This document shows, in pieces, positions 1-64,000 of a stretch of DNA of 64,000 nucleotides (positions within the stretch are counted from its first letter, which is position 1; the number at the start of each line of letters is the position of its first letter). The DNA is from Butyrivibrio sp. (GTDB lineage: Bacteria > Bacillota > Clostridia > Lachnospirales > Lachnospiraceae), in assembly GCA_017413105.1 (NCBI GenBank), contig JAFPVA010000130.1:117383-181382 (forward strand), written 5' to 3'. Under the pieces are notes generated by a model. It had not been told where the DNA came from. It searched no databases and saw only the letters and a program-made list of their open reading frames with translations. A program made the translations under genes and the position numbers.

Positions 1-204
1 TAAAACAGCTTCCTTGATCTGGGATGTAACACTTCTTGTATTAGCAATCTCCAGCGTAAGCTCCTCTATTTCTTCGTCCTTAAGATGTTTGAATATGGCG
101 GAAGATTTCTCCGGACCTAATGCGATCAGAAGAATTGCCGCTTTTTGTGTGCCTGTAAAATCGGCGATTATACTGGTGGATCCGCCAGTAGCTTCAACAT
201 CCAT
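1..204 (-). CDS. fliG: Flagellar motor switch protein FliG (N-terminal part, cut by window edge)
   Basis: Only the first 68 codons lie in the window; the frame is open to base 1. FliG is a rotor (C-ring) protein that sits on the MS ring and switches the direction of flagellar rotation. The visible part has the N-terminal FliG signature: a helix with QKAAILLIALGPEKS followed by a stretch about helices rising and falling in the ring (LKDEEIEELTLEIANTRSV). The ATG at 204 follows a GGGGAG ribosome site. The gene lies 50 bases downstream of fliF, the usual order, and FliG-N binds the FliF C-terminus. Identification rests on these motifs and the context. Confidence 0.93.
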   Translation of the reverse strand, partial: MDVEATGGSTSIIADFTGTQKAAILLIALGPEKSSAIFKHLKDEEIEELTLEIANTRSVTSQIKEAVL

Positions 205-254
205 CTTTTACTCCCCACTTAGAATTAAATAATTAACGCATGACAACAGTTTGC

Positions 255-1877
255 TTAGATCCCATAATCCTCATTAAGCCAGTTTCGAAGAAGGGTTGCT
301 GCGGCCTCAGGATTTTCATCAACGAATTTCTCGATAAGTCTCTTTGTCTCAGAACCGGTATCCATTTCAATATCTTCAAGAACTTCCTCAGGCTGAGATT
401 CAAGAAGCTGCTCAACAGAAAGCGCTTCATCTTCCGGCTGCTCTTCTTCAACAACTTTCTTGGTCCACATGCTCTTGATAACAATGAATGCAAGCAGAGC
501 AAGTATCGCGAGAATGGTTACAATCTGAAGAATATCCGTAATTGTAATTGTTGATCCTGTCTTGTCAAAGAATACGTACTGTGTATATGCAGCCATAGCT
601 ACATTTTCTACAGCAATACCGGTAGCCTTGGAAACTACATTAAGCATATCTTCAGGCACGGTCATCGCAACAGGCTCAGCATTTGATAACTTATACTCGG
701 TCCAGGTCTTGTTTTCATTGGCACCGGAATCGTAGTTTTCCTCTTTCATAACAACATAATTTATTGCTGTTACAGATATGGAGGATTCATCATACTTTAT
801 AGAGCCGGGAATATTGGTCTTTGTAGTTATCTTCTCATTTGGAAGATAATCCCTCGACTCTTCTGTAATTGATGATGTTGAATTGGTATTATCCTGTGTA
901 ACATAGGTTGTCTCATCATCTGCATTTGTGTCAGTTCCGGGAATACCACTTACACCATTAACATTTTCTGCATTATAAACATCTTCATGGCTAAGAACGC
1001 CCTGAGTCTGTCCCTCTGCAGGAGTGTAATCGTGTTGTACTGTTTCTTCATTGGAAAAATCAAAGACAAGGTTGCTGGCAACCTCTATATTGTCATAGAG
1101 CTTAGTCCCCAGAAGAACCTTTTTTACTTCTCCCTTTACAACCTGCTCGGCCTTATTCTTTATAGTAAGCTGAGTGCTGGCAATACGTGGTGAATCTGTA
1201 TCCTCTGAACCGGCAAAAAGCATATTGCCCTGTGTATCCAAAATAACAATGTCGTTAGTTGACTTATTACCCAGAGCAGCTGCAACAGCCTTTGCAAGGA
1301 AAGCAGCATTATCTTCAGTAAATTCGCTTTCCTCCCGAAGTTCAAGAAGGATCCATGCAGAAGACTCCTCCTGGTTTCCTATCAGAGTACCGTCATTATC
1401 AGGAATATGAAGGTCAACATTTGCGCTTTTTATAGCATCAAATTTGGCCATAAAATCCTGTTCCAGCCTGCTTTCCAAATAGACAACATATTTCTTCTGT
1501 TTATCAGATTCAGTAGTAGAAAAACTACTTGTTGTAACATTATCTATCGTATATGCATAGGATTGAATGTCATTTGCTCCAAGCAAAAGATTGGCATCAG
1601 CCTGATCTTTTTTCAGAATCTTAAACTCCAATCCATCGTCAGATAATTTATAATTTATGGAATTCGTATCAAGAAGATCCTTGATCTCAGAAGCTTCCTT
1701 GGTAGAATTGGCTTGAACCAAAAGAACATACTGAGGCTGGTTTAAAACTGTAACCAAAATTATGATGGTAAGAAGTATTACAGTTCCTGCGCCGACGATA
1801 AGTGTCTTCTGTCTTGCAGTGAACTGGTTCCACCAATCGAGAACTTTTTGCCACAAGGCTCTTAATCTTTCAGCCAT
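255..1877 (-). CDS. fliF: Flagellar MS-ring protein FliF
   Basis: A 540-residue protein that forms the MS ring in the cytoplasmic membrane, the base on which the flagellum is assembled. There is one membrane segment near residues 24-45 and a second near 447-467, with a large extracytoplasmic ring-building region between them (including the conserved RLEQDFMAKFDAI region and the TKTNIPGSIKYD stretch). The acidic C-terminal tail of about 70 residues ends in the FliG-binding segment (AATLLRNWLNED). The length fits the family. The start at 1877 follows a GGGGAGGG ribosome site. The gap from fliE holds a short copy of a structured element (see the repeat at 1908-1960). Confidence 0.96.
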   Translation of the reverse strand: MAERLRALWQKVLDWWNQFTARQKTLIVGAGTVILLTIIILVTVLNQPQYVLLVQANSTKEASEIKDLLDTNSINYKLSDDGLEFKILKKDQADANLLLGANDIQSYAYTIDNVTTSSFSTTESDKQKKYVVYLESRLEQDFMAKFDAIKSANVDLHIPDNDGTLIGNQEESSAWILLELREESEFTEDNAAFLAKAVAAALGNKSTNDIVILDTQGNMLFAGSEDTDSPRIASTQLTIKNKAEQVVKGEVKKVLLGTKLYDNIEVASNLVFDFSNEETVQHDYTPAEGQTQGVLSHEDVYNAENVNGVSGIPGTDTNADDETTYVTQDNTNSTSSITEESRDYLPNEKITTKTNIPGSIKYDESSISVTAINYVVMKEENYDSGANENKTWTEYKLSNAEPVAMTVPEDMLNVVSKATGIAVENVAMAAYTQYVFFDKTGSTITITDILQIVTILAILALLAFIVIKSMWTKKVVEEEQPEDEALSVEQLLESQPEEVLEDIEMDTGSETKRLIEKFVDENPEAAATLLRNWLNEDYGI

Positions 1878-1907
1878 AATTCTCCCTCCCCTTTAATAGT
1901 ATTTTTT

Positions 1908-1960
1908 GCGATATGCTTAGTGCAAGCACAGCATTTTGTGACTTTGCATCCTTATATCGC
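1908..1960 (-). repeat. Short copy of the intercistronic structured element (fliE-fliF gap)
   Basis: A 53-bp element with a closing stem GCGATAT/ATATCGC at its two ends. Read on the minus strand it holds GCAAAGTC and a hairpin TGCT-(GTGCTTGCAC)-TA-AGCA. These match the first hairpin of the longer copies at 47051-47218 and 60150-60319, but the two downstream hairpins are missing. On the coding strand it begins at the base after the fliE stop codon. Seen in sequence; the role is unknown. Confidence 0.6.
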
Positions 1961-2299
1961 TCAGATCTGCATTTGCGTAATTTCACGATATGCAGAAAGA
2001 GCTCTATCGCGCACCGCAATTGTGTACTGAAGTGTAGTCTGTGCCTTTTGCAGAGCAACAGAAAGATCATGAGTATTCTCAGTCTGGCCAAGAGCCCATT
2101 TTATTTCTTCATTTTCTGCATCAGACAAGTATGCATTTGTTGTATCTATATTCTCAAGAGCCCGATTAAAGATAGTAGAAAATTTACTTTCTTCTTCAGG
2201 TTCCCCAAGAATATTGTAAACAGTGCTGTTTCTTTTTTCAGCAGCCCTGATCACATCGGATGAAACATTTCTCAAAACAGAAATATCAGGTGACGCCAT
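1961..2299 (-). CDS. fliE: Flagellar hook-basal body protein FliE
   Basis: A 112-residue protein. FliE is a small rod-base adaptor that links the MS ring to the rod and is exported by the flagellar type III system. The C-terminal half carries the family signature (LSVALQKAQTTLQYTIAVRD followed by AYREITQMQI), and the length is normal for FliE. The ATG at 2299 is preceded by GGGAGGG. It lies between flgC and fliF in the standard rod-gene order. Its TGA stop is directly followed by a structured repeat element. Confidence 0.95.
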   Translation of the reverse strand: MASPDISVLRNVSSDVIRAAEKRNSTVYNILGEPEEESKFSTIFNRALENIDTTNAYLSDAENEEIKWALGQTENTHDLSVALQKAQTTLQYTIAVRDRALSAYREITQMQI

Positions 2300-2340
2300 T
2301 ATTCCCTCCCATATTTAAATACCAAATATCAGGCTATCCA

Positions 2341-2787
2341 TTATCCTTTGCTAAGCTCAAGTCCTGTTGTAGCCAGATTTTTGCTGGCATTAAAAGCTGT
2401 AGCATTTGCCTCATAGGATCTTTGAGCATCTATAAGGTTCGTCATCTCGGTTACAGTGTTGACATTCGGATAAGTAACATATCCATTCTCATCTGCATCC
2501 GGATGTGATGGATCATAAACAATATTCATCTGAGTCCAGTCATCTTCCTGAACCCTGACAACCTTAACGCCTCTTCCAGAATACTGTTCAAGTCTGTCAT
2601 TTAATATGCGGGAAAAAGGTGTCTGTCCGCCTTTTTCCTGGAACCTTACTACTTTTCTCACATAAGGAGTACCATCTTCGGTTCTGGTAGTATTGGCATT
2701 TGCAATATTTTCAGAAATGATGTCCATTCTAAAGCGTTGAGCAGTCATTCCGGATGAGTTGATGTTAAAAGAATCGTAAATACTCAT
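2341..2787 (-). CDS. flgC: Flagellar basal-body rod protein FlgC
   Basis: A proximal-rod protein of 148 residues. The N-terminus has the rod/hook signature (FNINSSGMTAQRFRMDIIS, then ENIANANTTRTEDG) and the C-terminus the matching helix (MTNLIDAQRSYEANATAFN). I chose the ATG at 2787 because GGAGGC sits just upstream; a longer frame from 2817 has no ribosome site and adds residues not expected in FlgC. It lies between flgB and fliE and is probably co-transcribed with both. Confidence 0.96.
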   Translation of the reverse strand: MSIYDSFNINSSGMTAQRFRMDIISENIANANTTRTEDGTPYVRKVVRFQEKGGQTPFSRILNDRLEQYSGRGVKVVRVQEDDWTQMNIVYDPSHPDADENGYVTYPNVNTVTEMTNLIDAQRSYEANATAFNASKNLATTGLELSKG

Positions 2788-2841
2788 ATAGCCTCCTTCT
2801 TCAATCAGAAGCACCAATTACTGCATTCTTCTTAAGAATAA

Positions 2842-3237
2842 TTATGACGATTTACATACCGCCTGCAGATTCTGGAATTCATTTGAAAGTCCGGACATAA
2901 GCCCCGAATACTTTATCTGGTTTGCTGCAAGCATTACATTTTCTGTATCTACGTCCACATTGTTGTAGTCAAGTCTATATGAAAAACCTGAATAATCATT
3001 TACAACTCTGGGCGCAAGTTTCTCATCCTGTACATCACGTATCTTGGCGTCCATAGTTTTATATTTGGAATAGCCAAGCGCTCTTTCGAGCTCATCCTCA
3101 AAATTAACGTCCTGTCTCTTATAATAGGGTGTATCGATGTTGGCAATATTATTAGAAATTACCTCATTCCTTTTCCAGGCAGCATCAGCGGCTTTATCAA
3201 GCACGTTTATGTAGTCAAAAACACTGCTATTTATCAT
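2842..3237 (-). CDS. flgB: Flagellar basal-body rod protein FlgB
   Basis: A 131-residue proximal-rod protein, the first gene of this flagellar operon. The N-terminal stretch NEVISNNIANIDTPYYKRQD is the rod-protein hallmark, followed by VNFEDELERAL. The C-terminus (MLAANQIKYSGLMSGLSNEF) forms the partner helix. The ATG at 3237 follows AGGAGG. Upstream are a promoter-like pair of hexamers (3287-3317) and the codY terminator, so transcription of the flagellar genes probably starts in this gap. Confidence 0.96.
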   Translation of the reverse strand: MINSSVFDYINVLDKAADAAWKRNEVISNNIANIDTPYYKRQDVNFEDELERALGYSKYKTMDAKIRDVQDEKLAPRVVNDYSGFSYRLDYNNVDVDTENVMLAANQIKYSGLMSGLSNEFQNLQAVCKSS

Positions 3238-3286
3238 TTTTACCTCCTAAAAGTTAAAAATGGATATAAAAGGACACACTAATTTT

Positions 3287-3317
3287 ATTATATCTATAAT
3301 AAAATCTTTTTAGTCAA
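3287..3317 (-). promoter_or_regulatory. Probable sigma-A type promoter of the flgB operon
   Basis: On the minus strand, TTGACT (3312-3317) and TATAAT (3287-3292) are separated by 19 bases, with the flgB start about 50 bases downstream. Both hexamers are close to consensus but the spacer is 2 longer than ideal. No sigma-28 type box is obvious. Confidence 0.45.
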
Positions 3318-3380
3318 AATACAAGAGTAATACACCTTATATAGTGTTTTTTATATCCAAAAACTACAAGATGTATAAAA

Positions 3381-3416
3381 AAAGAAGAGATTTACCTAAT
3401 AATGATAAATCCCTTC
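3381..3416 (-). terminator. Rho-independent terminator downstream of codY
   Basis: On the minus strand a 12-bp stem (AAGGGATTTATC / GGTAAATCTCTT, two G-U pairs) with a 7-base loop is followed by a run of T. It separates codY from the flgB operon. Confidence 0.8.
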
Positions 3417-3522
3417 ATCTACATCCATCCTGTAATATATTTATCGGATTCTTAGTCCCCGCATTTAATTCCAATCAAGCGAAAAATATAAGGCAGTAGT
3501 ATGTTATGTTTTTATGTATCGC

Positions 3523-4302
3523 TTACAATTCCTGTTTCAATTTTTTGATCTCATTAAAGACCACATCATTGGTTACCTTGATATAGGTTCCCTTCATACC
3601 CGAAGATCTGGATTCAATGACTCCGGCGCTTTCAAATTTCCTTAAAGCATTTACGATAACACTTCTGGTTATCCCAACTCTGTCAGCAATCTTACTAGCT
3701 ACCAGAACTCCTTCCATTCCATCAAGTTCATCAAAGATATGGATGATAGCCTGCATTTCGGAGAAAGAAAGCGTTCCGATTGCAGATTTAACAACCGCAA
3801 GTTTTCTGCTCTCCTCTGCATTCTCTTCATTTACAGCCCTTAGCATCTCAAGCCCTACAACAGTAGTACCGTATTCGCAGAGAATAATATCATCTATATC
3901 ATAAGGAGCATCTGTTTTATAGATAAAAAGTGTTCCAAGTCTCTCGCCTGCAATCTCGATAGGAGTTATGATTGCCTGGAATTTCGAGAAGTCAATCCCC
4001 TCAAATCCCAGAGTCTCAAGATTAACATTCTCTTTTGTAGAAAGAATGGTCAAAAGTCTTTCGTTCAGCATTGGGTCTATAAAGGAACCAACATTATCAA
4101 CCAAAAGATCGCTCAAGGATTCGACATTTGCACTTTCTCCGATGCCAAGTACTTTACCTTTTCTGCTTATGACAAACATATTAGACGATAATATGTCACA
4201 AAGGACTCGGCAAATATCGTTAAAAACAACTTTCCCGGAATTACTGTTGTGCAAAAGTTTGCCAATCTTACGGGTCTTGTCCAGTAGCTGTACACTACTC
4301 AT
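3523..4302 (-). CDS. codY: GTP-sensing transcriptional pleiotropic repressor CodY
   Basis: A 259-residue global regulator. In Firmicutes, CodY binds GTP and branched-chain amino acids and represses starvation genes, often including ilv and leu operons. The N-terminal GAF domain starts with LLDKTRKIGKLLHNSNSGKV. The C-terminal winged helix-turn-helix (ASKIADRVGITRSVIVNALR, near residues 202-221) is the most conserved part and is intact. It has its own promoter (4386-4414) and terminator. The window also holds ilvB, ilvD and leuB, which are classical CodY targets; regulation of them here is inference only. Confidence 0.97.
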   Translation of the reverse strand: MSSVQLLDKTRKIGKLLHNSNSGKVVFNDICRVLCDILSSNMFVISRKGKVLGIGESANVESLSDLLVDNVGSFIDPMLNERLLTILSTKENVNLETLGFEGIDFSKFQAIITPIEIAGERLGTLFIYKTDAPYDIDDIILCEYGTTVVGLEMLRAVNEENAEESRKLAVVKSAIGTLSFSEMQAIIHIFDELDGMEGVLVASKIADRVGITRSVIVNALRKFESAGVIESRSSGMKGTYIKVTNDVVFNEIKKLKQEL

Positions 4303-4385
4303 TGCATCTCTCCTTTAATGATGTATTTCCCCAATGCGCCTTTTAATAAACGTAATACCGCTTATTTCTCTTCTACGCTATTGTT

Positions 4386-4414
4386 ATCATAGCATAAAAA
4401 AATAGGCGCTTCAA
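4386..4414 (-). promoter_or_regulatory. Promoter of codY
   Basis: Minus-strand TTGAAG (4409-4414) and TATGAT (4386-4391) with a 17-base spacer, about 85 bases upstream of the codY start. The -35 region overlaps an imperfect hairpin (4402-4427: AGGCACTT / AAGCGCCT, then a T run) that may be a second terminator for topA. Confidence 0.5.
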
Positions 4415-4494
4415 ACAATAAAGTGCCTACAATTATGAAAAAAAGGTAAAGAATTCAGAAAATTGCAATAACGAAGTAAGCATATAAATAAATA

Positions 4495-4528
4495 GCTGCA
4501 GATACAAGTTCACTTGTAAATCTGCAGC
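4495..4528 (-). terminator. Terminator downstream of topA
   Basis: Inverted repeat GCTGCAGAT ... ATCTGCAGC, with further pairing in the centre (TTACAAG / CTTGTA), followed on the minus strand by TATTTATTTAT. It lies 31 bases past the topA stop. Confidence 0.7.
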
Positions 4529-4558
4529 AATTTGTATACCTATTTAGCGAGTAAAGTA

Positions 4559-6670
4559 TCACTCTTTTTCTTTTGGCTTCTCACCAACATATCCACATTC
4601 CTGATTGCTGCACACAAGCTTGTTGCTCTTTGCATACATCATACTTCCGCATTTTGGGCATTTATTCGCAACGGGCTTCTGCCAGGACATGAAGTCGCAT
4701 TCAGGATGTCCGATACATCCGTAGTAGATTCTGCCTTTACGGGTTCTCTTAAGAACAAGATCCTTACCGCATTTTGGACATTCAACGCCAATCTTCTCAA
4801 AATAAGGCATTGTGTTCTTACATTCCGGGAATCCGGGACAAGCAAGGAACTTTCCGTGAGGACCGTATTTGATGACCATGTTTCTGCCACAGCAGTCGCA
4901 GATCTGATCTGTAACCTCATCCTGAACCTGAACTTTTTCAAGCTCCTTCTCAGCAGCCTCTACTGCCTTGTTAAGGTCAGGGTAAAAATTCTCAATAACA
5001 GTCTTCCACTTTACCTCACCCTCTGCGATTCCATCAAGAAGTGCCTCCATATTGGATGTAAAGTTAACATCAACTATCTGGGGAAATGCATCATTCATCA
5101 TCTTGTTTACTGCCTGACCAAGTTCTGTGATGAAAATAGCCTTGTTTTCCTTGGTTATATAATGTCTTGCAAGGATAGTTGAAATTGTCGGAGCATAAGT
5201 ACTTGGTCTTCCAATTCCAAGAGCCTCAAGATCATGCACCAGCGAAGCCTCGGTGTAATGAGGCGCAGGCTGAGTAAAATGCTGTGCTGATTCAAAAGAA
5301 TCAAACTTAAGCTTTGTATTTGTATCAAGATTCTTCATGAGAACATTCTTCTCAATCTGATCTTCATCGTCTGTATATACATTAAGAAATCCGTCAAAAA
5401 CAGTCTTTGAAGCAGCTACAGTAAATCTGTGCTCGCCGGCATCGATCTTTACGGAAGTAGTCTCATATTTGGCAGGAGCCATGCGGCTTGCCATGAATCT
5501 TCTCCAAATAAGCTGATACAGCCTGAACTGATCCCTTGAGAGATAATCTTTAACTACTACAGGAGTATTCTCAATATATGTAGGTCTTATTGCTTCGTGA
5601 GCATCCTGTATCTTTGCTTCATTCTTCTTGGCAGTTGTTCCCTCGGCAAGATACTCTTTTCCAAAATTCTCCTGAATATATGCATTTGCAGAAGCTACAG
5701 CTTCAGCAGATACTCTTGTAGAATCAGTACGAAGATAGGTGATAAGACCAACGGTTCCCTGCTTGCCAAGTTCAATTCCTTCATAGAGCTGTTGTGCAAC
5801 TCTCATAGTCTTTTGTGTTGAGAAATTGAGAGCCTTTGAAGCTTCCTGCTGAAGTGTTGATGTAGTAAACGGAAGCGGTGCCTTCTTGCTGCGCTCGCCC
5901 TTCTTAACATCAGTAACACTGAACTTCTCGCCTTTCAAAGAAGCACAGATTTCCTCCATCTCCTTTTTGTTCCTGATCTCTTTTTTCTCATTGCCAACAC
6001 CATAGTAGTGAGCAACAAGAGGCTTTTTCTCTCCCTCAGCCAAAAGATTTACATCAAGAGTCCAATATTCGGTTGGAATAAAGTTATCAATCTCTTCTTC
6101 TCTATCAGCAATGATCCTAAGAGCAACTGACTGTACTCTTCCGGCACTAAGGCCCCTCTTTATCTTGGACCAGAGAAGCGGTGAAATGCTGTAACCCACC
6201 ATTCTGTCAAGAACACGCCTTGCCTGCTGAGCATCCACAAGGTTCATATCAATATCCCTTGGATGCTTCATAGCTTCTTTAACAGCGTTCTTAGTAATTT
6301 CGTTAAATGTAACCCTCTGAACAGTTGCATCTGCATCATCAAGCTTAAGAGCAGATACAAGATGCCAGCTGATTGCTTCTCCCTCACGGTCCGGGTCAGT
6401 TGCAAGATAGATCTTGTCAGCCTTTTTAACCTGCTTACGAAGTTCAGCCAGTACGTCTCCCTTTCCACGGATAGTTATATATTTAGGTTCAAAGTCATGA
6501 TCGATGTCCACACCCATAGAGCTCTTGGGAAGATCACGGACGTGACCGTTACTTGCTGCGACCTCATAACCGGTACCTAAAAACTTCTTGATTGCCTTCA
6601 CCTTTGTAGGTGACTCAACAATAAGAAGTGAATTCTTTTTTCCTGCAGTTTTACTTGTTTTTGTTGCCAT
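4559..6670 (-). CDS. topA: DNA topoisomerase I (type IA)
   Basis: A 703-residue enzyme that relaxes negative supercoils by single-strand passage. The N-terminal TOPRIM domain begins LLIVESPTKVKAIKKFLG and contains DPDREGEAISWHL. The active-site Tyr lies in GLITYLRTDSTRVS. The C-terminus holds three four-cysteine zinc ribbons (from about residue 590: CDCC...CPGFPEC, CPKC...CIGHPEC, CPKC...CSNQEC). The length is typical for Clostridia. It lies directly upstream of codY, a conserved order in Lachnospiraceae, with a terminator between them. The long plus-strand frames opposite it are shadows. Confidence 0.97.
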   Translation of the reverse strand: MATKTSKTAGKKNSLLIVESPTKVKAIKKFLGTGYEVAASNGHVRDLPKSSMGVDIDHDFEPKYITIRGKGDVLAELRKQVKKADKIYLATDPDREGEAISWHLVSALKLDDADATVQRVTFNEITKNAVKEAMKHPRDIDMNLVDAQQARRVLDRMVGYSISPLLWSKIKRGLSAGRVQSVALRIIADREEEIDNFIPTEYWTLDVNLLAEGEKKPLVAHYYGVGNEKKEIRNKKEMEEICASLKGEKFSVTDVKKGERSKKAPLPFTTSTLQQEASKALNFSTQKTMRVAQQLYEGIELGKQGTVGLITYLRTDSTRVSAEAVASANAYIQENFGKEYLAEGTTAKKNEAKIQDAHEAIRPTYIENTPVVVKDYLSRDQFRLYQLIWRRFMASRMAPAKYETTSVKIDAGEHRFTVAASKTVFDGFLNVYTDDEDQIEKNVLMKNLDTNTKLKFDSFESAQHFTQPAPHYTEASLVHDLEALGIGRPSTYAPTISTILARHYITKENKAIFITELGQAVNKMMNDAFPQIVDVNFTSNMEALLDGIAEGEVKWKTVIENFYPDLNKAVEAAEKELEKVQVQDEVTDQICDCCGRNMVIKYGPHGKFLACPGFPECKNTMPYFEKIGVECPKCGKDLVLKRTRKGRIYYGCIGHPECDFMSWQKPVANKCPKCGSMMYAKSNKLVCSNQECGYVGEKPKEKE

Positions 6671-6719
6671 TACAGTAAATACGCCCCTTCATACATATTG
6701 CTAAAATTATACCTTCTTA

Positions 6720-6748
6720 TTAATATCTATTTTTTTAATATTCGTCAA
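6720..6748 (-). promoter_or_regulatory. Probable promoter of topA
   Basis: Minus-strand TTGACG (6743-6748) and TATTAA (6720-6725) are 17 bases apart. A second TATAAT (6703-6708) lies closer to the gene but has no clear -35. Immediately upstream is the terminator of the preceding gene. Confidence 0.4.
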
Positions 6749-6763
6749 CCCCTTAATCTATAT

Positions 6764-6802
6764 ACAAAAACAGGGACCTATGCAAAATTTGATAAGTCCC
6801 TA
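6764..6802 (-). terminator. Terminator downstream of the GGDEF gene
   Basis: Minus-strand stem AGGGACTTAT / ATAGGTCCCT followed by GTTTTTGT, 16 bases past the stop codon. Confidence 0.75.
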
Positions 6803-6817
6803 TTATTTATTCTCTTC

Positions 6818-7972
6818 TCAGACGGCCATATGCCTTCTATCCGAAAGATGATGTTCAATCTTTTCTTTGTACATCTTCATGTCGATGTATTCAAGGAAAT
6901 CCTTTACTTTCATTCCGCATCCCTGCTCATATACAGCAACACCTGTGCTGATTGAAAGATCGATTTCTCCCTTATTGCTCCAGTCGATTCCTGCAACCGA
7001 ATCCTTAATATTCTTTATCTTTTGATGCAGTTCCTTCTCATCATTGGTTCTTGTAATAATGCAGAACTCATCTCCGCCAAAACGGCCAACCACATCATCC
7101 TTTTCAAAAGAAGCTGTTAAAACTCCGGCAATACATTCGAGAACTTCATCTCCTGCTTTGTGACCGAACTTATCATTGATAGTCTTAAAGTAGTCCACAT
7201 CGATCATTATTGCCGCAAATTCTTTTTCCTTGCTCTCACAGATAGCACGTTTCATAGCAAGGTCGATACCTCTCCTGTTTACTATACCTGTAAGATAATC
7301 AAGATTAACATCTCTCTTCTGTACATAAATAAGCAGTATCATGCAAGCCAAAACCGTCGCAGCATATTCAAGATTAAGATATGAAAAAGTAACCTGCAAA
7401 AAGCCGCCCATTGCAACAATAATCGGAAACAGCATGATTGGAAGTCTGTAGCTCTGAATAATTCCATTTTTGAACACGAAGACATAGAGCATAACAGAAA
7501 GGCACAAAATCACATGGAAAATGCCTCTGATAAGATACAGATCACCCCTGTGATATGTTAAGCCCTCATAATAAAAGAACCATCCTGTGCCAAAAATCTG
7601 GGCAGAAGTGACCATAGCAAAATTTATCATTGCGTATATTCTGATAAACCAAAGAAAACCGGAACGTTTCTTAGGATCTCCATAGACAGTATAGGAATCA
7701 ATATATGCCATGGAAAACAAAAATCCCAGAGGATCAAAAGCAAAAACAAAATAATCGCTGAATTTAGTCAAAAAGATATAATCAGGCCCAAGTTCCCTTG
7801 CAAGATCCCCAACCGCTGATACTCCCACCAAAAGGGTCAGGATTGAGATCAGTTTTATAAATGCTATATTAGACTTTGATCTTCGGTCATTTTCCTGGAA
7901 AAGAAGCAGAAGCAAAGCCAAGATAAACGTATATAAATTTAGAACAAGACCCCCACTTATCTGAATACTCAT
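6818..7972 (-). CDS. Membrane-bound diguanylate cyclase (GGDEF domain)
   Basis: A 384-residue protein predicted to make cyclic di-GMP. The first 215 residues or so contain about six to seven hydrophobic helices, a membrane sensor module of unknown ligand. The C-terminal GGDEF domain starts near YLTGIVNRRGIDLAMKRA, and the catalytic loop reads GRFGGDEFCII, fully canonical. The usual inhibitory-site Arg is absent (EKDD in place of RxxD five residues before the motif), so product inhibition may be lost. I chose the ATG at 7972 because AGGGAGAG precedes it. A perfect 19-bp palindrome (8006-8024) lies in the leader. It is a single-gene unit. Confidence 0.9.
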   Translation of the reverse strand: MSIQISGGLVLNLYTFILALLLLLFQENDRRSKSNIAFIKLISILTLLVGVSAVGDLARELGPDYIFLTKFSDYFVFAFDPLGFLFSMAYIDSYTVYGDPKKRSGFLWFIRIYAMINFAMVTSAQIFGTGWFFYYEGLTYHRGDLYLIRGIFHVILCLSVMLYVFVFKNGIIQSYRLPIMLFPIIVAMGGFLQVTFSYLNLEYAATVLACMILLIYVQKRDVNLDYLTGIVNRRGIDLAMKRAICESKEKEFAAIMIDVDYFKTINDKFGHKAGDEVLECIAGVLTASFEKDDVVGRFGGDEFCIITRTNDEKELHQKIKNIKDSVAGIDWSNKGEIDLSISTGVAVYEQGCGMKVKDFLEYIDMKMYKEKIEHHLSDRRHMAV

Positions 7973-8005
7973 AAACTCTCTCCCTCTTAAACGCTCACCC
8001 CACAT

Positions 8006-8024
8006 GTAGCTAAAAATTAGCTAC
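8006..8024. promoter_or_regulatory. 19-bp palindrome in the leader of the GGDEF gene
   Basis: GTAGCTAAAAATTAGCTAC, arms of 7 bp around a 5-bp centre, about 35 bases before the start codon. It could be an operator or an mRNA hairpin. A TTGACA lies a further 45 bases upstream on the minus strand, so the site would fall just after the promoter. Confidence 0.35.
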
Positions 8025-8098
8025 AGCAAAACGCTATAGGAAGCATTAAACTATAAAACACTACCATTTGTCAACACATAACTTTAGTTTAGTAAAAT

Positions 8099-8135
8099 AA
8101 AAGAGCCAGGAATTACATGCATTCTGGCTCTTTTA
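8099..8135 (-). terminator. Terminator downstream of the Fe-S flavoprotein gene
   Basis: Stem AAAAGAGCCAG ... CTGGCTCTTTT with AT-rich flanks on both sides, so it could act in both directions. It is placed at the end of the hypA/flavoprotein unit. Confidence 0.75.
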
Positions 8136-8249
8136 TCTCCAATTTATAAAATTTGCATAAACTTTACAATTTTATTACAATGAACTAATTTAATTAAATT
8201 ATATTAATTCATTAAGTAAATAACATATGAGATTAAGCATTCAAATTAT

Positions 8250-11111
8250 TTACTTATTCTCAGGAAGCCAAGCTGTTTCTTTTGATGACTTTTTTACAAA
8301 AGGTCTCTTGATAGCCTGTTTTGCTCCGTTAGGAAGAATAAATTTAAGTTTATCTTCTGCCTTTCTCATTGTAGAAGCATCAGGGTTATCTCTTGTAAGC
8401 TTGATAGCATCAAATTCACAACGTGTTGTGCAAAGACCGCAGCCGATACACTTGTTAGGATCTACAATTGAAGCGCCGCAGCCAAGGCAACGGGATGTTT
8501 CCTTCTTAACCTGCTCTTCTGTAAATACAAGCTTAGTATCACGGAAGGAAAGCTTTCCGTCAGTATTTTTGTTTCCGGCAACCTGACGGCCAACGTGATC
8601 ATAATCCTTAACTGAGATATCATCCTTATCAAGCTCAAGGAAGAAGTTAGGATCACGGCCAATTGTAAGTGAAGAATGAGGCTGTACGAATCTGTGAATT
8701 GACTCAGCGCCCTCTTTTCCACATGCAATAGCATCAATAGCAAATCTTGGTCCATAGAACATATCTCCACCAACGAAGATGTCCGGTACAGTTGTCTGGA
8801 ATGTGATCTTATCTGCAACAGGAGCAGGTCCTTTGAACTCAACCTTCTCATCCTTAAGAAGATCGCCCCAAACTATAGCCTGACCTACAGAGAGAATGAC
8901 ATTCGAACAGGAAATCTCAATAGTCTCATTCTCATCATACTTAGGATCAAATTTACCTTCAGCATTCTTTACCTGAGTACACTTCTTGAATACAATTCCC
9001 TTAACCTTGCCGTTTTCTGTAAGGATCTCCTTAGGGCCCCATCCGCCCTTGAACTCGATTCCTTCAGACTCAGCGAGTTCAATCTCTTCAGGAAGCGCAG
9101 GCATAATGTCTCTTGTCTCAAGAGAAACCTGAGTTATCTTAGGGCTTCCGCAACGAAGCGCAGTACGGCTGACATCAATAGCAACATTACCACCACCGAT
9201 AACTACTGTATCTCCTGTAAGCTTATAGCTCTCATCATCTATAACATCATGAAGAATATCAACGCCCTTAAGTACACCCTCAGCATCCTCTCCGGGAACG
9301 CCGACACCACGTCCGCCCTGACAGCCGATTGCGATATAAAATGCCTTGTAGCCCTGCTCTCTAAGCTCTGTAAGAGTAATATCCTTTCCAACCTCTACTC
9401 CGAGACGGATATCTACTCCAAGCTCTCTAAGAACATCTACCTCTGCTTCAACAACGTCTTTTTCCATTACGAAGGAAGGAATACCATAGGTAACCATTCC
9501 GCCCGGCTTCTTGTTCTTATCAAAGAGTGTTGGCTTGTAGCCCTTAAGAGCAAGATAATATGCACAGGAAATACCTGCAGGACCTGCACCGATGATAGCA
9601 ACCTTCTCGTCAAAGCCGCCGCCAAGCTTAGGAATAACCTTCTTTGGAATGTATCTTGTCTTCGCATTAAGATCACGCATTGCGACGAACTTCTTAACCT
9701 CATCGATTGCAAGGGCCTGATCGATAGTTCCTCTTGTACATGCATCCTCGCAGCGACGATTACATACATGTCCGCAAACAGCAGGAAGTGGATTATACTT
9801 CTTGATAAGAGCAAGTGCCTCATCATATCTTCCCTGGGAAGCCATCTTGATGTAGCCCTGAACAGGAAGATGCGCAGGACAAGCTGTCTTACAAGGAGCT
9901 GTACCTGTCTTGTGAGTATTGATACGGTTAATATCACGGTAATCCTCTGTCCACATCTCCTGTGACCACTTCTGCTCTGATGGAAGAGGCATCTTAGGAT
10001 AAAGGACCTCGCTGCCATCCTTCTTGCAAAGCTTCTGTCCAAGAGTAGCAGCGCCGGCAGGACAAACCTCTACACATCCACCGCAGGCAACACATTTCTC
10101 TTTGCTTACATGTGCAACATAAGCAGAACGTGACATATTAGGTGTGTTAAAGAGCTGTGAAGTACGAAGAGCATAGCAAACATTTACGTTACAGTTACAG
10201 ATAGCAAAGATCTTATCCTGCCCGTCAATATTTGTAATCTGATGAACAAAACCGTTATCCTCAGCCTGCTTGAAAATCTCAAGAGACTCTTCCTTAGTGA
10301 TATAATGGCCATCCTTCTGAGTCTCAACTACATAGTCAGCCATATCGCCAATGGCAATGCACCATCCTTCAGGATCATCAGCACAGCCCTGCTCAAAAGT
10401 CTTTCTAGATCTTCTGCAAGAGCAAGGAGATGCTGCATATTTGCCCTCATACTTATCAAGCCAGTGAGAAATGTGCTCAAGATTGATAGATGAGCCCTGC
10501 ATCTCGATAGCCTTTTCAACTGGGATAACATGCATACCAACACCGGCTCCGCCCATAGGAACCATGTGTGTAAGACCCTCAAGAGGAATACGGCTCATTC
10601 TCTCAAAGAAAGCGCCTGCTTCAGGATGTTCCTCAAGAACCTTGTGGTTCATATTTCCAAACTCAGCTGATCCAGGAACATACATCGGAAGAACATACTG
10701 CTTCTCATGCTTGGCATTCTCATAGTTCCACTCGATAACGCCATTATAGGACATCTCATCCAGCTGCTTCTGAAGCTCTTCTTTTGTATATTCAGGGCAA
10801 AGAGCGGCAATCTCATCAAAAGTCTTGGGATTTCGCTTCTCCATCTTAAGCGCGATTTCACACTGCTCGTCAGTAATAAGATTATAAAGGCCCCAATACT
10901 CAGGACTTTCCTTTGTAATCTTTTCAATTCCAAGTTTAATGTTCTTTCTGTCTGTTACAGCCTTTGAAAATCTGGCAAGAGGCTCACGGAAAGGAGCATT
11001 CATGTCTACAGTATCAGGAATAATGCCTGCTCTGGGATCCTCTCTGTTTCTGTTGGGATCCAGTGAATAGGTGGTCTCCAGATCCTTCATGTCAAATTTG
11101 TTCATATCCAT
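8250..11111 (-). CDS. Large Fe-S flavoprotein: ferredoxin-like N-terminus fused to a GltD-like NAD(P)/FAD oxidoreductase
   Basis: A 953-residue multidomain redox protein. Residues 1-220 include a helix-turn-helix-like segment (TYKEELQKQLDEM region). A cysteine cluster follows (C230, C232, then C305, C307, C312), then a 4Fe-4S ferredoxin motif (KCVACGGCVEVCPAGA, 339-354). From about 400 it is a glutamate-synthase-small-subunit type module: the Fer4_20 cluster domain (PCKTACPAHLPVQGYI), an FAD site (AIIGAGPAGISCAYYL) and an NAD(P) site (VVIGGGNVAIDVS). A final 4Fe-4S pair follows near residues 880-905 (CIGCGLCTTRCEFDAI). It is not NfnB, which is encoded at 58726. The gene starts 47 bases after hypA with its own GAGGG site. 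The substrate is unknown; an electron-transfer role tied to a nickel enzyme is inference from context. Confidence 0.85.
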   Translation of the reverse strand: MDMNKFDMKDLETTYSLDPNRNREDPRAGIIPDTVDMNAPFREPLARFSKAVTDRKNIKLGIEKITKESPEYWGLYNLITDEQCEIALKMEKRNPKTFDEIAALCPEYTKEELQKQLDEMSYNGVIEWNYENAKHEKQYVLPMYVPGSAEFGNMNHKVLEEHPEAGAFFERMSRIPLEGLTHMVPMGGAGVGMHVIPVEKAIEMQGSSINLEHISHWLDKYEGKYAASPCSCRRSRKTFEQGCADDPEGWCIAIGDMADYVVETQKDGHYITKEESLEIFKQAEDNGFVHQITNIDGQDKIFAICNCNVNVCYALRTSQLFNTPNMSRSAYVAHVSKEKCVACGGCVEVCPAGAATLGQKLCKKDGSEVLYPKMPLPSEQKWSQEMWTEDYRDINRINTHKTGTAPCKTACPAHLPVQGYIKMASQGRYDEALALIKKYNPLPAVCGHVCNRRCEDACTRGTIDQALAIDEVKKFVAMRDLNAKTRYIPKKVIPKLGGGFDEKVAIIGAGPAGISCAYYLALKGYKPTLFDKNKKPGGMVTYGIPSFVMEKDVVEAEVDVLRELGVDIRLGVEVGKDITLTELREQGYKAFYIAIGCQGGRGVGVPGEDAEGVLKGVDILHDVIDDESYKLTGDTVVIGGGNVAIDVSRTALRCGSPKITQVSLETRDIMPALPEEIELAESEGIEFKGGWGPKEILTENGKVKGIVFKKCTQVKNAEGKFDPKYDENETIEISCSNVILSVGQAIVWGDLLKDEKVEFKGPAPVADKITFQTTVPDIFVGGDMFYGPRFAIDAIACGKEGAESIHRFVQPHSSLTIGRDPNFFLELDKDDISVKDYDHVGRQVAGNKNTDGKLSFRDTKLVFTEEQVKKETSRCLGCGASIVDPNKCIGCGLCTTRCEFDAIKLTRDNPDASTMRKAEDKLKFILPNGAKQAIKRPFVKKSSKETAWLPENK

Positions 11112-11158
11112 TGTTTATACCCTCGTCTTTCTATTGGTAAACTCTTTCCTTTTTTACA

Positions 11159-11503
11159 TCAAGTTGCCGCTATCTCTTTTATCATGAATTCATTCCCCTT
11201 TAAGAGATATGTATGTTTACTGCCACAATGGGGGCAGATTTTACCATAAGTAACTGTCTCATATTCCTTTTTGCAATCTTCGCAAAACGTGACTGCAGGA
11301 AGCGTTTCTATAATAAGTTCTGAATCCTTCATAAGCTCTGTTCTGTCAGCCGCCCATTTCCAGGCATCAGTTAAAAGAGAAGGAACTACACCGGAAACTT
11401 CGCCCAGCTGCAAAGTAACCGAATGAATCTTCTCAAGTTCATTCTCTTTACCAAGTTCTGTCAGATCATCTATTATACGGAAAACTACACCTAATTCATG
11501 CAT
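11159..11503 (-). CDS. hypA: Hydrogenase/urease nickel incorporation protein HypA
   Basis: A 114-residue nickel chaperone. I chose the ATG at 11503 so that the protein starts MHE; the N-terminal His2 is the known nickel ligand of this family. An upstream TTG at 11509 is in frame but would bury that His, while AGGA lies 7 bases before the ATG. The zinc site is C74-x2-C77 and C90-x2-C93. HypA works with HypB (next gene upstream, separated by a terminator) to load nickel into [NiFe] hydrogenase or urease. No structural hydrogenase, urease or other hyp gene is in the window. Confidence 0.95.
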   Translation of the reverse strand: MHELGVVFRIIDDLTELGKENELEKIHSVTLQLGEVSGVVPSLLTDAWKWAADRTELMKDSELIIETLPAVTFCEDCKKEYETVTYGKICPHCGSKHTYLLKGNEFMIKEIAAT

Positions 11504-11539
11504 ACTCAAATCCTATATTAACGACCAAAATTATGGTCA

Positions 11540-11595
11540 AAAAAACCGTTCGATAAAATAAGGATATAGATAAACTCCCCATGTTTATCGAACGG
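11540..11595 (-). terminator. Terminator between hypB and hypA
   Basis: Perfect 12-bp inverted repeat CCGTTCGATAAA ... TTTATCGAACGG, followed on the minus strand by a run of seven T. It suggests hypA and the flavoprotein gene are transcribed partly independently of hypB. Confidence 0.8.
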
Positions 11596-11625
11596 CATCT
11601 CCATTTCTATCGCCTAAAAGAGGTT

Positions 11626-12294
11626 TTATTTCATTGCCTCGTCAATATTGGCTGAAAGCCAGTCAGCCCACTCCTGCATTCCTTCTCCGGTCTTGGCACA
11701 GATTGGAATGATCTTGGCATTAGGGTTTCTAAATAATATATTTTCTTTACACTTCTCAAGATCAAAGTCAAAATATGGCATAACATCAATCTTGTTTATA
11801 AGTACAACATCACAAATAGAAAACATAAGCGGATACTTAAGGGGCTTATCATGTCCCTCCGGAACAGAAAGTATCATGGCATTTTTGGTGCTGCCAGTAT
11901 CAAATTCTGCAGGACAAACAAGATTTCCAACATTCTCAAGGATTGCAAAATCCACATCCTCTACGCCAAGTTCGTGGATACCCTGTCTTGTCATATCTGC
12001 ATCCAGATGGCACATTCCACCTGTATGAAGCTGAATAGCCTTAACTCCCGTCGCTGCTATTGTCTTGGCATCCACATCTGAATCAATATCAGCTTCCATA
12101 ACACCAATTCTGTACTTATCCTTTAGAAGCTCAATTGTTCTTGTCAAAGTAGTTGTCTTGCCGGATCCCGGAGATGACATAAGATTTAAAAGAAATGTCT
12201 TGGACTCCTTTAATTCTCCGCGCAACTTATCTGCATCCTGGTCATTACTCTCAAAAATGCTTCTTTTTACTTCTATTACTCTTACGTTATCCAT
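11626..12294 (-). CDS. hypB: Hydrogenase nickel incorporation GTPase HypB
   Basis: A 222-residue G3E-family GTPase that drives nickel insertion. The P-loop is SSPGSGKTTT (residues 40-49). The metal-site region has HTGGMCHLDADM, followed by LENVGNLVCPAEFDTG and the guanine-specificity motif NKIDVM. The His-rich nickel-storage N-terminus of some HypBs is absent. The start at 12294 is set by AGGAGG; a longer frame to 12354 lacks a ribosome site. It has its own promoter (12326-12354), with a palindrome over the -10, and its own terminator. Confidence 0.96.
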   Translation of the reverse strand: MDNVRVIEVKRSIFESNDQDADKLRGELKESKTFLLNLMSSPGSGKTTTLTRTIELLKDKYRIGVMEADIDSDVDAKTIAATGVKAIQLHTGGMCHLDADMTRQGIHELGVEDVDFAILENVGNLVCPAEFDTGSTKNAMILSVPEGHDKPLKYPLMFSICDVVLINKIDVMPYFDFDLEKCKENILFRNPNAKIIPICAKTGEGMQEWADWLSANIDEAMK

Positions 12295-12321
12295 TTGGTC
12301 CTCCTGAAACAAATAATTAAT

Positions 12322-12354
12322 GATAATTATCTGTTCCATATAAACATTAGTCAA
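12322..12354 (-). promoter_or_regulatory. Promoter of hypB with overlapping palindrome
   Basis: Minus-strand TTGACT (12349-12354) and GATAAT (12326-12331) with a 17-base spacer. The -10 is part of the perfect palindrome GATAATTATC (12322-12331), which resembles a half of a Fur-family operator. Metal-responsive control is a guess. Confidence 0.5.
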
Positions 12355-12364
12355 TAAATATCAT

Positions 12365-12395
12365 ACAGGTGTCATACCAGAAGTATGGCACCTGT
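12365..12395 (-). terminator. Hairpin downstream of the membrane-protein gene
   Basis: 13-bp stem ACAGGTGCCATAC / GTATGACACCTGT (one G-U pair) with a 5-base loop. The following ATGATATTTATT is only moderately T-rich, so terminator strength is uncertain. It lies just upstream of the hypB promoter. Confidence 0.6.
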
Positions 12396-12409
12396 AATAT
12401 TCCTTAGCA

Positions 12410-13531
12410 TTAAACCTCAGCTCTCTCCATAGCAAGCTTGAAGTCCTTTGTATCAACAAATACTTCGTTAGCATAAGGGTTCTTGCCCATTTTAACAGAT
12501 CTCTTGATGATCTCTGCAATGCAGATAACGTTGATAGCAATTGAAAGGATAGCCACAACGCCCTGTGCTGTAGGATTAGCAGTAATGCCCATGGCTGCAA
12601 TTGCCTCGCCTGCAGCTGCTGTCTTGCCCTGGCCCTGATTGTAAAGGTCAATAGCCTTTGAGTAAAGATCCATTGTTGTGATACCGTTCTTTGTAGCGCC
12701 GCCGTAAACTGAAGGAAGAGCTGCTGCAAACTTGGAGCTAAGCTGGAATGCTGGAACTACCTGAGCCCACATGCACCAGATAGCAAGTGTATTGGCACGG
12801 TTCTGAATCCATGCTCCCTTGTTCCAGAATGCATTAGCAAATGTAGGAGCAAGAAGAAGTGCAACACCGCAGTACCATGAGTGTGTAGGAAGGTTGAGGT
12901 ATGTGTACTCGAAGTTCCATACATCATAAGCTACGATGAACCATACACACATATCAGGCCAAAGCATATCTGCGTGATTCTTGTCCTTGGATGTGTAAAG
13001 ATGTACACAACCTGTCATACAGAAGATGTTGATCATACCTGCTAAGGCATTAACAACATTCCACCATCCGCCATAGATGAATACACCTTCGTTTGATGCC
13101 CACCATGCTCCTGAAAGGTCACCGGTGATCTTAGCTGCTGCAAGAGCAGACTCCATATCAGAAACATTAGCAATCATAATGTTGGCTGCAACAATGAACC
13201 ATGGGAACCAGGCAAACCATTTCTCTTTGCCGATGCCCCATTTGTACTTGATCATCATGAAGCCTACGCAGCCGATATCAGCAGCATAAAGTTTGAAATA
13301 ATGGAACCATCCGTCCATGAATGCAACAGTTGGATTGGCCTTGCCGCCAAACATTCCCAAATGTGCAAGAATGAAATATACAGTAAGAATACATGGAATT
13401 ACAACAAAAACAAGAATTCCTCCGGTTTTGGTCCTACGACCGATCTCATTCATAAGAATAAGACCACAAAATACCAACACCCAACCAATGAGCTGCATTG
13501 CAGCATGGTTACTATAAAGTTGGAATAACAT
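12410..13531 (-). CDS. Polytopic membrane protein of unknown function (DUF5692-like)
   Basis: A 373-residue protein with about nine to ten hydrophobic segments, very rich in Trp, Tyr and Phe (for example WKxAxW-like runs: KWFAWFPWFIVAANIM, GGWWNVVNALAGM). I do not recognise a functional motif; the opening residues and repeated aromatic belts recall the family annotated DUF5692 in Clostridia, a memory-based guess. The ATG at 13531 follows GGAGG, and it has its own promoter. It lies next to hypB but is separated from it by a hairpin and a promoter. It could be a transporter or a membrane-embedded electron carrier; nothing in the sequence decides. Confidence 0.8.
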   Translation of the reverse strand: MLFQLYSNHAAMQLIGWVLVFCGLILMNEIGRRTKTGGILVFVVIPCILTVYFILAHLGMFGGKANPTVAFMDGWFHYFKLYAADIGCVGFMMIKYKWGIGKEKWFAWFPWFIVAANIMIANVSDMESALAAAKITGDLSGAWWASNEGVFIYGGWWNVVNALAGMINIFCMTGCVHLYTSKDKNHADMLWPDMCVWFIVAYDVWNFEYTYLNLPTHSWYCGVALLLAPTFANAFWNKGAWIQNRANTLAIWCMWAQVVPAFQLSSKFAAALPSVYGGATKNGITTMDLYSKAIDLYNQGQGKTAAAGEAIAAMGITANPTAQGVVAILSIAINVICIAEIIKRSVKMGKNPYANEVFVDTKDFKLAMERAEV

Positions 13532-13591
13532 ATAAAAGCCTCCTTTTTATTGATATTGCATTTATTTCTCTGCAATACGTGATATATATTT

Positions 13592-13620
13592 ATATTAGCA
13601 TATTGCACAACATCATTCAA
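13592..13620 (-). promoter_or_regulatory. Promoter of the DUF5692-like gene
   Basis: Minus-strand TTGAAT (13615-13620) and TAATAT (13592-13597) with a 17-base spacer, about 60 bases upstream of the start codon. Confidence 0.5.
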
Positions 13621-13723
13621 TAATACGGAAGCGCATTTTAGCAAAGTGGGGCACTGACTTTTTTGGATTTAGTTTCCTGTTGTATACTCCTATTTGAAAT
13701 AAAAAGAAAAATGTCACACAATT

Positions 13724-15139
13724 TCATTTAAACAATTTTCTTTTTCTGTCAATCATTTCCTGAAGGTTTTCCATGTAGAGAGGAACATCCTTTACATTGT
13801 CACATCGCTCGATCCTGCCTCCGCCATATACTCTTTTTGTGACAGTACCTGCGCCTAAGGCAACTATTGACTGCACTTCTTCATTTATAAGTATATTGTA
13901 GATACCGGCTTTTCCCTCTCTTGCATATCCTGTATTTTCAAAATTTCCACTAATGTTTTTTTGTCTATAGAGATAATAAGGTGTAAGCCCCATATCTCTC
14001 GCACCCTTTGCGGCAATTTCCATCATCTCTTCTGTATTGTTTATTGACTGTAGGATTGGAACCTTAAGCTCTCCCTTTATTTCCTTTTCATGAAGGACTT
14101 CATATAGTTTTGATCCACGCTTAATCGCAAGGGAATGAACGGTAAGATCATCCGGCGAAAGCTTTTTTATCTCTTCAATCGTATGTGAAACCTCAAGAGC
14201 TGTCTCTCCAGGAAGACCGAGAATAATATCCATATTGATATTATCAAAGCCCTCTTCCCTAGCCATATTAAAAGCATCTACAAGCTGCGCGACAGTGTGT
14301 CTTCTTCCGATAAGCTTAAGCGTTTCATCATTCATGGTCTGGGGATTTACGGAAATCCTGTCAACTCCCATTTTTTTCATTGCACGTAGCTTTTCTCTTG
14401 TAATGGAATCAGGTCTTCCGGATTCTACGGTAAACTCCTTAACCTTTGACATATCAAGCTTATCTTTCAGATAACCAATAAGCCTCTCAAGCTGATGAGG
14501 TTCAAGTGTTGTGGGAGTTCCGCCACCGATATAGATGGTATCCAAAGTCTTTGTTGCAAAATTCTCCGCAACGTAATCAATCTCTTTTTCAAGGCATGAC
14601 AAATAATCATCCACCATATTCTTGTAAGAGACAATAGGATAAGAAGTAAAGGAACAATAAAGACATGTAGTAGGACAGAAAGGAATACCGATATAGAGGC
14701 TATAGCCGTTCTCATAATCAATACCTTTAAGAACTTCTTTTTCCCTATGAGCAATCTCAAGACAGAGTTTTGTCTTTTCATCACTTACAAAATAGGTATT
14801 CTTCATAAGTGATTCAACCTCGGCATCATTCTTACCTTCTTCCATAAAACTCATGGCTATTCTGGTGGGACGAATGCCTGTTAAGTTTCCCCAGGGAAGT
14901 TTTTTACCGGTTTCCCCGGAAAGTTCTTCGTAGATGGTCTTTTTTAACTGATTCTTTTCTATGTGTTCAATACCGGAGTATGAATAAACTTCATCCTTAT
15001 CCGTTATCTTTGCTTCTTTCTCGGGAAAAGAGCCTTTTTCTCCTGGAAGCACCATTATCTCCTCCTCAGGATAAAAAGCTTTAAATAAAGAATGAACATC
15101 ATACTGATACTTATCAAAATCCAAATAAATTACTATCAT
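13724..15139 (-). CDS. hemZ: Radical SAM coproporphyrinogen dehydrogenase HemZ-like
   Basis: A 471-residue radical SAM protein. The cluster motif is CPTTCLYCSF (CxxxCxxC), about 165 residues in, followed by IYIGGGTPTTL and the SAM-binding IILGLPGET motif, as in HemN/HemZ proteins. The N-terminal extension of about 150 residues (starting MIVIYLDFDKYQYDVHSLF) is the feature that marks the HemZ branch of Clostridia. HemN-family members oxidise coproporphyrinogen III without oxygen, but HemZ-type proteins may instead have other roles in anaerobes that lack a full haem pathway. It lies 27 bases after the MBL hydrolase gene in the rel operon. Confidence 0.88.
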   Translation of the reverse strand: MIVIYLDFDKYQYDVHSLFKAFYPEEEIMVLPGEKGSFPEKEAKITDKDEVYSYSGIEHIEKNQLKKTIYEELSGETGKKLPWGNLTGIRPTRIAMSFMEEGKNDAEVESLMKNTYFVSDEKTKLCLEIAHREKEVLKGIDYENGYSLYIGIPFCPTTCLYCSFTSYPIVSYKNMVDDYLSCLEKEIDYVAENFATKTLDTIYIGGGTPTTLEPHQLERLIGYLKDKLDMSKVKEFTVESGRPDSITREKLRAMKKMGVDRISVNPQTMNDETLKLIGRRHTVAQLVDAFNMAREEGFDNINMDIILGLPGETALEVSHTIEEIKKLSPDDLTVHSLAIKRGSKLYEVLHEKEIKGELKVPILQSINNTEEMMEIAAKGARDMGLTPYYLYRQKNISGNFENTGYAREGKAGIYNILINEEVQSIVALGAGTVTKRVYGGGRIERCDNVKDVPLYMENLQEMIDRKRKLFK

Positions 15140-15166
15140 ATATAAATCTTTCTTATTAAAATTTTT

Positions 15167-15847
15167 TTAGAAAAAATCACTTCCGGCATATTCGCCGCAG
15201 AAAGGATTGTATTCCTTCTCATGCCCAATCGTAGTCATCTCTCCGTGCCCAGGATAACACAAAGTGTCATCCGGAAGCACAAAAAGCTTTTCACGGATTG
15301 ATCTTATAAGTTCACTGGTAGAGCTTGTTGGAAAATCAGTTCTTCCCACAGATTCCTCAAACAATGTATCTCCACATATAAGTATCTTGTTTTCCTCAAA
15401 GAAATAACAGCAACCTCCTGAGGTGTGACCTGGCGTTGCAATCAATCTGCATTTTAAGCCCGCCGCTTCAATTTCATCACCGTCTCTGTACAAAATATCA
15501 GGAGAAATCTTTAGGTGAGTCCCAAAATCATTGGAAAGGTTTAGATATGGATCCTTGCACATAGCCATTTCTTTTTCGTAGCAGCCTATCTTTGCTCCGG
15601 TAAGATTCCTAATCTCCTCTGCACCGCCTATATGGTCAAAGTGCCCATGGGTAAGAAGAATAAGATCAACGACAAATCCTTTCCCAGAAAGTGATTCATA
15701 TATCTTATCTCCTCTGTCTGCAGGGTCAAAAAGAATTCCATGCTTTTTCCCACTTTCATCAGAAGTATCTTCATCAAATACAAAAAAGCAGTTTGTGGCA
15801 CACATGCCAAGAGTCATTGACCCCACCTTGATATTCTTTATCCCCAT
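15167..15847 (-). CDS. Metallo-beta-lactamase fold hydrolase (glyoxalase II-like)
   Basis: A 226-residue hydrolase. It has the metal motif THGHFDHIGG (HxHxDH), a downstream His in ATPGHTSGG, an Asp in ICGDTLFEESVGRTD, and a final His in YPGHGEMTTIG, a complete two-metal site. This set is typical of hydroxyacylglutathione hydrolase-like proteins. The true substrate is unknown. It lies between rel and hemZ, an order common in Clostridia, and is probably translated from the same message. The rel stop codon and terminator hairpin are 40 bases upstream. Confidence 0.9.
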   Translation of the reverse strand: MGIKNIKVGSMTLGMCATNCFFVFDEDTSDESGKKHGILFDPADRGDKIYESLSGKGFVVDLILLTHGHFDHIGGAEEIRNLTGAKIGCYEKEMAMCKDPYLNLSNDFGTHLKISPDILYRDGDEIEAAGLKCRLIATPGHTSGGCCYFFEENKILICGDTLFEESVGRTDFPTSSTSELIRSIREKLFVLPDDTLCYPGHGEMTTIGHEKEYNPFCGEYAGSDFF

Positions 15848-15873
15848 ATACTCTTTTCCTTTCTTTTTAGTTT

Positions 15874-15900
15874 AAAAAAACCACAGTTTTAGCCTGTGGT
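15874..15900 (-). terminator. Terminator overlapping the 3' end of rel
   Basis: Minus-strand stem ACCACAG / CTGTGGT followed by seven T. The rel stop codon TAA lies in the loop, so the last two sense codons (Thr, Gly) form the left arm. The next gene in the operon is 26 bases further on, so this may be a leaky attenuator. Confidence 0.75.
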
Positions 15901-18168
15901 TCTTTCAATATCTATGACACTATCAATCTGTCTGATCTTATCTACAATCTCACGAAGCTGATCTCTTGAAGAAACCTGGAAAGAAGTCTCCATGGTAGCC
16001 AGCCCCTGCTTACTTGTTCTTGTATTCATAGAAATAATATCAATATTTTTCTCAGAAAGAGTTCTTGAAACATCCGCGAGAAGTCCGCTTCTGTTATTAG
16101 CAAAAATCTTGATGGTAGCAGCATATTTGCCGCTCTCATTGGAATCATTCTGCCACTTGGCCTCAATAAGCCTTGTTCTGTCTTCTTCCTGCATCTTAAT
16201 GACGTTTACGCAATCTCTTCTATGTATCGAAACGCCTCTTCCTCTAGTAACAAATCCGCAAATATCATCACCGGGAACAGGATTACAACATTTCGAGAAC
16301 CTGACTGCCACATCATGAACGCCCTTAACGATAATTGCATTATCAGAACCTGAAACCTGAGGAGTAATATTGGATTCAGCCACAGCAGCAAGAACTTCTT
16401 CATCAGTGATGTTGCGCTTATGCTCTTTCTCGTCAAGCTCCAGCATCTTATTGATGATCTGGCCTTCACGAAGGCCACCATGACCAACAGCCGCCAAAAC
16501 TGCGTTCCAGTCATGAAATCCATATTTTCTGATAACAATATTCTGAAACTCAGGCTTAGTGATAGCAAAAAGATCTATGCCCTTACTCTTACAGTAGTCT
16601 ATAAGAAGCTCACGGCCCTTTGCTATATTCTCATCCTTAAACTCATGCCTGAACCACTGATTGATCTTGTTCTTGGTTGAAGTAGCCTTTGCAATCGCAA
16701 GCCAGTCACGACTCGGTCCTCTTGAGTTCTGGCTGGTGATGATCTCTATTCTGTCACCATTTTGGATCTTATAATCAATCGGAACAAGTTTGCCATTGAC
16801 CTTGGCTCCAATCATCTTGTTGCCAACAGCACTGTGAACGCTATAAGCAAAATCAATAGGTGTGGAACCGGCAGGAAGATTCTTTACCTCACCGGTTGGA
16901 GTAAAGCAATATACATCTTCCGAGAACAAATTAAGATCGCTCTTAAGAAGATTCATGAATTCCTGGTTATCAGACATGTCCTGTTGCCATTCAAGTATCT
17001 GACGAAGCCAGATGAGCTTTTCTTCTTCACCATTCTCAGCTTTCTTGCCATCAGAAGTCTCTTTATATTTCCAATGGGCTGCAATACCGTATTCAGCCGC
17101 CTTATGCATGTCATAAGTACGGATCTGAATTTCAAAGGGCTGTCCTGTCTGCCCGATCAGAGTTGTATGCAAAGACTGATACATATTAGGCTTGGGCATG
17201 GCGATGTAATCCTTGAATCTGCCCGGAATAGGCTTGTACATCTCATGGATAACACCAAGAGCCGCATAACAATCCTTTACAGTAGCAACAATAATACGGA
17301 TTGCAAACAGGTCATATATCTGATCAAGGGTCTTATTCTGATTGCGCATCTTCTTATAAATACTGAAAAAGTGCTTGACCCTTCCGTTAACTTCACCTTC
17401 AATACCTGCCTCTTTTATGCTCTCACGAACATGTACACAGATATCCTGAACATACTTTTCTCTTTCACTCTTTCTCTCAGCCACTTTCTCAACCAGTTCA
17501 TAATACACATCAGGTTTTAAGTATTTAAGAGAAAGATCATCCAGTTCAACCTTAATCCTACTGATACCGAGTCTTCCTGAAATAGGTGAAAAAATGTCCA
17601 GAGTTTCCTGGGCAATTCTCTGCTGCTTCTCAGGTATCATATGACTCAAGGTACGCATGTTATGAAGTCTGTCAGCAAGTTTAATAAGAATAACCCGAAT
17701 ATCCTTTGCCATTGCAAGGAACATCTTACGCAGGTTCTGAGCCTGCATATCAATCTGTTCCTGCGTCTTATTGGCATTTTCTGTGGAAAGCTGCAGAGCC
17801 GACAATTTAGTAACACCATCTACAAGAAGTGCTACATCAGCCCCAAACATTGCCTCTATTTCATCCTGGGTCAGAATAGTATCTTCAACGACATCATGAA
17901 GAAGCCCTGCTGCGATGGTCTCTTTGTCCATCTCAAGATCAGCAAGAATAATAGCCACGCAAAGAGGATGAATGATATAAGGTTCACCCGATTTGCGTAG
18001 CTGGTCCTTGTGGGCCTCAGCTGCCTGTTTATATGCCTTCTCAATAAGGGAGATATCATCAGAAGGGTGATATTTCCTCACCCTCTGGATAAGACCCTCA
18101 TAGAGCACGTCAGGAGACTGAAACTCTTCAATGGCTTCAATTTTTCCGTCATCGAATTTCTGAGCCAT
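15889..18168 (-). CDS. rel: Bifunctional (p)ppGpp synthetase/hydrolase Rel
   Basis: A 759-residue stringent-response enzyme. The N-terminal HD hydrolase domain is intact (GEPYIIHPLCVA and LLHDVVEDT). The synthetase domain contains FFSIYKKMRNQ, the DLFAIRIIV region and the GYQSLHT-type motif (NMYQSLHTTLIG). TGS (VYCFTPTGEVKNLPAGSTP), a zinc-finger-like CCNPVPGDDI segment and a C-terminal ACT domain follow. The length is normal for Firmicute Rel. It is preceded directly by apt (3 bases) and followed by the MBL and hemZ genes, a block widely conserved in Clostridia. Confidence 0.97.
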   Translation of the reverse strand: MAQKFDDGKIEAIEEFQSPDVLYEGLIQRVRKYHPSDDISLIEKAYKQAAEAHKDQLRKSGEPYIIHPLCVAIILADLEMDKETIAAGLLHDVVEDTILTQDEIEAMFGADVALLVDGVTKLSALQLSTENANKTQEQIDMQAQNLRKMFLAMAKDIRVILIKLADRLHNMRTLSHMIPEKQQRIAQETLDIFSPISGRLGISRIKVELDDLSLKYLKPDVYYELVEKVAERKSEREKYVQDICVHVRESIKEAGIEGEVNGRVKHFFSIYKKMRNQNKTLDQIYDLFAIRIIVATVKDCYAALGVIHEMYKPIPGRFKDYIAMPKPNMYQSLHTTLIGQTGQPFEIQIRTYDMHKAAEYGIAAHWKYKETSDGKKAENGEEEKLIWLRQILEWQQDMSDNQEFMNLLKSDLNLFSEDVYCFTPTGEVKNLPAGSTPIDFAYSVHSAVGNKMIGAKVNGKLVPIDYKIQNGDRIEIITSQNSRGPSRDWLAIAKATSTKNKINQWFRHEFKDENIAKGRELLIDYCKSKGIDLFAITKPEFQNIVIRKYGFHDWNAVLAAVGHGGLREGQIINKMLELDEKEHKRNITDEEVLAAVAESNITPQVSGSDNAIIVKGVHDVAVRFSKCCNPVPGDDICGFVTRGRGVSIHRRDCVNVIKMQEEDRTRLIEAKWQNDSNESGKYAATIKIFANNRSGLLADVSRTLSEKNIDIISMNTRTSKQGLATMETSFQVSSRDQLREIVDKIRQIDSVIDIERTTG

Positions 18169-18171
18169 TTA

Positions 18172-18696
18172 TTACTTCCCTTCGTAACTTATTGCTGCAT
18201 CTAATCTGTATTTGCTGATTCTCTCTCTGCCGTTAAGTCCCTTAAGCTCCATGAGAACAGCAACACCTGCAACTTCTCCGCCAAGCTGCTCAACAAGCTT
18301 GATCATAGCTTCAATAGTACCACCTGTAGCCATAAGATCATCAACAAGAAGAACTTTCTGACCAGGCTTAATAGCGTCCTTGTGAAGTTCAAGAACAGCC
18401 TTACCATATTCAAGGTCATACTCAACTTCAATTGTCTCGCAAGGAAGCTTGCCCTTCTTACGAACAGGAACAAGAGCCTTTCCTCTTGCATAAGCAATAG
18501 GTGCACTGAAAATAAAGCCCCTTGACTCTGCTCCAAGAACAACGTCAAAATCAAGATCAGCAACCATCTCCATCATCTTGTCGATTGCAAGATGGAATCC
18601 GTCAGGATCCTGAAGAACAGAGGTGATATCTCTGAACATTATCCCCTTTTCCGGAAAGTCCGGTATAGTTCTTACATAGTCTTTTAAATCTTTCAT
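18172..18696 (-). CDS. apt: Adenine phosphoribosyltransferase
   Basis: A 174-residue purine-salvage enzyme that converts adenine and PRPP to AMP. The PRPP-binding motif VLLVDDLMATGGTIEA is present, as are the N-terminal IPDFPEKGIMFRDIT and the GAESRGFIF loop. Length and order of motifs are those of Apt. It is the first gene of the apt-rel-MBL-hemZ unit, with a promoter about 95 bases upstream. The ATG at 18696 follows AGAGAGGG. Confidence 0.97.
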   Translation of the reverse strand: MKDLKDYVRTIPDFPEKGIMFRDITSVLQDPDGFHLAIDKMMEMVADLDFDVVLGAESRGFIFSAPIAYARGKALVPVRKKGKLPCETIEVEYDLEYGKAVLELHKDAIKPGQKVLLVDDLMATGGTIEAMIKLVEQLGGEVAGVAVLMELKGLNGRERISKYRLDAAISYEGK

Positions 18697-18786
18697 TGTA
18701 AAAAAACCCTCTCTAAATGCAAAAATTAATTAGTAAAAAATTGTCATAGCACATAGCTTTCAATATAAACAATTCTTCAAATTAGT

Positions 18787-18822
18787 ATTATAACACAAGT
18801 ATTCAGCATTTTCACAGAAAAT
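18787..18822 (-). promoter_or_regulatory. Promoter of the apt-rel unit with overlapping palindrome
   Basis: Minus-strand GTGAAA (18810-18815) and TATAAT (18787-18792) with a 17-base spacer. The -35 lies within a perfect palindrome, ATTTTC-TGT-GAAAAT (18808-18822). This resembles the CodY box (AATTTTCWGAAAATT) but has a centre two bases longer. Confidence 0.45.
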
Positions 18823-18854
18823 TGAATTAATTTTTCATGCAAATCTTATAAACT

Positions 18855-19001
18855 TGTTACTGTTCACTCGCATGCAGCTCGCTCCAGTAACCAATTCGCG
18901 CATTCATTCCAATTCGACTTCATCGAAGGAATGCGCTCACTCCTGCATCAAGTTCTCACGAAATGCGCAGCTTAGTGCGCATTTCTGCCTGAACAGTAAC
19001 A
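18855..19001 (-). repeat. Structured repeat, family 1, unit C
   Basis: A 147-bp element closed by a 12-bp inverted repeat (TGTTACTGTTCA / TGAACAGTAACA). Inside are GCGCATTC / GAATGCGC enclosing TTCGA / TCGAA, a conserved single-stranded stretch (minus strand TTTCGTGAGAACTTGAT), and the hairpin ATGCGCA-CTAAGC-TGCGCAT region. The same parts in the same order occur at 63727-63853 and 63868-64000, with different stem sequences. Also within it, GTTACTG/CAGTAAC can form an alternative first hairpin. Confidence 0.65.
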
Positions 19002-19032
19002 TAAACTTCACCAGAGTATGATAATCTGCTCC

Positions 19033-19061
19033 TTGAAAATAATGGGTTGTACATGTATAAT
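19033..19061 (+). promoter_or_regulatory. Promoter of tRNA-Thr
   Basis: TTGAAA (19033-19038) and TATAAT (19056-19061) with a 17-base spacer, ending 22 bases before the tRNA. This is the best-matching plus-strand promoter in the window. Confidence 0.65.
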
Positions 19062-19083
19062 GAAATTTGTGCTTGGTGCACTT

Positions 19084-19156
19084 GCTGGAATAGCGCAGTC
19101 GGTAGCGCAACTGATTCGTAATCAGTAGGTCGAGGGTTCAAGTCCCTTTTCCAGCT
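19084..19156 (+). tRNA. tRNA-Thr (anticodon CGT)
   Basis: 73 bases fold as a full cloverleaf: acceptor GCTGGAA / TTCCAGC, D-stem GCGC/GCGC, anticodon stem ACTGA / TCAGT with loop TTCGTAA (anticodon CGT, reading ACG, Thr), and T-arm GAGGG-TTCAAGT-CCCTT. The discriminator base is T, and CCA is not encoded. It is one of only two plus-strand genes here. Confidence 0.95.
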
Positions 19157-19211
19157 TTTCGGTTTATCAGACAAATGTGGAGTTGCTCACTTCGTCTGCG
19201 CGGTAATTTAC

Positions 19212-19287
19212 TAAAAATAATAAGACCTATGAATGTTTCCTTTCATGTTATTCAGAGAAGTCAACATTCATAGGTCTTATATTTTTG
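19212..19287. terminator. Bidirectional terminator between tRNA-Thr and the GlgB-like gene
   Basis: A perfect 18-bp inverted repeat (19220-19237 and 19263-19280), extended outward through A/T runs with one bulge, encloses a 25-base loop. The A-rich left and T-rich right flanks allow termination of the plus-strand tRNA and of the minus-strand serine operon. Confidence 0.8.
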
Positions 19288-19429
19288 TAAATTATACTGC
19301 TCGTCCGAATGATTCGCAACTACACATTTTGTCTGATATAAGCTTTTGTTCTCCTCTAAGATGAGATTCTCAATTTTCCCAAGACATCCTTATTACTCCG
19401 CTTTTTATTGCTCAGGCATTTTGTCTGAT

Positions 19430-21961
19430 TTAAGCTTTGGTACTCTTCTTAGCTGAGGTAGTCTTCTTAGTAGCTGTTTTCTTTGCTGAAGTCTTCTTAG
19501 AAGCAGTTTTCTTTGTGGCAGCTTTCTTCGCAGCAGGCTTATCCTCGGTTACAGGTTTCTCGGAAGCGGATTCAACGCTCTTTACTGCTTCTTCGGTCAC
19601 AATACTGAAAATACGCTCTTCTTCAATCTTCTCGTATTTCTCTTCGATAGCCTTCTCCTGCTCTGCAAGCTCTTTTTCGTATTTAAGCTTAAGCTCTGCA
19701 AGAATACGCTGTTCCTCAAGATCCTGCTTTTCCTTGAGCTCAGCAAGCTTCTCTCTCTTTTCCTGCTCCTTCTTTATTTCCTCTTCCTCCTTGATGGCAC
19801 GGATTTTCTTCTCCTGCTCTGTATAAGGAATAAAGCTAAATACAGAAAGGGCAACCGGACCAATATTTACCTCAATACTGTAATTTCTACCGTCGATATC
19901 TTTTCTCTGGGTCTCAATCTTGCCCGGATTTAAAACTCCTGTTCCGCCGTAGCTAAGATCATCAGAATTGAATACTTCTGTGTATCTGCCGTCAATAGGC
20001 ACTCCGATCTCGTACTTTCTCTCTACACCTGCCATATTTGCAACAACAAGAAGCATCTCTTTGTCGTCACCGCTCTTTCTTACGAAAGAAATCATGCACT
20101 CGTCGGAAGCCATGTTATTGATCCATTCAAAGCCCGCATCAGAACTGTCGAGCTGATGAAGCGCTTCGTGGCCGTAATAGAGTTCATTGAGCTTGTGGAG
20201 AAGATTCTCCACGAATACTGCCTGGTCTACAGTAAGAGCATCAGGCTCCATGTAAAGGTGCTTCCTTCCCGGGTGAACCATCATGAAGCTAAGAGCAAGT
20301 CTAAGGTTAGCCATCTTCTGGGAAGAATCGCCTGGCATCAGATAATAGAGCCCCTCAAGGCCTTTCTCAATGTCTTCATGAGTAAAAGCAAGGATAAATC
20401 GCTCAGTATAGCTGTAAATAAGACTAAAGGTCAGTTCATCATGATGTCCTGCTCTGAAAAGAGGGTCATTTTCCATATAGGAAAGGAAATCTCTAGTCCA
20501 GCCATTGTTCCACTTAAAGTCAAAGCCAAGACCACCCTCATCCACAGTATCAGTAAGCTGCGGCCAGCAGGCTGTTTCTTTTGTGATCATGATAATTCCA
20601 GAATTATCCTTGTGAACAACCTGATTTAAGTGCTTTATAAACTCAAGAGCCTCAAGGTTTTCATTGCCGCCATATATATTTGGAAGCCATTCTCCGGGCT
20701 GCCTGTCATAATCAAGGTAAAGAATTCTGGAAATATCAGAGGTTCTAAGGCCATCAATATGGAAGTTCTCAATCCAGTATAGGGCATTTGAAATAAGGAA
20801 GTTCGCAACTTCTTTTCTTCCATAATCAAAGACAAGATCACCGGACTTAGGATGAACACCGATTCGTGGATCAGCATATTCATACAGAGTCTTCCCATCA
20901 TAATCGCTCAGCCCACAGGATGACTTAGGGAAAAATGTTGGAACCCAGTCCAAAAGCACACGGATACCTGCACCATGCATAGTATTGACAAAGTTCTGAA
21001 ACTCCTCAATACTTCCGCTTGATTCATCAAGGGCAAAGAAATCAAGAATATGATAAAAATGTCCGGGAATATGCTTCATTACAGGCATAAGCTCAATGGT
21101 GTTAAAGCCGTGATTCTGTACATATTCGAGTACATCTCGTGTAACTTCTTCCATAGTTGTCTTCTTGCCATGTCTTCCGGCAAAAGCTTCCAGAGAAATC
21201 TCACAGATAGAAAGAGCTCCCTCATCCAGGTCAAACTTTCTTCTGTCAGCAAGCCATTTTTCATCAGTCCAGGCAATCTGACTTGCCTTTCTGATCACTG
21301 AAATAATTCCATTTTCACCCTTTGATTCTATTGCAAAAGGATCAGGTCTCTTATATACAAGACCACTTCTGGTCTTAATCTCAAACTGGTATCCGTCAAG
21401 CTCTTTTGCCCCCGGAACAAATATTTCAAAAATACCGATGGGATCAAGTCTATGCATCTGGCAAAGCCTGCCGTCCCAGTTATTGAAATCGCCTATCACG
21501 CTTACTCTGCAGGCAGAAGGTGCCCAAACAGCAAATTCAGTTCCATCAACGCCGTTTCTTGTCTTAGGATGAGCACCAAGTTTCTCGTAAATATGATAGT
21601 GAATTCCGCTTCCAAATTTTATGAAATCTTCTCTGTCCATAAGCGGCTCAAAAGCGTATGGATCAATCACACTTGTGCTTTTGCCGGTGGAATCCTTGAT
21701 AAGAAATTTGTATTTAAGCTTTTCAACATAAGGAACAAGGACAGCAAAAAAGCCTGCTTCGTCCGCAAGTTCCATTGGATATTCCTTCTTGGAATTCTCA
21801 ATATAAACACTCATGGTGTCTGCATCAGGATAAAAAGCCTGAATCAGATAGTTACTCCCAACTTTATGTGCGCCCAGTATTCTATGAGGATTATCACCAT
21901 CTGAATAAATAATTTCCTCAATCTCAGGCCAATTCATCATTTTATACAGTTTATTATTCAC
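19430..21961 (-). CDS. Glycogen branching enzyme homologue, probably catalytically dead, with coiled-coil and basic tail
   Basis: An 843-residue protein that aligns end to end with GlgB: tandem CBM48-like N-terminal domains, a GH13 barrel and a C-terminal beta domain. Alignment over the core is gap-free with E. coli GlgB as I recall it (constant offset of 3 in this numbering), and every key residue differs: nucleophile D405 is S408 (GLRTSDIS), acid/base E458 is K461 (ITKETACWP), stabiliser D526 is E529 (THEDIEKG) and H340 is F343 (DWVPTFFP). The FMGNEF-type loop is YMEPDA. The last 130 residues are extra: a Glu/Lys coiled coil, then a tail of repeated AAKK/TASKK/TATKK units. The GTG at 21961 has GGAGGGG 6 bases upstream; an ATG at 21976 lacks a site. 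It lies 12-27 bases after the DUF1015 gene in the serine operon. A structural or scaffold role in glycogen metabolism is a guess. Confidence 0.9.
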   Translation of the reverse strand: MNNKLYKMMNWPEIEEIIYSDGDNPHRILGAHKVGSNYLIQAFYPDADTMSVYIENSKKEYPMELADEAGFFAVLVPYVEKLKYKFLIKDSTGKSTSVIDPYAFEPLMDREDFIKFGSGIHYHIYEKLGAHPKTRNGVDGTEFAVWAPSACRVSVIGDFNNWDGRLCQMHRLDPIGIFEIFVPGAKELDGYQFEIKTRSGLVYKRPDPFAIESKGENGIISVIRKASQIAWTDEKWLADRRKFDLDEGALSICEISLEAFAGRHGKKTTMEEVTRDVLEYVQNHGFNTIELMPVMKHIPGHFYHILDFFALDESSGSIEEFQNFVNTMHGAGIRVLLDWVPTFFPKSSCGLSDYDGKTLYEYADPRIGVHPKSGDLVFDYGRKEVANFLISNALYWIENFHIDGLRTSDISRILYLDYDRQPGEWLPNIYGGNENLEALEFIKHLNQVVHKDNSGIIMITKETACWPQLTDTVDEGGLGFDFKWNNGWTRDFLSYMENDPLFRAGHHDELTFSLIYSYTERFILAFTHEDIEKGLEGLYYLMPGDSSQKMANLRLALSFMMVHPGRKHLYMEPDALTVDQAVFVENLLHKLNELYYGHEALHQLDSSDAGFEWINNMASDECMISFVRKSGDDKEMLLVVANMAGVERKYEIGVPIDGRYTEVFNSDDLSYGGTGVLNPGKIETQRKDIDGRNYSIEVNIGPVALSVFSFIPYTEQEKKIRAIKEEEEIKKEQEKREKLAELKEKQDLEEQRILAELKLKYEKELAEQEKAIEEKYEKIEEERIFSIVTEEAVKSVESASEKPVTEDKPAAKKAATKKTASKKTSAKKTATKKTTSAKKSTKA

Positions 21962-21988
21962 TGAATTCCCCTCCATGACTCATTTTTT

Positions 21989-23242
21989 CTATTTAAGTGT
22001 ACCATTAATTCCATGAATAAATAACCCGCTAAGGAGCTTGGGTTCAAACCAGGTGGACTTTGGAGGCATGAGAAGCCCTGCGTCAGCCACATCAAAAAGT
22101 TCACTGATAGATGTAGGATGCATTGCAAAAGCAAGTTTCATATCCTCGTGACATCTCTTCTCAAGTTCTGAAAGTCCCCTAATACCACCCACAAAATCTA
22201 TCCTTTTATCAGTTCTGGGATCCCCGATGCCAAGGATTGGCCCAAGAACGTTTCCCTGAAGGGTTGAAACATCAAGTCCTTCAACCGGATCTTCTGATAA
22301 TATTGCTTTTTTGGCAGTGAGCTTATACCATTTATCTTCAAGGAAAAGAGCAAATTCACCCTTATTTGCAGGGCTGAATGCTGCATTTGCCTCATCCACT
22401 TCGAATCCGACAGATAATTTGTCAAAGAACTCTTCCTTAGTGAGACCGTTTAAATCCTTAACAACACGGTTGTAATCCATGATATAAAGATCTTCATCAG
22501 CAAAAAGAACTGACAAAAACAAGTCACTTTCAAGTTTTCCGCGAACTTTCCCCTGAAGTTCTTTTCTTTTCCGTAGCCCTACTTTCACAGCGGAAGCACA
22601 TCTGTGATGGCCATCTGCAATATAGATTGAATCAATTGTAGTAAATATCCTTGAGATTGTATCAATCTCTTCCTGGTCGTCTACAAGAAATACTCTGTTT
22701 TTAACTCCATCTTCCGATACGAAATCATATACCGGGGTATCTACTTCCCTTATTCTGTCTACCAGTTCTGACAGCAGCTTATTTTTCCTATAGCACAAAA
22801 AGATAGGTCCGGTCTGCGCTTCACAGGTATAAACGTGATTGATTCTGTCCTGTTCCTTCTCTTCTCTGGTATTCTCATGTTTTTTGATAACACCATTTAA
22901 GTAATCGTCAATTGAAGCACAGGCCACGATTCCGGTCTGAGTTCTGCCATTCATGGTCTGCTCATAAATGTAATAACAAGGCTTTTCATCCTGAACAAAA
23001 ATCCCACTTTCAATCTGATTCCAAAGCATGTCATGAGCCTTTTGATATACTTCAGGCGCATACATATCATGTTCCGGCTCAAATTGTGTTTCCGGTCTGT
23101 CTATAGCCAAAAAGCAGTCCGGGTACTTTTTTACCTTCTCATAAGCTTCCTGTCTGCTGAACACATCGTATGGCAAAGATGCAATAGTCTCAGCCTTGCC
23201 TTCAGCAGGTCTGTAGCTTTTAAAGGGTCTAATATCAGCCAT
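21989..23242 (-). CDS. DUF1015 family protein (serine-operon associated)
   Basis: A 417-residue protein with the DUF1015 opening (MADIRPFKSYRPA, then ASLPYDVFSRQEA), the central YIADGHHRCASA motif and a C-terminal MPPKSTWFEPKLLSGLF region. The family belongs to the ParB/sulfiredoxin-like fold and contains free-serine kinase-type proteins in archaea. In Clostridia it commonly follows serC and serA, as here. No serB is present in the operon, so a role in serine or phosphoserine metabolism is likely but unproven. The start follows GGAGG. Confidence 0.9.
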   Translation of the reverse strand: MADIRPFKSYRPAEGKAETIASLPYDVFSRQEAYEKVKKYPDCFLAIDRPETQFEPEHDMYAPEVYQKAHDMLWNQIESGIFVQDEKPCYYIYEQTMNGRTQTGIVACASIDDYLNGVIKKHENTREEKEQDRINHVYTCEAQTGPIFLCYRKNKLLSELVDRIREVDTPVYDFVSEDGVKNRVFLVDDQEEIDTISRIFTTIDSIYIADGHHRCASAVKVGLRKRKELQGKVRGKLESDLFLSVLFADEDLYIMDYNRVVKDLNGLTKEEFFDKLSVGFEVDEANAAFSPANKGEFALFLEDKWYKLTAKKAILSEDPVEGLDVSTLQGNVLGPILGIGDPRTDKRIDFVGGIRGLSELEKRCHEDMKLAFAMHPTSISELFDVADAGLLMPPKSTWFEPKLLSGLFIHGINGTLK

Positions 23243-23325
23243 TTTTCATACCTCCTCTATATTACACAAAAATATCGGGCAGAAATAGTACATTCCCACC
23301 CGATATTATAGCACAAACGCCGTAT

Positions 23326-24495
23326 TTATACGTCTTTTCTGACAATTCTTACTCTGATAACGTCATCTATTTTCTCAATCTTGCTTACCAGGGCATCCTC
23401 AATCTCATCCTCAAGGTCAATAAGTGTATAAGCATAGTCACCTCTTGACTTGTTGGTCATATCAGAGATGTTATAGCCCGCATCGCCCAAAAGTGTTGTG
23501 AACTGACTGATCATGTTGGCAACGTTCTTATGTATAATCGCAAGACGAGGGCCATGACATACTCCCATCTCACAGTTAGGAAGGTTTACAGAGTTGTTGA
23601 TATTTCCGTTTTCAAGATAGTCCTTAAGTTCAAGAACTGCCTTAACAGCACAGTTATCCTCAGATTCCTCTGTTGATGCTCCAAGGTGAGGGATTACAAT
23701 GCATCCGTCGTGGCCTGCTGTAGTAGGATTTGGGAAATCAGTAACATATTTTCTGATCTTACCGGAGTTGATTCCGGCAAGAATATCTACTTCGTTGCAG
23801 AGAATGTCTCTTGCAAGGTTGAGGATGATAACGCCCTTCTTCATCTTGGCAATAGCTTCTGCATTTATCATGCCCTTTGTGGAATCAAGTGCAGGAACAT
23901 GAATCGTGATAATATCGCACTTAGAATAGATATCATCTACATTTGTAACATGCTTTACATCTGAAGAAAGTCTCCAGGCTGCATCAATAGAAAGATATGG
24001 GTCATAGCCATATACTTCCATACCAAGCTGACGAGCTGCATTGGCAACTCTTACGCCAATTGCACCAAGGCCGATAATTCCTAGCTTTTTGCCAAAGATC
24101 TCTGTTCCGGCAAATTTCTTTTTGGACTTCTCTGTAAGCTTAGCAATATCAGGATCTCCGGCATTAGCCTTAACCCATTCAGTTCCGCCAATGATGTCAC
24201 GGGATGCGATGAGCATAGCCGCAAGCACCATCTCTTTTACACCGTTTGCATTTGCTCCCGGTGTGTTAAATACAACGATTCCCTGCTTAGCGCACTTTTC
24301 AAGAGGAATATTGTTAACACCGGCACCTGCTCTTGCAATAGCAAGAAGGTTATTAGAAAAGTCCATTTCAAGCATATTGGCGCTTCTTACAAGAATGCCT
24401 TCTGCATCATCTACATTGTCAACCGCCTCATACTGATCTGAGAAATTATTAAGACCAATCTTTGCGATGGGATTCATACACTTATACTTGTACAT
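23326..24495 (-). CDS. serA: D-3-phosphoglycerate dehydrogenase
   Basis: A 389-residue NAD-dependent enzyme catalysing the first step of serine synthesis. The Rossmann motif is LGIIGLGAIGVRVANAARQLG-like (near residue 145), with the conserved Arg of NLARD, and the catalytic His in IPHLGASTEESEDNC. A C-terminal ACT domain of about 70 residues (AIIHKNVANMISQFTTLLGD) gives possible serine feedback. It lacks the middle ASB domain of the long form, as usual in Clostridia. It starts 31 bases after serC, with AGGAGG. Confidence 0.96.
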   Translation of the reverse strand: MYKYKCMNPIAKIGLNNFSDQYEAVDNVDDAEGILVRSANMLEMDFSNNLLAIARAGAGVNNIPLEKCAKQGIVVFNTPGANANGVKEMVLAAMLIASRDIIGGTEWVKANAGDPDIAKLTEKSKKKFAGTEIFGKKLGIIGLGAIGVRVANAARQLGMEVYGYDPYLSIDAAWRLSSDVKHVTNVDDIYSKCDIITIHVPALDSTKGMINAEAIAKMKKGVIILNLARDILCNEVDILAGINSGKIRKYVTDFPNPTTAGHDGCIVIPHLGASTEESEDNCAVKAVLELKDYLENGNINNSVNLPNCEMGVCHGPRLAIIHKNVANMISQFTTLLGDAGYNISDMTNKSRGDYAYTLIDLEDEIEDALVSKIEKIDDVIRVRIVRKDV

Positions 24496-24526
24496 CGGTT
24501 TTCATCCTCCTAATGGATTATCTTTA

Positions 24527-25606
24527 TCAGTTGTTCTTTTCAAAGTTATCCATGAACTCTACAAGCTTCTTAACGCCTTCGATTGGCATTGCATTGTAGA
24601 TACTAGCTCTCATACCGCCAACAGTTCTGTGTCCCTTAAGACTTACAAAACCTGCCTTTGTAGCTTCTGAAATGAACTTTGCATTAAGTTCCTCCGAATC
24701 GGTAACAAAAGGAACATTCATAAGAGATCTGTCTTCAGGTCTTACTGTTCCCTTGAACATCTTGCTCTGATCAAGATAATCATACAGAACCTTAGCCTTC
24801 TCTTCATTTCTCTTCTGCATCTCAGTAAGACCACCCTGTGCCTTAAGCCACTTGAATACTAGTCCGCACATATAAATGCTCCAGCAGTTAGGAGTATTGT
24901 ATAAAGAACCGTTATCTGCCTGTGTCTTCCACTTGAGCATTGTAGGTGTGTAAGAAGGAACATCATCTGTAATGAGGTCCTCTCTGATAATGCTGATAAC
25001 AAGACCTGCAGGTCCTACATTCTTCTGAACGCCGCCATAGATTACGCCGTACTTGGTAACATCAACAGGTTCTGAAAGGAAGCAGGATGAAACGTCAGAT
25101 ACAAGTATCTTGCCCTTTGTATTTGGAAGTGTCTTAAACTTTGTTCCGTAAATTGTGTTGTTCTCACAGATATATACGTAATCAAGGTCATCTGCAATAT
25201 CAAGATCAGAACAATCAGGAATATATGAGAAAGTCTTATCAGCACTTGAAGCAAGTTCAACAGCTTCTCCATATTTCTGGGCTTCCTGATATGCTTTCTT
25301 AGCCCACTGACCTGTGATGATATATCCGGCCTTCTTATTCTTCATAAGGTTGAGAGGAATAGCTGCAAACTGCTGGCTTGCACCACCCTGAAGGAAAAGG
25401 ACCTTATAGTTATCAGGAATATTCATAAGATCTCTGATATCCTGCTCTGCGGTCTGGATAACACTGTCGAAAGTCTTTGATCTGTGGCTCATCTCGTTGA
25501 TAGACATTCCACATCCTGCATAATCAAGCATCTCTGCTGCAGCCTGCTTAAGTACTTCCTCCGGTAACACTGCCGGACCAGCTGAAAAATTGTAAACTCT
25601 TGACAT
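24527..25606 (-). CDS. serC: Phosphoserine aminotransferase
   Basis: A 359-residue PLP enzyme that makes 3-phosphoserine from 3-phosphohydroxypyruvate and glutamate. It begins VYNFSAGPAVLPEEVL, has EQDIRDLMNIP, LFLQGGASQQFAAIP, and the PLP lysine in YGGVQKNVGPAG. The C-terminal KGHRTVGGMRASIYNAM is a SerC signature. It is the first gene of serC-serA-DUF1015-GlgB-like. The ATG follows GGAGGAG; a TTGACA promoter lies about 125 bases upstream. Confidence 0.97.
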   Translation of the reverse strand: MSRVYNFSAGPAVLPEEVLKQAAAEMLDYAGCGMSINEMSHRSKTFDSVIQTAEQDIRDLMNIPDNYKVLFLQGGASQQFAAIPLNLMKNKKAGYIITGQWAKKAYQEAQKYGEAVELASSADKTFSYIPDCSDLDIADDLDYVYICENNTIYGTKFKTLPNTKGKILVSDVSSCFLSEPVDVTKYGVIYGGVQKNVGPAGLVISIIREDLITDDVPSYTPTMLKWKTQADNGSLYNTPNCWSIYMCGLVFKWLKAQGGLTEMQKRNEEKAKVLYDYLDQSKMFKGTVRPEDRSLMNVPFVTDSEELNAKFISEATKAGFVSLKGHRTVGGMRASIYNAMPIEGVKKLVEFMDNFEKNN

Positions 25607-25631
25607 TTACTACTCCTCCTACCTAAATCTA

Positions 25632-25648
25632 TATTTAAATTTTTAAAA
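25632..25648. promoter_or_regulatory. Possible CodY-type dyad upstream of serC
   Basis: AAATTTTTAAAAATTT is an A/T palindrome with three differences from the CodY consensus, lying between the serC promoter and start codon. In AT-rich DNA this match is weak evidence. Confidence 0.2.
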
Positions 25649-25708
25649 ATTTGTTTTAACGTCAAAACACTCTATTTGTTTAAATCGCTAAAACCATCAT
25701 TAAAAAAT

Positions 25709-25736
25709 ATTTTAATGCGAAATATAAAAATGTCAA
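25709..25736 (-). promoter_or_regulatory. Promoter of the serine operon
   Basis: Minus-strand TTGACA (25731-25736, consensus) and TAAAAT (25709-25714) with a 16-base spacer, leaving a leader of about 100 bases. Confidence 0.5.
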
Positions 25737-25790
25737 TAATGTTATTCCATAATTAATGTTATTTAATAATTTAATACATACTTTTGATAT

Positions 25791-25818
25791 CAAAAAAGAG
25801 AGTCATACTCGACTCCCT
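25791..25818 (-). terminator. Terminator downstream of the L,D-transpeptidase gene
   Basis: Minus-strand stem GGGAGTC / GACTCTC followed by six T. Confidence 0.7.
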
Positions 25819-25853
25819 TTGATTTGTCTTTGATGAGAAAAAACACATAAATA

Positions 25854-27374
25854 TCAGTAGTAAAGGACAACCGGAGTTCCTACATCAACAATCTCCCATA
25901 GCTTTGAAACCTTTTCTTCAGGGCAGTTAATACAACCATGGGAGCCATCTCTTTTATAAATTTCCGAGCCAAATTCACTACGCCAATTTGCATCATGAAT
26001 ACCAACTCCTTTATTAACTCCAAGCCAATAATTTACATAAGAAACATAATCTACACCTCTGAGGTATGTGTGATATCGTTTGTTGTATACATTAAAAATT
26101 CCGGTAGGAGTGCCACGGTTTCGATTAACATTTCCTGTCACTATAGGCATGTCCATATTGAGATTTCCGTCAACATAGTAGTAAAGCATCTGATCGCCCA
26201 TGTTCACTTCAATATAGGTGTTTCCTATATCAGTTTCAGCATTATAAACTTTAACATTATCCAAAAGATCAACAGTTACAAGCTTTTCAGTTTGAAAGCT
26301 ACCGTCAATATAAGAATCTTTGAGCGTCAAAAAAGCATCAGATATATTAAAAATCTGCCCGTTTCCTTTTTGGTTATTACTGATAAGAATCTGTAAGTTA
26401 GTCCCCGCCCGATATTTCTCCATCAGATTTTTGGTGTTATATCTGTCAGACAAACCGGAAACGAACTCATGCATTTTAGATTCGCTTAGTATAAAATCGC
26501 CGTTTTCATCCAAAACAAAACCATTCTGAATAATATATGGGTCATCAAGAATTTCTTCTTTTTCGACACCCCCTGCAATAAATCTACCTAAGAACGAATT
26601 ATTTTTTTGCAAACGTTCTTCTTTTGCTTCTTCAATCCAATCCTCTGATAAAATAAAGTTCCCGACATCCTTCCTTGATACAGGGATGGTCTCATTTAAA
26701 AAAGCAAAAGAAATGCCGCAGTTTAATATAGAATCCAGTTTTTCATAAAGAGCAACAGTCTTTTTGTCCTCAGTAGAAAGGGGTATGTCAGTAAAGGTAT
26801 TATCATAAGCAGTCAGATCTATGGATATTTCCAGATTCTGCATAGCAGTTTTTGAGGCAGCTATAATGTTATTCTTATTAGGAATATTTGTAAGTCCATT
26901 TACAAGAATGTAACCATCTTCCGTATCTTTTATTTCAACCTTAAGATCCTCCTGCCCCTGGAAGATATCCCAGGAAAGGACTTTCTCTCTGAATTTGTCT
27001 TCATTTAAAGATACGGTGGGTTCATATTGAACATAGAGATTTTTGAAGATGTTTATCCCCCAGGCATAAGGATTCTGCTCGTGCAAAATCTGTTCCAGAG
27101 CGCGGGTATAATCAAGCTTAAAATCAACTTCTGAAGCACCGATAAAAAGAGTTGTATCATCAGGTCCCAAAAGGCATATGCCGGGATAAACATTTAGAGA
27201 AACAAGTTCCCTGTTCACCTCATCAACAGTCTTGCCGGTACAGTAAACCCCGTTGACCCAGGTCGAACAGGAAAACCCATCACTATAATATTTCCCAAGC
27301 AGCAGATAAACTGCCGCAAGGGAAACAATGATAATCGCAACAGAAATACCAATTGCTGAAAAAGCTTTTTTCAT
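25854..27374 (-). CDS. L,D-transpeptidase (YkuD domain), membrane-anchored
   Basis: A 506-residue cell-wall enzyme that forms 3-3 crosslinks or attaches proteins to peptidoglycan. It has an N-terminal membrane anchor (residues 6-28), a long extracellular region with two peptidoglycan-binding-type (VanW-N/PG_binding_4-like) stretches, and a C-terminal YkuD domain. The catalytic motif is intact: GVGIHDANWR followed by SHGCINCPEEKV. The preceding stretch NRGTPTGIFNVYNK is also typical. It starts 36 bases after ilvB, so it may share that transcript although its function is unrelated. Confidence 0.95.
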   Translation of the reverse strand: MKKAFSAIGISVAIIIVSLAAVYLLLGKYYSDGFSCSTWVNGVYCTGKTVDEVNRELVSLNVYPGICLLGPDDTTLFIGASEVDFKLDYTRALEQILHEQNPYAWGINIFKNLYVQYEPTVSLNEDKFREKVLSWDIFQGQEDLKVEIKDTEDGYILVNGLTNIPNKNNIIAASKTAMQNLEISIDLTAYDNTFTDIPLSTEDKKTVALYEKLDSILNCGISFAFLNETIPVSRKDVGNFILSEDWIEEAKEERLQKNNSFLGRFIAGGVEKEEILDDPYIIQNGFVLDENGDFILSESKMHEFVSGLSDRYNTKNLMEKYRAGTNLQILISNNQKGNGQIFNISDAFLTLKDSYIDGSFQTEKLVTVDLLDNVKVYNAETDIGNTYIEVNMGDQMLYYYVDGNLNMDMPIVTGNVNRNRGTPTGIFNVYNKRYHTYLRGVDYVSYVNYWLGVNKGVGIHDANWRSEFGSEIYKRDGSHGCINCPEEKVSKLWEIVDVGTPVVLYY

Positions 27375-27410
27375 ACTCCCCCATCCGTGAAAAAATCAGT
27401 TAGCAAATGA

Positions 27411-29093
27411 TCACTTATTTTTCTCAAGCAAATCCTTCTCATCAAAGGCTTCGCTTATAGAAGCCCCCGGTGAAACCATAGGAAATACTTTGTCATCCTC
27501 TTCTATTATACAATCAATAAGTACCGGTGTCTTTGATTTCAGAGCTTTTTTAAGAGCAGGCTCAACTTCAGACTTCTTGGTTACCCTGATTGCCATGCAG
27601 CCAAGGCCCTCAGCAACCTTGCAATAGTCAACCTTATCGTGGAAAACTGTCTGAGAGTAATGCTTCTCATAGAACAAAGTCTGCCACTGTCTTACCATAC
27701 CAAGAACGCTATTGTTTATTACAACTTCAATGATAGGAATATCATATCTGGAAGCTGTTGCAAGCTCATTCATATTCATTCTAAAGCAACCGTCACCTGC
27801 AATATTGATGCATACTTTATCAGGATTGCCTACCTTAGCACCTATGCAGGCACCAAGTCCGTAACCCATAGTCCCAAGACCGCCTGAAGTAAGGAAAGTT
27901 CTTGGTTTTCTGTATTTATAATACTGTGCAGCCCACATCTGATGCTGTCCTACATCTGTAGAAATAATGGCGTCGCCCTTTGTAAGCCTGTCAATCTCCT
28001 CAATGATATATGGACAGGTAAGCTTATCCTTATCGTAGTTAAGTGGGAATTGCTTCTTATATTCAAAGATTTTCTTCTTCCATTCGCTGTGGTCCATCTG
28101 TTCAAGCTTCTTGTTTAATTCTCCAAGAACCATTTTCAGATCACCAACAATAGAGAAGTTAACCCTGATATTCTTGTTTATCTCTGCAGCATCCACATCA
28201 ATCTGAAGAATCTTTGCCTTAGAAGCAAAGGTCTTGGCATTTCCGGTTACTCTGTCAGAGAATCTTGCACCAAGAGTAATAAGAAGGTCACATTCGCTTA
28301 CTCCAAAATTGGAAGCCTTTGTTCCATGCATACCGATCATACCTGTATAGAGCTCATCGGTGCCATCAAAAGCTCCTTTTCCCATAAGGGTATCGCAAAC
28401 AGGAGAATCAATTGTCTTTGCAAACTTATACAGTTCTTTAGAAGCTCCGGAGATTATAGCGCCGCCTCCAACATAGATAAATGGGCGTTTTGAAGCCTTG
28501 ATCATCTTGATTGCTGTATTTATATCTTCTGTATGATACTTTTTCTCAGGCTCTTCCTCTGTGATAGTTACAGGTCTGAAGTCACAGGTTTTTGCAGTAA
28601 CATCTTTTGTGATATCAACGATGACAGGCCCCGGCCTTCCGGACTTAGCAATCTTGAAAGCTTTTCTGATGGTATCCGCAAGATTTTTTACATCCTTAAC
28701 GATGTATCCATGCTTTGTTATAGGCATTGTTATGCCGGCAATGTCAACCTCCTGGAAGGTATCTTTACCAAGAAGAGGCAGATTAACATTACATGTGATG
28801 GCAACCATTGGAACAGAATCCATGTAAGCTGTAGCTATTCCTGTAACAAGGTTTGTTGACCCGGGGCCGCTTGTAGCAAAACAGACGCCAACCTTTCCCG
28901 TACTTCTTGCATATCCATCTGCCGCATGGGAAGCTCCCTGCTCATGGCTTGTCAAAATATGTGTAAAGCAATCGCTCTGTTTGTACAATTCATCATAAAT
29001 ATTTAAAATCGTCCCCCCGGGATAACCAAAAATTGTATCGACACCCTGTTCCTTAAGACACTCAAGCACAATCTGCGCACCAGTTAACTGCAT
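27411..29093 (-). CDS. ilvB: Acetolactate synthase large subunit
   Basis: A 560-residue TPP enzyme that makes acetolactate for valine/leucine or acetohydroxybutyrate for isoleucine. It begins MQLTGAQIVLECLKEQGVDT, with the catalytic Glu in TSHEQGASHAADGYAR. The TPP/magnesium motif IAGDGCFRMNMNEL is canonical. I chose the ATG at 29093 since AAGGAG lies 9 bases upstream and the protein then matches the family start. It follows ilvD after a gap with a long imperfect hairpin. No small subunit (ilvN/ilvH) is adjacent. Confidence 0.96.
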   Translation of the reverse strand: MQLTGAQIVLECLKEQGVDTIFGYPGGTILNIYDELYKQSDCFTHILTSHEQGASHAADGYARSTGKVGVCFATSGPGSTNLVTGIATAYMDSVPMVAITCNVNLPLLGKDTFQEVDIAGITMPITKHGYIVKDVKNLADTIRKAFKIAKSGRPGPVIVDITKDVTAKTCDFRPVTITEEEPEKKYHTEDINTAIKMIKASKRPFIYVGGGAIISGASKELYKFAKTIDSPVCDTLMGKGAFDGTDELYTGMIGMHGTKASNFGVSECDLLITLGARFSDRVTGNAKTFASKAKILQIDVDAAEINKNIRVNFSIVGDLKMVLGELNKKLEQMDHSEWKKKIFEYKKQFPLNYDKDKLTCPYIIEEIDRLTKGDAIISTDVGQHQMWAAQYYKYRKPRTFLTSGGLGTMGYGLGACIGAKVGNPDKVCINIAGDGCFRMNMNELATASRYDIPIIEVVINNSVLGMVRQWQTLFYEKHYSQTVFHDKVDYCKVAEGLGCMAIRVTKKSEVEPALKKALKSKTPVLIDCIIEEDDKVFPMVSPGASISEAFDEKDLLEKNK

Positions 29094-29153
29094 TTTTTCA
29101 TACTCCTTATATAAAAATATCAAAAATAATATAGCAATCAATAGCCAGCAAAA

Positions 29154-29264
29154 GACTATGAATATGTATAAGAAGCGATTTTTGTTCTATGGAGAAAAGA
29201 CAATTCCCTTGAATTGGCTTTTCGAAATGTCCAGAACAATGAGCGCCGATACATATTCATAGTC
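29154..29264 (-). repeat. Long imperfect hairpin between ilvD and ilvB
   Basis: The two ends form a perfect 16-bp inverted repeat (29154-29169 and 29249-29264). Nested inside are GTTCTATGGA / TCCAGAAC-like arms and GAAAAGACAATTC / GAATTGGCTTTTC around a 4-base loop, so nearly the whole 111 bp can fold back. It lies 8 bases past the ilvD stop codon. No T-run follows on the minus strand, so it is not a normal terminator. Confidence 0.6.
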
Positions 29265-29272
29265 GTTGCGTC

Positions 29273-30940
29273 CTATCTTGGTATTTCTAAAACTGCGCCG
29301 CGATTTCCGCTGGTAACAAGCTCGCGATAGCGGGCAAGGTAACCCGTGTTAACCTTAGGTTCGCGAGGCTGCCACTTCTCTTTTCTCTTTGCAAGCTCTT
29401 CATCAGAAACCTTAACATTAAGAGAATTATTAGGTATATCGATACTGATGATATCACCCTCTTCAATAAGAGCGATAGGTCCGCCAACAGCAGCCTCAGG
29501 AGAAACATGTCCGATAGAAGCGCCACGGCTTGCACCTGAAAATCTGCCATCAGTAATAAGTGCAACTGTAGAACCAAGTCCCATTCCGGCGATTGCCGAT
29601 GTAGGATTGAGCATTTCTCTCATACCCGGACCGCCCTTAGGACCTTCATATCTGATAACAACCACATCTCCTGCTACAATCTTTCCGCCAAGGATTGCTG
29701 CTATAGCATCCTCTTCGCAGTCAAATACTCTTGCAGGTCCTTCATGAACCATCATCTCAGGAACTACAGCAGACTTTTTAACAACACCTGTATCAGGAGC
29801 TATATTGCCCTTAAGTACAGCTATTCCGCCGGACTGCATATATGGATTCTCGATAGGTCTTATTACTTCAGGGTTGAGATTTACAACACCCTCAAGATTT
29901 TCTTTTATAGTCTTACCTGTAACTGTCATAAGATCTGTATTTATCAGGTTCTTTTTAACAAGCTCAGCCATAACCGCAAGAACTCCACCTGCTTCATTTA
30001 AGTCTTCCATATAGGTAGGACCTGCAGGAGCAAGGTGGCAAAGGTTTGGAGTCTTCGAAGACACTTCGTTTGCAACCTCCATATTGAGCTCAACGCCTGC
30101 CTCATGAGCAATAGCTGGAAGATGAAGCATTGTATTTGTAGAACATCCAAGAGCCATATCCATAGCCATAGCATTCATGAAGGCCTCTTTTGTCATAATA
30201 TCCCTTGGACATATATTCTTCTCAATAAGATTCATTACGGCATAACCGGCTTTTTTAGCAAGTCTGATACGAGCAGAATAAACTGCAGGAATTGTTCCAT
30301 TTCCGGGAAGTCCCATTCCTATAGCCTCAGTAAGACAGTTCATGGAATTTGCAGTGTACATACCTGAGCAGGAGCCACAGGTAGGACATGTTTTTTCCTC
30401 ATACTCACAGAGCTTAGCTTCAGAAATCTTGCCTGCAGAAAATGTTCCAACCGCTTCAAACATTGAAGAAAGTGATGTCTTGTGGCCATCTACACGGCCG
30501 GCCATCATAGGGCCACCTGATACAAACACAGTGGGAATATTTACTCTGGCAGCAGCCATAAGAAGTCCCGGTACATTCTTGTCACAGTTAGGAATGCAAA
30601 CCATTCCATCAAAAGCGTGAGCTTTCGCAAGACACTCAGTAGAATCAGCGATCAGATCTCTTGTTACAAGAGAATACTTCATTCCGATATGTCCCATGGC
30701 AATTCCGTCACATACAGCGATTGCAGGAACAACAACAGGCATTCCGCCTGCCTCAGCAACAGCCAGCTTAACAGCCTCTGTTATTTTATCCAGATTCATG
30801 TGGCCGGGAACTATCTCATTATATGAACTGACAATACCAATAAGAGGTTTTCTTCTCTCTTCTTCCGTAAAACCAAGAGCATTAAACAAACTTCTGTGTG
30901 GAGCCTGCTGAACTCCTTCCATAACTCTGTCACTAATCAT
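29273..30940 (-). CDS. ilvD: Dihydroxy-acid dehydratase
   Basis: A 555-residue Fe-S enzyme of branched-chain amino acid synthesis that dehydrates dihydroxy acids to 2-keto acids. Cluster cysteines lie in [14 protein letters not shown] and [19 protein letters not shown]-type motifs, and the C-terminal half carries [20 protein letters not shown] chose the second of two close ATGs (30940) because AGGAG then has an 8-base spacer; from 30946 it would be only 2. It lies between leuB and ilvB. Confidence 0.97.
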
Positions 30941-31006
30941 AGTCATTTCTCCTTTTATGAATTATCTATTCCTGGTTTGAAACAAATTTAATAGTATCTA
31001 TATAGA

Positions 31007-32104
31007 TCACTTGATATATTCCGTAATAATATCACCCATTTCAGTACAGGTGCAAAGTTTCAGATTATCCGCATTTTCCTTTGGCATAATATCAACTGTA
31101 CGATAGTTATCCCCAAGCACTTCACGCACTGCTCCTTCAATGGCATCTGCTTCCTTATCAAGGTTAAAGGAATATCTAAGCATCATAGCTGCTGAAAGAA
31201 TCGTAGCAATAGGGTTAGCCTTATTCTGGCCCGCAATATCAGGTGCACTGCCATGACTAGGCTCGTACAGACCAAAGCTTGTATCATTAAGGGATGCTGA
31301 CGACAACATACCGATTGAACCTGTTATCATGCTGGCTTCATCTGATAAGATATCGCCAAACATATTCTCAGTAAGTACCACATCAAATTGAGAAGGATCC
31401 TTTACAAGCTGCATTGCACAATTATCAACAAGCATATGCTCAAGAGTTACATCAGGATAATCCTTTGCAACCTCCTCAACAACTTTTCTCCAAAGCCTTG
31501 AAGAATCAAGTACATTAGCCTTATCTACACTTATAACACTCTTTCTGCGCTTTCTGGCAACATCAAAAGCTCTGATGGCAATCCTTTTTATCTCGCTTTC
31601 CTTATAAACAAGAGTGTCAGTGGCAACAAGCTCTCCGTCAACTTCCTTTGTAAATCTGTCTCCAAAGTAAAGACCACCTGTCAGTTCTCTCATGATCAGC
31701 ATATCAAAGCCCTTATCCGATGTGGATTCCTTAAGAGGGCACGCACTTTTAAGCTCAGGATAAAGATAAGCCGGGCGAAGATTTGCAAAAAGATTAAGCG
31801 CCTTACGAAGCTTGAGAAGTCCGGCTTCAGGTCTTAAACCTGGTTCCAGCTTATACCAGGGAGAAGTAGAAGTATTTCCACCAATGGATCCCATAAGAAC
31901 TGCATCTGCAGCTTTTGCGTCAGCAATTGCTTCATCTGTAAGCGGAACCCCATGGACATCAATTGAACAGCCCCCCATAAGGATATCTTTATACTCAATC
32001 TCGTGGCCATAAACTTTAGCCACCTTATCCAAGACTTTTTTTGCCTCAGTGACAATTTCAGGTCCGATTCCATCACCGGGTATACAGGTAATCTTAAGCT
32101 TCAT
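31007..32104 (-). CDS. leuB: 3-isopropylmalate dehydrogenase
   Basis: A 365-residue NAD-dependent decarboxylating dehydrogenase for leucine synthesis. It begins [18 protein letters not shown], has the substrate-binding [12 protein letters not shown], metal-binding [17 protein letters not shown], and the NAD-site [18 protein letters not shown]. LeuC/LeuD are not adjacent. It is the first gene of leuB-ilvD-ilvB; the ATG follows GGAGGAAG. The upstream gap of about 110 bases has no T-box leader that I can see. Confidence 0.97.
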
Positions 32105-32213
32105 ATCTCTTCCTCCACAAAGTCAACTGTACCTCTATATTGTAATACGTATAAATATAAATTCACAGTTCAATGTATCAATTTAAAGTGCTACAGTGCA
32201 ATATTTATAGGAA

Positions 32214-32240
32214 AGCCCGATTGGTTATCCCAACCGGGCT
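32214..32240 (-). terminator. Terminator downstream of yajC
   Basis: 11-bp stem AGCCCGGTTGG / CCAATCGGGCT (one G-U pair), 5-base loop; only a weak T-rich tail. Confidence 0.65.
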
Positions 32241-32259
32241 AAAATAATGATCTTCTTAA

Positions 32260-32619
32260 TTATTTCTTCTTGGAATCAGTTGTCTCTGTATTAGTCGCAA
32301 TAGCATCTTCAGGCTTCTCAACCTCAACGATTGCTTCCTTATACATAGGGATACGGCAGTTCTTGTTATTGCCGAACTCTACGATAACCATATCATCGCT
32401 GATATCAAGGATTACACCCACAAATCCACCTGTAGTACGAACGCTGTCGCCTACTGCCAAAGATGCAAGAATCTGAGCCTTCTGCTTCTGTTCCTTCCTC
32501 TGAGGACGGAGCATTACAAAATAAAGAAAACCAAAAAGAACTACATAAACTGCGATAATGATCAATGTGTTAGCTGAAGATGCACCTTCTACAGCATCTG
32601 CTGTCAAAAATAATCCCAT
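32260..32619 (-). CDS. yajC: Preprotein translocase accessory subunit YajC
   Basis: A 119-residue protein with one N-terminal membrane helix (TLIIIAVYVVLFGFLYFVML) followed by the YajC signature RPQRKEQKQKAQILASLAVGD and VRTTGGFVG. It associates with SecDF in protein export. I chose the ATG at 32619 (GGAGG upstream) over 32631. The C-terminal tail is acidic then Lys-rich. It follows tgt, as in many bacteria. Confidence 0.95.
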   Translation of the reverse strand: MGLFLTADAVEGASSANTLIIIAVYVVLFGFLYFVMLRPQRKEQKQKAQILASLAVGDSVRTTGGFVGVILDISDDMVIVEFGNNKNCRIPMYKEAIVEVEKPEDAIATNTETTDSKKK

Positions 32620-32700
32620 AATTTCCTCCAATAAAACTATATAAAATATACCAATTCATATTACTAAAAACCAAAAAGAAATTCAAGGGCAAAAATATGC

Positions 32701-33882
32701 TCAGCCCTTTCTCCAGTTTTTATCGATATTACTGTACTCCTTGTTATCAGCTGCATCAAACTCCAGCATTCCTTCAAGCTTCTGTTTTTTATACTTCTGA
32801 TATTCACCCTTTTCTATGGCTTCACGGATTTCTTCCATCATGTGATTATAAAAATACAGATTATGAAGAACACAAAGCCTGAGCCCCAGCATCTCTCCTG
32901 ACTTTAAAAGATGTCTGATATATGCCTTTGAATATCTTCTGCAGGCAGGACATTGGCAGCCTTCTTCAATCGGAGTATCGTCCAGTTCATATCTGGCATT
33001 AAGAAGATTTATATGTCCTCTGTTAGTATATAAATGACCATGCCTTCCGTTTCTGCTGGGATATACGCAGTCAAAGAAATCAACGCCTCTGTCAACAGCT
33101 TCTAAGATATTGGCAGGGGTTCCGACTCCCATCAGATATGTAGGCTTTTCAAGTGGCAGGTAAGGAACCACTGTCTCAAGAACATGATACATTTCTTCAT
33201 GTGTCTCACCTACAGCAAGTCCTCCAACAGCATATCCGTCCAGATCCATATCCGAAATACGTTTTGCATGTTCAATCCTGATATCATCGAATATGGCTCC
33301 CTGATTTATACCAAAAAGAAGCTGGTGCGGATTTACCGTATATTCAAGACCGTTAAGTCTGTCCATTTCTCTTTTACAGCGCTCAAGCCATCTGGTAGTT
33401 CTGTCAACGGACATCTGGACGTACTCATGCTCTGCCTTAGCAGACGGGCATTCATCAAAGGCCATGGCGATTGTGGACCCCAGATGTGACTGAATACGCA
33501 TACTCTCCTCAGGTCCCATAAACAGCTTGTGACCGTCTATGTGGGAATGGAAATAGACGCCTTCTTCCTTTATCCTTCTTGTTTTTGCAAGGGAAAAGAC
33601 CTGAAATCCGCCGGAATCTGTAAGAATCGGCTTATTGCAGGACATGAACTTATGAAGCCCTCCAAGCCTGTACACCACATCATCGCCTGGGCGAAGATGA
33701 AGGTGATAAGTATTTGAAAGAACTACCTGAGTCCCTATCCCCTCAAGATCTTCCGTGGAAACACCGCCTTTAATTGCAGCAACAGTGGCCACATTCATAA
33801 AAACAGGAGTCTGAATCTTTCCGTGGACAGTTTCAAACTCCGCTCTTTTTGCATTACCATCTTTTTTTAATACTTTGTACAT
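32701..33882 (-). CDS. tgt: tRNA-guanine transglycosylase
   Basis: A 393-residue enzyme exchanging guanine 34 for the queuine precursor in tRNAs with GUN anticodons. It has the catalytic Asp region LTDSGGFQVFSLAK and the nucleophile Asp in GVDFFDCVYPSRNGRHG. The zinc site is CQCPACRRYSKAYIRHLL. It starts 15 bases after the VanY-like gene and precedes yajC. The extra C-terminal 25 residues beyond the usual end are hydrophilic. Confidence 0.97.
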   Translation of the reverse strand: MYKVLKKDGNAKRAEFETVHGKIQTPVFMNVATVAAIKGGVSTEDLEGIGTQVVLSNTYHLHLRPGDDVVYRLGGLHKFMSCNKPILTDSGGFQVFSLAKTRRIKEEGVYFHSHIDGHKLFMGPEESMRIQSHLGSTIAMAFDECPSAKAEHEYVQMSVDRTTRWLERCKREMDRLNGLEYTVNPHQLLFGINQGAIFDDIRIEHAKRISDMDLDGYAVGGLAVGETHEEMYHVLETVVPYLPLEKPTYLMGVGTPANILEAVDRGVDFFDCVYPSRNGRHGHLYTNRGHINLLNARYELDDTPIEEGCQCPACRRYSKAYIRHLLKSGEMLGLRLCVLHNLYFYNHMMEEIREAIEKGEYQKYKKQKLEGMLEFDAADNKEYSNIDKNWRKG

Positions 33883-33897
33883 AAAAACCTCATGATA

Positions 33898-35049
33898 TTA
33901 ATCTACATATGTGCTCCAAAGTTCCTCTAAGCATATATCATTTTGAACCATGAAGGTCGCAGCGTCAACACCTACATATCTAAAGTGCCAAGGCTCATAT
34001 TCAATACTGGTGATATCCTCTTTTCCCTGAGGATACCTGAGAACAAAGCCAAATTTGTAGCTGTTGGCAGAAAGCCATTTACCCGCTGCAGTCTTAGCAA
34101 AGCCTTCATCAAGACTTGAATAACCATCAGTGATAATATCAATCGCAAGTCCCACCTGATGTTCAGAAGATCCCGGAACAGTAACAGCCTGGCTTGCCAA
34201 ATTGTAGGCATCCATGTAAGACATACCGGCTCCCATATATCTGTCAATCTTAGTGTCAAAAAGCATAGTCTGCCTGTCCATATCGCGATAAGGTGAACAG
34301 ATTATAAGAGATACGCCTTCACGGCTTGCAGCCTTCATCATCTCAAGAAGAGGTGTAATGATACGCTCATCACATCTCATACTGCCTCTTATGGTGCCAA
34401 GAGGAAAATCATAATCATCAGGAATAGGATGCTGTTTGTTAACAAGCATAATCTTCCAGTCTTCGGAGTCAAAGTGATAAACATCCCCCTCAGTTTCTAA
34501 AGGAGTACTCGCAAGAGCAACATCTTCAATCACTTCTTCATTAAGCAGATAAGAACTATCAACTAAGGAAATCTCTTCGCTTGCTTCAAGAATATCTGTA
34601 AGTGACGCCTGTTTTTCAGGATCAAGATGCTCAGCCTCTGCAACATCAGGATTCTCGATATCTCTGGACTCTTCGATCACAAATTCTTCTACATCATCAA
34701 TTGTAGCCAGCTCCGCATCGGACTCTTCTACCACTACTTCAGAAAGAGCTTCAGTTTCAGAAGATGTACTCTCTTCATTATTGACATCTGAAGCAAAACT
34801 TATTGTAAGTGTCATGCCGGGATAAGAAAAACTGCTACTTGCTACAAAAAACAGTAAAATACAGGCGAGACATGTGAATCTCTTTACATTTCTGTAAAAA
34901 TAAAAAAGAAAGTTGTAGGTACAGATTGCACAAACAGCATAGATCAAACCAAAAAGTCTTAATGCCTTGTACTTCCTGTTAAACCTATCAACTTTTGAGA
35001 TTATTTTTTCTTTATGAGAATATTTTTTCACGCTATTGCTAGCATTCAT
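33898..35049 (-). CDS. VanY-like D-alanyl-D-alanine carboxypeptidase
   Basis: A 383-residue protein. Two hydrophobic segments lie within the first 85 residues (LFGLIYAVCAICTYNFLFYF and FTCLACILLFFVASSSF), then an acidic low-complexity linker of about 110 residues, then a C-terminal VanY domain. The metal site is intact: PGSSEHQVGLAIDI (SxHxxGxAxD) and EYEPWHFRYVG (ExWH). It trims the last D-Ala from peptidoglycan stem peptides outside the cell. I chose the ATG at 35049 for its GAGGGG site; a GTG at 35121 is in frame but has no ribosome site. It is divergent from aroC. Confidence 0.92.
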   Translation of the reverse strand: MNASNSVKKYSHKEKIISKVDRFNRKYKALRLFGLIYAVCAICTYNFLFYFYRNVKRFTCLACILLFFVASSSFSYPGMTLTISFASDVNNEESTSSETEALSEVVVEESDAELATIDDVEEFVIEESRDIENPDVAEAEHLDPEKQASLTDILEASEEISLVDSSYLLNEEVIEDVALASTPLETEGDVYHFDSEDWKIMLVNKQHPIPDDYDFPLGTIRGSMRCDERIITPLLEMMKAASREGVSLIICSPYRDMDRQTMLFDTKIDRYMGAGMSYMDAYNLASQAVTVPGSSEHQVGLAIDIITDGYSSLDEGFAKTAAGKWLSANSYKFGFVLRYPQGKEDITSIEYEPWHFRYVGVDAATFMVQNDICLEELWSTYVD

Positions 35050-35224
35050 ATCGGAAATCCCCTCTGTTCCAGATAAATGCTTTAGAACAAAATTACATTT
35101 CTGATTATAAACTTTTTTCACAGAAAATTCACTATTTTTTTGTATTAAAATTTTATATACTAAAAAATATGATAAATAAGCTATTTTCAGCTATTTTATG
35201 CCATAATACTACGGGGGATTCAAT

Positions 35225-36334
35225 ATGTCAGGATCTGTTTTTGGAAAAAATATTGCGGTTTCCACTTGGGGAGAATCTCATGGAAAAGCACTTGGTGTTG
35301 TTATAGACGGTTTTCCTGCCGGAATGGAATTAGAGGAAGCAGACATTCAGAAATATCTTGACCGCAGAAAGCCGGGAACCAGCGCTGCTACTACCACAAG
35401 AAAAGAGGACGATCAGGTAGAGATCCTCTCAGGTATTTTTGAAGGCAAGACAACAGGAACACCTATTTCTCTTTTGGTAAAAAACACTTCACAGCGCTCA
35501 GCTGATTATAGTGAGATTTCAGCGTACTATCGCCCCGGACATGCTGATTTTGGTTTCGATCAGAAATACGGCTTCAGAGATTATCGCGGAGGCGGAAGAT
35601 CTTCAGGAAGAGAAACCATTGGAAGAGTTGCTTCCGGCGCTCTTTGCCTAAAGCTCCTATCCCAGATGGGAATTGAAGTCTGTGCTTATACAAAGGCCAT
35701 TGGTGATGTAGAGATTGATTACTCAAAGTTCGATAAAAACGCTATCTATTCCACTCCCACTGCCATGCCTGACGCTGATGCAGATAAAAAAGCCATGGAC
35801 CTTATAATGAAATGCAGGGAAGAAACAGATTCCATCGGCGGAATAATAGAAGTACGCATCACAGGAGTTCCGGCGGGTATCGGAGAACCTGTATTTGATA
35901 AATTAGATGCCTCGTTTGCCAAGGCTATCATGTCGATAGGCGCTGTCAAAGCAGTTGAAATCGGCGACGGGACAAAGGTTGCCCGATATAAAGGATCAGA
36001 AAACAACGATGAATTTAGCATTTCCGAGGAAGGAAATGTTATAAAAAACACCAATCACTCCGGCGGAATCCTGGGAGGAATGTCAGACGGCAGTGAAATC
36101 ATATTAAGGGCTTATGTAAAACCAACTCCAAGTATAGCCAGAGAGCAATCCACCGTTAATAGATCCGGCGAAAAAATTTCCATCAACATAAAGGGCCGTC
36201 ACGATCCGGTTGTCGTACCACGAGCCGTAGTTGTAGTAGAATCCATGTGTGCCATTACTCTCCTTGACCTCATGATCTCCAACATGTCCTCCAGGGCCGA
36301 CTACATAACATCCTTCTACACAGACAGAAAATAA
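35225..36334 (+). CDS. aroC: Chorismate synthase
   Basis: A 369-residue FMN-dependent enzyme making chorismate from EPSP, the last shared step of aromatic amino acid synthesis. It has GSVFGKNIAVSTWGESHG, the FGFDQKYGFRDYRGGGRSS region with the family signature GRETIGRVASGAL, and the C-terminal GRHDPVVVPRAVVVVESM. The ATG follows GGGGG. It is the only protein gene on the plus strand here, a single-gene unit flanked by the divergent VanY-like gene and a shared terminator. Confidence 0.97.
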   Translation: MSGSVFGKNIAVSTWGESHGKALGVVIDGFPAGMELEEADIQKYLDRRKPGTSAATTTRKEDDQVEILSGIFEGKTTGTPISLLVKNTSQRSADYSEISAYYRPGHADFGFDQKYGFRDYRGGGRSSGRETIGRVASGALCLKLLSQMGIEVCAYTKAIGDVEIDYSKFDKNAIYSTPTAMPDADADKKAMDLIMKCREETDSIGGIIEVRITGVPAGIGEPVFDKLDASFAKAIMSIGAVKAVEIGDGTKVARYKGSENNDEFSISEEGNVIKNTNHSGGILGGMSDGSEIILRAYVKPTPSIAREQSTVNRSGEKISINIKGRHDPVVVPRAVVVVESMCAITLLDLMISNMSSRADYITSFYTDRK

Positions 36335-36344
36335 TATAATCATA

Positions 36345-36381
36345 AAAAAAGAAGTTTTGCCAGGCGCAAAACTTCTTTTAT
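36345..36381. terminator. Bidirectional terminator after aroC
   Basis: 14-bp stem AAAAGAAGTTTTGC / GCAAAACTTCTTTT with a 5-base loop; A-run on one side, T-rich on the other. It is shared by converging aroC and the 6-phosphogluconolactonase-like gene. Confidence 0.8.
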
Positions 36382-36444
36382 ATTTATTTCTAAATCCATG
36401 AATATAATATAGACAGGATATCAAATTACTGATTTACAGTTTCT

Positions 36445-37509
36445 TCATCCTTCAAGCTTGTGGAATACAATACAGTTTGGACGTGATACAGGAAGTTCAG
36501 GTCCGTTCATTACCATTGTTCCCTTATCCATATCCACAGTAAAGAATGTCAGTGTATCTGATTCATGATTAAGTGAAACCAAATGCTTGTTGTCAGGGAA
36601 AAGAGCCGCATCCTTAGGATACTCTCCCGCTATCGGAAGCTGGATCTTCTTGGTAAGAAGTCCTGTCTCTTTATCAACCTTGTAAACAACAACATTGTTC
36701 TCGCCTGCAGTGGAACTTACGAGATAATTATAGTCCTCAGAGAATGTAAGTGCGCTGCTTGCTACACCGATTGAATCATACTCTTCGGAATTAGATACTG
36801 ACTGAATCTTGTTAAATTCAGGATCACCGTTATTGTCAATGTATTCATATACTTCTATAGCACATTTCTGTTCGAGGATAATGTAAAGGAACCTACCATC
36901 CTTGGAGAATTGCATATGTCTTGGAGATGATTCCTGATCGCAGTGGATAACATCGATCTCTTTTATCTTACCTGTTACAATATCAAGAGAATAAACATTT
37001 ACTCTGTCCATTCCAAGATCTGCAGCCAAAAGATACTTATTATCTTTTGACACTTTTATACACTGAACATGAGGCACATGATTACGTCCGGCAGCGGTTC
37101 CAAGCCCCTTATGGAATCTCTCATCAGTGATCTCGCCAATTGAACCGTCTTTATTCAGCCTAAGTATTGTGACCTTTCCGTCGTGATAGCCTGCTGTAAG
37201 AAGATAATTATCTCCCTGATCCATATTAAGGTAACATCCACGCATACCATTTATGGATGCCTCATTCAAAAACTCAAGATTTCCGTCAGGAAGAATATGA
37301 TAAGCCTCTACTCCGGCATCGGTGATGGAATAAAGAGTCTTCTTGTTGTGAGAAATACCAATATATGAAGAATTGGTGATCTCAACTTTCTGTTTCTCAG
37401 TAAGACGGCCCTTTTTAAGATCAACGTCATATATCCTTATTCCATATTTTGAGCCAAGTCCAGATGTATAACTGGACACGTATGCCACATACTTGTCTTT
37501 TCCAGCCAT
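36445..37509 (-). CDS. Lactonase family beta-propeller protein (6-phosphogluconolactonase-like)
   Basis: A 354-residue protein of the seven-bladed lactonase fold (Pgl/YbhE type). The conserved segments are YVSSYTSG, the NHVPHVQCIKVSKDNKYLLAADLGMDRVNVY stretch split over two blades, SPRHMQFSKDGRFLYII, and a final PVSRPNCIVFHK. In characterised members it hydrolyses 6-phosphogluconolactone, but no other pentose-phosphate gene is adjacent and many homologues are untested. GGAGG lies 10 bases before the ATG. Confidence 0.88.
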   Translation of the reverse strand: MAGKDKYVAYVSSYTSGLGSKYGIRIYDVDLKKGRLTEKQKVEITNSSYIGISHNKKTLYSITDAGVEAYHILPDGNLEFLNEASINGMRGCYLNMDQGDNYLLTAGYHDGKVTILRLNKDGSIGEITDERFHKGLGTAAGRNHVPHVQCIKVSKDNKYLLAADLGMDRVNVYSLDIVTGKIKEIDVIHCDQESSPRHMQFSKDGRFLYIILEQKCAIEVYEYIDNNGDPEFNKIQSVSNSEEYDSIGVASSALTFSEDYNYLVSSTAGENNVVVYKVDKETGLLTKKIQLPIAGEYPKDAALFPDNKHLVSLNHESDTLTFFTVDMDKGTMVMNGPELPVSRPNCIVFHKLEG

Positions 37510-37587
37510 TTAATGTTAGCCTCCTTGAATAAATCCTCTATCCATCACATTTTATCACACTAAAATAAAACTTTAAAGATAGCCCAA

Positions 37588-39051
37588 TTACTTTAGTACG
37601 TTCATATCAACATTGCCGGCAATCCCCGGAATGGAACCCTTTGACGTGAACTGCCACATATCGTAGCGTGTCGCAGTATAAGTCGGTATATCAACGTACT
37701 GCGCAAGCCATATTTTGTAGTCCGTAAATACAGCAGTATTAATGCGGTTCTCAAACCACAATTTATTTGAGTAAAGGCCGGCAGAATACCCCGCATTACG
37801 GATTGTTGCAAGGAATGCTGCGATTGTAGCAGATCGTTCCTCCACACTGATTGCATCTCCTCTTCCGTTACTCTTTTCAACATCAATATATACAGGCATC
37901 TGCAGAGAATAACCACTGATAAGTTCAAGTACCATTGATGCTTCCTCAATAGCTTCCACTTCATTTACAGCCTGGGAAAAGAAATATACTCCCACATTAA
38001 GGCCTGCACCTGTAGCAGCAATCATGTTCTGATAATAAAGCGGATCCACAATCAGTGCACCTGAACTTGAACCTCTATAGCCACATCTGATTATTGCAAA
38101 ATCTATACCTGAAGCCTTAACAGCTCCCCAGTCGATATTCCCATTGTGCTTGGATACATCAACGCCCTTTGAGCCCTGATGAGCAGCCACATAAACGGGA
38201 TCGGTAGTGATATCGGGAACAGCTGCGGCATCCCCTGAGTTTGCAGGAGCAGTAATAGTTGCAGTGCTTGCTCCGGCAATAGCCTTTGCTTCCTCTTCTG
38301 CATTGGTCTCTGCCTCTATCTGAGCAAGAAGGTCTTCAGCATCCTCAGAAATCCCTTCATCAAATATCTGTTCCTCTTGGCTTGCAGAAGATGAAGCTGA
38401 AGCCTCAGCATTTACATCCGTTGTTTCATCTACATCCTGAACCTTTGTATCTTCCTCTGCCACGTTTATCTCAGCCTCAGTCTTTATCTCGTCTTTGATA
38501 TCCACCTTGGCATACTCTATCGAATCAGATACAGTAATAGTCTGAGATTTGTCGCAATGATAATTTACACCATCGGAAGAAATATCCGACATAAAAACCG
38601 TATAGTCTCCAGCTTCCACATAGGGAAGATATATTATTCCATCCCTGTCTGTATCTGAATAGGTCGTAGTCTTATCATTGTTCTTTACAGTAACTGTAAA
38701 ATCCACATTATAAATAAGATTACCGGTTGAAGCATCTGATAGCTTGATCTTGAGATCATCCTGAATAGATCTCAAAGAAATTGCCACCGTTACATCTTTT
38801 TTCTCAAAAGAATTACTGTCATCCCCATCAGAACTGATGCCGTTTTCTTCTCTAAGCTGTTCTCCATCAATAATCCCAAGATTAAGAGCCTCCAGGCTTG
38901 AAACAGTCTCAAAAATGGAGCTGTTATCCTCCATTGCCTGTATTTCCTCTGAGTCATCTGCCATAACCTGGCGTACAAGAATACCGCCCAATAAAGCCAC
39001 CAGAAGAACAACTATAATTCCTATAAATATAATCTGTGTCTTTTTTATCAT
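37588..39051 (-). CDS. Membrane-anchored GH25 lysozyme
   Basis: A 487-residue protein with an N-terminal membrane helix (IIFIGIIVVLLVALLGGILV), a beta-rich stalk (residues 85-175), an acidic Ala/Glu-rich linker and a C-terminal glycoside hydrolase 25 domain from about residue 290. The catalytic residues are in place: GVDVSKHNGNIDW (Asp), FAIIRCGYRG, and the DxE pair in PVYIDVEKSNGRG. GH25 enzymes cleave muramic acid-glucosamine bonds in peptidoglycan. It starts 3 bases after the aldolase-like gene, with only a weak ribosome site. Confidence 0.94.
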   Translation of the reverse strand: MIKKTQIIFIGIIVVLLVALLGGILVRQVMADDSEEIQAMEDNSSIFETVSSLEALNLGIIDGEQLREENGISSDGDDSNSFEKKDVTVAISLRSIQDDLKIKLSDASTGNLIYNVDFTVTVKNNDKTTTYSDTDRDGIIYLPYVEAGDYTVFMSDISSDGVNYHCDKSQTITVSDSIEYAKVDIKDEIKTEAEINVAEEDTKVQDVDETTDVNAEASASSSASQEEQIFDEGISEDAEDLLAQIEAETNAEEEAKAIAGASTATITAPANSGDAAAVPDITTDPVYVAAHQGSKGVDVSKHNGNIDWGAVKASGIDFAIIRCGYRGSSSGALIVDPLYYQNMIAATGAGLNVGVYFFSQAVNEVEAIEEASMVLELISGYSLQMPVYIDVEKSNGRGDAISVEERSATIAAFLATIRNAGYSAGLYSNKLWFENRINTAVFTDYKIWLAQYVDIPTYTATRYDMWQFTSKGSIPGIAGNVDMNVLK

Positions 39052-39054
39052 AAA

Positions 39055-40155
39055 TTATTTCTTTATATCCGCCAGCTTTGAATAACTCTTTCTATAATGA
39101 CGGTTCATCTTATAACATTCAAAAAGAGAAAGGTAATGTCCTTCTCCATGTCGCATCACAGCTGTATGTGCTATACAGCCCTTATCGAGGACTATAGCAA
39201 CTGCCATGGCATCATCTTCGTTGCTGCCAACACAATATGCTCCGTCATTCAGGGAAAAAATAGCATTAACATGCCTTTTTATATTATGATAGCTGGTTCC
39301 ATCTTTGCCATGTTCATTGCTGGGAACCCTGATACTATATCCGATGAGCTGGGCAAAGTCATCCAAAAGCGGACGCATATGGTTTGCTCTTCTTGAAACA
39401 GTCATAACAGCCTCGGATTTATTATGGACAATGTATCTTACATCAGGACGCTTTCTGTAGATAGCCTCATGAATATGCTTTACTCTCTCAGGTGTATCCG
39501 GGATATCATATACAATCCTTCCATCCTCAAGATGACTGTTATAGCCAACTTCAACACCATGATGCATATCTGTTTTACAGACATCCATAAGGAAATTGTT
39601 GCAGGCAACCTCCATTCTTTCAGCCTCAAAAACAGCTTCTCTTGCATCTGCTCCGAGGCAGATCGTTCCATGATTAGCCATTATAAATGCATTGCAGTCA
39701 CGATATTTTTTGACGGTTTTTGCTACGTTTTCAGCAAGCTTGTCTGTTCCGGGGAGCGCATAAGGAGCCACGGGAATAAGCATATCCTCTTCCTCGAAAT
39801 AGGACACTATCTTCCTGATTCCGAGAGTTCCTGCGCATGAAGCATACACCTGATGTGTATGAACAATAAAATCCACATCAGACCTGCATTTATAGCACGC
39901 AGCATGAACAGCCTTTTCGCTGGAAGGAAACACATCTCCCTCATAGGAAAGGTCGCCAATGTTTACCTTGACAATCATTTCAGGTGTAAGATCCTCATAT
40001 TTAATTCCGCTTGGCGTAATGATGAAAGACTTTTCATCAACTCTCTGACTTATATTCCCCCAAGTCCTGACAAGCAATCCAATCTCATGAAGCTCCCTTG
40101 AAACTCTGATAATGTTCTCACGAGCCATCTGCATTTCTTCTCTGGTTGTAATCAT
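39055..40155 (-). CDS. Tandem class II aldolase/adducin-like protein; second half degenerate
   Basis: A 366-residue protein, nearly twice the usual size. Residues 1-195 form a class II aldolase domain with [10 protein letters not shown], the Glu in SSEKAVHAA, the HxH zinc pair in VHTHQVYAS and the third His in ANHGTICLG, so it looks active. Residues 215-355 look like a second copy, in which HTH is replaced by HNK and NHG by NDG, so it cannot bind zinc the same way. Substrates of the family include fuculose-, rhamnulose- and methylthioribulose-phosphates; none can be assigned. Its ATG overlaps the proA stop by 4 bases (ATGA), so translation is coupled. Confidence 0.85.
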
Positions 40156-41396
40156 CCCCTGATCTGTCCTTCTCCCAAAATCTCGTACTTGTACGATGTA
40201 AGCTCCTTAAGTCCCATAGGCCCTCTTGCGTGGAGCTTCTGTGTGCTTATTCCGATCTCAGCACCAAAACCGAATTCAAAGCCATCTGTAAATCTTGTAG
40301 AAGCATTTACATAGACGCAGGCTGCATCAACCATGTCCAAAAACTTCTGAGCAGCTTCTTTATTCTCTGTAATAATAGACTCTGAATGTCCTGTGTTATA
40401 TCTGTTTATATGGTCAATTGCTTCATCAACACTCTTTACTGTTTTAACAGAAATAATGTAATCAAGAAACTCTTTTCCAAAATCCTCTTCAGTAGCATCT
40501 TTAGAGTCTGTAAGCACACTTTTTGCCTCAGCGTCCGAACGTATCTCCACATTATGCTCTTTCATTGCCTTTGCAAAAAGAGGAAGGAACTCATCCTTAA
40601 CAGCTTCGTGGACAACCAGGGACTCCGCCGCATTGCAGACACCAATCCTCTGGGTTTTGGCATTAATGATTATAGGAATAGCCTTTTCGAAATCAGCATC
40701 CTTATCCACGTAAATATGGCAGTTACCTGTACCTGTCTCGATAACTGGAATGGTCGAATTGTCTACAACCGCCTTTATTAGACCTGCACTTCCTCTTGGA
40801 ATCAGAACGTCAACATAGTCATTCATCTTCATAAACTGTGTAGTAACGCTTCTGTCCGTATCTTCAATCAGCTGAACAGCATCAGCACAGATTCCCTCGT
40901 CACAAAGAGCATCCCTGATCACTTTCGTAATAGCTATATTACTGTTTATGGCATCACTTCCGCCCTTCAAAATAGCCGCATTTCCGGACTTGAAGGTAAG
41001 ACTGAAGGCATCTGCGGTAACATTTGGCCTTGATTCATAGATTATTCCGATAACCCCCAGTGGAACTCTGACTTTTTTTATAAAAAGACCGTTTGGCCTC
41101 TCGAAATGTTCAATCTCCTGCCCGATAGGATCTTCTAAAGAAGCAACTACTCTAAGTCCTTCCGCCATTGCCTCAATTCTCTTATCATCAAGCTTAAGTC
41201 TGTCCAGCATACCCTTATGCATGCCGTTTTTGACGCCATTTTCATAATCTTTGTCATTGGCAGACTTGATATACTCAGCCTCTTTTATAAGCCTGTCGGC
41301 AACTGCAATAAGAGCCTTGTTCTTCTTCTCAGCCATGAGCTTCTGAACCTCATATTTAGCAGCCTTTGCATTCTTGCATATCTCTAAAAGTCCCAT
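40152..41396 (-). CDS. proA: Gamma-glutamyl phosphate reductase
   Basis: A 414-residue NADPH-dependent reductase making glutamate-5-semialdehyde for proline. Motifs include the [20 protein letters not shown] region, [11 protein letters not shown], the catalytic Cys in [14 protein letters not shown], and the C-terminal signature [23 protein letters not shown]-type segment. Length is normal. ProB is not adjacent. It has a strong own promoter (41439-41467) and is coupled to the aldolase-like gene downstream. Confidence 0.97.
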
Positions 41397-41438
41397 ACCA
41401 TCCTCCCTTTTACAAAGAAGCCAACAATAACTTTATCA

Positions 41439-41467
41439 ATTATAACGAACAAGGCCGGTATTTTCAA
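41439..41467 (-). promoter_or_regulatory. Promoter of the proA unit
   Basis: Minus-strand TTGAAA (41462-41467) and TATAAT (41439-41444) with a 17-base spacer, 43 bases before the start codon. Confidence 0.65.
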
Positions 41468-41516
41468 ATGATAATTCCCTGATAATGCGGCAAAATACTA
41501 TCTTCAGAATAAAGAT

Positions 41517-43100
41517 TTATTCTTTTGTCATGCTTCTTGGCGAAATACCATAAAACTTCTTAAATACATTGGAAAAATAGCTGACATCATTGTAGCCTAC
41601 TTTCTCTGCGATATCAGAAAGTTTATTTTCAGTTGATGTAATCAGCTTCTTTGCTTCCTGCATACGATAAGATGTGATATATTCGGAAAGAGTCATATTC
41701 ATCTCACTCTTAAACATCTTGCGAAGATAGGTCTGATTCACGCAAAGAGCTTCGGAAATATCAGAAATCGAAAGAGTGCTGTCTCCATAGTTCTGCTCTA
41801 TGTATTCCTTTGCTCCATTTGCAATACTGTGGGTTCTTGAATTCTTTTTTCCCTTTTCAAACTCAATCCTCTTTCTGTATAAAAAGATGACATTGTCGCA
41901 AAGCTCTCTGGAAGTAGTGGCTCCCTCAAGGAACTTCTCAGGTGAAAAGCCTTCCCCGTAAATAGTATCCACATTAAATCCGGAGCTTATGATATTAGTC
42001 ATAAGAATGCTCACAGCACTGGTAAGCAGATTCATGTCGGTAAAGGAAATACCGCTTTCATCCTGCTTTTTCTCATGAAGCTTTGCCCAGAGCTTATTTA
42101 TGGCTGCCTCTGCATCATCAGCCTGCAAAGTCTCCAGATCTTTATTTAGCATCATGATAACATCAAGTGAAGCAAGAATCTCAACATCTCCTTCGTTTCT
42201 AAGATCCCACAGCTGACCAAAACCTTTTTCCGCAAGGAAATTAAGACTCTTTTCGTAAGCTCTTTTTACCTCACTGATCTCAGAAACCTTCGAAAGGACT
42301 ATACTGCAGCCAATTTCCAGCTGGCTCTTTATTATCTGGATGATATCCGTAAATTCATAGCCTTTGTATTCATCAATTGCTGATTCCGATTCGAAATTCA
42401 TCAAAACTACTATATTATTTTCAAAGTCATGGAAAAGCCTAAACTGCCCGTCAATATCAAGCTTGTCCGCAAGGAGCTTGGTGATAAGATTCTCCCAGTT
42501 CATCAGTTTTTCTCTGGAATCGGATCTGGTATGGGAAAAAGAAGTATCAAATTTAACAAGTGCAACAAGATACCCACCGTAGCTATGACGATTAGGGAAA
42601 ATCTTTTTCTCCCACTGCGCCAGATTCTCTTTATCCGAAAGTCCCGCATAAATAAGGGCTTTAAGTTCATCGCTTAGCTCCTCATTAAGCTCTTTTTCCG
42701 TGGCAAGCTTAGAATCTTCAACTGCTTTTTCTATATTGTCATGAAGCTTTAAAAGACTAAGGATAAGCTCTTCCTTTTCAAAGGGCTTTACAATATAATC
42801 GCAGACGCCTATCTTTACAGCTTTTCTTGCATATTCAAATTCGTTATTCCCGGTGATAAGAATAACCGAAATATCCGGATAATCAGTGGTTATCTTCTCT
42901 GCAAGCTCAAGACCATTTATATAGGGCATTGTAATATCTGTAAGTACAACATCCGGATAATATTCATCTATCTTTTCAAGAGCCTCTTTTCCATCATGGG
43001 CTTCGCAACATATCTCAAAACCATAGGAATTCCAGTCTATACAGCCCCTCAGATATTCAAGAAAAATTGGCATATCATCCACGATCATAATTTTGATCAT
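41517..43100 (-). CDS. YesN-type response regulator (REC plus AraC HTH)
   Basis: A 527-residue transcription regulator. The N-terminal receiver domain has IVDDMPIFLEYL and the phospho-acceptor Asp in VLTDITMPYINGLEL, then the Lys in DYIVKPFEKEEL. A long linker of about 270 residues follows. The C-terminal AraC domain has two helix-turn-helix units (LSISDISEALCVNQTYLRKM and KLSDIAEKVGYNDVSYFSNV). It pairs with the sensor kinase 67 bases upstream and most likely controls the neighbouring sugar ABC transporter. Confidence 0.95.
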   Translation of the reverse strand: MIKIMIVDDMPIFLEYLRGCIDWNSYGFEICCEAHDGKEALEKIDEYYPDVVLTDITMPYINGLELAEKITTDYPDISVILITGNNEFEYARKAVKIGVCDYIVKPFEKEELILSLLKLHDNIEKAVEDSKLATEKELNEELSDELKALIYAGLSDKENLAQWEKKIFPNRHSYGGYLVALVKFDTSFSHTRSDSREKLMNWENLITKLLADKLDIDGQFRLFHDFENNIVVLMNFESESAIDEYKGYEFTDIIQIIKSQLEIGCSIVLSKVSEISEVKRAYEKSLNFLAEKGFGQLWDLRNEGDVEILASLDVIMMLNKDLETLQADDAEAAINKLWAKLHEKKQDESGISFTDMNLLTSAVSILMTNIISSGFNVDTIYGEGFSPEKFLEGATTSRELCDNVIFLYRKRIEFEKGKKNSRTHSIANGAKEYIEQNYGDSTLSISDISEALCVNQTYLRKMFKSEMNMTLSEYITSYRMQEAKKLITSTENKLSDIAEKVGYNDVSYFSNVFKKFYGISPRSMTKE

Positions 43101-43167
43101 ATTTTCTCTCCGTTTAATTTTGCAATTATCGATTAAATATAAGAAAACATCAATGAATTAAGTGGTG

Positions 43168-45060
43168 CTACCTTGATTCTTTCTTCTCATAAGGCACTCT
43201 GACAGTTACTGTTGTGCCTTCATTTTCTTTACTTGTAATACCGGCACCATACTCTTTTCCAAAATAAAGTTTGATTCGTCTTGCTACAGAATACAGTCCG
43301 AAATGGCTTCCGCCCTTCGTGGTGTCATGGTCAGTAATAAGCGCTTCTTCCTGCCTCTTTTTATCCTCATTTTCAAAATCATCACCACTTGAAAGCAGCC
43401 TGTTAAGGCTATCAAGCTCATAGGCGGGCATCCCGATACCGTCATCAATAACGTAAATTTCGGCATAAGAATCAGGTCCATCAGAATCAGTAGCTTTAAC
43501 TGCCTTTCCGACAACTTCGATTTTACCGGAACCGCTCTTATTCTTAAGGCCATGATAGATCGCATTTTCAACCAGAGGCTGAAGAGTCATTTTGGGAATC
43601 AGTGAAGACTTAATCTCATCCTCCACATCAATAACATATGTGAATTTATCAGCATATCTCATAGTCTGAAGGTCAAGGTAATCCTGTATTATCTGAATTT
43701 CTCTCTCTATGGTAACTATTTCCTCACTTCCGGACAACGAGTTTTTATAGTAGTTTGCAAGCTTTTTGGTAACTCGTGAAGCCTCCTTTGAGCGGTTCAT
43801 CTCAATAAGCATAATGATGATGTCCAGTGTATTGTATAAAAAGTGAGGTTTTACCTGCTCCTGAATAAGTGCAAGCTCGTATTCTCTCTTCTTTTTGGCC
43901 TCCGCATCAACTTTTTTCAGAAGTTCCAAATAGGCCTGAGTCATGTAGTTAAAGATTCTGCCAAGGCGTCCGATCTCATCCTTTGCCCTGAACCTGAACC
44001 TGAAGCTCATGTCTCCTTCAGCTATCTGCTCCGCCCCGTCGTGAAGGATCTTTAGCGGATGAATAATGAAGTTTGTTGAAAAATGAACAGAAAAAAGCAA
44101 AAGAATAGCCGTAACCGACCCTGTGAGGAAAAGAATAAATCTGAGATCCTTACCGGTTACATTAAACTTATTAAGGTTTGTTATGCCGATAATTGTCCAA
44201 GGATACCCCGGAATATCCCCCCTTGCTACAAGGTATTTTTCTTTATCATAATCAAAGCTCTTTTCATCCGTTAAATAAAGCATATCATGAAGCAATTCAT
44301 CACTGTAAAAATCACCTTTTTGAGATGACTCCGTTATCATCACTCCACTAGTATCGTACAGAAAGTAGTAGCTTATCTCACTCTTTGAGGATTCAACAAG
44401 ATAATCCTTGTTCATGTTGATAAAGATATATCCAAAGGGGCTTCCCGAATTAACATTTATGACGCGCTTACCTAAAGTAATAATATCCTTCCCTTCCTGA
44501 GACATGGGATTTCCTGAAATATCCATCAGATAAGTTTTTCCATTTTTATCCGAAAGTTCTTTTACATAATCCGAAGCAAAAATATCAGCTTTATAAGCAT
44601 AAAGATTCGGATCCGTAGTAAACATCCTTTCATAGTCATCAATAAACACAATGGATGATATACCGTTATATAAAAGCAGAGACTGCGAAAGCTGACTTAT
44701 GATCTTATTGTCCCTTGTTACCTGCTTCATTGCTCTGTCATTATAGTAACCACTAATTTCAATTGTCAGGTTGTTGGAACAAACCTCCCCATTTTGGAGA
44801 ACACTTGAGATTCGGTCGGACATGATACGGATATTCTCTTCTATCTGCTTGTCCGCTCTCTGAAGGATTGCCCTGTTGTAAAAAAAGAGCATAAGAATAA
44901 TAAGCACTGTCATAGGAATCAGTGCCACGAAAAATGTCATTACCGCAATCTTATATTTTATGGACATATTAAGGATCCGTTCCCATAAGGTCCGTTTCCT
45001 GTCTGACCTCACATTCTGCAGATCCTTTAATGTCATGTTATTAATATCCTGACTGCTCAT
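43168..45060 (-). CDS. YesM-type sensor histidine kinase
   Basis: A 630-residue membrane kinase. There are membrane helices near residues 37-58 and 305-325, with an extracytoplasmic Cache-like sensor region between, a HAMP linker (FIIHPLKILHDGAEQIAEGD), and the His_kinase domain with phospho-acceptor His in QVKPHFLYNTLD. The ATPase boxes are LVENAIYHGLKNK (N), VIDDGIGMP (G1) and GSHFGLYSVARR (G2). No clear ribosome site precedes the ATG at 45060, so the start may be internal. It likely senses a sugar linked to the adjacent transporter. Confidence 0.95.
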   Translation of the reverse strand: MSSQDINNMTLKDLQNVRSDRKRTLWERILNMSIKYKIAVMTFFVALIPMTVLIILMLFFYNRAILQRADKQIEENIRIMSDRISSVLQNGEVCSNNLTIEISGYYNDRAMKQVTRDNKIISQLSQSLLLYNGISSIVFIDDYERMFTTDPNLYAYKADIFASDYVKELSDKNGKTYLMDISGNPMSQEGKDIITLGKRVINVNSGSPFGYIFINMNKDYLVESSKSEISYYFLYDTSGVMITESSQKGDFYSDELLHDMLYLTDEKSFDYDKEKYLVARGDIPGYPWTIIGITNLNKFNVTGKDLRFILFLTGSVTAILLLFSVHFSTNFIIHPLKILHDGAEQIAEGDMSFRFRFRAKDEIGRLGRIFNYMTQAYLELLKKVDAEAKKKREYELALIQEQVKPHFLYNTLDIIIMLIEMNRSKEASRVTKKLANYYKNSLSGSEEIVTIEREIQIIQDYLDLQTMRYADKFTYVIDVEDEIKSSLIPKMTLQPLVENAIYHGLKNKSGSGKIEVVGKAVKATDSDGPDSYAEIYVIDDGIGMPAYELDSLNRLLSSGDDFENEDKKRQEEALITDHDTTKGGSHFGLYSVARRIKLYFGKEYGAGITSKENEGTTVTVRVPYEKKESR

Positions 45061-45095
45061 GTATATAATTTTACCATATTATGGCAAGGCAAAAC

Positions 45096-45143
45096 AAAAG
45101 GGCGAAACAATGGATACTCGTGTTCCAATGTTTCACCCTTTTT
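45096..45143 (-). terminator. Terminator of the ABC transporter operon
   Basis: Minus-strand arms AAAAAGGGTGAAACA ... TGTTTCGCCCTTTT with one mismatch, an inner TGGA/TCCA pairing, and a T-rich end. It separates the transporter from the sensor-kinase gene. Confidence 0.75.
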
Positions 45144-45152
45144 AACAAGGAA

Positions 45153-45218
45153 CCTTACGCTATCGCTACGCTCAGCGTAAGACGTTCGAACTAGCTTCGA
45201 AAAAACCTCAGCAAGTTC
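45153..45218 (-). repeat. Possible degenerate member of structured repeat family 1
   Basis: On the minus strand, directly after the permease stop codon, comes GAGAACTTGCTGAGG. This matches the conserved GAGAACTTGAT-CAGG stretch of the units at 18855 and 63727. Then come TTCGAA ... TTCGAA arms and a hairpin CTTACGCT / AGCGTAAG. It lacks the CCGCA/TGCGG hairpin. Confidence 0.4.
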
Positions 45219-45220
45219 TC

Positions 45221-46066
45221 TCAGCCCTTTACAGCACCGCCGATTGTCATTGCGCTTTCGACCTGCTCAGAGAATATTGAATATACAATGATTGCAGGGA
45301 AGCTGGCTATAACCATAGTCGCTCCCATTCCGCCCCAGTCAGTTGTGAACTCACCCTGGAAGAACAATACTCCAAGAGGAAGTGTCTTAAGAGCCGGAAT
45401 ACTACCTACAACAACATTAGCAAGAATGAACTCATTCCAGGCATTAAGGAATATGTAGATAATAAGTGTTACAGTAGCAGGACGTACAAGAGGCTCGATT
45501 ATCATGAAGAAAGTCTGATAAATCGTAGCTCCATCCATGCATGCAGCCTCTTCAAGTTCCATCGGAATTCCCTTAAAGAATCCGTAGTATACCATACATG
45601 CAAAAGCAAGATTGATTGCAATATACGGGAAAATAAGTGACCATCTGGTTCCCATAAGTCCAAATTTCTGGACTATCTTAACTACAGGAATCATGATAGC
45701 CTGTACCGGAATAAACATTCCAAGTCCAAGGAAAAGCCTTGTAAAGGTCTTCATCTTCCAAACCATACGGCTTGTAGCATAAGAAAAAAGCAGTGCACAA
45801 ATGATAGTAATAGCTACAGTTCCTATTGAAACAAGTAAACTGTTAAGGAAATGCAGCGGAACATCATATTTAGTCCAGGCTGTTATATAGTTTTCATAGT
45901 GCAAAGGCCAAGGAAATCCGAATGGATTAGTTACAAAGATTTCCTGATTGGTCTTAAATGAGTAAAATAGCATCCAGATGAGTGGGTAAAGTGAAAATGC
46001 TGCATATATCCAGCAAAATATCACAAATATAATATGCAGAGCAGATTTTTTGCCTTCGTTATGCAT
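45221..46066 (-). CDS. Carbohydrate ABC transporter permease (MalG-like)
   Basis: A 281-residue inner-membrane permease with six predicted helices. The EAA loop that contacts the ATPase reads EEAACMDGATIYQTFFMIIEP, typical of the MalG/UgpE family. I chose the ATG at 46066 because AGGAGG precedes it; it overlaps the end of the upstream permease by 8 bases. A longer frame to 46135 would run through that gene. No ATPase subunit is encoded here, as usual for this CUT1 type, where a shared MsmK-like ATPase serves several systems. Confidence 0.95.
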   Translation of the reverse strand: MHNEGKKSALHIIFVIFCWIYAAFSLYPLIWMLFYSFKTNQEIFVTNPFGFPWPLHYENYITAWTKYDVPLHFLNSLLVSIGTVAITIICALLFSYATSRMVWKMKTFTRLFLGLGMFIPVQAIMIPVVKIVQKFGLMGTRWSLIFPYIAINLAFACMVYYGFFKGIPMELEEAACMDGATIYQTFFMIIEPLVRPATVTLIIYIFLNAWNEFILANVVVGSIPALKTLPLGVLFFQGEFTTDWGGMGATMVIASFPAIIVYSIFSEQVESAMTIGGAVKG

Positions 46067-46970
46067 TGCGCTTCCTCCTTGCTTTCTCTTCTTCCTTCTT
46101 CTGATCCTTGTCTCTGAAAATAAAATTGATGACAAGCATAACCAGCATACATTCGATAACCATTATAGATGCTGCAGCAAGACCATAACCATAATCAGAC
46201 TTCTTGAAGGCAGCATTGTACATCATATATGTCAGTGTGAATGTTGACTTATTAGGACCGCCACCTGTCAAAATATTCATCTCAGTGAAGGCTTTGATAC
46301 CACCTGTCAGAGAAATGATGAGACAGAACTTATAAGTCTCAGCAAGAAGCGGAATTGTGATTTTCATGTGAGCCTTAACATTTGAGCATCCATCAATTCT
46401 TGCAGCTTCATAATAATCAGCAGGAATAGATTTGATACCCGCAACAATAAGTGCAAACTGATATCCCATCCACTGCCATGCATTAACAAAAGCAATAACA
46501 TAAATTGCCTTATATCTGTCGCCAAGCCAGTTCTGCTTGAAATCCCCATTCCAAAGCTGAACAAACTTATTAAGAAGACCATCTCCGGCAAGAATTGCGC
46601 TCCAGAGCTGACATACAACTGTTACAGATAAAATAACAGGAATGAAATATGCAACTCTAAGGAACTTTCTGCCCTTCATCTTTTTATCAGATATAGTGAT
46701 AGCAAAGATTGTTGCAAAAAGCATCTGATAAACAGTGATCACAATGGCAAATATTATCTGGTTTCTATTTGATGTGAAAAATACTCTATCGGTGAACAGC
46801 TCAAGATAATTCTCAAGTCCTGTAAAATTCGGTGTTGTAAGACCATTCCAATCGGTAAAGCTATACGCAAACACCTGAATGATCGGAAAAAAATCAAATA
46901 TAATAAATATTGCAAGCGCCGGCAGAATAAATAAAAGTATTGCCAGCTTGTTTCCCATGTATTTTTTCAT
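46059..46970 (-). CDS. Carbohydrate ABC transporter permease (MalF/UgpA-like)
   Basis: A 303-residue permease with six helices. The EAA loop is YYEAARIDGCSNVKAHMKITIP. The N-terminus (AILLFILPALAIFIIFDFFPI) and central YSFTDWNGLTTPNF-type segment match the CUT1 family. Together with the MalG-like protein and the lipoprotein it makes a sugar importer. Upstream is a GC-rich hairpin with a T-run (46996-47030), which could make the permeases less expressed than the binding protein. Confidence 0.95.
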   Translation of the reverse strand: MKKYMGNKLAILLFILPALAIFIIFDFFPIIQVFAYSFTDWNGLTTPNFTGLENYLELFTDRVFFTSNRNQIIFAIVITVYQMLFATIFAITISDKKMKGRKFLRVAYFIPVILSVTVVCQLWSAILAGDGLLNKFVQLWNGDFKQNWLGDRYKAIYVIAFVNAWQWMGYQFALIVAGIKSIPADYYEAARIDGCSNVKAHMKITIPLLAETYKFCLIISLTGGIKAFTEMNILTGGGPNKSTFTLTYMMYNAAFKKSDYGYGLAAASIMVIECMLVMLVINFIFRDKDQKKEEEKARRKRNA

Positions 46971-46994
46971 TGGGTATCTCCCATTTTTCTCAGA

Positions 46995-47031
46995 AAAATC
47001 GGGCGGTCATTGCAAGCAGTGCCGCCCGAGG
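46995..47031 (-). terminator. Attenuator-like hairpin between binding protein and permease genes
   Basis: Minus-strand stem TCGGGCGG / CCGCCCGA with a 15-base loop, followed by five T, about 25 bases before the permease start. A partial terminator here would fit high binding-protein and low permease expression. Confidence 0.65.
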
Positions 47032-47050
47032 TGTGTGAGGTATTTTTGCA

Positions 47051-47218
47051 AGTGATAAACGCATGGCTCCACTTCGTTCTCGCCATGCTGCAGCCATTCG
47101 GAAATCGATATGCTCATTTTATTCGCATATCTTTTTTCCTCATGTCTGTTCGGTCTTCAATGTCATAATGTGCTTTGAGCAAGCTCAGCACATTACGACT
47201 TTGAATCCCTATATCACT
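47051..47218 (-). repeat. Intercistronic structured element, long copy 1 (ABC operon)
   Basis: A 168-bp element with closing stem AGTGATA / TATCACT and three internal stems on the minus strand: a long hairpin with TAATGTGCT / AGCACATTA capped by GAGC-TT-GCTC, a hairpin GATATGC / GCATATC, and GCATGGC / GCCATGC. It aligns through its whole length with 60150-60319, and the stems differ by paired changes. It starts 4 bases after the binding-protein stop codon. Confidence 0.75.
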
Positions 47219-47222
47219 CATG

Positions 47223-48596
47223 TCACTCCATAATATCTTCCATGTCTGCGATGAACTCATCAGCTGTGAACTGTCCGGATACAAGACCCTGTGACTCAGA
47301 CTGGATACCATCGTTGAATGTTGAATTTGTAAGTCCCCATGTGAACTTTGTTGTAGATGTTACTGAAGGAAGTGTATCAGAAAGCTTCTGCATCATAGCA
47401 GGATACTCTGAATCAGGCTCCTTACCTGTGTTAATTGCTACAAGAGGATTGTGTCTGTACATAACCTTTGCTTCGCAGTACTTCTCTGTGATGAACTCAG
47501 CAACCTCTGCAGCAAGTGCAGCATTTGCAGAATCAGGATTTACAGCAAAACCGGAAGCAGAACCGCCGCCTGAGAATGCAGCCTTACCAGCCTCATAAGA
47601 TGCAGCATCCTCTGCAGGATAAAACATCCAGTCAACATCCTCGCCAAGAGCCTTTGTAGCATCCTCGATGTACCACTGACCATTGATAAACATTGCAGCT
47701 TCGCCTGAAAGGAACTTCTCAGAAGCCTGGTCATAGTTTGTTGTTGTAGCATCTTCCTGGAAAAGGCCTGCAGCTACGAGCTCTTCAAGCTTCTTAGCAG
47801 CGCTAACATAAGCCTCGTCTGAAACCTTAGCAGTACCCTCATCAAGAGCCTTGATACCACCAACGTTGTATCTTGTTGCAACTACGTCAAATGCAGCTGC
47901 TGTATTCCAACCTTCCTGACCGAAAAGTGCAAGAGGTGTGATTCCCTTTGACTTAAATACATCAATGCAGTTAAGAAGATCATCATAAGTCTGTGGAACC
48001 TCAAGGTTGTTCTCAGCAAAAAGAGCCTTGTTGTAGTACCAAAGAACATATTCCTGACCTGAGAATGGGAATGCATAGATATTGCCATCCTCTGCGTATG
48101 CAAGATCCTTGTTTGCATCATAAAGCTTATCAAGGAAACCTGTTGACTTAGCTACATCATTGAGTACCATGATCTGGTTTGACTCACGGAATGTGTTGAT
48201 AAGATCTGTACTAGCCTGATAAATATCAGGAAGCTGACCTGTTGCAGCAAGTGTCTTAAGAGTCTGTCCATCATCCTGAGCCTGAACGATAAGGTTAAGC
48301 TCAACATTTGGATAAGCCTCTTTAAGCTGCTCTACAGCATAGTCATAAGGAACCTTTGTGTCGTCATCAGCATACTGAGTATAAATAGAAAGTGTAACCT
48401 TCTCATCAGAAGAAGCTGTATCCTCTGACTTAGTCTCCTCTGTCTTAGCTTCCTCAGTCTTTGTCTCTTCTACCTTGGTCTCTGTAGAAGCTGCTGTGTC
48501 AGCACTTGATGTTGTTGTAGCTGCATTTCCACATCCAATAAGAGATGTAGCTGCAACTGTGAGACATACTAATGAACTAAGTAATCTCTTTTTCAT
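47223..48596 (-). CDS. Sugar ABC transporter substrate-binding lipoprotein
   Basis: A 457-residue secreted binding protein. The signal peptide ends in a lipobox (SLIGC, Cys near residue 21), followed by a Thr/Glu/Ser-rich linker of about 45 residues. The body is an extracellular solute-binding protein type 1 (VTLSIYTQYADDD at its start, then FLSGEAAMFINGQWYIEDA). The sugar cannot be deduced. I chose the ATG at 48596 since it starts a proper signal peptide (MKKRLLSSLVCLTVAA); the longer frame has none. First gene of the transporter operon. Confidence 0.95.
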   Translation of the reverse strand: MKKRLLSSLVCLTVAATSLIGCGNAATTTSSADTAASTETKVEETKTEEAKTEETKSEDTASSDEKVTLSIYTQYADDDTKVPYDYAVEQLKEAYPNVELNLIVQAQDDGQTLKTLAATGQLPDIYQASTDLINTFRESNQIMVLNDVAKSTGFLDKLYDANKDLAYAEDGNIYAFPFSGQEYVLWYYNKALFAENNLEVPQTYDDLLNCIDVFKSKGITPLALFGQEGWNTAAAFDVVATRYNVGGIKALDEGTAKVSDEAYVSAAKKLEELVAAGLFQEDATTTNYDQASEKFLSGEAAMFINGQWYIEDATKALGEDVDWMFYPAEDAASYEAGKAAFSGGGSASGFAVNPDSANAALAAEVAEFITEKYCEAKVMYRHNPLVAINTGKEPDSEYPAMMQKLSDTLPSVTSTTKFTWGLTNSTFNDGIQSESQGLVSGQFTADEFIADMEDIME

Positions 48597-48760
48597 AATA
48601 TATAATCCCTTCCCTTCTCTAATTTGAGTCTCCAATAGATGAGTTAAGCGGAAACTCTTATGTTTGTTTACAGTCTCCATTATAAAAAGGCAGGAATTAT
48701 AAAAAAATGAAATATTCAAAATAGTTTTTGTAAATTTCAACGGAGGATTATTGAAAATTC

Positions 48761-48793
48761 AAAAAAAGACTGTGCACATTTAAGTACACAGTC
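48761..48793 (-). terminator. Terminator downstream of the 5-formyl-THF cyclo-ligase gene
   Basis: Minus-strand stem GACTGTGTAC / GTGCACAGTC (one wobble), 6-base loop, then seven T. Confidence 0.85.
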
Positions 48794-48809
48794 AGATACT
48801 TTTGTTTTT

Positions 48810-49400
48810 CTATACCAAAACATGTTCTTCAGTAATTATTATTTGCAGACTTTTGTCATGCATTTCCCTGGGAATATCATAATCAACAATCTGAACATCA
48901 AATGCAAGAGCAATTGTATTTACACTTTCATTTTTATCCAAGAATCTATCATAAAAACCGCCGCTGTATCCTATCCTGTCTAAATGGCGGTCGAAAGCCA
49001 CCCCTGGGACCACAACAAGTGCTTTGCATAAACATGCATCATCTGATACATTATCACCGAATACAACAGAGTCTTCATTTAATTCAGGCTCTCTAATACC
49101 AAAGTAACCCTTACTTAAATCCTCGAGAGACATAATCTTCACAAATTTCATCTCTCCATTTTTACGATCAGTAACTTTAGGACAATAAACGTTCTTTCCC
49201 CTCGCAAGACTATCTAAAATTATCTCATCAGTTCTTACTTCTGAGCCGAAACTGGCATAGATAAGAATATTTTCAGCCTCTTTATATTCATCCTGACAAA
49301 GAAGCTTTTCGAAAATAGCTCTGCTTTTCGAACTAATTTCATCTTCTGTCAGGCTATCCCTTTTAGCTAGTATCTCCTTTCGAATTTCAGCCTTAGTCAT
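48810..49400 (-). CDS. 5-formyltetrahydrofolate cyclo-ligase
   Basis: A 196-residue enzyme converting 5-formyl-THF to 5,10-methenyl-THF with ATP. It begins TKAEIRKEILAKRDSLT and has the family signature VVVPGVAFDRHLDRIGYSGGFYDRFL (split here over the substrate and ATP loops). I chose the ATG at 49400 with AGAGGTGA upstream; it overlaps the end of the FAD-dependent gene by 8 bases. It is the last gene of a long cluster that starts at phoH. Confidence 0.93.
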   Translation of the reverse strand: MTKAEIRKEILAKRDSLTEDEISSKSRAIFEKLLCQDEYKEAENILIYASFGSEVRTDEIILDSLARGKNVYCPKVTDRKNGEMKFVKIMSLEDLSKGYFGIREPELNEDSVVFGDNVSDDACLCKALVVVPGVAFDRHLDRIGYSGGFYDRFLDKNESVNTIALAFDVQIVDYDIPREMHDKSLQIIITEEHVLV

Positions 49401-51258
49401 CTTTATCACCTCTAAAGGTAAGTAATTTGGCCGCAATATGCTCAGCAACCTTTATTCCATCCATGGCAGCTGACATAATTCCTCCGGCATAACCGGCGCC
49501 TTCTCCACAGGGATATAACCCCTTAATGTTCACCGACTCGCAGTTGTCGTCCCTTGTTATTCTAACAGGCGATGAAGTTCTTGATTCGACTCCAGACAAA
49601 AGAGCTTTATCATCGTTGTAGCCCTTTATCATCCTGCCAAACTTTTCCATACCTTCAACAAAACAATTATTTAACTCATCGGGCAGAATATTATGAACAT
49701 CAGCAAATACATGATCGCCTCGCATACACGGTTCAATCGGCCAAAATCCATCCGCATAATTGCGTGTCGATTGCATCTGTCCATCCAATGAATTCTCTTT
49801 TATACTAGTATCTGCTAGTTTATTCTCTGTCTTACAGTTCTGATCTATATCACTCTCTTTAACAGCAGTCTTAAAGTCACCATAGTACTCCACCGGAATC
49901 TTTCCACCGCCTATCTCATAAGCTTTTTCTTCCAGCTTTCTCTGAAACTCCACACCTGAAAGAACATCGTCGCTACCAAAGTCCATAGGATCCACAGTTA
50001 CAATGATTGCAGAATTGGCATTATTCCCATCTCTTTTCGAATAACTCATACCGTTAACAGCAAGTCTCCCCTGCTCAGAAGAAGCATTAACAACATATCC
50101 TCCCGGGCACATGCAAAAAGAGTATACCCCGCGTCCATTATCTGTTGTGGTGGTCAGCTTGTAGGGTGCAGGAGGTAAAGTCTTGGGATTAGAAATACCA
50201 TACTGGGATTTGTTTATGAGACTCTGGGGATGTTCGACTCTAAGCCCAACTGCAAATGGCTTCTTTTCCATGGATACCTTTTTATCCTTGAGCATGTAAA
50301 ATGTATCTCTGGCGCTGTGACCAATAGCCAGAACTGCCATTTTGCAAGGTATCACCTTACCATTATCAGCAGCGATCGCAACGCCGGTAAGTTTTCCATC
50401 CTCATCGATTACAAGCTCTTTAACCAGTGTCTCAAACCTGACTTCTCCGCCCAGTTCAATAATCTTTTCCCTCATATTTCTTACGACATTTCTAAGCACA
50501 TCGGTACCAATGTGAGGCTTCGCATCATACATAATCTCTTCCTGGGCACCGTTTTCCACAAAGATTTTTAAGGCCTCTCTTCCTCTTCCATCTTTGTCTT
50601 TTACCATGGTATTAAGCTTACCGTCAGAAAATGTACCTGCACCGCCTTCTCCAAACTGAACATTTGTAGCTGTATTAAGCTCTCCGGTCTTCCAAAAATG
50701 CTCAACTATTTCCGTTCTCTTATCAACATCAGCACCTCTTTCCAAAACAAGAGGCTTAAAGCCCTTCAAGGCAAGCATATATCCACAAAATAACCCCGCA
50801 GGCCCGGCGCCGATGATAACAACATTTTCTTCAGTATTATCTAATTCTGAAGTCACTTCATCTATCTTCTTACAAATAGCATTTTCATCAATTGATATAA
50901 GCTCTGATAGCTCAGGGTTGCAATTCTCAACCTGAGAACATTTCACAATAGCGCCACGAACCTGTCTCTCAAAGCTATACTCTTCCTTATCCTTAAGACT
51001 TACATCTCTGCTCTTACACTTACCTACAACCTTCTTTTCATCAACGCCCTTCAGCTCCACATCCACCAGATAGATATCATATATTTCAGGCTTCTTCCTG
51101 GCATCAATCGACCTTCTGATTATCTCAATTTCGGAAATATTACCTATATCAACACGCAAAAGCTTCGAAACATGCTTTATCAGCACATTACGAAGCTCTT
51201 CATTACTTATATTTTTATTAAGATCATGTCTTATCTTAATCTGGTTTATTCTTATCAT
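49393..51258 (-). CDS. FAD-dependent oxidoreductase of unknown substrate
   Basis: A 621-residue flavoprotein of the uncharacterised FAD-dependent dehydrogenase family found in Clostridia. It has an N-terminal domain of about 90 residues, an FAD site VVIIGAGPAGLFCGYMLALKG, VQFGEGGAGTFSDGKLNT, a middle GHSARDTFYMLKDK, and the C-terminal GEGAGYAGGIMSAAMDGIKVAE. Between roughly residues 475 and 515 is a polar stretch rich in Lys, Glu and Asn (KTENKLADTSIKENSLDGQ) that looks like an insertion; it makes the protein longer than the usual 530 or so. Downstream of the HI0933-like flavoprotein, 71 bases apart. Confidence 0.87.
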   Translation of the reverse strand: MIRINQIKIRHDLNKNISNEELRNVLIKHVSKLLRVDIGNISEIEIIRRSIDARKKPEIYDIYLVDVELKGVDEKKVVGKCKSRDVSLKDKEEYSFERQVRGAIVKCSQVENCNPELSELISIDENAICKKIDEVTSELDNTEENVVIIGAGPAGLFCGYMLALKGFKPLVLERGADVDKRTEIVEHFWKTGELNTATNVQFGEGGAGTFSDGKLNTMVKDKDGRGREALKIFVENGAQEEIMYDAKPHIGTDVLRNVVRNMREKIIELGGEVRFETLVKELVIDEDGKLTGVAIAADNGKVIPCKMAVLAIGHSARDTFYMLKDKKVSMEKKPFAVGLRVEHPQSLINKSQYGISNPKTLPPAPYKLTTTTDNGRGVYSFCMCPGGYVVNASSEQGRLAVNGMSYSKRDGNNANSAIIVTVDPMDFGSDDVLSGVEFQRKLEEKAYEIGGGKIPVEYYGDFKTAVKESDIDQNCKTENKLADTSIKENSLDGQMQSTRNYADGFWPIEPCMRGDHVFADVHNILPDELNNCFVEGMEKFGRMIKGYNDDKALLSGVESRTSSPVRITRDDNCESVNIKGLYPCGEGAGYAGGIMSAAMDGIKVAEHIAAKLLTFRGDKDD

Positions 51259-51329
51259 TGATCTACCTCATAGCCATAAGTGAAATCATAACAGGCTATC
51301 CAAACAATCCATCGCACAGGGCAAAAAAA

Positions 51330-52577
51330 TCAAAGTGAAGCCACCGTCCCAGCAATACTGCCGCTGGTGAAGGCCCACTGAAGATTATAACCACCGCATC
51401 TGCCATCAACATCTGCCAATTCCCCGACAACAAATATTCCATTATGTGAAACAACAGTCATATCATCCCTGATATCTCCAAGGCTAACTCCACCGGACGT
51501 CACCTGAGATTTCTGATAGCCATAGCTGTCCTTAAGCTTTATCTTGAAATTCCTGTAACTGTCGAAAATGCTGATTACCATGCTCTCCGAAATATTCTTC
51601 ATCTTCATGGTGCTTCCCATTTTCATACGCTTTATTACCATCTCATTTATCTGAGAGTTGTGGAAACCATTAAGAAACTCCAATAGGCTCCTGTTATCCC
51701 GTAGCCTTAGCATTTCTTTTTCCAGAGATAAAAAATCTTCTTCATCATAATCAGGGAAAAAATTAATGCTGGCAAAAATAGGCTTTCCTTCCTGCAGGAG
51801 ACGAACGACCTTGCCACTGGCCTGCATAACAGGAATTCCGGAAACACCATCAGAAGTAAGCTGAAGCTCTCCATACTCCTTTGCTACAACTTCTGTTCCA
51901 AGGAGGAAAGAAATCTCGGCTGTACATCTAACGCCATTTTCAGGCATTATCTCGCAATCATCAGCCTTAAACCCTACAAGCGCAGGATAAGTATCCTTGA
52001 TGGACATTCCGAGCTGCTTGCAGATATAGTAGCCATCCCCTGTAGACATAGTGCTCTTTGCACCGGAAAGACCTCCGGTAGCAATAATAACCCTTTCTGC
52101 TTCATAACTGTTTAAGTTTGTAACAACACTATAAGTCTCATTATCAGGATTTTCGGCATCATTACCTTTTATCACAGAAACGGACTTTGCCTGTTCGCCA
52201 TAGACAACCTTAACTCCAAGCCTCTTTAGTTCATTTCTGAACGCATCAACTACAGTCTGAGCCTGCCCTGATACCGGATAAAGGTATCCGTCCTCGCTCT
52301 TAATAACAATACCAAGGGATTTAAAGAAGTTGATGACATCAAGAACTCCGTAAACAGATAGCCATCCCTTCATCCTTTTTTCCGCCGAAGAATTATACAT
52401 CCCCGCATTCATATTAAGGTTCGAGAAATTACACCTCCCATTTCCTGTCATGGAGAGCTTTTTACCAAGCTGAGTATTCTTTTCAATTATGGTGACATCT
52501 GCGCCGTTTCTTGCAGCATAAACAGCAGCACACATTCCGGCTGCACCGCCACCGATCACTATTATTTTCTTACCCAA
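51330..52577 (-). CDS. HI0933-like flavoprotein (BaiN/YhiN family)
   Basis: A 415-residue FAD protein of the HI0933 family. The FAD motif IVIGGGAAGMCAAVYAARNG is at the N-terminus, followed by the family signature LSMTGNGRCNFSNLN. The C-terminus has SGGVSLGDI and GELADVDGRCGGYNLQWAF. Some members (BaiN) act in bile-acid dehydroxylation; most are untested. Translation appears to start at a TTG (52577), 2 bases after the flippase stop, with GAGG inside the flippase end. Confidence in family is high, in function low. Confidence 0.9.
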   Translation of the reverse strand: MGKKIIVIGGGAAGMCAAVYAARNGADVTIIEKNTQLGKKLSMTGNGRCNFSNLNMNAGMYNSSAEKRMKGWLSVYGVLDVINFFKSLGIVIKSEDGYLYPVSGQAQTVVDAFRNELKRLGVKVVYGEQAKSVSVIKGNDAENPDNETYSVVTNLNSYEAERVIIATGGLSGAKSTMSTGDGYYICKQLGMSIKDTYPALVGFKADDCEIMPENGVRCTAEISFLLGTEVVAKEYGELQLTSDGVSGIPVMQASGKVVRLLQEGKPIFASINFFPDYDEEDFLSLEKEMLRLRDNRSLLEFLNGFHNSQINEMVIKRMKMGSTMKMKNISESMVISIFDSYRNFKIKLKDSYGYQKSQVTSGGVSLGDIRDDMTVVSHNGIFVVGELADVDGRCGGYNLQWAFTSGSIAGTVASL

Positions 52578-52579
52578 AA

Positions 52580-54220
52580 TTATTCCTCATAGTATCTGTC
52601 ATGCTGAACCGCATGAGAAAAGCCCATAAAAAGTCTGCCAAAAGGTATCTTCTCAAGTTCTTCCGTCTTGACTCCCTTTATAAGAATAAGTATCAGCATA
52701 TAAACAACTGTATAAACCACTGCCCCAATAATCAGAGATAAAACCTCTCCAATATGGTCCACTAAAAGCTTGTTTAAAAGCATAAGTACAAGTCCTGCCG
52801 CAGCTGCAGCAAGAATCGGAAATCCAAAATTACGCAGCAGTCTCTGCCTGTATTTAAGCATCTTAAATAGCATAGAAAAGCAAAAGATATCATAAACTAC
52901 AAAGGCTACAAGCTGAGAAATTATAACACCCAAAAGTTCTTTTCTGAGCATCATCACAAGCAGGATCATAAAAAAGATATGCACAACCCATCCTATTGTA
53001 AGGCTGATGACCAGAAGCACCGACTTACCCATATGATTTAGAAGCCAGGAAAGGAAAATAGCCAGCCCCAAAGCAAACATCACAAAAGCACCGATCTGAG
53101 GCATTCCATCAATAAGGCTAGAATACTTTCCAAAAAAGGCTATCTGAATTTCTTTTGCAGCGGTAAACATAAATATAGTAACCGGAACAAAAAGCATAGA
53201 GCCAAAATGAAGAAGTCTCTTTAATCTATCTCTTGCCCCTTCAAGCTCATCTCTTTCTATCCTCGCCATTACACGATTCCAGGATTTTATAAACGGTATG
53301 CAGGTCAAAAAAGCTATCATTATCATAAAAGATTCTACTCTGCCTGCAAAAGCTCCATAAGAAGCTATCATGTCCTGAGCTTTATCATTTTTGATAAGAA
53401 CGAGATTGTAAAATATATTATCAACCAGACACATAAGCACCGGAGTTGCATACAGGTACAGAATTGGCCTAATGCCTGTCAGAACGTCATTTTTATTGTC
53501 GAGATATCTTGGCGCACCATTTTTAACGATATCAGCAATTTCTTTTTTCCTTACCATCATGCTGATACTGATCTGAACAAAACCAACAATTGATCCGATA
53601 AGAACACCGATTATCATACCTGACGCACCATAAATGGCACTGTACTCATCTCCGTGAAAGATTTTATTAACCTTGATTCCGTAATTGTACAGTATTCCGG
53701 AGATAATAGCTCCTGTGCTAAAGCTCACCACAGAAATAGTAAGGTCGCAGATCATTATGGGTTTCGTATATCCCAGTCCCTGAAGATACCCTCTTATTAC
53801 TCCCTGGGGGCATAAAAACAACAGGCTTACACCTATCAGGATAAAATCAATATAAATCTTACTTGCAGCAAAAAAATTCCTTGCAATAACATAACTGCAG
53901 GACATGATAAGCACAGATAACAAAATTCCAATAAAAACAAATATCTTAAAAGACCTGTCCTTATTGGTCTCAGCATTTAAAAACTGCGATCTTCTGGCCC
54001 TCAATCTGACCATGATATATACAGCCTTTTGCACTGCCAGAACAAAAGACACATAGAGCAAAAAATATAATGTAAGCGGACCGGCACTAAAACCGGAACC
54101 GGTATCTCCGAATATCCTCACAGAGATAATGTTATAAAGCATCATTATAGTGACAGACCAAAAAACCGCTGCTGTAAGTATATCCGGTCTTATTCGTTTT
54201 TCCTCAGTATAGGTCCTCAT
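52580..54220 (-). CDS. Polysaccharide/lipid flippase of the MOP superfamily (SpoVB/MurJ-like)
   Basis: A 546-residue membrane protein with about 14 hydrophobic helices. It has the internal layout of oligosaccharide flippases, including the LCPQGVIRGYLQGLGYTKP segment typical of SpoVB-like Firmicute proteins. It likely flips a lipid-linked cell-envelope precursor; the cargo is unknown. Start at 54220 follows GGGAGAG. It lies 21 bases after ybeY and 2 bases before the HI0933-like gene. Confidence 0.88.
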   Translation of the reverse strand: MRTYTEEKRIRPDILTAAVFWSVTIMMLYNIISVRIFGDTGSGFSAGPLTLYFLLYVSFVLAVQKAVYIMVRLRARRSQFLNAETNKDRSFKIFVFIGILLSVLIMSCSYVIARNFFAASKIYIDFILIGVSLLFLCPQGVIRGYLQGLGYTKPIMICDLTISVVSFSTGAIISGILYNYGIKVNKIFHGDEYSAIYGASGMIIGVLIGSIVGFVQISISMMVRKKEIADIVKNGAPRYLDNKNDVLTGIRPILYLYATPVLMCLVDNIFYNLVLIKNDKAQDMIASYGAFAGRVESFMIMIAFLTCIPFIKSWNRVMARIERDELEGARDRLKRLLHFGSMLFVPVTIFMFTAAKEIQIAFFGKYSSLIDGMPQIGAFVMFALGLAIFLSWLLNHMGKSVLLVISLTIGWVVHIFFMILLVMMLRKELLGVIISQLVAFVVYDIFCFSMLFKMLKYRQRLLRNFGFPILAAAAAGLVLMLLNKLLVDHIGEVLSLIIGAVVYTVVYMLILILIKGVKTEELEKIPFGRLFMGFSHAVQHDRYYEE

Positions 54221-54241
54221 TTAGAACTCTCCCAACTTTTT

Positions 54242-54745
54242 TCAGTCCCTGGTAATCCCCAATGCGTTAAGTACGCTTTCCTGTTTTTCCTCCATGACCT
54301 TAGCCTCAGCTTCCTCCATGTGGTCATATCCGCAAAGATGGAGCATACTGTGGGCCACAAGAAATGCAAACTCTCTCTTTTCCGAATGGCCGTATTCACT
54401 GGCCTGCAAACGAACTCTGGCCTCGTTAATAACAATATCTCCGAAGGAAATATTACCCGTATCAGGATTTAACAGATCATTCTTCTGCTCACCGCCAATT
54501 ACCGAGAAGTCCCCAGCTTCTTCGTATTCAACAGTAGGAAAAGACAAGACATCTGTAGGCTTATCAATATTGCGAAACTCCTTATTGATTTCCTGAATTC
54601 CCTCATCATCAGTAATAGTGAGGCTTATTTCAACATCATATTCACAATGTTCTTCTTCCAAAACCGCTGTCGCAACTTCTTTTGCAAGGCTCTCAAAATC
54701 AAAGTCGAATTTTGCGTCCACTTCATTTTCAACGTAAAAAGTCAT
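54242..54745 (-). CDS. ybeY: Endoribonuclease YbeY (16S rRNA maturation)
   Basis: A 167-residue zinc metalloenzyme for rRNA 3'-end maturation and quality control. The zinc motif HSMLHLCGYDH is intact (three His), followed by EEAEAKVMEEKQESVLNALG. The region with DKPTDVLSFP is also diagnostic. Its start overlaps the end of the upstream PgpH-like gene by 17 bases. The order phoH, PgpH-like, ybeY matches Bacillus and other Firmicutes. Confidence 0.96.
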   Translation of the reverse strand: MTFYVENEVDAKFDFDFESLAKEVATAVLEEEHCEYDVEISLTITDDEGIQEINKEFRNIDKPTDVLSFPTVEYEEAGDFSVIGGEQKNDLLNPDTGNISFGDIVINEARVRLQASEYGHSEKREFAFLVAHSMLHLCGYDHMEEAEAKVMEEKQESVLNALGITRD

Positions 54746-55955
54746 AATACAGCTTCTCCTTTTTGAGGATTTTCTTCATCTGAGCATATTGGCCGAAGGT
54801 AACATTATAGCCCAGAAGTTGACCTTCTGATTCCTTTTCTTCGAAAATCTTATCAATTACTTCGTCGTAATTTACCTTCTTGTCCTTTTCTTTTTTGATA
54901 AGATAAGTAATCGTAGCAATTACAGTTTCTGAAATATCCACCGCAAAACATTCGCAGGATTTAACTTTATTTGCCGGAGCCTCGATATATTCCTGTAAAA
55001 AATCTATCGCTTCATGAGGAAAATTGTTTTCAATATAAATATGCTTAACATCTTCCCATTTTTGCTTTCCTTCAAGAATTCCTATCCTGTGATAATAGCA
55101 GCAGTTTTTTACCGCTCTGTCATTAAGTCCCAGCGCAAGAGCAATTCTTTCAGCAAGATATGCCGTGTGAACAGCCCTGAAATATTCATCCTTGTTGTTC
55201 TCACGTAAGCTTACCAAAAGAGGATATGCACTGTCATTTATCTCCATATAGTTATCATTGGATTTCCTGATGACGTAAATTCCAAACATATTAAGGAACG
55301 GCATAAGTATTACAAGATTAAGCATCAGGTTAATGACAGGTAAAATAAGCAGATTAAATGACAGAGTCCTGTTCTGAAAAAGAACATCAAACGCAATTAT
55401 AAGTACCGCCTGCAGCATAAGGACCATGGCCGTAGGAAAACCGATTGCTGTATCTTCCTTAAGGTCTCTGAAAAGTGCAAGAGCAACCATGCCAGCAATG
55501 ACATACATAAAAAACTCGCCGATACTGCCATTATCTTCAAGAAGAACAGAAATCAGCACAAATCCAATACCGGAAGCCATTCCAATTTCATTGTTCGACA
55601 GAAGGCCAAGAACAACAAATATAGCCATATATGGCCAGAACACGTTTGGAACAAGAGAAAAAGCGCAGGATAAAAGTATCATTATCCCGTAGGCAAGAAT
55701 AAATCTCATAATGTGTTCATAGTTGTCGTAAGGAAAGTTCTCCCATCCTCTCCTATATGTTTCCATGAGCATAAATAAATTAACAGCGGAAATTATGAGT
55801 GATACTATTGTATTTCGCAGTATTGCCTCATAGCTCTTACCAAAAAAATATGAAAAAGCAAAAACTACAATTCCTGTAGATAAAAACAGCCCCACATAGC
55901 ACAGCTTTAATTTAAGGGGCAAAGCTGTACCCAAATCCTTATTCTCGCTTTCCAT
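54729..55955 (-). CDS. Short PgpH-like membrane protein with a degenerate HD domain
   Basis: A 408-residue protein at the place normally taken by the 7TM-HD cyclic di-AMP phosphodiesterase PgpH. It has about eight hydrophobic helices (residues 19-226) and a cytoplasmic C-terminal domain of 180 residues. That domain follows the PgpH HD layout (EYFRAVHTAYLAERIALAL, then NCCYYHRIGILEG), but the HH pair after the Tyr reads FR and the HD pair is H289-R290, so metal binding and catalysis should be lost. The large extracellular 7TMR-HDED domain is also absent. It overlaps phoH by 17 bases and ybeY by 17 bases. It may be a receptor or a regulatory relic. Confidence 0.8.
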   Translation of the reverse strand: MESENKDLGTALPLKLKLCYVGLFLSTGIVVFAFSYFFGKSYEAILRNTIVSLIISAVNLFMLMETYRRGWENFPYDNYEHIMRFILAYGIMILLSCAFSLVPNVFWPYMAIFVVLGLLSNNEIGMASGIGFVLISVLLEDNGSIGEFFMYVIAGMVALALFRDLKEDTAIGFPTAMVLMLQAVLIIAFDVLFQNRTLSFNLLILPVINLMLNLVILMPFLNMFGIYVIRKSNDNYMEINDSAYPLLVSLRENNKDEYFRAVHTAYLAERIALALGLNDRAVKNCCYYHRIGILEGKQKWEDVKHIYIENNFPHEAIDFLQEYIEAPANKVKSCECFAVDISETVIATITYLIKKEKDKKVNYDEVIDKIFEEKESEGQLLGYNVTFGQYAQMKKILKKEKLYYDFLR

Positions 55956-56988
55956 CTCTTGAACGTCTCTCCAGTTTCTGAATAGATTTTTTCTTTTCTT
56001 TATTCACAGCTTTTTTCTCATAGTCCTCGTAGGCCTTAACAATCTTCTGAACCAGCGGATGTCTCACAACATCACTGCTTGTAAGGGTGCAGAAAGAAAT
56101 ATCATCTATTCCTTTAAGAACACTTTGTGCAATATCAAGACCTGACTTGGCATCCGGAGCAAGATCCTTCTGGGACGCGTCACCGGTTATGATGACCTTG
56201 GAGCCAAAACCTATTCTTGTCAGAAACATCTTCATCTGAGCAGGCGTGGTATTCTGCGCTTCATCAAGAATGATAAAAGCATTATCCAGGGTTCTGCCCC
56301 TCATATACGCAAGAGGCGCCACCTCAATAAGCCCTTTTTCCATGTTTTTAATAAAGTTCTCTGTGCCCATTATCTGATACAGCGCATCATATAAAGGCCT
56401 TAAATACGGATCAACTTTACTCTGAAGGTCACCGGGTAAAAAGCCAAGCTTCTCACCGGCTTCAATAGCAGGTCTCGTAAGAATGATCCTTGAAACCTCT
56501 TCCCTCTGAAAAGCAGTAATGGCCATTGCCATACCAAGATAGGTCTTTCCTGTACCGGCAGGTCCAAGACCAAAGACGATCATATTATTCCTTATGGCGT
56601 CTATGTATTTCTTTTGCCCAAGAGTCTTAGGTTTAATAGGTTTCCCTGAGATAGTGTGGCAGATAACGTCCTTGTCTATATCAACGAGAATATTATCACT
56701 CACAGGTTTATCCTTAATCTCCTCATCTTCTTTTAAAGAAATAGCGTAATCAACACTCTGCTCTTCAATGCTGCTTCCACGTCTGGAAAGCTGCACCAGC
56801 TCTCTTATGATACCGGAAGCCTTATTTGCCCCCTGCCTGTCACCTATTATATGAAGCTCACCGTTCCTGTCTATGATCTCCACATGAAGGCTCTTCTCAA
56901 TCTTTTTAATGTAACTGTCATTCCCACCAAAAATATTGCGCTCATCATCGGCAGTAAGCGCCAGGGAAAGTTCTGTAATTTCGCTCAT
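55939..56988 (-). CDS. phoH: PhoH-like ATPase
   Basis: A 349-residue protein of the PhoH family, predicted nucleotide-binding with a likely RNA-related role because it accompanies ybeY. An N-terminal KH-like segment (residues 20-90) precedes the P-loop GLGPAGTGKTYLGMAMA. Walker B is FIILDEAQNTTP, followed by GDASQKDLAP. The C-terminus is very basic. A perfect hairpin (57011-57031) lies just upstream of its GGGG ribosome site. Confidence 0.95.
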   Translation of the reverse strand: MSEITELSLALTADDERNIFGGNDSYIKKIEKSLHVEIIDRNGELHIIGDRQGANKASGIIRELVQLSRRGSSIEEQSVDYAISLKEDEEIKDKPVSDNILVDIDKDVICHTISGKPIKPKTLGQKKYIDAIRNNMIVFGLGPAGTGKTYLGMAMAITAFQREEVSRIILTRPAIEAGEKLGFLPGDLQSKVDPYLRPLYDALYQIMGTENFIKNMEKGLIEVAPLAYMRGRTLDNAFIILDEAQNTTPAQMKMFLTRIGFGSKVIITGDASQKDLAPDAKSGLDIAQSVLKGIDDISFCTLTSSDVVRHPLVQKIVKAYEDYEKKAVNKEKKKSIQKLERRSRDGKRE

Positions 56989-57010
56989 TTATTAACCCCG
57001 TATATTCTTT

Positions 57011-57031
57011 CCCGGTATTATATATACCGGG
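57011..57031 (-). other. Hairpin in the leader of phoH
   Basis: Perfect 8-bp stem CCCGGTAT / ATACCGGG with a 5-base loop, not followed by T on either strand. It lies between the rlmH stop and the phoH start, 22 bases from the latter, and may be an RNA processing or stabilising structure. Confidence 0.45.
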
Positions 57032-57054
57032 TCATGTTCAAAACTTTTTATCAT

Positions 57055-57537
57055 TCACTTATGATAAGGCTCTCCTCGCATAATGCGATATGCTCTGTAA
57101 ATCTGTTCCAAAAGGATTACACGCATCATCTGATGCGGAAAGGTCATGTCTGAGAAACTAATCTTGGAATCAGCCCGCTTTAGAACATCACTGTGAAGCC
57201 CTAACGAGCCTCCAATTACAAACTGGATATGACTTACCCCGGAAACTCCAAGACCGTTTATATAATCAGAAAACTTCTCTGAGGAATATTTTTTTCCATC
57301 TATTGCCAATGCGCAAACATAGGCACCCTGTTCAATATTCTGCAAAATCCGGTCGCCTTCTTTTTTCTTGATCTGCTCTTCTATTGCAAGAGGCGCATTA
57401 TCCGGTGTTTTCTCATCCGCCACCTCAATGATACTTAGCTTGCAATATCTTGAAAGACGTTTTGAGTACTCACTTATCGCATCATTCCAGTATTTTTCCT
57501 TGATCTTACCTACGCAGATTATACTGATATTGCTCAT
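57055..57537 (-). CDS. rlmH: 23S rRNA pseudouridine-1915 N3-methyltransferase RlmH
   Basis: A 160-residue SPOUT-class methyltransferase. It begins [21 protein letters not shown], contains [20 protein letters not shown], the SAM-knot segment [18 protein letters not shown], and ends with [23 protein letters not shown]-type residues. Length is exactly that of the family. It overlaps the MORN-protein gene by 4 bases, so the two are translationally coupled. Confidence 0.97.
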
Positions 57538-58598
57538 TTTTTCACCATATTCCCGCCGGTAACAATACCATGAATGCCATTATCCTTCATCTTCTCCTGT
57601 ACCATCCAGATGTGGTTCTCTGTGTTGTCCTTCTCATCCATGACAGCGCTTCTTCCCTCTGGATCCTTGGAAGTATTTACCACCTGTTTCCAGGTACCAT
57701 TCTCACAGTCTCCATACCATTCCTTAGTCTCATAGTTATTGTTGACTGTGATCATATACATTCTGCCATTATAGAGCCCGTCTGCAAAGTTACCGATAGC
57801 ATTCTGAACATAAATGTCTGAATCATTCATATAGTTCTGATCATAGTCATAGTGTTCCTGTCCTTCGCCATTGGGAAGGTCATTCTGCCATTGACCGGTA
57901 TACATATGCTCTATTACCACATTCTGGTCATAAACAGGATAAAAAGAAATCCAGGTTCCCTGCCCACTGCGGACACCCTCTGACCACTCGCCGTAATAAT
58001 ACTGGTCGTTGGCATAGCAGGCAAGTCCCTTGCCGTTTGGAAGACCGGTGCCATCAACATCTCCAAAATACAAAAAGTCTTTTGTACCATTAAGTTTGTA
58101 AGACATTGCTTCAAAACGGTCAAGACCGGCAAGATCCCTTACCGCATTCATATTTCCTTCGTTCCAGTAAGAAGCCATCTCACTCATCTGGGCATCAATA
58201 TCTATAGCAAGCCCCTTATACACATTTCTAACTTCAGCAGATTCTGTCCTATAAAGGCTGTTTCCTGATACTGTCTTTTTCTTTACAGAAGTCTTTGAAG
58301 AAGTACTTCCGGTTGAAGCTAAGTCAGAATCAGTTTTAGAAGCATCTCCTGCAGCATTATCTGATTTATTATCTTCGGATTTATTATCAGCATCATTGGA
58401 AGAATCCGTATTATCTGCATTTGAATCATCAAAAGAACTGCTATCGCCTGAAACGCTTGTTATCTCGTTGTCCGGAGCATTATTATCATTAGACGGTTTC
58501 TTTATCCCTGACAATGCCAGATACAAAATCAGAATCAGTAGTATTACACCGGCAATCCCGGCAGTTATCGCAACTTTAATCTTTTCATCTCTATCCAT
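57534..58598 (-). CDS. Membrane-anchored MORN-repeat protein
   Basis: A 354-residue protein with a cytoplasmic N-terminus, one membrane helix ([20 protein letters not shown]), a Ser/Asp/Asn-rich linker of about 75 residues, and an outer region with several MORN-type units ([53 protein letters not shown], and weaker [13 protein letters not shown]). MORN units often bind surfaces or lipids; the target is unknown. Partner gene rlmH overlaps by 4 bases, a coupling with no obvious functional link. Confidence 0.87.
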
Positions 58599-58671
58599 TA
58601 AAATCTATACTCTCTCCATATTATCAATTTATACAATCTTAATAATTATACCATAGCAGAGCGGATTTGGG

Positions 58672-58716
58672 CATAAAAATACCCTCCTTACCGGTTTATA
58701 TCCGGTAAAGAGGGTT
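58672..58716 (-). terminator. Terminator downstream of nfnB
   Basis: Minus-strand stem ACCCTCTTTACCGG / CCGGTAAGGAGGGT (one wobble), 7-base loop, then ATTTTTA. Strong. Confidence 0.88.
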
Positions 58717-58725
58717 TGTACATAC

Positions 58726-60111
58726 TTATTTATTTGAAAGATACTCATCGATACCCTTTGCTGCAGCTTTACCTGCACCCATTGCCAGGATAACTGTAGC
58801 TGCTCCTGTTACAGCATCTCCACCTGCAAATACGCCCTTCTTAGATGTCTGGCCGTTAGCTTCCTCAGCAACGATACACTTTCTGCGGTTGACCTCAAGT
58901 CCATCTGTTGTAGAAGAGATCAGAGGATTAGGTGATGTTCCAAGAGACATGATTACTGCATCGCACTCAATATCGAATTCAGAACCGGGAACCTCAACAG
59001 GGCTTCTTCTACCTGACTCGTCAGGTTCGCCAAGCTCCATTCTGATGCAAGTAATACCCGTTACCCAGCCGTTCTCATCAGCATGGATCTCAACAGGATT
59101 TGTAAGAAGGTCAAAAATAATGCCTTCTTCCTTAGCATGTCCAACTTCTTCCTTACGAGCAGGAAGTTCCTCTTCGCCACGACGATAAACAACATGAACT
59201 TCTGCACCAAGACGAAGAGCTGTTCTTGCAGCATCCATGGCAACATTACCACCACCTACAACAACACACTTCTTAGGTCTCATTATAGGTGTTCTTGAAT
59301 TCTCATCAAAAGCCTTCATAAGATTGCTTCTTGTGAGGAACTCGTTAGCTGAGAATACACCCATAGCCTGCTCACCAGGGATATTCATGAATCTTGGAAG
59401 ACCGGCACCTGAGCCAATGAATACAGCCTCGAAGCCCTCTTTCTCCATAAGTTCATCGATAGTAACTGATTTACCAATAACAACGTCTGTCTCAAGCTTA
59501 ACGCCAAGGGACTTCACGTTCTCAATTTCCTTCTTAACTACATCATCCTTAGGAAGACGGAACTCAGGAATACCATATACCAAAACACCGCCAGCCTCAT
59601 GAAGAGCCTCAAAGATAGTTACTTCATATCCCATCTTTGCAAGGTCTCCTGCGCAGGTAAGGCCTGAAGGACCGGAACCAATAATGGCAACCTTCTTACC
59701 CTTTTTCTCCTTGGCACCTGCAGGCTTAATTCCCATTTCTCTTGCTGTATCAGCAACATATCTCTCAAGCTTACCGATTGAAACAGCGTCGCCTTTGATT
59801 CCTCTTACGCACTGTCCCTCACATTGGCTCTCCTGTGGACAAACACGACCACATACTGCAGGAAGTGCACTTGAAAGACTGATTGTCTGGTATGCACCCT
59901 CAACATTATCCTCTTTTACCTGCTGGATAAATGCTGGAATATCGATAGATACAGGGCATCCCTGAACACATTTAGGGTTCTTACAATTAAGGCATCTTGC
60001 AGCCTCCTTCATAGCTTCTTCTTTATTATATCCAAGGCAAACTTCGCCAAAGTTAGTAGCGCGAACCTTGGGATCCTGCTCACGAACAGGAACTCTTACA
60101 AATCCATCCAT
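58726..60111 (-). CDS. nfnB: NfnB-type NADPH-dependent glutamate synthase-like flavoprotein (Nfn large subunit)
   Basis: A 461-residue protein with an N-terminal 4Fe-4S region (CLNCKNPKCVQGCPVSIDIPAF and the CGRVCPQESQCEGQCV cluster), an FAD site VAIIGSGPSGLTCAGDL and a NAD(P) site CVVVGGGNVAMDAART. On its own it could be called a GltD/GltA homologue. Because the gene follows an NfnA-type reductase, it most likely forms the electron-bifurcating NADH-dependent ferredoxin:NADP+ oxidoreductase. I chose the ATG at 60111 with AGGAG upstream. The 202-base gap to nfnA is nearly filled by a structured repeat. Confidence 0.93.
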   Translation of the reverse strand: MDGFVRVPVREQDPKVRATNFGEVCLGYNKEEAMKEAARCLNCKNPKCVQGCPVSIDIPAFIQQVKEDNVEGAYQTISLSSALPAVCGRVCPQESQCEGQCVRGIKGDAVSIGKLERYVADTAREMGIKPAGAKEKKGKKVAIIGSGPSGLTCAGDLAKMGYEVTIFEALHEAGGVLVYGIPEFRLPKDDVVKKEIENVKSLGVKLETDVVIGKSVTIDELMEKEGFEAVFIGSGAGLPRFMNIPGEQAMGVFSANEFLTRSNLMKAFDENSRTPIMRPKKCVVVGGGNVAMDAARTALRLGAEVHVVYRRGEEELPARKEEVGHAKEEGIIFDLLTNPVEIHADENGWVTGITCIRMELGEPDESGRRSPVEVPGSEFDIECDAVIMSLGTSPNPLISSTTDGLEVNRRKCIVAEEANGQTSKKGVFAGGDAVTGAATVILAMGAGKAAAKGIDEYLSNK

Positions 60112-60149
60112 TTCTATTCTCCTATCCAAAATGATTTCCACTACTTTTT

Positions 60150-60319
60150 CATTGATATACGCATGGCTTCACTACGTTATCGCCATGCTCCATGCATTCA
60201 GAAATCGATATACTCATTTCATTCGTATATCTATTTTCCTCATGCATGTTATGTTTTCAAGGTCTAATACTTCTTTGTGCAAGCACAGAAGTATTAGACT
60301 TTGAATCCATTTATCAATG
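60150..60319 (-). repeat. Intercistronic structured element, long copy 2 (nfn operon)
   Basis: A 170-bp element with closing stem CATTGATA / TATCAATG. On the minus strand it holds a long hairpin with GTCTAATACTTCT / AGAAGTATTAGAC capped by GTGC-TT-GCAC, then GATATAC / GTATATC, then GCATGGC / GCCATGC. Stem bases differ from the copy at 47051-47218 in paired fashion. The nfnA TGA stop codon lies inside the closing stem. Confidence 0.75.
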
Positions 60320-61189
60320 ACAGTTACCACATCCGCCGTGGTGAGTCTTGCCTTCCTGTTCTCTTAAGAGAAGTCTTCCTTCCTCTGTCTTGTAAAGCTT
60401 CATTCTGTTCATAGCCTGATCAAAGTCAACCTTATGTCCATCAAACTCAGGTCCATCAACACACGCAAACTTTACTTCTCCGCCAACAGTAAGACGGCAG
60501 GCACCGCACATTCCTGTTCCATCAACCATGATAGGGTTCATGCTGACAATAGTGTGAATTCCCAGTTCCTGTGTAAGTTTGCAAACAAACTTCATCATGA
60601 TCATAGGTCCGATTGCAACGCAGTGGTCATACTTGTTGCCCTCATCCCAAAGGTCCTGAAGAGCCTTTGTAACCATTCCGCTTCTTCCATAAGAACCATC
60701 ATCTGTTGTAATGTGAAGATTACATACCTTTTTAAATCTATCTTCAAGGATAACAAGATCCTTGGTCTTTGCACCAATAATTACATCACAATCAACACCA
60801 TGCTCCTTAAGCCATTTAGCCTGTGGATAAACAGGAGCTGTTCCAACACCGCCTGCGATGAAAACAATCTTCTTTTTCTTAAGATCATCAATAGACTCTT
60901 CACAGAGATCTGAAGGCTTACCCAAGGGACCAACAACATCCGCAAGAGAATCTCCTGCCTTAAGATTCTTAAGTGCATAAGTCTCAGCTCCGATAGCCTG
61001 AACTACTATCTCAACTGTTCCCTTTTCTCTGTCATAGTCACAAATAGTAAGCGGAATTCTCTCCCCTTCAGCATCTACTCGAATAATGAGAAACTGTCCG
61101 GGTAAGCATGCCTGAGCCACACGTGGAGCTTCAACAATCATCTGAAAGATATTTGTTGCAAGCTCATTAGCTTCCAAAATCTTGAACAT
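60314..61189 (-). CDS. nfnA: NfnA-type ferredoxin-NADP+ reductase subunit alpha (Nfn small subunit)
   Basis: A 291-residue flavoprotein of the dihydroorotate dehydrogenase electron-transfer (PyrK)-like family. The FAD region is FLIIRVDAEGERIPLTICDYD, the NAD region VFIAGGVGTAPVYPQAKWL, and the 2Fe-2S cysteines are in DGTGMCGACRLTVGGEVKFACVDGPEF (split), as in NfnA/SudB-type subunits. A C-terminal His/Cys-rich end (HHGGCGNCH) is unusual and could bind metal. I chose the ATG at 61189, the second of two close ATGs after AGGAGG. First gene of the nfn operon. Confidence 0.93.
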   Translation of the reverse strand: MFKILEANELATNIFQMIVEAPRVAQACLPGQFLIIRVDAEGERIPLTICDYDREKGTVEIVVQAIGAETYALKNLKAGDSLADVVGPLGKPSDLCEESIDDLKKKKIVFIAGGVGTAPVYPQAKWLKEHGVDCDVIIGAKTKDLVILEDRFKKVCNLHITTDDGSYGRSGMVTKALQDLWDEGNKYDHCVAIGPMIMMKFVCKLTQELGIHTIVSMNPIMVDGTGMCGACRLTVGGEVKFACVDGPEFDGHKVDFDQAMNRMKLYKTEEGRLLLREQEGKTHHGGCGNCH

Positions 61190-61274
61190 AGTCATCCTCC
61201 TGCCTATACAAAACATATTTCAAAGGTGCAATTTTTTAGCATGTTCACAAAAACAAATCGCACTCAATGTATCA

Positions 61275-61303
61275 ATAATAAACGAATACATTCGATATTT
61301 CAA
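61275..61303 (-). promoter_or_regulatory. Promoter of the nfn operon with palindrome in the spacer
   Basis: Minus-strand TTGAAA (61298-61303) and TATTAT (61275-61280) with a 17-base spacer. The spacer contains the perfect palindrome CGAATGTATTCG, apart from its central GT (61283-61294), a possible operator. Confidence 0.55.
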
Positions 61304-61344
61304 TCTTTATTTCTTTAAAATGTTAAAGTGTTAAAATGCCGTTT

Positions 61345-62799
61345 TCATCTATTCGATATCTTGAGCAATGTGTACTTTCCGCTGGAATCGTATCCCAGTC
61401 TGTTCACCGAGCCGTCATGGGTATTTACCGCATATAAAAGCCCTGTAGGAGTTGCTACTCCATCATAGGAAAGATGATACTCAACTATAACGTAATATTC
61501 GCCGGCTCCCTCAATCTCGATAGCCTTATCATAGATATACTGATTAACACCATCCTGCCCCCTGACTTTTCCAGTATTATCCAAAAGATAATCCAGCCTC
61601 ACAAGCGTACTTAAAACAAGAGTTACGGCCTGTTCTGTAGAATAGAGCCTTGTAAACACAAGATGATAATCCCTCTCCACGATTTCACTCATTTCACCAT
61701 CGGCATTTATTGCCACGAACTTGAAATGTGAAGTCCCTACTGGCATCGATATAGGAGAAATATATTGCTTCGAATTGATATCAGGGTCTTTTCCGTTAGT
61801 AGTGTAAAAGATTGTACAGCCTTCCTCAGCAACAGCAACTATCATAGTGTTCTGATTGTAGTCACCGCTTGGCTCCATGATCTCGGGAGCATTAGGAAGT
61901 CCCTCAGAAACAATATATCTGCACTCGGTTATCTCACTTGCTATTCCATACTGGTTAATGCAAACCGCTTTCACGTTATATTCTCCGGGAGAATCTATCA
62001 CAATGTCAGATTCATAATGAATGCTGTTTTCATCAGGATCCCCATCATTAACAGTATAATAAATATTCGAAAAGCCCTCGGAAGTATTTTGCGCAATTGA
62101 AACATTTACATAATCCTCAAACTCTCCTGAAGCAGGTGAGATTATAGGAGCACTGGGTACATACTTATCACGAAGAGCCTGAGCCGCTTCATTGTCTCCT
62201 TCGTTCAAAATTGCTGAAATATCTACAAAATCTCTATTCTGTTCATAAATAGAAATAATACTCTCGTAAGCAGTTGAAACAGTCTGCTCCGGGAAAAGAG
62301 ATGAATCAGTTATCTTTCTTAAAGTATCAACAGCCTCCTGTGTCTTCCCCTGCTCAAGATAGTAATCAGATAGTCTGAATATAATATCTGAGTTATCGCC
62401 ATAGATCTCATTACCCTCAGTTAAAATAGTAATTGCCTCATCCACATTGCCGGAATTCTTAGCTTTTTCAGCATCCCTCAAATAGGTATGCGCACTTTCA
62501 CCGGTAAAGAAATATGATAATAGCGATATTATTACAATGAGAACTATAATCGCTGTTAAAGACATAACAATGATATGGCGCCTTTTCTTAATAGAATCAA
62601 AAAAGGCCTCCATCTTCTTGCGTCTTTCTTCTTTTAAACGAGCTTCCTTATTCAGTTCATCGGCAACTCCTGAAAGGGTTTCATTTATCTCATTTTCAAC
62701 TTCAGGCTCAAAATCCGGAACAAAATTTATCTCTTTGCCACAGTTGTCACAATACATATGCCCTTCAGGAATCTCAAAACCACAATTAGGACATTTCAT
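61345..62799 (-). CDS. Zinc-ribbon/TPR membrane protein with two CHB_HEX_C-like domains
   Basis: A 484-residue protein. Residues 1-24 form a zinc ribbon (CPNCGFEIPEGHMYCDNCG). A Lys/Arg-rich helix and one membrane segment (MSLTAIIVLIVIISLLSYFF, about 79-98) follow, then two to three TPR-like helices (AEKAKNSGNVDEAITILTEG). Residues 215-305 and 305-380 are repeats of the chitobiase C-terminal type (APIISPASGEF ... NIYYTVNDGDPDEN, and APEIMEPSGDY ... TIFYTTNGKDPD). A unique C-terminal region of about 100 residues remains. The function is unknown; it lies 45 bases after folD. Confidence 0.88.
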   Translation of the reverse strand: MKCPNCGFEIPEGHMYCDNCGKEINFVPDFEPEVENEINETLSGVADELNKEARLKEERRKKMEAFFDSIKKRRHIIVMSLTAIIVLIVIISLLSYFFTGESAHTYLRDAEKAKNSGNVDEAITILTEGNEIYGDNSDIIFRLSDYYLEQGKTQEAVDTLRKITDSSLFPEQTVSTAYESIISIYEQNRDFVDISAILNEGDNEAAQALRDKYVPSAPIISPASGEFEDYVNVSIAQNTSEGFSNIYYTVNDGDPDENSIHYESDIVIDSPGEYNVKAVCINQYGIASEITECRYIVSEGLPNAPEIMEPSGDYNQNTMIVAVAEEGCTIFYTTNGKDPDINSKQYISPISMPVGTSHFKFVAINADGEMSEIVERDYHLVFTRLYSTEQAVTLVLSTLVRLDYLLDNTGKVRGQDGVNQYIYDKAIEIEGAGEYYVIVEYHLSYDGVATPTGLLYAVNTHDGSVNRLGYDSSGKYTLLKISNR

Positions 62800-62815
62800 C
62801 TTATAAGATTACCTC

Positions 62816-62848
62816 ATGATATCTTGAATGAAACATTCAAGATATCAT
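62816..62848. repeat. Palindromic hairpin at the 3' end of folD
   Basis: 15-bp perfect arms around AAA; the folD stop codon lies inside. The central 28 bases recur exactly at 63727-63754, on the other side of folD. It has no T-run, so the terminator role is doubtful. Confidence 0.6.
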
Positions 62849-63705
62849 ACATTTTTGTTATGCATAAGTGCAGCTTCATAGCAGTTATTCATAAGCATTG
62901 CTATAGTCATAGGTCCAACGCCACCCGGTACAGGAGTTATGGCACTTGCAATCTGGCTCACTTCATCAAAAACAACATCACCGCAAAGTTTGCCCTCTTC
63001 ATTTCTGTTGATACCAACATCAATGACTACAGCCCCCTCTTTTACATGGTCCTTAGTGATCATTCCTGCTTTTCCAACTGCAGCAATAAGAATATCAGCT
63101 TTCTTGCAAACCTCTTCAAGGTTCTTTGTTCTTGAATGAGCAACTGTAACAGTTGCATTTTCCCTAAGCATTAAAAGAGCCATTGGCTTTCCTACAATGT
63201 TTGATCTGCCAACGATAACACATTCTTTTCCAGAAATGTCATAATCAGCAGGAAGTCCTCTTTTAAGGAGCTGAATAACCCCTGCAGGAGTGCAGGAAAC
63301 AAACCCTTCTTCTCCGATGCAAAGAGCTCCCACATTCATCGGATGGAAACCATCAACATCCTTTGATGGACTTATGGCATCAATAACTGCCTTTTCATCA
63401 ATTTGCTTTGGAAGAGGCATCTGAACAAGAATTCCGTCAACATCCTTCCTTCCATTAAGCTCGTCAATAAGTTTAAGCAATTCTTCCTGTGTAGTTTCTG
63501 CCGGCAGTTCGTAGGAAAGTGATCTGTAACCTATGTATTCACAGGCCTTCTTCTTATTTCTGACATAGACCTGGGATGCAGGATCCTCTCCAACAAGTAT
63601 TACTGCAAGAGTAACTTCAATTCCTTTTTCCTTCAAAAGAGCTGTCTTTTCCTTCAGTTCGTCCTTGATCTGCTGTGAGATCAGCTTGCCGTCAATTAAA
63701 TTCAT
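62845..63705 (-). CDS. folD: Bifunctional methylene-THF dehydrogenase / methenyl-THF cyclohydrolase FolD
   Basis: A 286-residue folate enzyme interconverting 5,10-methylene-THF and 10-formyl-THF. It contains the catalytic Lys region VYVRNKKKACEYIGYRS, the signature GILVQMPLPKQIDE, PSKDVDGFHPMNVG, the NADP site CVIVGRSNIVGKPMALLML and the final TPVPGGVGPMTIAMLM. I chose the ATG at 63705 with GGAG 8 bases upstream; the longer frame to 63744 starts inside a repeat. It is flanked on both sides by the same palindromic hairpin. Confidence 0.97.
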   Translation of the reverse strand: MNLIDGKLISQQIKDELKEKTALLKEKGIEVTLAVILVGEDPASQVYVRNKKKACEYIGYRSLSYELPAETTQEELLKLIDELNGRKDVDGILVQMPLPKQIDEKAVIDAISPSKDVDGFHPMNVGALCIGEEGFVSCTPAGVIQLLKRGLPADYDISGKECVIVGRSNIVGKPMALLMLRENATVTVAHSRTKNLEEVCKKADILIAAVGKAGMITKDHVKEGAVVIDVGINRNEEGKLCGDVVFDEVSQIASAITPVPGGVGPMTIAMLMNNCYEAALMHNKNV

Positions 63706-63726
63706 CTTTAATCTCCATGTAGTATT

Positions 63727-63853
63727 ATATCTTGAATGAAACATTCAAGATATCAGCAAACAAGCCAATTCCATTCGACTTACGTCGAAGGGCTTGTTTG
63801 CCACCTGAATCAAGTTCTCACGAAACCCGCAGCAAGTGCGGATTTCTGTAATT
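63727..63853 (-). repeat. Structured repeat, family 1, unit A
   Basis: In order on the plus strand: a perfect 12-bp palindromic hairpin (63727-63753), GCAAACAAGCC / GGCTTGTTTGC enclosing TTCGAC / GTCGAA, the stretch TCAAGTTCTCACGAAA, and hairpin CCGCA-GCAAG-TGCGG (63827-63841). Unit B has the same layout 144 bp further on with different but still paired stem bases. Confidence 0.7.
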
Positions 63854-63867
63854 ACATCTAAGAACTC

Positions 63868-64000
63868 ATACATTCTTGGATATAAAATCCAAGAATGTAT
63901 CAACCAAGCCATTTGAAGGCGACTAACGTCGCAGGGCTTGGTTGACTCTTGAATCATGTTCTCACGAAACCCGCAGCAAGTGCGGATTTCTGTAATTTTA
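63868..64000 (-). repeat. Structured repeat, family 1, unit B (may continue past the window)
   Basis: A 14-bp hairpin (63868-63900), then CAACCAAGCC / GGCTTGGTTG enclosing CGAC / GTCG, then the near-identical linker GTTCTCACGAAAC and hairpin CCGCA-GCAAG-TGCGG (63971-63985). From the linker to the end, units A and B are almost identical. Confidence 0.7.

Follow-up and report, generated by a model that had tools for sequence, protein, structure and literature searches.

Why a rumen Butyrivibrio genome keeps a complete gene for a glycogen branching enzyme (GlgB) in which most of the catalytic residues have been exchanged is the question raised by a locus in the 64,000-nucleotide stretch of contig JAFPVA010000130.1 that we analyzed (the window). 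The gene occupies positions 19430..21961 on the minus strand and encodes, from a GTG codon, a long-type GlgB (GlgB-L) of 843 residues, here called pseudo-GlgB. The mechanical open reading frame begins at an ATG 15 bases upstream of the GTG (19430..21976, 848 residues), but the GTG at 21961 is the likelier start, because it is preceded by a Shine-Dalgarno-like GGAGGGG that can be read from the sequence (21968..21974, minus strand) and because relatives begin at the same residue; all residue numbers are therefore counted from the GTG. A first, sequence-only reading of the window had described an intact 2.5-kb frame of just this extent with the full GlgB domain order, and both descriptions hold. 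All on the minus strand, Pfam places an N1 domain (GlgB_N) at residues 11-102 (21656..21931), a CBM48 module at 127-210 (21332..21583), a GH13 (beta/alpha)8 barrel at 241-604 (20150..21241), in which the alignments show the catalytic residues to be replaced, and a C-terminal all-beta domain (Alpha-amylase_C) at 613-708 (19838..20125); a long charged helix (715-790; 19592..19819) and a disordered tail rich in Lys, Ala and Thr (791-843; 19433..19591) follow. With the N1-CBM48-GH13 barrel-C order and a GlgB-like fold in an AF2 and PDB comparison, the protein belongs to the GlgB family by sequence and fold, and of the NCBIfam models PRK12313 and TIGR01515 match it above cut-off, PRK05402 below.

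For the catalytic residues of E. coli GlgB, we take the numbers to be H340, R403, D405, E458, H525 and D526, and the structural ranges give the same offset of 3 (model residue 120 corresponds to E. coli 117). At these six columns, the alignment of pseudo-GlgB reads F, R, S, K, H and E. The assignment of F343 (codon 20933..20935, minus strand, as are the following) to the H340 position, S408 (20738..20740) to the nucleophile D405, K461 (20579..20581) to the acid/base E458 and E529 (20375..20377) to the stabilizer D526, as made in the sequence-only reading, agrees with the alignments, and with S/K/E no intact Asp/Glu/Asp stands at the catalytic columns. The further statement that every catalytic residue was replaced went too far: the triad and His340 are changed, but R406 (R403) and H528 (H525) are kept, and the exchange of Asp for E529 is conservative. 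The losses reported for the FMG loop and the WGYQ-type strand were borne out. At the site of the shortened FMGxxF...W loop (residues 572-591; 20189..20248, minus strand), all 60 complete proteins of the Butyrivibrio type have 18-19 residues, whereas 130 of 132 active relatives have 35-36, and the WGYQ strand is gone together with a 2-residue deletion. The core had also been described as aligning without gaps; this is true between F343 and E529, where the alignment to M. tuberculosis GlgB is gap-free, but outside these residues gaps occur. The best stretch in the comparison with E. coli (1M7X) joins query 117-572 to chain 3-458, 456 residues on each side, which is an equality of lengths such as an ungapped core would give rather than a residue-level alignment. 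The Asp/Glu/Asp triad together with His340, Arg403 and His525 that characterizes an enzyme-type GlgB is thus incomplete, and pseudo-GlgB differs from N1-containing GH13_9 enzymes such as those of M. tuberculosis (3K1D) and Cyanothece (5GQU) in having kept neither the triad nor His340 nor the FMG loop.

Copies of this kind, which we call dead, are present with intact frames in 22 of 25 genomes of the genus Butyrivibrio, the window's own included, and the three genomes in which none was found are 60-72% complete. Among the best 80 of 385 named loci, 60 are dead and stem from Butyrivibrio or from records titled only Lachnospiraceae bacterium, in part from the same genomes as the genus set, and 20 are intact at all six sites and belong to more distant organisms (Kineothrix, Eisenbergiella and others). 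None of 58 pattern matches on viral contigs encodes a relative. The 61 dead proteins of the Butyrivibrio type (that of the window and those of the 60 named loci) have S, P, A or T but never Asp at the nucleophile position; position 461 is K in 56 and R in 5, His is absent from position 343 throughout, and the stabilizer position is E in 56 and still D in 5, with R406 retained in 61/61 and H528 in 57/61 (one protein, L141, ends at a contig edge and is excluded from loop and tail counts). Since the replacements are consistent across these 61 proteins, the triad pattern is, judged from the alignments, not chance.

The genome does hold a second, canonical glgB. This short form without N1 (GlgB-S; contig C79, L004) is 39% identical to pseudo-GlgB and intact at all six sites, and a lost triad is thus found beside an active-type paralogue in the same genome, as for plant ISA2. 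Also present are glgA, two glgP genes and, on contigs C24 and C96, two separate adjacent pairs of matches to the GlgD model (L304-L307), one of each pair above cut-off; the other member is probably GlgC, which would make these glgC-glgD pairs. The assembly of the window has 7.28% contamination, yet dead GlgB-L and GlgB-S occur together across the genus. The intact glgB of this genome (L295:11150-13144) was seen by eye to lie near a flagellin-like gene, its other neighbors not being glg-like.

The neighborhood of pseudo-GlgB bears on the origin of the gene. Immediately upstream and likewise on the minus strand lies a DUF1015 gene (21989..23242), 12 bases before the ATG and 27 before the GTG; further upstream lie two other frequent neighbors, a serA-type 2-hydroxyacid dehydrogenase gene (23326..24495) and a serC-type class-V aminotransferase gene (24527..25606), both minus. 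Of the dead loci with the flank present, 50 of 58 have DUF1015 immediately upstream and 45 of 53 have serA near; the 20 named active loci show the same arrangement (18/19 and 17/19), and it is also found in other active loci of the family (20/54 and 24/52). Because the serC-serA-DUF1015-glgB locus is common to many active GlgB-L, the dead gene is an inactivated positional orthologue of the active long enzyme, a point that goes beyond the earlier reading. Active long GlgBs of Lachnospiraceae (e.g., Kineothrix alysoides, L160), whose identity to pseudo-GlgB is 42-47% for the 20 named loci in the best 80 of 385, mostly share these neighbors and a similar charged tail but, unlike pseudo-GlgB, have all six catalytic sites intact.

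What has been retained besides the reading frame differs between the domains. Active GlgB-L share 211 invariant positions; conserved in the dead type are 10/10 of them in N1, 1/2 in the linker, 25/33 in CBM48, 13/14 in the C domain and 72/152 in the barrel, and 21 invariant positions, 19 of them in the barrel, have switched to another residue that is fixed in the dead type. W162 of CBM48 is kept in 56/61 dead proteins of the Butyrivibrio type and W613 in 61/61, and both are kept in 25/25 other dead GlgB-L. W613 stands in the column of Cyanothece W655, for which a mutant structure has been deposited. For the Cyanothece enzyme, the surface-site residues were those named in PDB entry titles, and their counterparts were counted off by hand through the M. 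tuberculosis alignment; Y500, D501 and L541 correspond to positions that are variable even among active GlgB-L and are uninformative. The Trp that the loop contributes to another Cyanothece surface site has gone with the deleted loop (0/61 versus 130/132 active), and K192 of CBM48, which we take to be the equivalent of the glucan-binding Lys of AMPK beta, has become Q in 60 of the 61 proteins, the window protein among them. The structural, binding or regulatory task, perhaps on glycogen, that had been suggested from the window would fit the retained N1, CBM48 and C-domain positions.

Given glucan-holding modules that are largely retained and catalytic residues that are lost, we propose that pseudo-GlgB acts as a non-catalytic, glycogen-binding partner or scaffold of GlgB-S or GlgA, in analogy to ISA2 with ISA1, and we give this reading a probability of about 0.5. 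The ancestral state would be an active full-length GlgB-L in the serC-serA-DUF1015-glgB locus. In the Butyrivibrio lineage, in which GlgB-S is present, GlgB-L would have lost the GH13 nucleophile, the acid/base, the region-I His and the active-site loop, and would no longer branch glucan. With N1, CBM48 and the C domain it may still hold on to the surface of glycogen; the dead barrel, the long helix or the Lys-rich tail may contact GlgB-S or GlgA; and the protein could set the place of branching or the chain length, as proposed for ISA2 with ISA1 in plants. Some role in glycogen metabolism appears rather probable to us, and for a partner or scaffold of GlgB-S or GlgA in particular the chances seem even. 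Counting against the proposal are the K192Q exchange and the lost loop Trp, the serine-pathway neighbors in a locus without adjacent glg genes, and a tail that is not specific to the dead form.

Several of these points could also be taken to indicate moonlighting away from glycogen, either in serine metabolism, via the serC, serA and DUF1015 neighbors, or in nucleic-acid or ribosome work, via the Lys-rich disordered tail; K192Q would agree with this, and a precedent has been described in plants, where MKIP1 (AtBE1), a class III branching enzyme, has lost its activity under continuing constraint, as pseudo-GlgB probably has, but has gained an insertion of 150 residues and acts in plastid splicing, having been recruited to group IIA introns (PMC13172542, in excerpt). 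We nevertheless regard such a function as unlikely. Many active GlgB-L in other genera share both the locus and the tail, so that neither marks the dead form, and many glucan-module positions are retained in dead forms. A large insertion in the core, as in MKIP1, is not found in comparison with M. tuberculosis GlgB, and the tails also occur in active GlgB-L. Moreover, a terminator-like hairpin between serA and DUF1015 (23307..23271) makes co-transcription with serA unsure, and the genes are not established as one operon. As a hallmark of the dead form, the Lys-rich tail is ruled out, being common in active GlgB-L (at least 40 residues in 72/112, compared with 15/25 other dead GlgB-L). Across GlgB-L, C-terminal tails range from none to more than 300 residues and are Lys-rich in active (L078) and dead (L280, L283, L292) proteins alike.

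Similar losses recur across Lachnospiraceae, which likewise goes beyond the earlier reading. From 299 family genomes with a completeness of at least 80, nearly all from different genera, one GlgB-L locus was taken from each of 140 genomes, among the matches listed; G041 (both copies), G052, G112, G211 and the second copies in G140, G164 and G289 are not in this set, and weaker, perhaps more degenerate GlgB-L lie outside the counts. Among the matches listed, 26 of the 140 loci, one of them Butyrivibrio, have lost triad residues (one residue in 11, two in 9, three in 6), and 28/140 have lost any of the six sites. All 26 losses fall within the 123 genomes with at least two GlgB matches and none within the 17 single-copy genomes (Fisher one-sided p 0.024, kinship not corrected for). 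The 25 dead GlgB-L genomes outside Butyrivibrio all have GlgB-S, and the GlgB-S examined were intact at the six sites in 47/47 cases. Copy number as a phylogenetically independent predictor was set aside, as a phylogenetic pair test gave no support for the link but, with almost no informative pairs, had no power; this counts against our proposal, as does the saturation of dS in most pairs described below. On a site-mixture tree of 65 chosen rows, the state changes 12 times (10 times without four odd rows), dead rows scatter among active clades, and a single dead clade is rejected, and with it a single origin of all dead GlgB-L; the dead group for this test was defined by residue states, but the four odd rows were excluded once the first trees were available. 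FastTree with 169 rows gave 8 changes of state and grouped most dead rows, a grouping that we discount as long-branch attraction because the dead rows evolve fast. The parsimony counts of 8 to 12 steps are changes of state and blind to direction, and all are assumed to be losses. Two exchanges recur, and the 65-row tree calls for at least 6 changes for A409D (61/61 Butyrivibrio type, 10/25 other dead, 0/132 active) and at least 8 for M486N (61/61, 8/25 and 0/132). Three loci, L066, L284 and L290, have an intact triad with a short active-site loop, and L284 and L290 also lack H525; they are possible intermediates of inactivation, were scored as intact in the triad count, and the latter two are within the six-site 28/140.

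Whether the dead copies are still under selection was addressed by dN/dS with 18 of 22 genus genomes (153 pairs), a set without G008, G010, G015 and G018, of which three are the most divergent and G010 has a broken GlgB-S. Over the same 153 pairs, the median dN is 0.159 for the dead copy and 0.085 for GlgB-S. Among the ten nearest pairs, omega of the dead copy lies between 0.024 and 0.100, and the five pairs next in distance reach 0.158 at most. For GlgB-S, seven of the ten nearest pairs had a computable dS and gave an omega of 0.013-0.049; dS is saturated in most pairs, and both values are below 1.5 in only one. Compared by domain within the main clade of 14 genomes, median dN is smallest in the barrel (residues 240-584; 0.114) and largest in the C domain (0.224). 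These values indicate that the dead copy is under purifying selection, as expected of an ISA2-like protein, and together with the intact frames and the loss of nucleophile, acid/base and loop they uphold the earlier idea of a pseudo-enzyme kept by selection; that pseudo-GlgB lacks branching activity and is under selection we consider very probable. A gene in decay, without present function since GlgB-S made GlgB-L redundant, would explain why every loss seen falls in a genome that has another GlgB, why the triad replacements are very varied among the 25 other dead lineages, and why dN is about twice that of GlgB-S, but the intact frames in 22/25 genomes, the low omega, the barrel as the least changed domain, the constant K or R at position 461 and the recurrence of A409D and M486N make it very improbable for Butyrivibrio; the other dead lineages, each represented by one genome, may include genes in decay. 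About as improbable is that the protein still works as an enzyme, with a catalytic set that is shifted in register or otherwise changed, such as D409, E462 and E529/D530, for although D409 and E462 occur in 61/61 dead Butyrivibrio-type proteins, near or one residue past the classic positions, and D409 has arisen repeatedly and in dead forms exclusively, E462 is also found in 130/132 active enzymes, adjacent strand residues should normally point to opposite sides, K461 reverses the charge at the acid/base position, and the subsite-shaping loop and the WGYQ strand are gone.

The glycogen-binding partner reading may be extended to the family, but only tentatively, and we would put this somewhat below an even chance: Lachnospiraceae may repeatedly turn GlgB-L into a non-catalytic glycogen-binding subunit once GlgB-S is present. 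Branching in these gut bacteria would then be carried out by a catalytic GlgB-S together with a dead GlgB-L, a pairing that corresponds to ISA1/ISA2 but arose in bacteria on many occasions, and the recurrent A409D, M486N and loop deletion would mark a new state common to the former active sites. In plants, there are already known examples of dead paralogues with a regulatory effect on glucan enzymes. PTST proteins are not known to have a GH13 barrel and differ from pseudo-GlgB in this respect. They resemble it in being non-catalytic and in combining CBM48 with a coiled coil, and they are linked to starch synthases (PMC6243121, in excerpt). Closer is ISA2, a non-catalytic GH13 paralogue kept beside an active one, with 6/8 active-site residues changed (PMC3958451, in excerpt); it differs in being eukaryotic and of the debranching type and in that its heteromultimers with ISA1 are reported, whereas a complex of pseudo-GlgB is hypothetical. 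In bacteria, the GlgB domain of the GlgA-GlgB fusion of Criblamydiaceae and Waddliaceae is reported to be inactive, but this is a fusion in a pathway described as defective (PMC11046441, in excerpt). In the excerpted text of the B. hungatei genome paper, an 824-residue glgB2, which we take as an orthologue of pseudo-GlgB by genus and length rather than by sequence, is listed as a branching enzyme (PMC5716241), and in that of a review of gut glycogen genes, multiple glgB of Blautia and Dorea are mentioned and none is called inactive (PMC10395257). In the excerpts covered by our search of open-licence PMC articles, no bacterial GlgB paralogue was described as a retained pseudo-enzyme. If our reading is correct, the number of branching enzymes in a large family of the gut and rumen is overestimated by automatic annotation, the structure of glycogen in Lachnospiraceae may depend on an unrecognized subunit, and the several natural repeats of the loss form a system in which it can be asked why the body of an enzyme outlives its chemistry.

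Two further observations concern the surroundings of the gene. In many loci of Lachnospiraceae, DUF1015 comes after serC and serA in the same orientation, which gives a hint of a role of DUF1015 in serine metabolism, and our literature search found no paper that pairs the two. Just downstream of pseudo-GlgB, a tRNA-Thr (CGT) gene lies on the plus strand (19084..19156), and between the two a long hairpin followed by a T-rich stretch can be recognized by eye at about 19219..19280; it is absent from the hairpin scan and is perhaps the terminator.
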